Positions 1 to 35,072 of a DNA stretch of 35,072 nt are shown here, piece after piece. Below the pieces are notes generated by a model. That model was not told the origin of the DNA, did no database searches, and worked only from the letters and a program-made list of their open reading frames with translations. Position 1 is the first letter of the stretch; every line of letters starts with the position of its first letter. The stretch covers positions 1-35,072 of the forward strand of contig SBGP01000017.1 of assembly GCA_006226595.1 (NCBI GenBank). The letters are read 5' to 3'. Source of the stretch: Deltaproteobacteria bacterium. Its GTDB lineage: Bacteria > Myxococcota_A > UBA796 > GCA-2862545. A program made the translations under genes and the position numbers.

Positions 1-2
1 CC

Positions 3-2528
3 GTCTACGCCGACATCTCCGGCTACGAGGCCGACGAAGCGACCTGTGACGGCGAGGACAACGACTGCGACGGCGACGTCGACACCGACATCGCCTCGGC
101 CCCCGCCGCCGCCGAGCAGGACGGCGTGTGCAGCGGTGCCGTCCAGGTGTGCAACGGCACCTCCTGGGTCGAGCCCGACGCTACCGCCCTCGCCGCGCAG
201 TTCTCCGACTACGAGGCCACCGAGGTCTCCTGCGACAGCCTCGACAACGACTGCAACGGCGTCGACGACGACATCGCCAGCCCCGATGCCCCCGATGCGA
301 ACAAGACCCTCGGCGTGTGCGCCGGCTCGAAGAAGGAGTGCGTGAGCGGCTCGTGGACCGAGCCCGACTACACCGCCCTCGCCAACTACGAGCCTCTCGA
401 GGAGAGCTGCGACAGCCTCGACAACGACTGCGACGGCAACCTCGACTTCACCTGGGAAGTCGACCCGAACAGCTCCACGCTCGAGTGCTGGGGACTGTAC
501 GTGCGCAGCCGGCCCGAGCAGGTGGACCCGGGTCCATGGAAGTCGGTGACGCTGCCCAACGCCCCCGGCGCCGGAAACCAGTACGCCTGCGCGATCGACA
601 CCAACGATCAGCTGTTCTGCTGGGGCAACTACGAAGAGCCCATGACCGCGGATGTGAGCTGGTACAGCAGCTTCGAGCCCGTCGCGTTCAACGGCGGCGG
701 AAGCTGGTCCATGGTCGAGGGCGGCAACGCGGCCGCCTGCGGCATCCAGACCGACGGCACCCTGTGGTGCTGGGGCATCAAGCAGGACACCTACGCGACC
801 GAGTGGGGAGCGTTGAACCAGATGGCCTCCGGGACCTGGGCCACCGTCGACCTCGGCGACCGCCACGCCTGCGCCATCGACGACAACAACGGGCTGTGGT
901 GCTGGGGCACCGACCGCGACGGCTCGCTGGGCCTCGACACCGCCGGGAACCGCGAGCTGCCCGAGCAGATCTCGTGGGGCAGCTGGGCCGACGTCAGCCT
1001 CGGCTACGGTCACACCTGCGCCCTCGAGACCGACGGCAGCCTGTGGTGCTGGGGTCGCAACCTCAACTACTCCGCGGGCGGCCAGGCCAGCACAGACCCG
1101 GTCACCGCCACCGCGATCACCCACCCGACGGCGGGCACGTGGACCGAGGTCCAGTCGGGCATGAACTCGAACTGCGCCATGGACAGCGCCGGCGAGATCT
1201 GGTGTTGGGGCGACAACAGCGAGGGTCAGCTCGGCGACGGCAACCTGCCCACCGACAACCCGATTCCGCAGCAGGTCACCGGCGGGCCGTGGGACGCCCT
1301 GCACGTCGGCTACCGACGCGTGTGTGCCGACAAGAACGGCGAGCTGTGGTGCTGGGGCAGCGACTCGACCCGACGCATGGGCACCGGCGGCGCAGGCGAC
1401 ACGGATGTTCCCCTGCTCGTCGACGACCAGCTGGGGGACGGCAACACCTCGCTCAGCGTGTGGAGCAACTGCGCCATCGAGGCGGACGACGGCTCGCTGT
1501 GGTGTTGGGGTGAGGCCAACTCGATGGTGACGGGAAGCGGTCCCGAGCGCATGACCTGGCGTGCGGACGTGGCCGTGTCCCACCTCGACGTCGACGAGCC
1601 GGCGGGCTGCTACATCGACAGCGCCGACGACAGCCTGTGGTGCCTGGGCGGCAACGAGAACGACGCCATGGGCGACGGCACCAGCCTCGACTCGGCCTTT
1701 CCGGTGCCGATCATGGCCGGCACCGCGTTCTCGGACCTGGGCATCGGCCGGCAGTTCGGCTGTGCGCTCGACAACAGCGGAAACCGATGGTGCTGGGGCC
1801 TGAATGACCGAGGCCAGGTCGGCAACGGCACAGTGACCACCCAGTCGGTGCCGGTGATGGATGCCGATCGGACCTACACGGCGCTCGACGCCGGTCGCCG
1901 GCACGCCTGTGCCATCGACACCGCCGGGGTGCTGTGGTGCTGGGGATACCTCGGCAACAACAACAGCGTCCCCGTGAAGCAGCAGGACAGCACCGAGACG
2001 TGGACCGACGTGTTCGCCGGCATGGACTTCACGTGCGCCCTGGACGCCAGCAACGACCTCGCCTGCTGGGGTACCAACGGCTTCAACCAGCTCGGGGATG
2101 GCAGCGGAGTCTATGCCCTCTATGCCAACCGCGTGGTGCACACCGGACCGTGGCGCGCCGTCAGCCTCGGCGCGAACCACATGTGCGCGGTCAAGACCGA
2201 CGACAGCCTGTGGTGCTGGGGCCGCGGCAGCAGCGGCCAGCTCGGTCAGGGCAACGAGGACGACGCGCCCACTCCCGTCCAGGTGCCGGGCACGTGGAGC
2301 TCCGTCACCTCGGGCGACTACCACACCTGCGCCCTCGACACCGCGAGTCATCCGTGGTGCTGGGGCGCGATCACCGAGTACCAGATGGCCCGCGTGCCCG
2401 AGCCGGGCGAGTACGAGGTCTATGTGCCCGAGCAGGTGGACGCGGGGACCTGGTCGGCCCTCGACGCCGGCTCCACCCGGACATGCGGCACCCGCGCGCT
2501 CTCCAGCCTGCAGCAGTGCACGCCGTGA
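3..2528 (+). CDS. MopE-type metal-binding and RCC1-repeat protein, 5' end outside window
   Basis: The frame is open from the left edge, so only the C-terminal part (about 841 residues) is seen. The first ~150 residues hold three copies of a Cys/Asp motif of the form C-D-x-x-D-N-D-C-D/N-G, spaced about 60 residues apart and each preceded by Tyr-x-x-x-Glu. This is the putative metal-binding repeat of MopE-like secreted proteins. The rest is about 14 repeats of roughly 50 residues, each with a Cys-Ala-(I/L)-(D/E) strand and a W-C-W-G motif, typical of bacterial RCC1/BNR-like beta-propellers. The protein is probably exported and may be cell-surface bound; the signal peptide would lie upstream of the window. 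Paired Cys in each blade suggest disulfides outside the cytoplasm. Ligand unknown. It ends TGA, convergent with the next gene and separated by a short hairpin. Confidence 0.85.
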   Translation, partial: VYADISGYEADEATCDGEDNDCDGDVDTDIASAPAAAEQDGVCSGAVQVCNGTSWVEPDATALAAQFSDYEATEVSCDSLDNDCNGVDDDIASPDAPDANKTLGVCAGSKKECVSGSWTEPDYTALANYEPLEESCDSLDNDCDGNLDFTWEVDPNSSTLECWGLYVRSRPEQVDPGPWKSVTLPNAPGAGNQYACAIDTNDQLFCWGNYEEPMTADVSWYSSFEPVAFNGGGSWSMVEGGNAAACGIQTDGTLWCWGIKQDTYATEWGALNQMASGTWATVDLGDRHACAIDDNNGLWCWGTDRDGSLGLDTAGNRELPEQISWGSWADVSLGYGHTCALETDGSLWCWGRNLNYSAGGQASTDPVTATAITHPTAGTWTEVQSGMNSNCAMDSAGEIWCWGDNSEGQLGDGNLPTDNPIPQQVTGGPWDALHVGYRRVCADKNGELWCWGSDSTRRMGTGGAGDTDVPLLVDDQLGDGNTSLSVWSNCAIEADDGSLWCWGEANSMVTGSGPERMTWRADVAVSHLDVDEPAGCYIDSADDSLWCLGGNENDAMGDGTSLDSAFPVPIMAGTAFSDLGIGRQFGCALDNSGNRWCWGLNDRGQVGNGTVTTQSVPVMDADRTYTALDAGRRHACAIDTAGVLWCWGYLGNNNSVPVKQQDSTETWTDVFAGMDFTCALDASNDLACWGTNGFNQLGDGSGVYALYANRVVHTGPWRAVSLGANHMCAVKTDDSLWCWGRGSSGQLGQGNEDDAPTPVQVPGTWSSVTSGDYHTCALDTASHPWCWGAITEYQMARVPEPGEYEVYVPEQVDAGTWSALDAGSTRTCGTRALSSLQQCTP

Positions 2529-2535
2529 GTCGAGT

Positions 2536-2549
2536 CGCGGAGAGCCGCG
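2536..2549. terminator. hairpin between convergent genes
   Basis: CGCGG-AGAG-CCGCG forms a 5-bp stem with a tetraloop exactly filling the gap between two convergent stop codons. There is no T-tract on either side, so it is a possible bidirectional terminator only. Confidence 0.35.
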
Positions 2550-3008
2550 CTACAGGCGGGTGAGCGCGTCGGCGGTCGCGGTGTCCGGCTTGCCGGCGAC
2601 GAGCTTGGCGACCACGTCGTAGCGCTCACCCTCGACCGGCCTCGGCACCAGGCTCTCGACCACCTCGCGCGGCACGATCAGCCGCAGGGGCGTGCTCGGC
2701 GCCGCCGACTCGTCCGCCGCGTCCCACTCCTCGACCTGGACCTCGAGGATCCAGTGGCCGCCGCGGTCGGGGAAGCGCTTGTTCGGCGGGCTCTCCCGCG
2801 CGGTGAGCACGGAACCGGTGCAGTGCACCCCCACCGGCTCGGAGCCGGGCTCGCCGGCCTCCCCAGCGGTCGCGGGGCTCTTGGACGGCGTGGAGGAGCT
2901 GCCACCCTCGGCGGGTGCCGGGCTGCGGGCCTCGGTGCCGCCTGGGGCGTCGCTGCCCGTGCAACCAGCGGAGAGGCTGCACAGCAGCCACAGAGCGGCC
3001 CACCTCAT
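2550..3008 (-). CDS. small lipoprotein, candidate immunity protein
   Basis: A 152-residue protein with a short hydrophobic leader and a lipobox ending Ser-Ala-Gly-Cys at residue 16, followed by a Ser/Pro/Glu-rich linker (to about residue 55) and a compact ~95-residue domain. It should be anchored in a membrane facing the periplasm. I do not recognise the domain. Its ATG overlaps the TGA of the upstream gene in an ATGA, so it is probably translated by coupling to the permuted papain-fold protein before it. That arrangement, a periplasmic lipoprotein directly after a possible peptidoglycan- or protein-cleaving enzyme, fits an immunity role, but this is inference. It could instead be an unrelated stress-envelope lipoprotein. 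Confidence 0.8.
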   Translation of the reverse strand: MRWAALWLLCSLSAGCTGSDAPGGTEARSPAPAEGGSSSTPSKSPATAGEAGEPGSEPVGVHCTGSVLTARESPPNKRFPDRGGHWILEVQVEEWDAADESAAPSTPLRLIVPREVVESLVPRPVEGERYDVVAKLVAGKPDTATADALTRL

Positions 3009-3856
3009 GTGCGCTTCACGTGCCCCGCGTCCTCACGCTGCTGGGTCGTCGGGTCGGCATCCGGGTTCTGGCCGGCCGTGTTCCCGTAGCGCTCCTCGTA
3101 CAGCGCATCGAAGTCGAGGCCATCGAGGTCGTCGACCATCGTGCCCTCGGTGCCGTTGGCCTGCTGCTTCTTGATGCCCTCGTACGCGGCGTTCGGCATG
3201 GCGATGCCCAGCGTGCTCATGCTCGGAGCCGACTTTCCGGCGGCCTCGACCGACTCCTTGGCGAAGGAGGTGCAGTTGTAGCCGTACACCGAGTACTTCG
3301 CGCCGCGCTTGGACTCGGCGTAGTCGATGACCTTGCCGACCTCTTCGTGGGTCAGGTCGTAGCTCTGCGAGGCCTTCTCGCGGCCCTGGTGCGAGGTGTC
3401 GGGCTGCTTGACCCGACCCGAGACGTAGGAGTTCAGTGGGTTGGTGCTGTAGCCCTCGTCGCCGGGCCAGAAGCCCATCGAGTCCGCGTACTTGCCGCCC
3501 TGACGCAGGTAGCCGGCGTGCTTGGGGTGGACCGTGTCGGGGATCTGCGACACGTCCGGGTACTCCAGTGCGATCCAGGTGTGGCCGACCGCGCCGCGCT
3601 CGAGGTTCTTCTTCGCCTCGCGCGGGTTCCACATGCTGATCTCCTGGGCCTCGAGGTCCACGTACACGTGGAGCTTCGCCGGCGTGCCAGCGGCCATGCC
3701 GAGGGCGCCATCCAGCCCGTTCTCGGGCGAGGTGGACAGGTCGGCCGCAGCGGCACCGTTGCCGCGCGCCTGTTCGAAGCGCTCGTCGGTGGTCGTGGAC
3801 GTCGTGGAAGCGGGGGAGGAGGTGTCGGCCTCTCTCCGGGTGCTCTGGGACGGCAT
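3005..3856 (-). CDS. permuted papain-fold (NlpC/P60- or LRAT-like) protein, candidate effector
   Basis: A 283-residue protein. I chose the ATG at 3856 because GGGAG lies 4 nt upstream; the frame stays open further upstream but reads as non-coding. The first ~58 residues are Ser/Thr/Ala-rich and have no signal peptide. Residues 60-210 carry the features of a circularly permuted papain fold: a His strand (Val-Gly-His92-Thr-Trp-Ile) precedes the nucleophile motif Tyr-Asn-Cys195-Thr-Ser-Phe-Ala at a helix start, the order found in LRAT and permuted NlpC/P60 enzymes. Between them is an aromatic, Gly-rich stretch. The tail is charged. Such enzymes are amidases, peptidases or acyltransferases. Coupling by ATGA to a lipoprotein and lack of a Sec signal suggest a toxin delivered by a contractile or other specialised system, but no such system is visible here. 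Confidence 0.75.
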   Translation of the reverse strand: MPSQSTRREADTSSPASTTSTTTDERFEQARGNGAAAADLSTSPENGLDGALGMAAGTPAKLHVYVDLEAQEISMWNPREAKKNLERGAVGHTWIALEYPDVSQIPDTVHPKHAGYLRQGGKYADSMGFWPGDEGYSTNPLNSYVSGRVKQPDTSHQGREKASQSYDLTHEEVGKVIDYAESKRGAKYSVYGYNCTSFAKESVEAAGKSAPSMSTLGIAMPNAAYEGIKKQQANGTEGTMVDDLDGLDFDALYEERYGNTAGQNPDADPTTQQREDAGHVKRT

Positions 3857-3910
3857 GGGGGCTCCCGATCGGGGTTGTGCGGACGCGGAGGAAGCGCGGC
3901 CGATAGCGAA

Positions 3911-3916
3911 AGCGTA
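3911..3916 (-). promoter_or_regulatory. -10-like element for effector gene
   Basis: On the minus strand GCTACGCT contains TACGCT, 54 nt upstream of the ATG at 3856. It matches the GC/GG-TAnnCT pattern seen before many genes here. No -35 is recognisable. Confidence 0.3.
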
Positions 3917-4094
3917 GCACCCCTCTCGTCGGAACGCTGGGGTTTGCCCTGCACAAACCGCAGTACCTGCTCGGACGGGCCCGCGTGGACGGCAGGATCG
4001 CGCGCAGAGGTGCCGGGACCCCGGCCCGCCGCCCGGATCCCCGAACGCTGCGGGCAACCGGTGAACGGCGGAGACCGAAGCCCCGGCACGAGAG

Positions 4095-4139
4095 GTCGCC
4101 GCTCGCCTCACCTCATGGGTGGTGAAGCGACGCGGCGAC
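4095..4139 (-). terminator. hairpin terminator downstream of EF-Tu gene
   Basis: A long imperfect hairpin begins 14 nt past the EF-Tu stop codon. The arms are 4095-4112 and 4121-4139: 17 base pairs with one bulged base (4131) and one C·A mismatch, closing an 8-nt loop. There is no U-tract, as is common in very GC-rich genomes. The rest of 3857-4153 holds no gene I can support. Confidence 0.55.
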
Positions 4140-4153
4140 GGTGTGAAGCGGTC

Positions 4154-5326
4154 CTACGCGACCTCCGTGACGACGCCGGCACCGATGGTGCGGCCGCCCT
4201 CGCGAAGCGCGAAGCGCACGCCGGGCTCGAGACCCACGGCCTTGCCGAGCTCGAAGCCGATCTCGGCGCGGTCACCGGGGTTGACGATGCCCTTGTCGCC
4301 CACGTCGAGGCTGCCGGTCACGCTGGTCGCTCCGAAGAAGAACTGCGGCATGTAGCCGCTGGCGAACGGCTTCTTCCGCCCGCCCTCCTCCTTCGAGAGC
4401 ACCACGATCTCGGCGCGACCCCGGCTACGCGCGGCAATCGAGCCGGGCGCGGCGATGAGCTGCCCACGCACGACCTCCTCGCGCTTCACCCCGCGGAGGA
4501 GCAGGCCGACGTTCATCCCGGCCCGAGCCACGTCCACATCCCTGTGGAAGGCCTGGGTTCCGGTGACGACGACCTCCCGCTCCCCGCCGAGGCCCACGAC
4601 CTCGATCTTGTCGCCGACCCGCAGCTCGCCCTGGTCCACGCGCCCGGTGACCACGGTCCCGCGACCGGCGATGGTGTGCACGTCCTCCACGGCCATGCGG
4701 AACGGGGAGGCGTAGTCACGCTCGGGGTCGGGGATGTGGGCGTCGAGCACGTCGACCAGCTCGCGGATGCAGGCGGTGGCGTCCCCGAGGGGCTCGCCGG
4801 CCTTGACCGCGTTCAGCGCGAGCAGCGCGGAGCCGTACACGAAGGGCACGTCGACGTAGCCGTGTCCGGCCAGCATCTCGGTGACCTCCAGCTCCACGAG
4901 CTCGAGCAGCTCGGCGTCCGCGAGGTCCGTCTTGTTGACGAAGACCACGAGGTGGTCCACGCCGACCTGACGGGCGAGCAGCACGTGCTCCATCGTCTGA
5001 CGCTGCGGGCCCTGGGAGCCGTCGACGAGCAGGATCGCGCCATCCATCTGGCTGGCGCCGGTGATCATGTTCTTGACGTAGTCCGCGTGCCCGGGACAGT
5101 CGATGTGCGCGTAGTCGCGCACCTCGGAGGCGTACTGCACGTGCGCGGTGTTGATGGTGATGCCGCGCTCGCGCTCCTCGGGGGCGTTGTCGATCTTGTC
5201 GAAGGCAATGGCCTGGCCGCCGACGCGGGCCGCCTGGACGGCGGTGAGCGCAGCGGTCAGGGTGGTCTTGCCGTGGTCGACGTGACCGATGGTGCCGACG
5301 TTGACGTGGATCTTCTCGATGGCCAT
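4154..5326 (-). CDS. tuf: elongation factor Tu, divergent
   Basis: A 390-residue translational GTPase that delivers aminoacyl-tRNA to the ribosome A site. The GTPase motifs are complete: P-loop GHVDHGKT (14-21), switch I RGIT (54-57), DCPGH (76-80, including the catalytic His), and NKTD (131-134). Domains II and III follow, with the [10 protein letters not shown] and REGGRT signatures, and length is close to the usual 393-396. The ATG at 5326 has a strong GAGGAGG site. It is unusually divergent: the N-terminus lacks the conserved segment before HVNVG, and many positions normally fixed in EF-Tu differ (for example [10 protein letters not shown] and the [11 protein letters not shown] strand). 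It also stands alone, without fusA, rpsL, secE or tRNA genes. It is either the only tuf in a divergent lineage or a second, specialised copy. Confidence 0.93.
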
Positions 5327-5340
5327 GGGGCCTCCTCGAA

Positions 5341-5436
5341 CCCGGCGGATGCCGGGCATGGGGCAGGTGGTGTCCCTGCCGGTGGAGGGACGCCAGACCA
5401 CCCGGCGTCCCGAGCCGCGGACACGACGGTCCGCGG
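5341..5436 (-). promoter_or_regulatory. structured EF-Tu leader with alternative hairpins
   Basis: Reading toward the tuf ATG (minus strand) there are successive stems: 5436-5415 (8 bp, 6-nt loop); 5411-5404 with 5394-5387 (8 bp, 9-nt loop); 5391-5386 with 5377-5372 (6 bp, 8-nt loop); and 5356-5341 (6 bp, 4-nt loop) just before the Shine-Dalgarno site. The second and third stems share bases 5387-5391, so they exclude each other, as in attenuators. All pairings are perfect complements read from the sequence; function is inferred. Confidence 0.5.
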
Positions 5437-5485
5437 AGACGCAGGGCTCGCCCGAGAGGCGATGAGGTGGGGTGGATCCGCTAGA

Positions 5486-5800
5486 TCAGAGATTCCGCAC
5501 ACAGCCCTGCGCACAGCGATGTCGCATCGCTTGTGAGTTCGAGGCTGGTGCGGGGGTTCCACATGATGCCCAACACCTATGCGCGCACTCTGGACACGTC
5601 AAGAACGCGGGAGGCATCTCGGTAGGCCGGCGGCCACGGATGCCTTCCGTGGACCGGTCCACCCCGACGGCGTTGTGCGCCGGAAACACGGCAGTGACGG
5701 TGGGTGGCGTCTCGTCCGCCGACGCCGTGTCCTGCACGGCGGTCTCTTCGACCGCCGGACAGCCCACCGCCAGCACCAGCCAGATCGGTCCGAATCGCAT
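5486..5800 (-). CDS. truncated Big_5-type lipoprotein (probable gene remnant)
   Basis: A 104-residue frame starting at an ATG preceded by GGAGGTG. It has a good lipoprotein leader with Cys at residue 14, an acidic linker, then the opening strand of an Ig-like (Big_5) domain: TPPTVTAVFPAHNAVGVD at residues 31-48. The expected rest of the Ig domain is missing. After residue ~51 the sequence changes to an unrelated Cys/Arg/His-rich tail that does not resemble a secreted domain, and which overlaps the region upstream of EF-Tu. The likely reading is a large lipoprotein gene broken by a deletion or rearrangement that kept its start region. A genuine small secreted protein is the alternative. Divergent from the radical-SAM cassette. 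Confidence 0.5.
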   Translation of the reverse strand: MRFGPIWLVLAVGCPAVEETAVQDTASADETPPTVTAVFPAHNAVGVDRSTEGIRGRRPTEMPPAFLTCPECAHRCWASCGTPAPASNSQAMRHRCAQGCVRNL

Positions 5801-5857
5801 GGCACCTCCGGCTCGGGAACTGCAGTCGGCGTGCCACCCGAGGCCAAAGGGCGCCCA

Positions 5858-5951
5858 CCATTCATTACGCATGCCATTCATGTTGCCCTTGTCCATGCCC
5901 CGGGGTACCCGTGCTCGTCGCGCCCACTGAAGGGTTCGACGCCATGAATGG
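5858..5951. promoter_or_regulatory. repeated CCATTCATG operator-like sites
   Basis: CCATTCAT (5858-5865) and CCATTCATG (5874-5882) are direct copies exactly 16 bp apart, and an inverted copy CATGAATGG lies at 5943-5951, touching the Shine-Dalgarno region of the peptide gene. They sit between divergent genes, so a regulator-binding role is plausible. Confidence 0.3.
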
Positions 5952-5959
5952 AGTTTGAG

Positions 5960-6286
5960 ATGAACCGACGGGAGTTTCTCGAGGTGCTCGGAGTGCTGGG
6001 CGTCTCGGGCGTCGCCGTGTCGGCGACGGGTACGGCCGCGGCCGCGAGCCTGAGCGACGCCACCCTGGCGCACGCCCAGAAGCTGATCGGTATCGACGAC
6101 GTCGACGCCGACGGGCTCGTGGTGAGCTGCAACCCGCTGTCCTGCGACATCAGCAAGTTTCCTCCGCGCTGCGACGTGATGACCTGCAAGGGCGTGACCT
6201 GCGACATCGAGGGCGATCTGCCCTGTCGCACCGTGACGACCAAGCCCAGTGACCCCACGCCGACACAGCCCATCAAGCGGCTGTGA
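5960..6286 (+). CDS. Cys-rich peptide with Tat-like leader, candidate radical-SAM substrate
   Basis: A 108-residue protein. I prefer the ATG at 5960 (GGAG 6 nt upstream) to the ATG at 5948. It begins MNRREFLEVLG, a twin-arginine-like n-region, followed by a hydrophobic stretch with Ala-rich cleavage site around residue 30. The mature part has a short helix-like segment and then six cysteines between about residues 54 and 89 with spacing C-x4-C-x8-C-x4-C-x4-C-x7-C, and a Thr/Pro-rich tail. The gene directly precedes a radical SAM/SPASM enzyme on the same strand, with a hairpin between them that could keep peptide expression above enzyme expression. I infer a secreted, post-translationally modified peptide (RiPP-like). 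A plain Tat-exported disulfide protein is the alternative. Confidence 0.75.
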   Translation: MNRREFLEVLGVLGVSGVAVSATGTAAAASLSDATLAHAQKLIGIDDVDADGLVVSCNPLSCDISKFPPRCDVMTCKGVTCDIEGDLPCRTVTTKPSDPTPTQPIKRL

Positions 6287-6292
6287 CGTCTC

Positions 6293-6324
6293 GTCGTCAC
6301 TGCGGGACCCCTCGCAGTGACGAC
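6293..6324 (+). terminator. perfect 12-bp hairpin between peptide and maturase genes
   Basis: GTCGTCACTGCG (6293-6304) and CGCAGTGACGAC (6313-6324) are exact inverted repeats; a further G-T and G-C pair leave a 4-nt loop. It begins 7 nt after the peptide stop codon. No T-run follows, so it may be a leaky terminator or an mRNA-stabilising 3' stem. Confidence 0.6.
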
Positions 6325-6346
6325 CTCCTCCCGTATTGAATAACGG

Positions 6347-7690
6347 ATGAATATCATGCATTTCGTGAAGCCCTCGCGCTACAACGTGCGCACGCCCAAG
6401 CTCGGAGCCGTGTACAACGCCTCCACCGGCAACTACGTCGTGCCCACCGCTGCCCAGCGTGAGCTGCTCGATGGCACCGGCGCCCAGCATCTCGCGGTGG
6501 ACGAGCACAGTCGTCCGCTGCTGGAGGGCGGCTTCCTGGTGCCCGAAGACCTCGACGAGCTCGCCTCGGTCCGTCTGGGCTTCGAGTACTCCCGGCGCGC
6601 GATTGCACCGCCACACCTGACCATCTCGCCGACCATCGACTGCAACTTCGGCTGCGAGTACTGCTTCGAGACCCACCAGCGCGGGAACATGATTCCGCCG
6701 ATCCAGGACGCGTTGCTCGCATTCACCGAGGACGTCTGCCTCGCCCGGTCCGGCCCGAAGCGGCTCTCGGTGTCGTGGTTCGGCGGCGAGCCACTGATGG
6801 CCATGCCCGTGATCCGCCGGCTCACCGCCGGCTTCCGCGCGCTGATCGAGCGCGGGGTGATGGAGGAGCTGAGCGCGTCCATCGTCACCAATGGGTACAT
6901 GGCGACCCCGCGCGTCGTCGACGAGCTGGCCGCCCTCGGCATCACACAGATGCAGATCACCGTCGACGGCGCCCGCGAGCTGCACGACCAGCGCCGCATC
7001 CTCAAGCGCAATGGCGCGCCCACCTTCGACCACATCCTCGGCAACATCGCCGCGGCTCGGGGAAAGGTCGACGTCCTGATCCGCATGAACGCCGACCGCA
7101 GCAACATCGAGACCGTGCCCGAGCTGATGGCCTCACTCGAAGAGCATGGCCTGCTGGAGTGGTGCCAGGTGCACATCGACCGCGTGAGCCCGTTCCGGCT
7201 CGAAGAAGTCGAGGACCCGGGTCAGATCCTCGGCGCCGACGAGTTCGCGCAGATCGAGCTCGCGCTGCTCGCTCGGGCCCGCGACGAGGGCTGGCCGCTG
7301 ACGATGAGCAATCCGCGTCCGGCGATCACCGGCGTGTGCCAGGTCGACCGCGTGAACTCCTTCGTCATCGCACCGAGCGGTCAGCTGATGAAGTGCTGGG
7401 CGGAGCTCGGCAACCGCCCGCACCAGGTCGGGCACCTCGCAGAGCCCAGCACCTGGCATGCGGGCGACGAGCTGACCGGTCTCGCGTCGCGCGACGTGTT
7501 CGACGACGCCGACTGTTGTGCATGTCCGGTGCTGCCGCTATGCATGGGCACCTGCCCGCTCCTTCGGCGAAACCGCCGCGGGCTCGGATTGAAGGAATGC
7601 CCCCCGTTCAAGCACACGCTGCCCATGCTGGTCGAGCACAAGCACGGGAGCGAGGCCCACTTCGAGAAGCGGACGGTGATCGATGGATAA
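6347..7690 (+). CDS. radical SAM/SPASM peptide-modifying enzyme
   Basis: A 447-residue enzyme. The radical SAM 4Fe-4S motif CxxxCxxC is at Cys99, Cys103, Cys106, with the SAM-binding GGEP at 146-149. The C-terminal SPASM domain is complete: C331-x13-G-x4-C350, then C390-x2-C393-x5-C399-x3-C403, and a final Cys418, enough for two auxiliary 4Fe-4S clusters. The N-terminal ~90 residues form the segment typical of peptide-maturase family members and end in a Gly-Phe-Leu-Val-Pro motif. Such enzymes install thioether, C-C or other radical-made bonds in ribosomal peptides. It is cytoplasmic and likely acts on the upstream Cys-rich peptide before Tat-type export. The next gene overlaps its end by 8 nt, so the two are probably cotranscribed. 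Confidence 0.93.
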   Translation: MNIMHFVKPSRYNVRTPKLGAVYNASTGNYVVPTAAQRELLDGTGAQHLAVDEHSRPLLEGGFLVPEDLDELASVRLGFEYSRRAIAPPHLTISPTIDCNFGCEYCFETHQRGNMIPPIQDALLAFTEDVCLARSGPKRLSVSWFGGEPLMAMPVIRRLTAGFRALIERGVMEELSASIVTNGYMATPRVVDELAALGITQMQITVDGARELHDQRRILKRNGAPTFDHILGNIAAARGKVDVLIRMNADRSNIETVPELMASLEEHGLLEWCQVHIDRVSPFRLEEVEDPGQILGADEFAQIELALLARARDEGWPLTMSNPRPAITGVCQVDRVNSFVIAPSGQLMKCWAELGNRPHQVGHLAEPSTWHAGDELTGLASRDVFDDADCCACPVLPLCMGTCPLLRRNRRGLGLKECPPFKHTLPMLVEHKHGSEAHFEKRTVIDG

Positions 7691-8309
7691 GCTGGCGATC
7701 GGTGTGCTCGCGGGTCTGGCCGGGCTCGGGCTCGGATGGATCGTGTTCGCACCGGCCCCCACCACCGCGGTGCCCACGGCGAGCGAGGCGGCCCCCGCGA
7801 AGACCGAGACGCGCGTGGTGACCGAGGACTGCGGCGCGCTCGAGGCCGAGCTGGCCGCGCTGAAGCGCACCTCCGCGTTTCAGGACGCGATGCTGTCGAT
7901 GGCGCGCACCCGCCTCGACGGCGTCGCGATGACCTGGCCCGACGCGGTACCCGCCGAACAGGAGCCGGACGAGGTGCTCGCTGCGCTGGAGGCTTCGGTG
8001 GAGGCCTGCGGACTGCCGCTCGACGTGATGACGGCGGAGTGCTCGGAGCCTCCGTGCATCCTCACCGCCGCCGACCACTCGGGCGGCACGGCCTACGGCT
8101 TCTCGGTGAGCTGTCCGACGTGGGCCGAGCGCTACCCGAGCACCCACGTGAGCGGCCAGGTCGTCGACTGTGGGGACCACGAGGAGCAGGTGCTGTTTGT
8201 CGCCGCGGGCTGGGAAGGCCTCGACGAGGGCGACCCGGAGAACCTGCAGCTTCGCCTCGCCGCCCGACAGCAGCAGCTGGTCGACGCATGGGTGTGCACG
8301 CCGCAGTGA
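7683..8309 (+). CDS. membrane-anchored protein of the radical-SAM cassette
   Basis: A 208-residue protein starting 8 nt inside the maturase gene. Residues 5-26 are one hydrophobic, Gly/Ala/Leu-rich helix, followed by an Ala/Thr/Pro linker, a short coiled-coil-like segment (EAELAALKR) and a periplasmic domain with seven cysteines and a C-terminal helix. I do not recognise the fold. The overlap indicates translational coupling with the maturase, so it may help export, process or display the modified peptide; this is inference from context only. A strong hairpin follows, ending the transcription unit. Confidence 0.8.
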   Translation: MDKLAIGVLAGLAGLGLGWIVFAPAPTTAVPTASEAAPAKTETRVVTEDCGALEAELAALKRTSAFQDAMLSMARTRLDGVAMTWPDAVPAEQEPDEVLAALEASVEACGLPLDVMTAECSEPPCILTAADHSGGTAYGFSVSCPTWAERYPSTHVSGQVVDCGDHEEQVLFVAAGWEGLDEGDPENLQLRLAARQQQLVDAWVCTPQ

Positions 8310-8323
8310 AGGCCCTGAGGCAA

Positions 8324-8358
8324 GAAGCCCCCGCACCCGAGTTCGGGGCGGAGGCTTC
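8324..8358. terminator. strong hairpin between convergent genes
   Basis: GAAGCC (8324-8329) pairs with GGCTTC (8353-8358); inside it CCGC/GCGG and CCCG/CGGG pair around a 4-nt loop, with one mismatch and one bulge. It lies between the cassette and the RRM gene, which converge, so it probably ends both transcripts. Confidence 0.65.
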
Positions 8359-8388
8359 CGTGGTGTTCAGCCCGTGGGGGCTTGCGAA

Positions 8389-8727
8389 CTACCAGCCGCG
8401 GTCGTCGCGACGGCCACGGCCGTAGCCGCCACGATCGCCACCACGGTCGCCACCGCGGTTGTTGTCACGGCGTCCGCCGGACTTCTGCTCGGCGACGTTC
8501 ACGCGGATGGCGCGACCGTCGAGCTCGGCACCGTCGAGGCCGGCGATGGCGGCCTGAGCGTCGTTCGCCTCGGCGAAGGTGACGAAGCCGAAGCCACGGC
8601 TGCGGCCGCTGTCACGCTCGAGGATGACCTTGGCGTCGGTGACCTCGCCGTAGGTGGCGAAGGCGGTGCGGAGGGAGTTGTCGTCGGTGCCCCAGGACAG
8701 GCCACCCACAAAGAGCTTGTTGCTCAT
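8389..8727 (-). CDS. RRM-domain RNA-binding protein
   Basis: A 112-residue glycine-rich RNA-binding protein. A single RRM spans residues 3-80, with RNP2 LFVGGL (5-10) and RNP1 RGFGFVTF (44-51) both intact. The tail (82-112) is rich in Arg-Gly-Gly and Asp, as in cyanobacterial Rbp and plant glycine-rich RNA-binding proteins. It likely binds single-stranded RNA and may act as an RNA chaperone, perhaps in cold adaptation. I chose the ATG at 8727 (GAGAAG 9 nt upstream) because the RRM starts immediately after it. It has a long structured leader, which fits autoregulation or temperature control, by analogy. Confidence 0.95.
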   Translation of the reverse strand: MSNKLFVGGLSWGTDDNSLRTAFATYGEVTDAKVILERDSGRSRGFGFVTFAEANDAQAAIAGLDGAELDGRAIRVNVAEQKSGGRRDNNRGGDRGGDRGGYGRGRRDDRGW

Positions 8728-8772
8728 GTCGTACTTCTCGTTCTTGGTGCGACGTCTTTCGCGTCGCGTCAC

Positions 8773-8813
8773 CGGGCAGGAGGCCCGGACTGTGGACGCC
8801 CGGCTGGCGTCCG
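8773..8813 (-). promoter_or_regulatory. two hairpins in the RRM-gene leader
   Basis: CCGGGC/GCCCGG (8773-8778 with 8784-8789, loop AGGAG) and GGACGCC/GGCGTCC (8795-8801 with 8807-8813, 5-nt loop) are two tight adjacent stems upstream of the RRM start codon. A structured leader of this kind could serve translational control; no known riboswitch is recognised. Confidence 0.4.
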
Positions 8814-8931
8814 TGCCGCGCGCCCGTCGTTCTCACAAAAGGGCGCAGCGCACGACGACCAGGTAACGCGGCGGCGACCGCCGTCACGAAATCAGCGGAA
8901 AACAGTCCAAAATCGGCGAGTGACCGACGAG

Positions 8932-9234
8932 CTACTCCGCGCCGACACGCCGCAGCCCATCCACATCGAGCACCCAGACCACCGTTCCAGCCGCGTCCTT
9001 GATCGCAAGCTGGCCGCCGCGAGGTTCGCGGCCGAGGGTGAGCACGTTGCCGGACTCGCCCGCCGCGAAGACCTCGACGTGGTGCGCGCGCACGGTCTTG
9101 TAGTTGGCTGTGGTCGTCGACGCGCCGCAGCCCACCACCGCGACGGCGACGGCAAAGAGCACGGCCTTGAGCCGACGGTTGCTTCGCTCGAGCTGGTCGA
9201 GGCGATCGTGGAGTTCATCGAGCGCGGTGTTCAT
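8932..9234 (-). CDS. small coiled-coil, membrane-anchored protein
   Basis: A 100-residue protein starting at an ATG with GGAGG 5 nt upstream. Residues 3-22 are a charged Leu-heptad helix, followed by a hydrophobic segment (23-35) ending Val-Gly-Cys, then a ~60-residue domain with beta-strand pattern ending in a Val-Leu-Asp-Val-Asp-Gly stretch. Because the charged coil precedes the hydrophobic part, it may be a signal-anchored membrane protein rather than a processed lipoprotein. I do not recognise the family. It sits alone between the RRM gene and the kinase, all on the same strand. Confidence 0.75.
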   Translation of the reverse strand: MNTALDELHDRLDQLERSNRRLKAVLFAVAVAVVGCGASTTTANYKTVRAHHVEVFAAGESGNVLTLGREPRGGQLAIKDAAGTVVWVLDVDGLRRVGAE

Positions 9235-9252
9235 GCGGCCTCCGTGTGGTGG

Positions 9253-9258
9253 AGGCTA
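9253..9258 (-). promoter_or_regulatory. -10-like element
   Basis: Minus-strand GTAGCCT contains TAGCCT 18 nt upstream of the ATG at 9234. No -35 seen. Confidence 0.3.
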
Positions 9259-9273
9259 CCGTCGGAGGCGCTG

Positions 9274-12018
9274 CTAGCGCGCGTTCTCGGCCTCCCACGC
9301 GGCGCGATTCGGACCGGTGACGACGCCGTATTTGGCGAGCGCCTGGGCGAGCGGCATCTCGTCGCCCGCAATCGGCCACTGCTCCTGGTACAGCGCGACG
9401 TAGGGCGCCGCATCCTCGGGAGCGCCGCGCTCGAAGGCGGCGAGCGCGAGCTGACCGGCCGCGAAGGCCCGAGGACGCACCACCTGACCGTCGCACTCCT
9501 CCATGTCCATCACGTCTCCCCACTCCTGGAGGGCACGCTCTCGGTCCCCAGAATGGTGGTACGCGGCGGCGTACCGGAGTTTCAGCCAGCAGCGCTGGGC
9601 GGCGAGTCGGTCCTCGGCGGCCAGATCGCGCCACGCCTCCTCGAGCCCGGCGTACTCCTTGTCGGCGAACGCGATGAGGGGCTCGGGATCCCCCTCCATG
9701 GTCGCGAACAGCGCCAAGATCAGAGGATGATCCCAGCGGACGTCCGGCCCGGGAGGGACTGCCCCCTCGGTGGTGACCAGCTGAACCGCCTCCACGATCG
9801 TCCGGGTCAGCTCACAGTTCGTGACGACCGGGCGGTTGTGAGGGGGACTGCAGCCCTTCTTGAAGTAGCCGATCATGCGCTCCCGCTGCTCCGGACCCGC
9901 GTAGCCTGGCCACGACCAGAGCCGGACAAAGAGGCTCCTCTGCAGTAGGGCCCGAGCCGGCCACTCCTCGGACTCGACGGCGTCGAGCAACAGGCCGGGA
10001 CGTCCCGCGATCACCATGTAGGGCACGAGCTCGTCCAGCGACTCCGAGCGGGTCTCGGCCGGCCACTCGCGGGCGAGCACCAGCGGAAGGTGTGCCTGCA
10101 CCGCTGCCTCGTCTCCTGCGAGGAAGGCGGCCTGGGCCGCCTTGCGCCGAAGATCCAGACGGGTGGGCTCGCGCTCTAGCGCCTCGGCGAACAGCGCCAC
10201 CGCCCCGGCATGGTCCTCACGCCGAGCCAGGATCTCCGCCTCGAGCCCGATCAACGACCCCGACGTCGGTGCGACCTCGCGCGCCTTCGAGACCCGTGCC
10301 TGCGCCTCGTCGAGTTCGCCCATCAACAGCAGGCGGTCGACCACCTCGCGGACGGGCCACAGGGCGGACACCTCGGGATTGGCGGCGTCGAGGTACGGGG
10401 TCCACTTCCACGGGTCCATCAGCTCGATGGAGCCGAGACAGATGGCCGAGAGCAGATCGTCGGGATGGTCCTCCAACCAGGCCTGCATGTCGGCGACGTA
10501 CTCGGCCAAACGCGCCTGGTTCGCCTGCTGCCAATCCTCGGAGTTCGGATCTACGTGCGCCCAGCCGGTCAGCTGGTACTCGATGCCGCGGACGCAGATG
10601 GCGGCTCCGCGATTCTCCGCCTTCTCCACCAGCGGCACTCGCCCGACCAGGTCGATGTACGGAGCGGGGTCGCGCACGTCGCCGGCGAGCATCAACGAGA
10701 GCGCAGCGAGATCGACGGACGCGGACTTCGCCTCGAGGAGCGGCTCCAGCTCGAGACGCGCCTCCCGCACGTCATCGCGCAGTGCGGCCTCCCACGCCCG
10801 GCGAAGCTGCGCTTGCTGTCCCTCGTCCGTGAACAGCTCGGGCGCGCCCCGCACCGTGAACAGCGGCGGGCCCGTCTGGGCGGGACGAAACCACAGGCCT
10901 GCCGCGACGACGGCCACCACCACGAGGAGGAGCGCAGGAAGGCCCCATCGCGGCCGGCCGGCTTCCGTCTGCGGCGTCGCCTCGACACCCGCGGTCCCGG
11001 GTGCGTCCAGGCTCGCCGAGTCCCGTGCCCCCGAGTGCGCGGCGGTCTTCGCCGGCGGATCGACGGTCCCGGAGACCGACGCAGGCGCCTCCAGCGAGTA
11101 GGTCTGCGGGGTGAAGGCCCCCGGCTCCGGCGGCGACGAGGAAGCGCTCACCAGCGCATCGCCGGCCCACATCCGCGCCGACAGCGACGGCGCGCCTTCC
11201 AGCCACGCCGCCTCCATCGCCCCGGCGTCCGCGAACCGCGACGCCGAATCCGTCGACAGCGCCCGCTGGATCACCGCGTCCAGCCGCGGGTCCACACCGG
11301 CCACCCGCTCCGCCAGCGGCACGTAGCGACCGCGCACGATGGCCTCGAACGTGTCGAAGGCATCGTCCCCGTCGAAGGCGCGCACGCCACACAGCAGCTC
11401 GTACGCAATGGCGCCGAGCGCGAACACGTCCGCTCGCGCGTCCACCTTGCCCGCGTCGCGGATCTGCTCTGGCGCCATGTACGCGGGGGTGCCCATCAGC
11501 GCGCCCGTGCGCGTCGCAGCCTCCCCACCGCCCGCGAGCTGCTTCACCAGCCCGAAGTCCGCGACCCGCGGCACCGGTCGCGACCGCTGCGCAGCGAGCA
11601 GGATGTTGCCCGGCTTCAGGTCCCGGTGCACGAAGCCCTGATCGTGCGCCGCCGCCACCCCCGCGAGGATCCCCCGCATCAGGTCGTCCGCCTGCTCAGC
11701 CGTCAGCCTTCGCCGCTTGAGCACGTGGGCCAGGTCCGGGCCGTCGATGTACTCCATCACCAGCGCAGCGAGCCCGTCGATCTCGATGACGTCCACGACC
11801 GAGACGATGTTCGTGTGGCGGAGCGATGCCTGCGCCCGACCCTCGCGCAGCAAGCGGTCGCGCTGCTCGAGACTCGCACTGCTCAGCACCTTCAGCGCCA
11901 GCGGCGTGCCCAGCTGCGCGTGGCGAACGCGGTACACCGACGCCATGCCGCCCTGGCCGAGCAGTGCCTCGACCTGGTAGCGGCCCCCTCCGACGTCGGT
12001 TCCCGGCTCCAGCTGCAT
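9274..12018 (-). CDS. transmembrane Ser/Thr protein kinase with TPR-like C-terminal region
   Basis: A 914-residue Hanks-type kinase. The catalytic domain (13-275) has the glycine loop GQGGMASVY (21-29), Lys43, HRDLKPGN (131-138), DFG (154-156) and APE (182-184), so it should be active. A Pro/Ala/Ser linker leads to one transmembrane helix (358-377). The extracytoplasmic half is Ala/Leu/Glu-rich helical repeat sequence, TPR-like by pattern. I chose the ATG at 12018 because the kinase fold starts directly after it and a longer frame would overlap the divergent channel gene. It is a close paralogue of the protein at 27438-30107: domains, helix position and the C-terminal YGVVTGP-RAAWEAE ending match. 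It has no clear Shine-Dalgarno site but an AGAAT element just upstream. Confidence 0.95.
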   Translation of the reverse strand: MQLEPGTDVGGGRYQVEALLGQGGMASVYRVRHAQLGTPLALKVLSSASLEQRDRLLREGRAQASLRHTNIVSVVDVIEIDGLAALVMEYIDGPDLAHVLKRRRLTAEQADDLMRGILAGVAAAHDQGFVHRDLKPGNILLAAQRSRPVPRVADFGLVKQLAGGGEAATRTGALMGTPAYMAPEQIRDAGKVDARADVFALGAIAYELLCGVRAFDGDDAFDTFEAIVRGRYVPLAERVAGVDPRLDAVIQRALSTDSASRFADAGAMEAAWLEGAPSLSARMWAGDALVSASSSPPEPGAFTPQTYSLEAPASVSGTVDPPAKTAAHSGARDSASLDAPGTAGVEATPQTEAGRPRWGLPALLLVVVAVVAAGLWFRPAQTGPPLFTVRGAPELFTDEGQQAQLRRAWEAALRDDVREARLELEPLLEAKSASVDLAALSLMLAGDVRDPAPYIDLVGRVPLVEKAENRGAAICVRGIEYQLTGWAHVDPNSEDWQQANQARLAEYVADMQAWLEDHPDDLLSAICLGSIELMDPWKWTPYLDAANPEVSALWPVREVVDRLLLMGELDEAQARVSKAREVAPTSGSLIGLEAEILARREDHAGAVALFAEALEREPTRLDLRRKAAQAAFLAGDEAAVQAHLPLVLAREWPAETRSESLDELVPYMVIAGRPGLLLDAVESEEWPARALLQRSLFVRLWSWPGYAGPEQRERMIGYFKKGCSPPHNRPVVTNCELTRTIVEAVQLVTTEGAVPPGPDVRWDHPLILALFATMEGDPEPLIAFADKEYAGLEEAWRDLAAEDRLAAQRCWLKLRYAAAYHHSGDRERALQEWGDVMDMEECDGQVVRPRAFAAGQLALAAFERGAPEDAAPYVALYQEQWPIAGDEMPLAQALAKYGVVTGPNRAAWEAENAR

Positions 12019-12023
12019 GCCCC

Positions 12024-12029
12024 ATTCTG
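12024..12029 (-). promoter_or_regulatory. AGAAT -10-like element adjoining kinase start
   Basis: Minus-strand CAGAAT ends 5 nt before the kinase ATG. The same element is found before the two other kinase starts that are complete in the window. At this distance transcription would begin at or near the ATG. Confidence 0.4.
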
Positions 12030-12085
12030 CCAGGCGTGGGCGTCCAGGTGTGCCGTCCGCGCGCGCGGTCGTGGTATGCCGCGGC

Positions 12086-12961
12086 ATGGCCACTCCGATC
12101 CAGCCCACGTCCCTGTCCGAAGAGTTCGAGGTCGTCGGGCTCCCGAAGACGCCGTTCGCGGACGCCTACCACCTGTTCCTGCGCGTGCCGCTGTGGCAGT
12201 CGATCGCGATGATCGTGCTCGCCTACCTCGCGCTCAACGGGGTGTTCGCGGTGCTGTTCTGGCTGACCGGAGGCCTGGCGAACAGCGAGGGCACGCTGCT
12301 CGAGGCGTTCTTCTTCAGCGTCCAGACCATGGGCACCATCGGCTACGGCTCGATGTACCCGACCTCCACCCTCGCGAACGCGCTGGTCACGGGCGAAGCG
12401 GTGATCGGCATGCTGGTGACCGCCATCTCCACCGGCCTCGTGTTCGCGAAGATCTCCCAGCCGGGCGCGCGCATCGCGTTCTCGGACAAGGCGTCGCTGG
12501 GCCCGATGGACGGCATCCCCACCCTGCAGTTCCGCATCGGCAACGAGCGCGGCAACATCGTGATGAACACGCAGCTCACCGTGGCCTTCGTGCGCACCGA
12601 GACCACCGCCGAGGGCATGACCTTCTACCGGATGCACGAGCTGCCGCTGGTCCGGCAGCGGGCGCCCACCCTGACCCGTACGTGGACGGTGATGCACCGC
12701 ATCACTCCGGACAGTCCTCTGTGGGGCGCGACGCCGGAGTCCCTCATCGCCGAGGAGGCCGAGCTGATGGTCACCGTCGTGGGGACGGACGACACGACGC
12801 TCCAGCCCGTGTTCGCCGGCGCGCGCTACCGCGCCCAGGAGATCGCCTTCGGGATGCGGCCCGCCGACGTGATCACCGAGCTCCCCGACGGAAGGGTGCG
12901 CATCGACCTCGGACGATTCCACCACGTGACCCCGGTGGGCGAGGTGTCCTGGCAGGCCTAG
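12086..12961 (+). CDS. inward-rectifier potassium channel, KirBac type
   Basis: A 291-residue ion channel. Two transmembrane helices (about 38-60 and 96-121) flank a pore helix and the K+ selectivity filter TIGYGS (84-89). The N-terminal slide-helix region and the ~165-residue C-terminal immunoglobulin-like cytoplasmic domain, including the LQFRIGNERGN strand, are typical of the Kir/IRK family. It should form a tetrameric K+ channel in the inner membrane. The ATG at 12086 is chosen because it begins at the Kir N-terminus; the longer frame upstream overlaps the divergent kinase. TATGCC lies 5 nt before the ATG and no Shine-Dalgarno site is evident, so this gene too may be read from a nearly leaderless message. 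It is divergent from the kinase with 67 bp between. Confidence 0.95.
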   Translation: MATPIQPTSLSEEFEVVGLPKTPFADAYHLFLRVPLWQSIAMIVLAYLALNGVFAVLFWLTGGLANSEGTLLEAFFFSVQTMGTIGYGSMYPTSTLANALVTGEAVIGMLVTAISTGLVFAKISQPGARIAFSDKASLGPMDGIPTLQFRIGNERGNIVMNTQLTVAFVRTETTAEGMTFYRMHELPLVRQRAPTLTRTWTVMHRITPDSPLWGATPESLIAEEAELMVTVVGTDDTTLQPVFAGARYRAQEIAFGMRPADVITELPDGRVRIDLGRFHHVTPVGEVSWQA

Positions 12962-13082
12962 CCGCCCGCGTCCCTCGCAGCGTCACTCGATTGGCACTGC
13001 CGTCGCTGACTCTTGTCAGCGGGCCCCGGCGTCCCGTGACATAGTGCGCCCCGCTCGCCCCCTCTGGGACCGAGGAGACGTC

Positions 13083-14264
13083 ATGACCCGCCACTCCGCC
13101 CGCCTCGCCCTGCTCGCCGTGTGCCTCGGCGCGTGCACCCCCACCGCGCCCGAGCCCGACGAGACCACCGACGAGGTCGACACGGACACGGACACGGACA
13201 CCGACGCCGACGCCGACACCGACGCCGATGCCGACACCGACGCCGATGCCGACACCGACGCCGATGCCGACACCGACGCGGACACCGACACGGATCCGGG
13301 CCCGGACCTCGCGGTCACCCTCGACGCACTCGAAGTCGTGACCGAGGTGGGCGAAGACCTCGTCGTCTCCGGCGTCGTGAGCACCAGCGCGGTGCCGCCC
13401 ATCGACCTCGCGTTCAGCTCGGACGTCGACGGCGCGTTCGACACGCTCACCCTGAACGCACCGGGACCGTTCTCGGTGACGACCAACGCCCTGAGCGTGG
13501 GCTGGCACACCGTCTCCGTCGACGCCGACCAGGACGGGGTGCTCGCGAACGACAGCCAGCGCCTGGGCATCTGCACCTACCCGGACCTCGTCGACTTCAA
13601 CACCGCGCCGGCCACCGGCGAGTGGGAGATCTTCGGCGACGCTACCTGGGACGCGCAGGGCTGGCTCGAGCTCACCGGAACCAGCCAGGGCCGCGCCGGC
13701 GCCATCTTCAAGGTCGACGAGCGCATCCCCGCCGGCGACTTCAGCATGGAGTTCTCGATCGCCACGGGCGGCGGCATCAACGGCGGTGCCGACGGCTTCG
13801 CGGTCAGCGTGATCAACGCCCAGGACGTGACGGAGCTGCGCAGCATCATCGGCGTCGCCGGCACCGGGGGCTGCCTCGGCTACGGCACCGTCGGTCCCTG
13901 CGGCAGCACGCCCATCGAGGCCTACCACCTCGAGTTCGACACCTGGTTCAACAACGACGGCAACGTCCAGGACCCGACCTCGGACAACCACATCGCGGTG
14001 AACATCAACGGCGACGCCAGCGGACACCCGCTTTGGGCCGCGGTCCCCGCCCTCGAGGACCTGGCGTGGCGCCGCGTGCGGGTCGACATCCTCGGCACCC
14101 ACGTGACGGTGGCGGTCGACGGCACGGTGCTGCTCGACGGCGACATCCCGGGCTACGCGTTCAAGGGCGGCTTCATCGGCATCACCGGCTCGACCGGCTG
14201 GGCCACGAACTACCACCGCTTCGACGACCTGCAGCTCTACGACCGCTGCGCCGTGCCCAACTAG
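13083..14264 (+). CDS. lipoprotein with Asp/Thr linker and L-type lectin-like domain
   Basis: A 393-residue exported lipoprotein: leader with lipobox Leu-Gly-Ala-Cys (Cys18), then a ~40-residue Asp-Thr-Asp-Ala linker (about 33-71), a beta-sandwich-like segment (75-165), and a C-terminal domain (175-390) with strands typical of legume-lectin/concanavalin-like folds, including AGAIFKVDERI, the DGFAVSVIN strand and YHLEFDTWFN followed by an Asn-rich metal-site-like loop. It probably binds glycans or another surface ligand; that is known for the fold, not shown here. ATG at 13083 has GAGGAG upstream. It shares the linker type with three other lipoproteins in the window whose globular domains are all different. 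Confidence 0.88.
   Translation: MTRHSARLALLAVCLGACTPTAPEPDETTDEVDTDTDTDTDADADTDADADTDADADTDADADTDADTDTDPGPDLAVTLDALEVVTEVGEDLVVSGVVSTSAVPPIDLAFSSDVDGAFDTLTLNAPGPFSVTTNALSVGWHTVSVDADQDGVLANDSQRLGICTYPDLVDFNTAPATGEWEIFGDATWDAQGWLELTGTSQGRAGAIFKVDERIPAGDFSMEFSIATGGGINGGADGFAVSVINAQDVTELRSIIGVAGTGGCLGYGTVGPCGSTPIEAYHLEFDTWFNNDGNVQDPTSDNHIAVNINGDASGHPLWAAVPALEDLAWRRVRVDILGTHVTVAVDGTVLLDGDIPGYAFKGGFIGITGSTGWATNYHRFDDLQLYDRCAVPN
13179..13295 (+). repeat. tandem repeat coding for Asp/Thr/Ala linker
   Basis: Imperfect tandem repeats of 6 bp (GACACS) grading into an 18-bp unit coding for Asp-Thr-Asp-Ala-Asp-Ala. They are entirely inside the lipoprotein gene. Confidence 0.85.
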
Positions 14265-14277
14265 GCGCGGTCCCCCG

Positions 14278-14299
14278 CGACGCGATACCCCCCGCGTCG
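14278..14299 (+). terminator. hairpin between two genes
   Basis: CGACGCG (14278-14284) and CGCGTCG (14293-14299) form a 7-bp stem with an 8-nt loop, between the lectin-like gene and just ahead of the next Shine-Dalgarno site. It could be a terminator or an attenuator. Confidence 0.35.
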
Positions 14300-14307
14300 A
14301 GGTCCTG

Positions 14308-15207
14308 ATGCTGCTGATGTCCCTGCTCGCGCTCGCCGTTGCCGACGAGCCCGCCTTTGGTCCACTGCCCCAGCACATCGTGATGTGGGACCGCGGGGTG
14401 TGCGCCATCCACGAGGGTCGCGCCACATGCTGGGGGAACGGCGTGCGCGACGGGATGGTCGACTTCTACGACCTGGCCACGCCGCGCTCCGTGCCCACCG
14501 ACGACGTGGTGTGTGTGGCCCAGGGCGCGGTCATCGGCAAGGACACCATGCTCGGCGTCGGTTGGCTCGACGGTCCGATCACGAACAAGCCCATGCTCAG
14601 GGGCGACCGATACTACTGCGCCGCCGGCAACCGCCCCGGCTTCGCCTACGGGCCCGAAGGCGTCGACGTGAGCGACGTGATCTCCCAGGACAACATCTGC
14701 ATGGCCACCCGCTCCGGCGCCCTCCACTGCGCCGGTCCCTACGACAAGTGGGTGTCCTTCGGCGAGCACGAGGCCACCCAGGTCGTCGACGTGGGCACGA
14801 CCACGGGCCTGTGCTTCCGCAACCGCAAGGGCGAGGTGTGGTGCTGGGGCCAGGGCGACCGCACGCGCTACGCCGGGATCGGCTCCGACCTCGTCCTGCT
14901 GCGCACCTACGCCTCCGAGAAGCCCGAGCGGCTGCCGGTCGACGACATCGTCGACCTCGACATGGGCGACTACGGACAGCTGTGCTTCGCCCGCAAGGAT
15001 GGACGCGCCGGGTGCACTGAGCACGCGAGCTTCGCGGAGAGCCTCCGCGGACTGCCCGTCGAGGACGGCATCATCTGGCTTCCGGGCATCGAGGATGCCC
15101 GCCAGGTGGCACTTCGCTACGGGGCCGTGTGCGCCCTGCGCAGCGACCGCATCACCTGCTTCGACGAGGGAAAGGCGCACGACGCCACCTTCCCGAAGGC
15201 CCGCTAG
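14308..15207 (+). CDS. secreted RCC1-like protein
   Basis: A 299-residue protein with a short leader (MLLMSLLALAVA) and probable cleavage near Ala-Asp-Glu. GAGG lies 6 nt upstream of the ATG at 14308. The body has degenerate RCC1-type blades: a Cys-(A/S)-(I/L) strand followed by C-W-G or W-C-W-G (near residues 31-44 and 172-190), repeated at ~45-residue intervals with many repeats lacking the Trp. It likely folds as a beta-propeller outside the cytoplasm with disulfides. It resembles, but is much shorter than, the repeat protein at the left edge of the window. Function unknown. Confidence 0.8.
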   Translation: MLLMSLLALAVADEPAFGPLPQHIVMWDRGVCAIHEGRATCWGNGVRDGMVDFYDLATPRSVPTDDVVCVAQGAVIGKDTMLGVGWLDGPITNKPMLRGDRYYCAAGNRPGFAYGPEGVDVSDVISQDNICMATRSGALHCAGPYDKWVSFGEHEATQVVDVGTTTGLCFRNRKGEVWCWGQGDRTRYAGIGSDLVLLRTYASEKPERLPVDDIVDLDMGDYGQLCFARKDGRAGCTEHASFAESLRGLPVEDGIIWLPGIEDARQVALRYGAVCALRSDRITCFDEGKAHDATFPKAR

Positions 15208-15220
15208 CAGGCCAGAAGCC

Positions 15221-15234
15221 GCGGTGTTCACCGC
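15221..15234 (+). terminator. GCGGTG-TT-CACCGC palindrome
   Basis: A perfect 6-bp inverted repeat with a 2-nt centre 13 nt past the RCC1-like gene. It may be a small terminator stem or an operator ahead of the aldolase gene. Confidence 0.25.
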
Positions 15235-15284
15235 CGCACATCCGCCGGGGGTCGGCTTTGCCCCACCTTCGTCACCTTGTCCGC

Positions 15285-15313
15285 TTGCACGCCGACAGTG
15301 GTCGACGTAGCAA
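15285..15313 (+). promoter_or_regulatory. possible aldolase promoter
   Basis: TTGCAC and TAGCAA are separated by 17 bp, with the start codon 27 nt further on. The match to the vegetative consensus is only partial. Confidence 0.25.
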
Positions 15314-15340
15314 ACAGCTTCACGCAGGAGAGAGTGAACC

Positions 15341-16414
15341 ATGGCAATCGAGATCAAGCCGGGTGTGGTCACCGGCGAGGCGTACCAGGCCGTCATCGCA
15401 GCAGCCAAGGCGGGCGGCTACGCGCTCCCCGCGGTCAACGTGGTCGGCACCGACAGCGTCAACGCCGTGCTCGAGGCCGCGGCCAAGGCCAAGTCCGACG
15501 TGATCATCCAGGTCTCGAACGGCGGCGCCGAGTTCTTCGCCGGCAAGGGCTACCCGGACAGCTTCCAGGCCAAGGTGCTCGGTGCGGTGGCCATGGCCCA
15601 GCACGTCCACCTGCTCGCCGAGGCCTACGGCGTGTGCGTCATCCTCCACACGGACCACGCCAACAAGAAGCTGCTGCCGTGGGTCGAAGCCCTGATCGAG
15701 CACAGCGAGGCGCACTTCGAGAAGACCGGCGCGCCGCTGTTCTCGTCGCACATGCTCGACCTCTCCGAGGAGAGCCTCGAGGAGAACATCGAGATCTCCG
15801 CGACCTTCCTCGAGCGCATGGCGAAGATCGGCCTGTCCCTCGAGATCGAGCTCGGCGTGACCGGCGGCGAAGAGGACGGCATCGGCCACGAGCTGGTCGA
15901 GGGCGCCGACAACTCGCACCTGTACACCCAGCCCGCCGACGTGCTCCAGGCCTACGAGCGCCTCGCGCCGCTCGGCCACTTCTCGATCGCCGCGTCCTTC
16001 GGCAACGTGCACGGCGTGTACAAGCCCGGCAACGTGGTGCTCCGCCCCGAGATCCTCAAGAACAGCCAGGCGCTGGTCGCCGAGACGCACGGCACCGATG
16101 CCAAGCCGCTCGACCTCGTGTTCCACGGCGGCTCTGGCTCCGAGCCCGAGAAGATCGCCGAGGCCGTGTCCTACGGCGTGTTCAAGATGAACATCGACAC
16201 CGACACGCAGTGGGCCTTCGCGCACGCCATCGGCGACTACGTGTTCGCGAACGAGCGCGCGTTCCGCTTCCAGATCGACCCGGAAGACGGCACCCCGTAC
16301 AAGAAGCAGTACGACCCCCGCAAGTGGCTGCGCAAGGGCGAAGAGAGCATGGTCACGCGCCTGCTCCAGGCCTTCGACGACCTCGGCTCGACCGGCAAGT
16401 CCGTCTGCGCGTGA
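15341..16414 (+). CDS. fbaA: class II fructose-bisphosphate aldolase
   Basis: A 357-residue cytoplasmic, metal-dependent enzyme that cleaves fructose 1,6-bisphosphate to glyceraldehyde 3-phosphate and dihydroxyacetone phosphate, or runs in reverse in gluconeogenesis. Length and sequence match the long class IIA type (Escherichia coli FbaA, 359 residues). Signatures are LHTDHANKK (102-110; Asp105 catalytic, His106 zinc ligand), the EIELGVTGGEEDG segment, the His of FGNVHGVYKPGN, and the VFHGGSGS phosphate loop. The start codon is preceded by AGGAG 10 nt upstream. A hairpin follows the stop codon, so it seems transcribed alone. Nothing is unusual; codon use resembles its neighbours. Confidence 0.97.
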   Translation: MAIEIKPGVVTGEAYQAVIAAAKAGGYALPAVNVVGTDSVNAVLEAAAKAKSDVIIQVSNGGAEFFAGKGYPDSFQAKVLGAVAMAQHVHLLAEAYGVCVILHTDHANKKLLPWVEALIEHSEAHFEKTGAPLFSSHMLDLSEESLEENIEISATFLERMAKIGLSLEIELGVTGGEEDGIGHELVEGADNSHLYTQPADVLQAYERLAPLGHFSIAASFGNVHGVYKPGNVVLRPEILKNSQALVAETHGTDAKPLDLVFHGGSGSEPEKIAEAVSYGVFKMNIDTDTQWAFAHAIGDYVFANERAFRFQIDPEDGTPYKKQYDPRKWLRKGEESMVTRLLQAFDDLGSTGKSVCA

Positions 16415-16422
16415 GTCGCGTC

Positions 16423-16452
16423 GGGCATCGGCTCGTTCGCGGGTCGATGCCC
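16423..16452 (+). terminator. hairpin after aldolase gene
   Basis: GGGCATCG (16423-16430) and CGATGCCC (16445-16452) form a perfect 8-bp stem with a 14-nt loop, 9 nt after the stop codon. No T-tract. Confidence 0.5.
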
Positions 16453-16472
16453 CCTCCGAGGCCATCCGCCGG

Positions 16473-16478
16473 TATGCT
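16473..16478 (+). promoter_or_regulatory. -10-like element
   Basis: TATGCT lies 18 nt upstream of the SDR start codon. No -35 seen. Confidence 0.35.
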
Positions 16479-16496
16479 CTCCGCCGAGGAGCGCAG

Positions 16497-17351
16497 ATGA
16501 GCAAGACGGTGGTGATCACCGGCGGGACCGGCGGCATCGGACTTCACACGGCGATCGGCATCGCGCGCACGGGCGCGCGGGTGCTGGTCACCGGTCGACG
16601 ACCGGACGCGGGAGCCGAGGCCGTGGCCCGCATCCAGGCCGAGTCCGGCAACGAGGACGTCGCCTTCGTGCAGGGAGACGTGTCGACGAAGGCCGGCGTG
16701 GCGGCGCTCAGCGACGCGTTGCTCGCGAAGACCGACCGCATCGACGTGCTCGTCAACAACGCCGGACTGATGGCGCAGGAGCGCCAGGTCAACGAGGACG
16801 GCTTCGAGCTGGACTTCGCGGTGAACGTGGTCGCACCCTACCTGCTCACGCTCCAGCTGCAGCCCGCGCTCGCCGCGGCCGCGCCGTCGCGGGTGCTCAT
16901 GGTCACCGGCGGCAAGGCCTCGGGTCCCTTCGACCCCACGGACCTTCAGTCCGAGCAGGGCTTCGTGCCGCTGGTGTCGTACACGCGCACCAAGCGCGCC
17001 TGCGAGGCGATGTCGCTCGCCCTCGCCGCCGAGCTCGAGCCAGCTCGGATCTACCTGAGCATCGTGTACCCGGGCCGCGCGTCCACCGCGATGACCCGGG
17101 CGATGACGCCTCGCTCCCTGCCGTGGTTCCTGCGTCCGGCCTGGCCCGTGTTCCGCATCCTGATTCCGACGGAAGACGGCGGCAAGAGTGCCGCGCGCGC
17201 CTCGCAGTCGAGCGTGTTCGCCGCGACCTCGGAGACAGTCGAGGGCAAAGCGGGCGTGTACATCGACACGAACCAGCAGGTCGCCAAGCTGCACCCCACC
17301 GTGCACGACCCGGCGAACCAGGCCAAGGTCCTCGACGCCATTCGAGGATGA
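16497..17351 (+). CDS. short-chain dehydrogenase/reductase
   Basis: A 284-residue NAD(P)-binding Rossmann enzyme of the SDR family, retinol-dehydrogenase-like in layout. Seen: cofactor loop TGGTGGIG (8-15), a Gly-Arg-Arg motif after strand 2 (33-35) that favours NADPH, the GDVS acidic turn (60-63), NNAG (87-90), and the catalytic pair Tyr162/Lys166 in YTRTK. The strand that normally ends in the catalytic Ser reads VLMVTGG, so Ser is replaced by Thr137 or Gly138. A Trp/Pro/Phe-rich helix (about 205-220) may bind membrane or a hydrophobic substrate. GAGGAG precedes the ATG. Substrate unknown. It converges with the next gene, leaving 7 bp between. Confidence 0.92.
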   Translation: MSKTVVITGGTGGIGLHTAIGIARTGARVLVTGRRPDAGAEAVARIQAESGNEDVAFVQGDVSTKAGVAALSDALLAKTDRIDVLVNNAGLMAQERQVNEDGFELDFAVNVVAPYLLTLQLQPALAAAAPSRVLMVTGGKASGPFDPTDLQSEQGFVPLVSYTRTKRACEAMSLALAAELEPARIYLSIVYPGRASTAMTRAMTPRSLPWFLRPAWPVFRILIPTEDGGKSAARASQSSVFAATSETVEGKAGVYIDTNQQVAKLHPTVHDPANQAKVLDAIRG

Positions 17352-17358
17352 CGTCCGC

Positions 17359-17982
17359 TCAGCGGCCGAGGAGCGCTCGCACGAGCCCGAGCAGGCCGAC
17401 GAGGATGCCCAGCGCGATGAACGCGACGCCCAGCAGGCGACTCGCGAGCAGGATCGGTCCGTAGCGCTCGTCGATGTGCGTCTGCCGGTCACCCGCGAAG
17501 TGGTCCCTCGCCTCGACGGTGAGCGGCTTGGTGGCGGACACCACGCCGAGCAGGCTCAAGGGGGTTCCGCGAACATAGCCGACCCAGCGCGTCTGCTCGT
17601 CGACATCCCAGGTCTTCACCGCACCGTAGACATCGGCGTTGATCAACTCGGTGATCACGACGTCGTGCTTGCCGCTCTTCATGGTCAGCTCGGCCTGAGC
17701 GGTATCCACCACGCGCCAGTCGCCGTCGATCACCTGCTGCTTCTCGGCATAGACCAGCGTGGTCTTGGGCACGACGACCTCGTTCGCCGCCAGCTCGCCC
17801 CCGACCCACACCATGTCGCCGACCTCCGCACTCTCGGCGATGGGCTCACCGCGGAGGAGGGTCTGGTAGTCCTCGGCGACCCGAGGGAACACGAACAGCG
17901 CATTCAAGCCCGCGAACACCATGCCAGCACCGGCGGGAATCGCGTACAGATGGTTCACGCGGCGTCGCAGCCCGTCGAGCAT
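17359..17982 (-). CDS. two-helix membrane protein with large exposed loop
   Basis: A 207-residue protein. Hydrophobic helices lie near the ends (about 13-32 and 177-205), enclosing a ~140-residue soluble domain of alternating strands. The first part of the loop (VGDMVWVGGELAANEVVVP and on) loosely recalls the domain found between two helices in GIDE/MUL1- and TMEM43-like proteins, but I cannot confirm the family. The N-terminus is cytoplasmic by positive charges (MLDGLRRR). The ATG is preceded by GAGAGGT. It lies 59 bp downstream of, and on the same strand as, the Rieske gene, with its own -10-like element between. Function unknown. Confidence 0.8.
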   Translation of the reverse strand: MLDGLRRRVNHLYAIPAGAGMVFAGLNALFVFPRVAEDYQTLLRGEPIAESAEVGDMVWVGGELAANEVVVPKTTLVYAEKQQVIDGDWRVVDTAQAELTMKSGKHDVVITELINADVYGAVKTWDVDEQTRWVGYVRGTPLSLLGVVSATKPLTVEARDHFAGDRQTHIDERYGPILLASRLLGVAFIALGILVGLLGLVRALLGR

Positions 17983-17999
17983 CGCACCTCTCTCGGCAC

Positions 18000-18005
18000 A
18001 GTCTA
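18000..18005 (-). promoter_or_regulatory. -10-like element
   Basis: Minus-strand GCTAGACT contains TAGACT, 17 nt before the ATG at 17982. Confidence 0.35.
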
Positions 18006-18041
18006 GCGAAGAGGCTCGTTTTCACGCGAGGACCGCGAACG

Positions 18042-18518
18042 CTAGTCGACCTTGACCCAAAGATCGGTGCCGTCGAAGCCGACCTCGAACAGCGGCATCG
18101 GCACCCCCGTGGGACCGGCCACGGGTACGCCGTCAGGACCGAAGATGGCCCCGTGGCGCGAGCACACGAACTGGTTTCGCGCGGGGCGATAGGTGACCGG
18201 ACCGCCCTCGTGGGTGCAGCGCACGCCCATCGCCACCCAGCAGTCCTCGGTGACCTTCGCGAGGTTGACCGTGGTGCCCCCGAGCGAGATCTGCACGCCG
18301 TTGTAGATGGTGTCGAGCTCGGGATGGTCGGCGAGCACGACCCGAAACCAGCCCTCGGCCTCGGTGCCCGGGGTGACCAGCGAGCAGCTCGTCGTGGGCT
18401 CCGGCGGCCCGGTGTCCGTGTCGAGGAAGCCGCTCTCCAGGGGCTCGGTCCCCTGGCAGCCTACGCAGAGCCCCATGCATGCCGCGCCTGTCACGAAGGC
18501 TCGCCGGGTCGTGCTCAT
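18042..18518 (-). CDS. Rieske [2Fe-2S] protein with Tat-like lipoprotein leader
   Basis: A 158-residue protein. It starts MSTTRRAFVTG, a twin-arginine-like leader, with a lipobox Val-Gly-Cys ending at Cys21. I chose the ATG at 18518 for this leader and the GGGAGGA site. The Rieske cluster ligands are Cys101 and His103 (VRCTHEGG) and Cys119 and His122 (CSRHGAIFG), 15 residues apart. The two extra cysteines that form a disulfide in cytochrome bc Rieske proteins are absent, giving a ferredoxin-like rather than high-potential type. A Tat leader fits export of a folded iron-sulfur protein. It probably passes electrons in the periplasm, but no cytochrome or oxidoreductase partner gene is adjacent. 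Confidence 0.9.
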   Translation of the reverse strand: MSTTRRAFVTGAACMGLCVGCQGTEPLESGFLDTDTGPPEPTTSCSLVTPGTEAEGWFRVVLADHPELDTIYNGVQISLGGTTVNLAKVTEDCWVAMGVRCTHEGGPVTYRPARNQFVCSRHGAIFGPDGVPVAGPTGVPMPLFEVGFDGTDLWVKVD

Positions 18519-18537
18519 GTTCCTCCCGCTCGCGGAC

Positions 18538-18543
18538 AACGTA
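18538..18543 (-). promoter_or_regulatory. -10-like element
   Basis: Minus-strand CTACGTT contains TACGTT, 19 nt before the Rieske start codon. Confidence 0.3.
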
Positions 18544-18673
18544 GAGGAGAAATGCGGCGGACGCACCCCCCAGGCCGATGCACCGTGGAAGTCGTGCGAC
18601 GGCGGGCCAATGGTTCGAGAAATCTGTTCATTGGCGTGAAAACGATTTGCTGTTGCCGAGGGCGGAGAAGCGG

Positions 18674-18679
18674 TATCCT
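18674..18679 (+). promoter_or_regulatory. -10-like element
   Basis: GGTATCCT contains TATCCT, 18 nt upstream of the TTG start at 18698. Confidence 0.35.
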
Positions 18680-18697
18680 CGGGGGACAGGAGGGACC

Positions 18698-19864
<1,167 letters not shown>

Positions 19865-19886
19865 CCAGCGTCGGAGATCGTCGAGA

Positions 19887-19928
19887 CCTTCGTCAATCTT
19901 CGACGCTTCCTTCGTCGATCTTCGACGC
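19887..19928 (+). repeat. two 20-bp direct repeats upstream of integrase
   Basis: 19887-19906 and 19909-19928 match at 19 of 20 positions, with a 22-bp period. The second contains an internal palindrome CGTCGA-TCT-TCGACG. In integrons, integrase-bound direct repeats lie next to attI, beside the 5' end of intI, so these are candidates for attI-associated sites; no known attI is recognised. Confidence 0.6.
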
Positions 19929-19974
19929 CCCCCGCGCCGAGCCGCGCCCGCGGGGCACACCCGAAGTGGCATGC

Positions 19975-20006
19975 ATCCTGCTCCTCCAACCTCGGAGGAA
20001 CAGGAT
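19975..20006 (+). promoter_or_regulatory. hairpin enclosing integrase Shine-Dalgarno site and start
   Basis: Arms 19975-19987 and 19994-20006 pair over 13 positions with one mismatch, around a 6-nt loop. The right arm contains the GGAGGA ribosome site and the first two bases of the ATG at 20005, so the start would be occluded if the transcript begins upstream of 19975. Confidence 0.5.
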
Positions 20007-21006
20007 GGCTCTACTCGACGACGTGCGCGCGGAGGCCCTGCGTCGCAACTTCAGTCCCCACACCGCGGACTCGTATGCGCACTGGGTGCGCCGCTACGTG
20101 CTCTTCCACCAACGTCAGCACCCGCTGGAGCTCGGCACGGACGAGGTACGGGCGTTCCTCGTGAGCCTCGCCCGCGACGAGCACCTGTCGGCGTCGACGC
20201 GAAACCAGGCGCTCAGTGCCCTGCGCTTCCTGTATCGAGCGGTGCTTCGCATCGTTCCGGACGGGCTCGAGGATCTCGAGCGCGCCCGGGGCGTCGGCGC
20301 GCTGCCCGTGGTGCTCTCTCGCGGCGAGGTCGCCCGCATCCTCGCGCGCATGCCCGCCGCGAAGCGCCTGCCCACCCAGCTGCTGTACGGCTGCGGGCTG
20401 CGGCTCACCGAGTGCCTGTCACTGCGCATCAAGGACATCGACACGGACCGCAGGCGCGTACACCTGCGTCACGGAAAGGGGCGCAAGGACCGCGTGACCG
20501 TGCTGCCCGAGAGCGTGATCGAGCCCCTGGAAGCCCGCATCCACGCGAGCCTGGCACTGCACGAACGCGATCTCGAGAAGGGCGCCGGGTTCGTCGCGCT
20601 CCCAGGCCAGGTCGGTCGGCGCTCACCCGCGCTGGCACTGGACCCGCGGTGGCAGTGGGTGTTTCCCGCGGCCCGCCACTACCGAGAGGCCCGCAGCGGC
20701 GAGCTCCGGCGGCACCACATGCACCAGAGCGTGCTGCAACGGGCGGTTCGGCGGGCGGTGAGCCGGTCGGGGGTGCGCAAGGCGGCGACCTGCCACACCT
20801 TCCGCCACAGCTTCGCGACCCACCTGGTCGAGGACGGCGTGGACCTGCGGACCGTCCAATCGCTCCTCGGCCATCGCGACCTGCGAACGACCATGATCTA
20901 CACGCACGTGGCCCGGGACCGACTCGATCGGGTCGCGAGTCCGCTCGATCGGCTGGCAGACTTCGCTCCCGAGTACGACACGGCGGACAGTGAGGTCGAG
21001 CCCTAG
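20005..21006 (+). CDS. intI: integron integrase (tyrosine recombinase)
   Basis: A 333-residue site-specific recombinase close in length and layout to IntI1 (337). The SAM-like N-terminal domain (1-85) recalls IntI1 ([12 protein letters not shown]). Catalytic residues are all present: Arg133 in GLRLTE, Lys158 in GKGRKDR, His264 and Arg267 in HTFRHSF, His290 in LLGHRD and nucleophile Tyr299 in TTMIYTHV. The IntI-specific extra helix region before the HxxR box is present (about 205-245, with WQWVFPA and the [13 protein letters not shown] motif), which XerC/XerD lack; this is why I call it an integron integrase. It excises and inserts attC-bearing cassettes at attI. ATG at 20005 has GGAGGA. No attC-like cassette array was found by eye near it. 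Its stop overlaps that of the convergent gene. Confidence 0.9.
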
Positions 21007-21737
21007 CCCGCGTCGGCGGCCAGGTTCGAGAAGTCCGCCCGCGCGAGGCGCTCGCGCTCGATGAACACGTGCAGGTAGTCCCCGTCGTGCCAGCACCAGC
21101 CCAGCTCTTCCACCGAGGCCAGGGTGAGGAGCGAGATCCACTCGGGCCCCGGCGTGGGGTCGTAGGCGAGCGTGCTCACCGCGGGGTAGCCGAGCAAGTA
21201 GGCCCCGTGCGGCGTCACCTGCTGGCGCCACCACGCCACGAGGGGCTCGGCGAGCCCGTCGGGCCAGTCTTCGCGCTGCACGTCGTCCCGCGGCAGATCG
21301 ATCTCCGGGTCGAGGAAACGCACCGCGAGCGCGGGCTGCGCCCCGAGGCCCGGCGGCGGCTCGTGCCGCACGAGTCCGGAAGGGTCCGGCGTGAAGATCG
21401 CGAAGGTGTAGTGCTTCTCCTGCCAGAACACGGACTGCTCGTCGTCATCCGCGACGAACAGCGACAACAGGCCCTTGCTCGGAAGCTCGGCGGGACGGCT
21501 CCACATCTCCGCGAAGTTGATCTGGGCGACGAAGCGATACGGTCCCCCAGGGTGATGCGGCCACGGTGTGCCCGGGGGAAGGTCCGGCTCGCCGCCCAGG
21601 CGACTCCGCCCCACGGATGCCGGGCCCGTCGAAGGCAGCAACCCGACGATCGGCCTCGCCGCGGCTCGAATCCACTCCGGGTGAGCGGCAATCGCCGCCG
21701 CCTGATCGAGTGCGTCGTCCAGTCCATCCTGGTTCAA
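21003..21737 (-). CDS. DUF1963 (YwqG-like) protein, TTG start
   Basis: A 244-residue soluble protein. It has the DUF1963 hallmarks: a short helical N-terminus, [16 protein letters not shown] (45-60), the [10 protein letters not shown] strand (69-78), [14 protein letters not shown], and a Pro-rich C-terminal part ending in acidic/aromatic strands ([10 protein letters not shown]). Members such as YwqG are found in many bacteria and their biochemical role is not established. No signal peptide is seen. The start is TTG at 21737 with GGAGG 5 nt upstream. Its TAG overlaps the integrase TAG in a shared palindromic CTAG, so the two genes converge with 4-bp overlap. Confidence 0.88.
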
Positions 21738-21785
21738 GGATCCTCCACGGCGGCAAGCCTACCCGAGAGGCCCGTCCCCCCACGC

Positions 21786-21791
21786 TACAAT
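21786..21791 (+). promoter_or_regulatory. -10-like element
   Basis: TACAAT, 18 nt upstream of the ATG at 21810, is the best -10 match in the window (5 of 6). No -35 seen. Confidence 0.4.
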
Positions 21792-21809
21792 CGGGCCCTG
21801 GGAGGCTCG

Positions 21810-23024
21810 ATGCTCCGAACCTTCGCGCTCTCCACCGTTCTCGTCCTGGCGAGCTGTTCGCAAGACGAGTGCGCGGAGGGCACCGCGTCCGAGCGGGAAG
21901 ACACCTGCACGCCTGGCGACGAGGCGGACACCGACACCGACACCGACGCGGATACCGACACCGACGCGGATACCGACACCGACGCGGATACCGACACCGA
22001 CGCGGACACCGACACCGACGCGGACACCGACACCGACACCGACGCGGACACCGACACCGACGCGGACACCGACACCGACGCGGACACCGACACCGACGCG
22101 GACAGCGACACCGATACGGACAGCGACACCGACACGGACAGCGACGCCGACGCGGACACCGACACCGACGCGGACGCGGACAGCGATGCCGACACCGACA
22201 CCGATGTCGCTTGCGCCGTGCACACGCTGACGCCGCTAGACGGCATGAGTAGCGTCGGGGTCACGACCGACGTCGTCGCCGGGTTCACCGCTCCGGTCAG
22301 CGCGGTGACCCTCACCCTGAGCAGCACCCCTGGCACCACCACGCTCGCGACAGACGGCCTGTCCGCGCGCTTCGTACCCGACGCGGTCCTCGACCGCCTC
22401 ACGACGTACACGGCCACCGTCACCGCGTGCGGAGAGGTCGTGCGCTCGGCGTTCACCACCGCCGGCAGCACCGTCCCTGCGGCGAATCTCGAAGGACGAA
22501 CCTACGTGCTGCCGTGGACCGACCTCACGTTCCTCGAGCCATCGGGGGCCGAGCAGTTCCTCGGCACCGACATCGCGTACCTGCTCCTCGAGACTGCGAA
22601 CGTCGACACCACCAACCAGACCGTGGATGCGTCGACCGTGACTGGCATCAGCGACGGCCGCGGTGGCGCCGAGCAGGACACCTGCCGCCCGGTACACGAG
22701 TACCCGGCCGTCGACTTCCGCGGAAATCCAGCGCTCCGCGTGGGGCCGGAAGACCTCCCCGTGGGCACCACCTCGATTCGCGACATGCACCTCCAGGGCG
22801 CGTTCAACGCCGACGGCAGCGCGCTGACGGACGTCCACCTCACCGGCTACATCGACACCGCCGACCTCGCGTTCCAGCCCTGCGGCTTCGTCAGCTGTTC
22901 GCCGTGCCCGGACGGTCGTGTCGCGTGTCTGGCCGTCCACGGGACTGCAGCCCAGGCGACCTGGCAAGCGGGGCTGTCCATCAGCCCGAACCGCTACAAC
23001 CCCAACGGACCGAGCTGCCCGTAG
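21810..23024 (+). CDS. Asp/Thr-linker lipoprotein with Big_5-like domain
   Basis: A 404-residue lipoprotein: leader with lipobox Leu-Ala-Ser-Cys (Cys16), a very long Asp-Thr-Asp-Ala/Ser linker (about 40-132), an Ig-like Big_5-type segment (about 134-215: [20 protein letters not shown], then [12 protein letters not shown] and YTATVTACG), and a C-terminal ~185-residue domain with eight or so cysteines including Cys-x2-Cys-Pro-Asp-Gly. It is probably anchored to the outer membrane with the acidic linker as spacer, possibly calcium-binding. GGGAGG precedes the ATG. The truncated lipoprotein at 5486-5800 starts with the same kind of Ig strand. Confidence 0.87.
21927..22205 (+). repeat. tandem repeat coding for Asp/Thr/Ala/Ser linker
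   Basis: About 280 bp made mostly of an 18-bp unit coding for Asp-Thr-Asp-Thr-Asp-Ala, with Ser variants toward the 3' end. It differs in unit order from the other linker arrays, so it is not a simple recent copy of them. Confidence 0.9.
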
Positions 23025-23032
23025 GCTTCGAC

Positions 23033-23923
23033 CTACAGCGGCTGATCGTCCATCCACTCGACGAAGACCGGCACCCAGTCCTCCGGCGTCTCTCGGGGAT
23101 GGTCGTGGCCGCCCCCCTCCGCGAACACGCCAGCGGTGGCGACCCCCACCTCGCTTGCGCGCTCGCTCAGCGCCTGACCTCCGCAGGCGAACACGGCGCC
23201 AAAGGCCTCGCAGCCTGACGGGAACTCGGCGTCGGCCAGTCCGTGCACGCCGAAGAACGGGGCCTCGCCGGCGTCGAGGGTCTCGGTGGGCAGGGCCTCT
23301 TCGTAGATGCCTCCGGCGAGCGACAACACGGCGGTCGCCTCGCTCGACGGCCCGGCGTGGCCCTGATCTCCCTCGAGTCCACCCTCGGCATCGAGCGCCG
23401 CCAGCATGCGAGCGGGTATCTCGTCCTCGGTCACGTAGGCCGCGAACACCGCGGTGATGGCCCCCGAGCCGTTGCCACCGAGCACGACGGCTTCGGGCTC
23501 GATGCGCCAGGTCGTCGCCTCCGCGCGAAAGAAGCGGACTGCCGCCCGCGCGTCCTGAGCGGCCCGCAAGGTGCGCGCGAACGCCTCCTCCTCGGTGCTC
23601 GCCGTTCCACCGCGGTAGCGCGCGACGCCAACCACCGCGCCTTCCCGAGCCAGGGCCTCCGCCACGGGCGTGAGCAGCTCGAGGTCACTGCCCTCGAACC
23701 CGCCACCGCCCATGAGCACCACGGCAGGCCGCGCATCACGGCTGTCTCCGGCCGGCTCGAACACGTTCATCCGGTGATCCGACGCGGAGATGCCGTACTG
23801 GACCCCATCCGTGCGGGTCACGGCCTCGAAGCCGTCGCAGAACAACGCCTGGCAGCCGACGGGGGTCTCGTCGGCGTCAGCACAGCCGGCGAGCATCGCG
23901 AGTGGGAGAAACAGCCGACGCAT
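23033..23923 (-). CDS. alpha/beta-hydrolase-like lipoprotein (esterase-like)
   Basis: A 296-residue lipoprotein with lipobox Leu-Ala-Gly-Cys (Cys14) and GGAGG upstream of the ATG. Residues 40-290 look like an alpha/beta-hydrolase of the esterase/feruloyl-esterase or dienelactone-hydrolase kind: an oxyanion-type loop MGGGGFEG (71-78), a nucleophile elbow GGNGSGA with candidate Ser153, an acid near Asp231 (VHGLADAEFP) and His273 in GGGHDHP. The elbow departs from the usual G-x-S-x-G (here N-G-S-G-A), so activity is not certain. Family members split esters of acetylated or feruloylated polysaccharides or small acyl esters. Eight bp separate it from the convergent lipoprotein gene. Confidence 0.8.
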   Translation of the reverse strand: MRRLFLPLAMLAGCADADETPVGCQALFCDGFEAVTRTDGVQYGISASDHRMNVFEPAGDSRDARPAVVLMGGGGFEGSDLELLTPVAEALAREGAVVGVARYRGGTASTEEEAFARTLRAAQDARAAVRFFRAEATTWRIEPEAVVLGGNGSGAITAVFAAYVTEDEIPARMLAALDAEGGLEGDQGHAGPSSEATAVLSLAGGIYEEALPTETLDAGEAPFFGVHGLADAEFPSGCEAFGAVFACGGQALSERASEVGVATAGVFAEGGGHDHPRETPEDWVPVFVEWMDDQPL

Positions 23924-23947
23924 CGGACCTCCGGGACGTCGACTCCG

Positions 23948-23953
23948 AGCCTA
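23948..23953 (-). promoter_or_regulatory. -10-like element
   Basis: Minus-strand GGTAGGCT contains TAGGCT, 24 nt before the ATG at 23923. Confidence 0.35.
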
Positions 23954-24032
23954 CCCCGCGCCCTCGGCCCCAGGGCCCGCCGCTTCGGGACCGCACGGTC
24001 GTGCAGTCGCCGCAAGGCCCGTCTCGCGGGGT

Positions 24033-24152
24033 CTAGTCCGCCCGCCGTCGCCACCACCTCGCCACGACGTCCACCAGCTCGGCGTGGTGCGCGAAGAAGT
24101 GCTCCTGGTCGAAGTCTGTGACCCAGGTCACAACACCCGGCGGTAAGCGCAT
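24033..24152 (-). CDS. possible 39-residue peptide or 3' gene remnant
   Basis: A 39-codon frame ending TAG in the otherwise gene-free stretch 23924-24198. Its composition (Trp, Phe, His, Asp and a closing Val-Val-Ala-Arg-Trp-Trp-Arg-Arg-Arg) looks like a real protein C-terminus, but there is no Shine-Dalgarno site before the ATG. It may be the tail of a deleted gene. The stretch also holds a palindrome GTGACC-CA-GGTCAC at 24118-24131, inside this frame. Confidence 0.3.
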   Translation of the reverse strand: MRLPPGVVTWVTDFDQEHFFAHHAELVDVVARWWRRRAD

Positions 24153-24198
24153 GTCATCGGCAAGGCGGTGACGAGACCCCCGTCACTCGGAGGTCCTC

Positions 24199-24843
24199 AT
24201 GTCCGCACTTGCCCTCACCCTCGCGCTCCTCGCCACCCCTTCCCTCGCCTCGGAAGCCGACGCGGCACCCCCGCTCGCCGCCGAGTCGCAAGTCGTCGAG
24301 GTCGCCCCCATCCCGGTCCGTGGACTCTGCGGTGCGAGCCGTCTCGGCACCGACCTCGCCAGCGGCGTGCGCTGCCCGACCTCCCGCGAGTATTGGGGCT
24401 CGGTGGGCCTCGGCGCGGCCCTCGGCGTCCTCGCGTGGACCCCGACCTTTGCCGATCACTGGGCTCGTGCCGGCAACGTCGAGGTCGGGCTCGGCGTGTT
24501 CGGCGGCTCTCTCGGCGTGCTCGCCGCTCCCGCCCTGATCCACGGCCGATGGACGGACGCCACGGGGTGGTCCGCATTCACGGGCGCGAGCCTCGGCCTG
24601 CTCGCGCACACGGTGGTCGGCTACGGCGCGACCTTCGCCTTCGCGTCCATCGCCGGCGACCCGATTGGCGCCGTCCTCGGCGGCCTGCTGCTCACCACGG
24701 TCACCGCGCCCTTTGCCACCGCGGCGGGCGCGCGCTGGGGGAGCATCCAGAACATCCGCCGGAACCAGGCGCAGCTCGAGGTGAGCCTGCTTCCCACGAT
24801 CAGCCGTGAGCACACGGGTCTGACGATCAGCGGGCGGTGGTAG
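24199..24843 (+). CDS. exported or membrane protein, unknown function
   Basis: A 214-residue protein with a clear Sec leader (MSALALTLALLATPSLASEA) and GGAGG 5 nt before the ATG. After a short Cys-containing segment (around 43-59) it has three or four hydrophobic, Gly/Ala-rich stretches (about 67-80, 96-113, 122-140, 143-172) and a C-terminal strand-like tail (QAQLEVSLLPTIS to the end) that finishes with Arg-Trp. The pattern could be a small polytopic inner-membrane protein, or an outer-membrane protein with an aromatic last residue. I do not recognise the family. Confidence 0.78.
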   Translation: MSALALTLALLATPSLASEADAAPPLAAESQVVEVAPIPVRGLCGASRLGTDLASGVRCPTSREYWGSVGLGAALGVLAWTPTFADHWARAGNVEVGLGVFGGSLGVLAAPALIHGRWTDATGWSAFTGASLGLLAHTVVGYGATFAFASIAGDPIGAVLGGLLLTTVTAPFATAAGARWGSIQNIRRNQAQLEVSLLPTISREHTGLTISGRW

Positions 24844-24879
24844 CGCCGATGGCGCGGACCGGCGCGCCTCCAGAGTGTC

Positions 24880-24892
24880 GGTCCTTCGGACC
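24880..24892 (+). terminator. short hairpin after membrane-protein gene
   Basis: GGTCC-TTC-GGACC is a 5-bp stem with a 3-nt loop. A second 5-bp stem (GCGCC-GAT-GGCGC, 24843-24855) overlaps the stop codon. Together they may terminate transcription. Confidence 0.3.
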
Positions 24893-24993
24893 ATCACGGG
24901 ACCGGACTGAATAAGTGCGGGGGCCAAGCCGCCCGAATCCGAGTCGCCCGCTGCGACGTCGACGATGGCCATCGCGGCTCACCGCTGATTTGC

Positions 24994-24999
24994 TAGCCT
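24994..24999 (+). promoter_or_regulatory. -10-like element
   Basis: GCTAGCCT contains TAGCCT, 19 nt upstream of the ATG at 25019. Confidence 0.35.
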
Positions 25000-25018
25000 C
25001 TCCGAGAGAGGAGTTGCG

Positions 25019-26398
25019 ATGCGCTATGTGCTGCTGGCCCTGTTCTTCGCGCTGTCCGCCTGTGACGGCGAAACCACCACCACGGACGACGCCGAGGGCG
25101 ACGCGGATACCGACGTCGACACGGACGCGGACACCGATGTCGACGCGGACACGGACGCGGATGCCGACACGGACGCGGATGCCGACACGGACGCGGATGC
25201 CGACACGGACGCGGACACCGACACAGACACCAATCGCGTGTACGTGCGCCGGGATCTCAACGGGGATGGCACGCCGGACACGGTGGTCGCCTTCGTGGAA
25301 GAGAACCTCAACGGCCACATCTACGTGTTCGACGGCACCGTGACCCTCGACGAGACCACGACCCTCGACGACGCGGCCTTCCACTACGGCCCCCAGTGGC
25401 TGGCCGGCATCTCGAGCGCCATGTGTGACCTGAACGACGACGGCATCGAGGACCTCGCCTTCGGCGACGGGGACTGGGTGCGCGTGTACTTCGGCGGACC
25501 CTTCACGGGCTGGACGACGGCGCTCTCGCTCGTGGCTCGGGACGGCTACCTCGGCGACGACAACATGGTGGATTGCGCCGATGTCACCGGCGACGGCATC
25601 GCCGACCTGGTCCTCGGCTTCGCCGCGCCGAACCGGTTCGGCATCGTGATCATCCCGGGCGGCAGCGGGCTTCGAGGCCTGACGCAGATCAACGACGTGC
25701 TGTCGTGGAGTGACGCGATCGTCGTCGAGACCACGGTGTCGACGAGCACCTTCGGTCGACGTGTGTACCTGGCGCACCTGAACCAGGACCAGGTCTGCGA
25801 CATCGCGATCGGCGAACACGGCGCCACCACCAGCGGCACCGGCTACGGGCTCGTCCACCTGGTCATGGGCGGCGGCACCCTCGAGCCCGGGACCGTCTAC
25901 GGGCCGATCATTGCGTCGCGCACCGTGGAAGCCCCCGATGGGGCCTACGACTTCCCCTGGAGCCTCACGACCATCCTCGGAGATGGCGGCCAGGAGCAGC
26001 TGGTGTGTGGAAGCCCCTGCATCCTCGGACAGGCCGTTCCCCTCTTTGCGTCGGGACTGTCGTGGAGCGACAACGCGATTCAGATGCACGGGCCGGGGTT
26101 CACGAGCCCCGAGCTCCCGTCGCCGGTCGTGGTCTTCGACGACGGCTCCGCGGCGTCGGTCACGGCTCTGGGCCTGAGCTCGGGCACGCTGACCGAGACC
26201 ACCGTCGTCGCGTCCGTGCCCACGGGGACCAAGCCGCGCGGCGTGGCCGGGTCGCAGGGCATCCTCTTCGGTCCCGACCTCGGTACGCTCTCGGTGCTGT
26301 CCGCGAGCAGCACGGGCTACGGCAGCGCGCTGGAGACGACCGGCATCAGCTCGGACACAGCGACCTTCAGCTACCCGCCGCGCATCAGCTGCGACTAG
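25019..26398 (+). CDS. Asp/Thr-linker lipoprotein with FG-GAP/VCBS repeats
   Basis: A 459-residue lipoprotein: lipobox Leu-Ser-Ala-Cys (Cys15), Asp/Thr/Ala linker (about 27-71), then a beta-propeller of integrin-alpha-like FG-GAP/VCBS blades. Calcium-binding Asp-x-(N/D/T)-x-Asp-Gly loops are visible as DLNGDGTPD, DLNDDGIED and DVTGDGIAD, each followed by a hydrophobic strand; later blades are more degenerate (LNQDQVCDIAIGEHG). This fold usually mediates adhesion or ligand binding at the cell surface. The ATG has GAGAGGAG upstream. It is one of four lipoproteins here with the same linker style but a different globular domain. Confidence 0.9.
   Translation: MRYVLLALFFALSACDGETTTTDDAEGDADTDVDTDADTDVDADTDADADTDADADTDADADTDADTDTDTNRVYVRRDLNGDGTPDTVVAFVEENLNGHIYVFDGTVTLDETTTLDDAAFHYGPQWLAGISSAMCDLNDDGIEDLAFGDGDWVRVYFGGPFTGWTTALSLVARDGYLGDDNMVDCADVTGDGIADLVLGFAAPNRFGIVIIPGGSGLRGLTQINDVLSWSDAIVVETTVSTSTFGRRVYLAHLNQDQVCDIAIGEHGATTSGTGYGLVHLVMGGGTLEPGTVYGPIIASRTVEAPDGAYDFPWSLTTILGDGGQEQLVCGSPCILGQAVPLFASGLSWSDNAIQMHGPGFTSPELPSPVVVFDDGSAASVTALGLSSGTLTETTVVASVPTGTKPRGVAGSQGILFGPDLGTLSVLSASSTGYGSALETTGISSDTATFSYPPRISCD
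25100..25231 (+). repeat. tandem repeat coding for Asp/Thr/Ala linker
   Basis: About 130 bp of GACACGGACGCGGATGCC-like 18-bp units within the FG-GAP lipoprotein gene. Confidence 0.85.
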
Positions 26399-26402
26399 CG
26401 CC

Positions 26403-26576
26403 TCGACCCACTCGGAGTGCGAGGCCGTCCGGCGCGACGCGATGGCCGAGGAAGCGCCGGAGCACTGGCACTCGGACCGCGACGCCGCGGCCGAGTGCCT
26501 GGACGCGGCCCGCGAACAGAACGAGACCTGCTCGACCGGGCTGCCCGAGCCGTGCAGGTCTCTGTGGGCGTGCTGA
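26403..26576 (+). pseudogene. ghost coding tail of a Cys-containing protein
   Basis: Between two real stop codons there is a 57-codon frame ending TGA, with a composition unlike random GC-rich sequence: Glu/Asp/Ala/His-rich helix-like segments, and cysteines ending in Cys-Arg-Ser-Leu-Trp-Ala-Cys-stop. It lacks a leader; the only in-frame ATG (26442) has no clear ribosome site. It looks like the 3' end of a secreted Cys-rich protein whose front has been lost beside the FG-GAP gene. Confidence 0.4.
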
Positions 26577-26578
26577 GG

Positions 26579-26974
26579 CTAGATGCCGGTGCGCTTCTTG
26601 AGGTCGTTGGTGCCGCCAAGGTTCTTGAGCAGGTCGTCGACCTCGTTGTTCTCGGCGTTCACGAGCAGGACCTCCGACTCGTCGTCGGACCACTCCGCGA
26701 AGACCTCGCGGGTGAGCTCGTAGGGCGCCGCGTCGATCGCGTCGTCATCGGCCGGGGCGACCATGCCGGTGCAGTACATGGTCCCCTCGATGGTGACCAC
26801 GGTGCCCGAGTAGGTGTTGCCCCAGCCGTCGGTGGCGGTGCACGGAATCGGCTGACCGGCGGGGTGCGGCCCCGGGTCGGCGCTGGCGCGGGACGAGGAC
26901 AGCGGCACGGTGAACGCGAACGCGGTGGTGGACGCGAGGGAGAGGGCGGCGATGAGGGCGAAGCGGGAAAGCAT
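26579..26974 (-). CDS. small secreted protein, unknown function
   Basis: A 131-residue protein with a typical Sec leader (MLSRFALIAALSLASTTAFA) and AGGAGA upstream of the ATG. The mature part holds a Pro-rich start, two cysteines (near 45 and 68) around a strand pattern GNTYSGTVVTIEGTMYC, and an acidic helical C-terminal half ending in a Lys/Arg cluster. It is probably periplasmic or secreted and held by one disulfide. I do not recognise the family. Confidence 0.8.
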   Translation of the reverse strand: MLSRFALIAALSLASTTAFAFTVPLSSSRASADPGPHPAGQPIPCTATDGWGNTYSGTVVTIEGTMYCTGMVAPADDDAIDAAPYELTREVFAEWSDDESEVLLVNAENNEVDDLLKNLGGTNDLKKRTGI

Positions 26975-27096
26975 GGGTGTCTCCTGTCTGGTGGCGGGAA
27001 CCTACGAGGCTGCCGCCACCCGCACACCCAACGCGAATCCAACGTTCTCCGATAGCGCGCCTCAAGGGCGCATTCTTGAGACCGACTCCTCGGCCG

Positions 27097-27360
27097 TCAG
27101 CCCGGAGAGGCCTCCAGTGCCCTCACGATTGGCAGCGGCTCGGGGTCGGGCCAGATCTCCCGGAACGTCGCCAGATACGCGGACTCGGCATCGACATCGC
27201 CTCGCTCCCGAGCATCCAGGGCAAGCGCACCCGCGGCCAGCGCGCGAAACGCCCGCGCGCTCGCCACCTTGCAGTCCGGCTCGAGCACAGCTCAGTGGGC
27301 ATCCAGGCTCTCGGCCCGGCGCTGCCGCAGCGCTCGCGAAGGGCGCAGGGCCGGCCGATG
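27097..27360 (-). pseudogene. decayed C-terminal fragment of a kinase-family paralogue (copy A)
   Basis: The minus strand codes for a C-terminal TPR-like stretch ending Pro-Gly-stop at 27097, with ATFREIWPDPEPLPIVRALE near the end. Reading backwards, the frame is broken by an in-frame TGA after Ser-Leu-Asp-Ala-His and then loses similarity. The same segment, with the same TGA, is found in the decayed kinase at 30061-31117. Relative to that copy, about 370 bp between the Arg-Glu/Ala-Leu-Arg-Cys region and this tail are missing. No start codon or leader; not expected to be expressed. Confidence 0.6.
27230..27318 (+). repeat. 89-bp direct repeat, left copy
   Basis: It matches 30242-30330 at 88 of 89 positions (T at 27270 versus C at 30282). 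The two copies have the same orientation and lie 3012 bp apart on either side of an intact kinase gene. Confidence 0.9.
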
Positions 27361-27423
27361 CAGGCGCCCCACCGCACAGGCCACCGCGAGCCCACCGGTC
27401 GTCAGCGGTCGCCGCGCCTGTGC

Positions 27424-27429
27424 GAGAAT
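27424..27429 (+). promoter_or_regulatory. AGAAT -10-like element before kinase start
   Basis: GAGAAT ends 8 nt before the ATG at 27438; no Shine-Dalgarno site between. The same element precedes two other kinase starts. Confidence 0.4.
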
Positions 27430-27437
27430 CGGGCGCG

Positions 27438-30107
27438 ATGCAGCTGACGGCCGGAACTCCTGTGGCGAGCGGCCGCTATGTCGTCGAAGACCTCCTCGGT
27501 CAGGGCGGCATGGCGGCCGTCTACCGTGTGCGCCACGCGCAGCTCGGCACGCCGCTGGCCCTGAAGGTGCTCACCAGCGCGAGCCCGGACCAGCGCGACC
27601 GCCTGATGCGCGAAGGCCGTGCCCAGGCGGCGCTCCGCCACACGAACATCGTGTCGGTGGTCGACGTCGTCCAAATCGACGGCCTGGCGGCGCTGGTCAT
27701 GGAGTTCATCGACGGGCCCGACCTCGCCTACGTGCTCAAGCGGCGGTCCCTGACCCCCGAGCAGGCCGACGACCTGATGCGGGGCATCCTCGCCGGCGTC
27801 GCCGCAGCCCACGACCAGGGCTTCGTCCACCGCGACCTCAAGCCCGGCAACATCCTGCTCGCGGCGCAGCGGTCCCGTCCGGTGCCGCGGGTGGCCGACT
27901 TCGGGCTCGTGAAGCAGCTGGCCGAGGGGGCCGAGCGTGCGACGCGCACGGGCGCGATGATGGGCACGCCAGCCTACATGGCGCCGGAGCAGGTGCGCGA
28001 CGCCGGCAAGGTGGACGCGCGCGCAGACGTGTTCGCGCTCGGGGCCATCGCCTACGAGCTGTTCAGCGGGCGCCGGGCCTTCGACGGCGACGACGCCTTC
28101 GAGATCTTCGAGGCCATCGTCAGGGGCCAGCACACGCCGCTCTCGGAGGCGGCGCCGTCGCTGAGCCCGCGGCTGGCGGCGGTGATCGAGCGAGCGCTGA
28201 CGACGGATCCGGACGCGCGCTTCGCGGATGCCGGCGCGATGGAGGCGGCGTGGCTGGCCGAGGCTCCGGCGCTTTCGGCGTCGTCGCTGTGGGCGGGGGA
28301 TGCGCTGGTGAGTGGAGCCGGCATCCAGCGTGCGCCGGTGCCATCGGCGTCGGAGACCTTCTCGGTCGACGCGGTGCAGGACCTCACTGCCGAGGCCCCA
28401 TCCGCGCCCACCCTCGACGCGGCACCGGCGTCGCAGGCCGAACCCCGGGCGGGAGCGTCTTCCCGACGAGGGTTGTGGGGCCCGGTCGCGGTGGGCGTCG
28501 TGGCGGTGGCGCTGGCGGTGGGCTGGATGGGGCGCGGACCGTCTGCACCCACCGTGTTCACGGTCGAGGCGGCTCCCGTCGTGTACGCGGAGGCCGACAA
28601 GCAGCGCATGCTCGAGCAGGCCTGGCTCGCGGCGGTGCGCGGGGACGTCTCCGAGGCGCGCTTCGGACTGGATCAGCTCGTAGATGACGCGCAGGTCCCC
28701 GCGGAGGTGGTGGCCTTGTCCCTGACCATCGTCAACCGCCTGGATGGCACGGGCCTCGTGCAGAAGGTGCCGTTCGAGGAGAAGGCCGAGACCACGGGCA
28801 CCGCACTCTGCGTCCGCGGCATGGAGGGCTTCCAGGCGGCCCTGGCGGAGGGCACCGAGGAGGCGAAGCGTGAACGCATGGCGGCACAGAGGGGCATCAC
28901 CGACCAGATGCACGCCTGGCTGGACCAGCACCCGGACGACCTGCTGACGGCCCTGTGCCTGTATCCGCTGTCGATGGGGGACTGGTCGCGCTGGCCCGAG
29001 CGCGTGGAGCGCGCCGACCCCGATGCGACGAGTCCGTGGGCTACCGAGGGGCTCGTGTGGATGCAGATGGACGACCCCGACGCGGCCCTCGCGCTGCTGA
29101 CGCGGGCGCGTGCGGCCTCTCCCGGCTCGGTCCGGCTGATCAGCCTGGAGGCGGAGGTCCACAGTCGTGCTGGGGACTATGCGACCGCGCTTCCGCTGCT
29201 CGAGCAGGCACTCGAGCGCGATCCGACGGACCTGGAGGTCCGTTCCTTCGCCGCTCGGGCTGCGGCCCAGGCGGGGGACGAGGCCGCCCTGCGGCGGCAC
29301 CTCGGACTCGTCATGGTCGGAGAGTGGCCCGAGGACGCGCGGGCGCAGGCGCTCGGCGACGTGCTCAACCACCTGCTCGGTGTGGGGCGGCCGACCCTCG
29401 CGCTCGAGCAGCTGGGCAGGCTGGAGTACCCGGCGAGCCTGCCGGGGTTCTACAGCGGATTCATGATGCATCGGCTCGTCCACTGGCCGGGTCTCTTCAC
29501 GCCCGAACAGCGCGAGGAGGTGGCGGCGATGTACCGTCGCGGCCTGGGACCCGGGGCACACGGTGGCTTTGCCCAGACCCTCGATCGACACCGGACGCTG
29601 GCGGATGTCGCGGTGCTGGTTGCTCGTGGCGAGGCCGCACCTTCCGTGGACGACGCGCGCTACGGGCCAGAGGCGCACGCTCTGTTCGCCGCGGGGGCCG
29701 GCGACCCGCAAGCCCTGCTCGCGCTCGCGGAGGAGGAGTATGCGCGTACACCCAACGCCTGGGCCGGGCGGCTGAGTCAGGCCTGTCTGCGTGACTTCCG
29801 AAAGGCAGGGGCCTACCACCTCGCGGGGCAGGTCGACCGCGCGCTCGGACAGTACGAGGCGCTGCTCGAGGACTACGCCGAGGTGTCCGATGGCAGCGTG
29901 ACGTCGCGCCGGGCCTTCGCCGCGGGCCACCTGGCGCTCGCGGCCTTCGAGCGGGGGGAGGCCGACGCCGCCGCGCCCTACGTGGCGCTGTACCAGGATC
30001 TGTGGCCCATCGCCGAGGACACGATGCCGCTCGCCGTAGCGCTGGCCGAGTACGGTGTCGTCACGGGGCCGAGGCGCGCAGCGTGGGAGGCGGAGCAGGC
30101 CGAGTAG
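27438..30107 (+). CDS. transmembrane Ser/Thr protein kinase with TPR-like C-terminal region
   Basis: An 889-residue Hanks-type kinase. Catalytic features are complete: GQGGMAAVY (21-29), Lys43, HRDLKPGN (131-138), DFG (154-156), APE (182-184). After a Pro/Ala/Ser linker a single transmembrane helix lies at about 346-364, and the ~520-residue outer part is Ala/Glu-rich helical repeats, TPR-like. The first ~280 residues are nearly colinear with the kinase at 9274-12018, residue for residue, so the two are recent paralogues; the C-terminal regions have diverged more. I chose the ATG at 27438 because it starts the same MQL N-terminus as the paralogue. The gene is bracketed by an 89-bp direct repeat and by kinase remnants on the opposite strand. 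Confidence 0.95.
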   Translation: MQLTAGTPVASGRYVVEDLLGQGGMAAVYRVRHAQLGTPLALKVLTSASPDQRDRLMREGRAQAALRHTNIVSVVDVVQIDGLAALVMEFIDGPDLAYVLKRRSLTPEQADDLMRGILAGVAAAHDQGFVHRDLKPGNILLAAQRSRPVPRVADFGLVKQLAEGAERATRTGAMMGTPAYMAPEQVRDAGKVDARADVFALGAIAYELFSGRRAFDGDDAFEIFEAIVRGQHTPLSEAAPSLSPRLAAVIERALTTDPDARFADAGAMEAAWLAEAPALSASSLWAGDALVSGAGIQRAPVPSASETFSVDAVQDLTAEAPSAPTLDAAPASQAEPRAGASSRRGLWGPVAVGVVAVALAVGWMGRGPSAPTVFTVEAAPVVYAEADKQRMLEQAWLAAVRGDVSEARFGLDQLVDDAQVPAEVVALSLTIVNRLDGTGLVQKVPFEEKAETTGTALCVRGMEGFQAALAEGTEEAKRERMAAQRGITDQMHAWLDQHPDDLLTALCLYPLSMGDWSRWPERVERADPDATSPWATEGLVWMQMDDPDAALALLTRARAASPGSVRLISLEAEVHSRAGDYATALPLLEQALERDPTDLEVRSFAARAAAQAGDEAALRRHLGLVMVGEWPEDARAQALGDVLNHLLGVGRPTLALEQLGRLEYPASLPGFYSGFMMHRLVHWPGLFTPEQREEVAAMYRRGLGPGAHGGFAQTLDRHRTLADVAVLVARGEAAPSVDDARYGPEAHALFAAGAGDPQALLALAEEEYARTPNAWAGRLSQACLRDFRKAGAYHLAGQVDRALGQYEALLEDYAEVSDGSVTSRRAFAAGHLALAAFERGEADAAAPYVALYQDLWPIAEDTMPLAVALAEYGVVTGPRRAAWEAEQAE

Positions 30108-31117
30108 GCGCCTGCTCGGTGGCCTCGAGGGCGAGGAAGATGAGCAGCGGCTCGGGGTTCGGCCACAGCTCGCGGAAGGTAGCCCGGAACGCTGCTTCGG
30201 CCGTGTCGTCACCCCGTTCGTGGGCATCCAGCGCGAGGGCGCCCGCGGCCAGCGCGCGAAACGCCCGCGCGCTCGCCACCTCGCAGTCCGGCTCGAGCAC
30301 AGCTCAGTGGGCATCCAGGCTCTCGGCCCGTCGCCCGGCGCGGTCGAGCATCGAAGCCCGTGCACGTGGAGGCGGCATCTCCATCCACCACCGGAAGCTC
30401 GGCCAGGGGCACCGGCGTCGCCGCCCCAGCCGTCGACGTAGGCCGCGAACGAGGTGATGCCCGGCACCTGGTTCGCCCGCACCATCCACTCCTCGGGGAT
30501 CGCGGTCCTCGCGCAGCAACCGGGCGACGTCCAGCTGCGCTGCCAGGATCTCGTACGCGGTGCGCTGGTCGCTCGCGGTCCGCTGCTCGAGCAGGAACTC
30601 CGAGATCACCGCCCGATCCGCCTGCAGCTCACTCAGGTCGTAGTACGCGGGAAAGCGGGCGTAGAGCGCCACCACCATGCCCCAGGCATTCGTGTGCGAG
30701 CTGCCGCAGCGCTCGCGGAGGGTGCGGGCGAGGGCCCCCGGTCGTGCGCGGCGGCGACGCCGGAGAGGATGCCGGCCGCAGGTCGTCGACCTGCTCGACG
30801 GTGAGCGGTGCACGCTTCACGAGCCAGTCGAGGCTCGGGCCGTCCACGTACTCCATGACCAGCGCGGGAAAGCCCTCCACCCGCACCACATCCACGACCG
30901 ACGCGATGTGGGTGTGCCGCAGCACGCCCTGCGCACGTCCCTCGCGCAGCAACCGCTCCTGCTCGTCCGGCGACGCCCGGGTGAGCACCTTCAGCGCGAG
31001 GTGGGTGCCGAGCTCGACGTGCCGGATTCGGTACACCGAGGCCATGCCGCCACCGCCGAGCCGCTGCTCGACGACGTAGCGGCCATCAGCGACCACAGTC
31101 CCGGGGCTCGGTTCCAC
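30061..31117 (-). pseudogene. decayed Ser/Thr kinase paralogue (copy B)
   Basis: A broken kinase gene. From a GTG at 31117 the N-lobe is intact for ~110 residues (glycine loop GGGGMASVY, Lys in ALKVL, VMEYVDGPSLDWL) up to Val-Asp-Asp-Leu. There the reading frame slips and the HRD, DFG and APE motifs, transmembrane helix and most of the ectodomain are absent; the sequence jumps to a TPR-like stretch in another frame (including VVALYARFPAYYDLSELQAD). A second frameshift, an in-frame TGA after Ser-Leu-Asp-Ala-His, and a final tail (ATFRELWPNPEPLLIFLALE) follow. At least one large deletion, two frameshifts and one stop are needed to explain it, so no active kinase is made. Its 3' end overlaps the intact kinase on the other strand. 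Confidence 0.8.
30242..30330 (+). repeat. 89-bp direct repeat, right copy
   Basis: It matches 27230-27318 at 88 of 89 positions, in the same orientation. It lies inside the decayed kinase copy B and includes the in-frame TGA shared with copy A. Confidence 0.9.
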
Positions 31118-31123
31118 GCCGGC

Positions 31124-31129
31124 ATTCTG
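31124..31129 (-). promoter_or_regulatory. AGAAT -10-like element before decayed kinase
   Basis: Minus-strand CAGAAT ends 6 nt before the GTG at 31117, matching the intact kinases. Confidence 0.35.
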
Positions 31130-31271
31130 GCACGGACGACGTCCGCGCGGAGGGAATGCGCCCTTCGGTCGTCAGCCCACACGACCCGTCGCCGCAGGCG
31201 TCCGCATCGAACCTCCAGGCGTCGCTCGAAGCGGCCCGCCAGGCCGTGCACCAGCCATCGCCGCTCACCAA

Positions 31272-34200
31272 TCAGGGGGCCGCACTCGCGAGGAGCTTGC
31301 GGTCCGCGTCGTAGGTGGCCGAGCCCGTGAGCTCGCCAGAGGCGTCGAACTGGTCCTCTCGCACCGCCCACCCGAGCTTGCGGTGCACCGCCGGCGCTCC
31401 GCTGTCGTCGGTCCACTGGACCTCGGTCACGCGTCCGTTCGCATCCCAGGTCTGGCGATAGCCCCACACGCCGTCGACCTTGGCCGGGTGCCCGTCCGCT
31501 CCGAGGAAGGTGGCGCGCGTCACCCGTCGCTGCGCATCGAGTGCGAAGCGCAAGCCGGCCATGCCGCGAAGCTCCGGCGCGAGGATGCCGGTCGCCTGGT
31601 GCATCGGGCCCACCGCGTTGTCGCTGTCCGGCTTGCTCCCCCACCACGGGAAGGTCTCCCCTTCCGAGAGCGCCACCAGCCCGCCTTCGTGGCGGAAGCG
31701 CACCGTCAGCTCCCGGTCGCGATCGTCCCAGTCCAACTCCGCCTCGGAGAAGCCTGCGGGACACGCCTTGGGCCCACTGTCCGCGCCGATCCAGCTCGCT
31801 TTGACCGGGCGACCAAAGGCGTCGTAGGCCACGTCCCACCCCGCCATGGCAGGCATGCCGCGCTCGGTGGTCTCGAGCGGCGCGTCCTGGGTATCGAAGA
31901 CCCGACTTCCCGTCTGTCGGCCAAAGGCGTCGTAGGTGCGGTCGATGCGTGCCGGCTGGTCGCTGCCCTCCGGAAGCAGGTTCACGATGCGCACCACGTT
32001 GCCCGCGAGGTCGTAGGTGTAGCGCTGCCCGAAGCTACCCGCGTCGAGGGCGGGCTGACCTTCCGCATCGAAGGTCTCGAGCGACAGCGGGCGATCGAGG
32101 GCATCGAAGGTCGAGCGCTGCTCGTGGTAGGCGGTTCCCGGCCGGTTCATGGGCTGGCCACCGGCGTCGAACCACGCATCGGCGAGGGGATTGCCGCGGG
32201 CGTCCACGGTGTGACGGAGCTCCGCCCAGCCTTCCGGGCCGAGCACGAGCTCATCGTCATCTCCGACGTACCAGCGCCGGACCTCGTGACCCCGCTCGTC
32301 GTACTGCCAGCGCGTGCGGATACTCTGGCCAGACACCACATCGATGTCGTCCTCGGCGAGCAGGACCTCCTGTCCGTCGTAGTGGCGTACGCGTCGCCCG
32401 AGCACCTCGCCGTCCACCCCGTACCGGATCCGCTCGCGCACCAACCCATCGCGGCGCGACTCGACAAGTGCCGCTCGGTAGAGCGGCGTGACCATCCGCT
32501 TGCCGTCCGGACCGAAACACTCCGTCGTGGAGTTGCCGGTCATGGGCTGTCCGGTCTGCTTGAGGGCCGCACACCCGTAGGGCCCGATGACCGGCTGCCG
32601 CTGACTGTCGAAGTAGGCCCAGGAGTCGACCCAGCCGGAGGCCCCGAACGACAGGCGCTCCAGGTGGTATCCATCCGGCTCGACGGGCTCTCCGGAGACG
32701 CCCCAGAACGAGTGCGCAAGCGCGTGGCCTTGATCATCGCGCTGCTCGACGGCCTTGCGATGCCACCCCTGCGAGCCGGTCACCGGCTCGTCGTCGACGC
32801 CGAAATAGCTCCACTCCACCGGTAGCCCGAGGTTGTAGGAGACCCGCCCCAGGTGATGCCCGTAGACGCCCATCGTCGGCGCACCGCTCGCGTCGAACCA
32901 GCGAAGCTCGGTCACGTTGAGGTCCGCGTCGCGCACGAGGTCGAGGCGGCAAACCCCATCGCGCGAGTCGATCGGCTGCCCATCGGGACCGTAGACCTGC
33001 CAGCGGGTGATCAGCCCGCGCTCGTCGCGCTCGACCGCCCACGAGCTGAGCCCGAGCGCGATGGGGTGTGGCTCGTCCCCCTGGAAGAACGACACGCGGG
33101 AGAGCAGTCCGAGAGCATCCCGCTCGGCCACGATGCGAGTTCCCACCCACTCGGCCTCGGAGTACTGCGCGTCCCAGGTCGACTGGGTGTGGAACTGTGC
33201 CGGGGTCGGTGCACCCGTCGGGTCTGTGAACCGCGCCTCGACCGGCCGGCCACCGGGGCCAAACGCGAGCGTCATGGCGGACCAGTTCGCCTCGGACGGA
33301 ATGGGCCGCGCGTCCGGCCCCAGACAACGCGTCTCGAACGAGGCCTCCCCGTAGCGGTACGTCCGCATCGCGCAGCCGCCGCCGTCGAGCGTCACCTCTC
33401 CGCGCCCGTCCAGGCAGGTCTCGTGCGTCCGTCGTCCCCGCTCGTCATGCTCGAACAGGCGGCTGTGGCACCCCTCGAACGGCGCGCGCTCGTCGGCGCC
33501 ATACCCGTCCTGGCGCGTGGGCAGGCCCGTGGCGTCCCGCGTCGTGACGATTCGACTCGCCCCCAGGCCGACCACCGGCTGCCCTTCCAGATCCAGCAGC
33601 TCGCGCTCGAGCTCGCGCCCCTCGCTGTCGCGGCGATAGCGCATGGACCAGGCTCCGAGTCGCATGAACGAGGCCTGGCCTCCGTCCGCCATCTCAGCGG
33701 TGCGCTCGCGCACGTAGCCATTCTCGTCGAGGCGATGACGCTCGTAGGCGGGGCTGAAGCCGGAGGCCTGGGGCATGCCGGAGGCGGTCTGCCAGGCAAT
33801 CCGCAGGCTGTCCGAGTCGTGCCGGATCTGGCGCTTGGCCCGCAGCGAACCTGCCGCGTCCAGAAACGCGACCTCGGTCACCCGCCCCGCATCGTCGTAG
33901 CGCGGCACCAGGGTGGTGGCGCGAGGTCGGGACTCGTCGGGTGCCCACCCGCCGCAGAACGCGCGGAACAGGTAGAAACCATCGTCCTGTCCGCAAGGCT
34001 GCACCATGTCGATCACGGCGGCTCCGGGCAGCCCTCCATTCCACCTCGGGGTCATGGTGTCTTCTTCCAGGCTTACGGGAGTCCCCTGCGGCGTCACGTG
34101 CTCGACCTTCAGCACGCGGCCGCCCCGGCGGGTGACGCGGTAGCCGCGCAGCATGCCCTCGCTCCACTCGCCGACCCCGTCCGGCACGCCGTAGCGCCAC

Positions 34201-35072
34201 ACCAGGTCCGGGTGCATGCTCACCTTGATCCGGCTCTGGTCCCAGGTCCACCCACCCACGCCGAGCACCGCGAGCAGCGACACCCCCGCCACGCGCTTGA
34301 GCCATGGACTCGGCGGGGGCGCCAGCGAGGCGGCGTCCAGGGTCCGAGCCACCGGTGCATCCAGTGCGTCGTCCGACAGCGGCTGCATCGACGACCACGT
34401 CGGGACCGGGCCGAGCTCCGCCGGGTCGGGCATCATCGCCCGGAGGTTGTCCGCCTCCTCGGGCCGCCACACGTCGCCAGGTAGGGCAGCGTCACCGGAC
34501 CAGTGAGCGAGCATCTCGCCGGCCGAGGCGAAGCGACCCTCGCGCTCGACCTGCAGCGCGCGTGTGACCGCAGTCCGCATGCGCTCCGGCACCCCGGTCA
34601 CGCGCTCGTCCAGGGGCGGGTAGGTGCCGCGGACGATGGCCTCGAAGATGTCGAAGGTGTCCTCGCCCTGGAACGCCCGCTGCTGCGTGAGCAGCTCGTA
34701 GGCGATGGCTCCGAGCGCGAACACATCGGCCCGCGCATCGACGTCCTTCGCGTCGCGCACCTGCTCTGGCGCCATGTACGCCGGCGTGCCCATCATCGCG
34801 CCGGTCTGGGTTGCGGCCACGGTGCCGCTCGCGTCCTCCGCCTTCACCAGGCCGAAGTCCGCGACCTTCGCGACCACCGCGTCGTCCGCCAGCGAGACCA
34901 TCACGTTGCCGGGCTTCAGGTCGCGGTGCACGAAGCCCGCCGCGTGCGCCGCCGCCATGCCCTCGAGGATGTCGCGGAACAGCGCGTCCACCTGGTCCAG
35001 CGTCAGGCGGACCCGTGGGATCACCCGCTCGAGCGACGGTCCGTCGACGAACTCCATGAGCAGCGCCGGCAG
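31272..35072 (-). CDS. Ser/Thr protein kinase fused to RHS/YD-like ectodomain, 5' end outside window
   Basis: At least 1266 residues; the frame runs off the right edge before the glycine loop. Visible kinase motifs are HRDLKPGN (49-56 of the visible part), DFG (72-74) and APE (101-103). A linker leads to one transmembrane helix (about 260-276). The remaining ~985 residues are not TPR-like. They are many repeats of the kind Asp-x-x-Gly-x-x-x-x-x-x-x-(Y/F)-x-D-x-x-G-x-P, such as RYDDAGRVTEVAFLDAAG, TYDAFGRQTGSRVFD and AYDAFGRPVKASWIG, resembling RHS/YD repeats that build beta-shells in secreted proteins. The likely layout is a cytoplasmic kinase with a periplasmic or surface sensor. No toxin-like tip or RHS core motif is seen at the C-terminus. 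Kinase active-site residues look intact. Confidence 0.92.
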   Translation of the reverse strand: MPALLMEFVDGPSLERVIPRVRLTLDQVDALFRDILEGMAAAHAAGFVHRDLKPGNVMVSLADDAVVAKVADFGLVKAEDASGTVAATQTGAMMGTPAYMAPEQVRDAKDVDARADVFALGAIAYELLTQQRAFQGEDTFDIFEAIVRGTYPPLDERVTGVPERMRTAVTRALQVEREGRFASAGEMLAHWSGDAALPGDVWRPEEADNLRAMMPDPAELGPVPTWSSMQPLSDDALDAPVARTLDAASLAPPPSPWLKRVAGVSLLAVLGVGGWTWDQSRIKVSMHPDLVWRYGVPDGVGEWSEGMLRGYRVTRRGGRVLKVEHVTPQGTPVSLEEDTMTPRWNGGLPGAAVIDMVQPCGQDDGFYLFRAFCGGWAPDESRPRATTLVPRYDDAGRVTEVAFLDAAGSLRAKRQIRHDSDSLRIAWQTASGMPQASGFSPAYERHRLDENGYVRERTAEMADGGQASFMRLGAWSMRYRRDSEGRELERELLDLEGQPVVGLGASRIVTTRDATGLPTRQDGYGADERAPFEGCHSRLFEHDERGRRTHETCLDGRGEVTLDGGGCAMRTYRYGEASFETRCLGPDARPIPSEANWSAMTLAFGPGGRPVEARFTDPTGAPTPAQFHTQSTWDAQYSEAEWVGTRIVAERDALGLLSRVSFFQGDEPHPIALGLSSWAVERDERGLITRWQVYGPDGQPIDSRDGVCRLDLVRDADLNVTELRWFDASGAPTMGVYGHHLGRVSYNLGLPVEWSYFGVDDEPVTGSQGWHRKAVEQRDDQGHALAHSFWGVSGEPVEPDGYHLERLSFGASGWVDSWAYFDSQRQPVIGPYGCAALKQTGQPMTGNSTTECFGPDGKRMVTPLYRAALVESRRDGLVRERIRYGVDGEVLGRRVRHYDGQEVLLAEDDIDVVSGQSIRTRWQYDERGHEVRRWYVGDDDELVLGPEGWAELRHTVDARGNPLADAWFDAGGQPMNRPGTAYHEQRSTFDALDRPLSLETFDAEGQPALDAGSFGQRYTYDLAGNVVRIVNLLPEGSDQPARIDRTYDAFGRQTGSRVFDTQDAPLETTERGMPAMAGWDVAYDAFGRPVKASWIGADSGPKACPAGFSEAELDWDDRDRELTVRFRHEGGLVALSEGETFPWWGSKPDSDNAVGPMHQATGILAPELRGMAGLRFALDAQRRVTRATFLGADGHPAKVDGVWGYRQTWDANGRVTEVQWTDDSGAPAVHRKLGWAVREDQFDASGELTGSATYDADRKLLASAAP

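Follow-up and report, generated by a model that had tools for sequence, protein, structure and literature searches.

What kind of system is encoded where a small cysteine-rich peptide gene lies directly before a radical SAM/SPASM enzyme gene, and by which route could its product leave the cell? The window considered here is the whole stretch of 35,072 nucleotides, in which a first-pass annotation had described a 108-residue, six-Cys peptide with a twin-arginine-like N-terminus, a complete radical SAM/SPASM enzyme and a membrane-anchored protein whose gene overlaps that of the enzyme by 8 nt (7683-7690). All of these features were confirmed (Table 1). We consider it reasonably probable that the first two genes constitute a two-gene RiPP-type unit, composed of a precursor and its maturase, in which the peptide would be cross-linked by thioethers and, in the lineage of the window, exported by the Tat pathway.

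Table 1. Features of the peptide-enzyme locus in the window and of the compared loci
Feature	Position	Strand	Basis or remark
Likely ribosome-binding site, GGAG	5950-5953	+	Sequence reading; 6 nt before the peptide ATG
Cys-rich precursor peptide, 108 aa	5960-6286	+	ATG at 5960, stop at 6284-6286; alignment, codon GC
Tat-type signal, residues 1-29 (NRREFLEV, hydrophobic region, GTAAAA)	5960-6046	+	Cleavage position assigned by eye
Candidate maturase-recognition leader SLSDATLAHAQKLI, residues 30-43	6047-6088	+	Resembles the L012 leader SASHGTQEHARRLV
Core, six Cys in 33 residues	6119-6226	+	Possibly two three-Cys modules, VVSCNPLSCDISKFPPRC and VMTCKGVTCDIEGDLPC
Hairpin between the peptide and enzyme genes, stem of 14 bp, T tail absent	about 6293-6324	+	-29.7 kcal/mol, z -5.7
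Radical SAM/SPASM peptide maturase, 447 aa	6347-7690	+	Pfam, NCBIfam, cluster Cys, tree, structure matches
Membrane-anchored protein of the class-wide DCxExPC family, 208 aa	7683-8309	+	Neighbour; link to the peptide putative
Other loci of the DCxExPC family	L049 5648-8479; L052 7784-9113; L055 5972-7251; L036; L038; L044		
Large CefA-like Cys-every-fifth repeat proteins	L005 37-1422; L006 60-1388; L016 1888-3927		Other domains before the repeat tail

The peptide and the adjacent enzyme

The GC content of the peptide ORF by codon position (0.62/0.51/0.89) supports its being coding. Its six cysteines are found at residues 57, 62, 71, 76, 81 and 89, with a spacing of 5, 9, 5, 5 and 8, and their concentration in such a short core could allow several cross-links. 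The core possibly consists of two copies of a three-Cys module: a DNA repeat is present within it (6118-6151 against 6175-6208, 76%), and the self-alignment of the protein gave a p value of 0.015, or 0.05 when the cysteines were held fixed. No terminator was found by a search at the hairpin that separates the peptide and enzyme genes and, as the T tail is absent, an attenuator or an mRNA stabiliser between precursor and maturase is a possible role, likelier than that of a terminator. The hairpin sequence has no second copy within the window.

The enzyme passes the cut-offs of the general domain models, with 55.8 bits for Pfam Radical_SAM (cut-off 29.5) and 42 bits for the NCBIfam SPASM domain (cut-off 27). 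The CxxxCxxC motif is formed by C99, C103 and C106, and the SPASM cysteines are C331, C350, C390, C393, C399, C403 and C418, spaced as C-x13-G-x4-C and C-x2-C-x5-C-x3-C-x14-C. Pfam gave no match to an RRE domain in the enzyme; a beta-beta-beta-alpha-alpha-alpha order at its N-terminus, seen only in a low-confidence part of the structural model (block pLDDT about 20-60), does no more than suggest one. Elsewhere in the window, three further genes were observed: a stand-alone GTPase that resembles EF-Tu, appears divergent and contains all three of its Pfam domains (4154-5401, minus strand), an inward-rectifier potassium channel homologue (12017-12961, plus strand; IRK_C, 71.5 bits) and a 368-aa ORF whose coding statistics are good and which matches nothing in Pfam (3005-4111, minus strand).

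Relatives of the peptide-enzyme pair

Two close relatives of the enzyme were obtained from other genomes, L012 from a contig scan and L024 from a search among the relatives of L012. The window enzyme is 41% identical to the first and 42% to the second, which share 54.6% with each other, and in a tree of 19 related enzymes the three form one clade with a support of 100/100. All ten cluster cysteines are invariant among them. Each of the two relatives is preceded by a related Cys-rich peptide, in agreement with the pairing of peptide and dedicated maturase proposed by the first-pass annotation, and we therefore regard the pair as real. At L012, a peptide of 76 aa, or of 98 aa when counted from a GTG further upstream, abuts the enzyme start and has five cysteines from the internal ATG, whereas at L024 a 95-aa peptide with seven cysteines ends 15 nt before it; the corresponding gaps are thus 60 nt in the window, 0 at L012 and 15 at L024, and the adjacency is kept in all three clade members.

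Homology between the L012 and L024 peptides is clear (shuffle z 13.5). The window peptide aligns with that of L012 at a shuffle p of 0.0025, or 0.007 with the Cys positions held fixed, and weakly with that of L024 (p 0.11). The best-matched non-Cys element of the peptides is the leader segment, for which the window and L012 sequences taken alone gave a p value of 0.0035; its L024 counterpart, EATAFHAAQLM, is a weaker match (p 0.04). The pair at L024 stands alone, with the end of a helicase-like gene on one side and, on the other, an S4-domain gene followed by TerB-like, ferredoxin-like and CarD-like genes (names given by eye). Since these flanks hold only that pair, peptide and enzyme look like a unit, which suggests that they move as one.

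Neither a close enzyme relative nor the peptide was found in the 57 other genomes of the set of relatives, one of them of the same genus, and the phylum-level set yielded enzyme matches of about 30% identity only. Searches of 385, 71 and 398 genomes revealed no further member at the clade level; over about 1,600 genome searches, the large ones scoring a few candidates per genome, together with the contig scan, viral contigs and plasmids, L012 and L024 were the only clade-level members recovered. The peptide and the third gene gave nothing by tblastn in plasmids. The enzyme family is therefore very rare in the genomes searched, a missed member being possible, and in these genomes neither a maturase of the clade lacking the peptide nor the peptide family lacking a radical SAM neighbour, either of which would have told against the pairing, was encountered. 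We read the pair as a RiPP precursor/maturase family that is new and very rare, and one of whose members is probably exported by Tat.

Likely chemistry and known maturases

All three clade enzymes score far below the NCBIfam family cut-offs, and membership in a known NCBIfam maturase family was rejected on this ground. The nearest model overall is TIGR04463 (219.7 bits for the window, 222.9 for L012 and 243.1 for L024; cut-off 525), followed by the Clo7bot maturase TIGR04334 (194.9 bits for the window enzyme; cut-off 600), and CefB gave 156.8 bits (cut-off 600); lower scores were obtained with PapB (74 bits; cut-off 340), the SCIFF maturase model ScfB, TIGR03974 (57.2 bits; cut-off 425), and QhpD (52 bits; cut-off 453). 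The TIGR04463, Clo7bot and CefA-CefB systems resemble the window in enzyme layout and in having a Cys-rich precursor adjoining the maturase, and they supplied the best-scoring models, but the distance to their cut-offs sets the window enzyme apart. The Clo7bot peptide models gave no match, and the cysteines of the window peptide do not recur at every fifth residue as in CefA, whose precursor differs by carrying such a repeat tail on a larger protein. Cys-every-fifth repeat proteins adjoin the more distant enzyme relatives at L005, L006 and L016, that of L016 being annotated as CefA. The gene order of the window recurs at L003, where a 39-aa Cys-rich peptide ORF (1302-1421), MTMKSLIKKPAAAACCVPAQTKVAQCCAKVSKNVAGCHD, closely precedes another radical SAM/SPASM enzyme.

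Among solved structures, the closest in both sequence and fold is CteB (5wgg/5why), the fold model being confident in the barrel only (mean pLDDT 57). The SCIFF/ranthipeptide systems to which it belongs (CteB, ScfB; PapB-freyrasin) also share with the window six cysteines in a short core and a C-terminal SPASM domain. They differ in that the window enzyme falls far under the SCIFF and PapB cut-offs, and the window peptide, which did not match the SCIFF peptide model, and its relatives have no conserved acceptor pattern. SCIFF and PapB precursors are not known to carry Tat signals. CteB forms a Cys-Thr S-C-gamma thioether and PapB forms Cys-Asp/Glu thioethers (PMC11002830).

The enzyme probably cross-links the Cys-rich peptide. 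Its N-terminal domain would bind a short helical leader around SLSDATLAHAQKLI, and the radical SAM cluster, together with the auxiliary SPASM clusters, could then cross-link several of the six core cysteines. By analogy, thioethers from cysteine to nearby residues are the most likely chemistry, because CteB is the closest structure and the closest models are those of Cys-rich-peptide maturases. The acceptor residues are not conserved among the three peptides and no thioether partner can therefore be named. This variation, together with scores under every NCBIfam cut-off that recall the likewise weak-scoring cyclophane-forming SPASM enzymes YhhB, AmcB and GrrM, leaves about one chance in four to the same precursor-maturase pair yielding a non-thioether product, such as a C-C cyclophane or an epimerised peptide, whose cysteines, once exported, would pair as disulfides or bind metal. 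Against such a product, the top-scoring families mature Cys-rich peptides, the best solved match makes Cys thioethers and what the cores conserve is mainly cysteine, and we retain thioether cross-linking as the preferred reading.

The third gene and the twin-arginine N-terminus

The first-pass annotation had placed the third gene in a three-gene cassette, where its product would anchor or process the peptide. The protein has seven cysteines and, at residues 4-22 of its N-terminus, a single hydrophobic segment (mean Kyte-Doolittle 2.2). Because its gene lies on the same strand as that of the enzyme and overlaps it by 8 nt, their translation is probably coupled, and this speaks for a dedicated cassette whose third product would anchor the peptide, process it or confer immunity to it. 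However, relatives of the third gene occur in 14 of the 71 class genomes, a count that includes the genome of the window; they are found in tandem arrays, with four matches in a row at L049, and some appear by eye to be fused to anti-sigma- or FecR-type regulator-like proteins. Most share the motif D-C-x-E-x-P-C, of which C, P and C are invariant in ten sequences. Pfam and a family-profile comparison with solved structures gave nothing convincing for this family, and the predicted structure of the window protein (pLDDT 39) is unusable. With a profile that would miss some radical SAM enzymes, no relative of the window enzyme was detected near the third-gene relatives in the eight stretches tested, several of them short contigs, and the family is absent beside the L012 and L024 pairs. 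The cassette was accordingly rejected as a unit, and a dedicated role of the third gene toward the peptide is improbable.

We thus return to the two-gene unit and to its possible export. The window peptide begins with MNRREFLEVLGVLGVSGVAVSATGTAAAA, which contains the RRxFL twin-arginine motif, and its N-terminus as a whole, NRREFLEVLGVLGVSGVAVSATGTAAAA, combines this motif with a hydrophobic stretch and a site at which cleavage is plausible. All the sequence features of a Tat substrate are present, namely NRREFLEVLG, a hydrophobic 15-mer with a mean Kyte-Doolittle value of 2.1, and GTAAAA, and TatC is encoded in the genome of the window. Against the Tat models in NCBIfam and Pfam the peptide stayed under the curated cut-offs, TIGR02811 (formate_TAT) giving a weak match (E 0.0011) and TIGR01409 giving 11.1 bits against a cut-off of 16.7. 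No signal peptide was found in the L012 and L024 peptides from their ATG starts, nor did a signal-like N-terminus appear when, as judged by eye, their frames were extended upstream to the previous stop. The Tat leader is therefore restricted to one of the three family members, and the export route advanced by the first-pass annotation is supported at the level of sequence for the window peptide, by its leader and by the encoded TatC, and fails as a property of the system; Tat as a general trait of the family was rejected. The same relatives, and the curated models that were not passed, would suit a Sec signal or a mere RiPP leader with a chance hydrophobic stretch, a reading made unlikely by the textbook NRREFLxxLG from residue 2, the hydrophobic region and small residues before the plausible cleavage site, the weak TIGR02811 and TIGR01409 matches and the presence of TatC. 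A further reading, which would make the peptide an ordinary Cys protein exported by Tat and give the enzyme some unrelated substrate, is very unlikely: although only the window peptide has the Tat leader and its link to the enzyme is read from sequence, a Cys-rich peptide lies directly upstream of the enzyme in every clade member and these peptides are related.

The window peptide is thus probably Tat-exported, which would be an uncommon way out for a modified peptide of this type. Since both relatives lack a signal peptide, Tat targeting looks like a lineage-specific addition before an ordinary leader, and a comparison of the three sequences makes the window peptide look bipartite, a Tat signal being followed by a leader and core of the normal type. 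The lineage of the window would have acquired a twin-arginine signal ahead of the maturase-recognition leader, and the modified, compact peptide would leave through the housekeeping Tat translocase toward the periplasm, where signal peptidase could trim it; a dedicated transporter would not be needed. Among the window ORFs tested with Pfam, neither a protease nor an ABC transporter was found, in agreement with the lack of an ABC exporter reported initially. Substrates of the Tat pathway are folded proteins. It is conceivable, and we propose it only tentatively, that the peptide, carrying both Tat signal and leader, leaves by Tat solely after its cysteines are cross-linked, the translocase proofreading the product and replacing an ABC exporter. 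As candidate roles, the product may be a periplasmic metal or redox peptide, or a secreted bioactive compound.

The best functional analogue is QhpD-QhpC, in which a radical SAM/SPASM enzyme introduces thioethers into a small protein while it is still cytoplasmic; the protein then reaches the periplasm, its leader being removed by QhpE before it exits through the ABC exporter QhpF (PMC7876137). The window differs by its Tat signal and by having no QhpE- or QhpF-type genes among the ORFs tested. General export signals are also used by the periplasmic bufferins and by DybA-type RiPP-lipoproteins (PMC12538549, PMC12636315), which likewise carry an N-terminal export signal on a Cys-containing precursor modified in the cytoplasm, but depend on MNIO enzymes and on Sec or lipoprotein signals, in contrast to the radical SAM enzyme and Tat signal of the window. 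Tat export of lanthipeptides for phage display has been raised as a possibility only (PMC5686179), and no radical SAM RiPP bearing a Tat signal was found in the literature covered, an absence that is weak as evidence.

The export step of RiPPs is poorly generalised. As leaders with and without a Tat signal occur among the relatives of this maturase, the effect of the added signal on both modification and export is directly testable. If a Tat substrate is indeed cross-linked by a radical SAM enzyme, the system would test cross-linking as a folding check.
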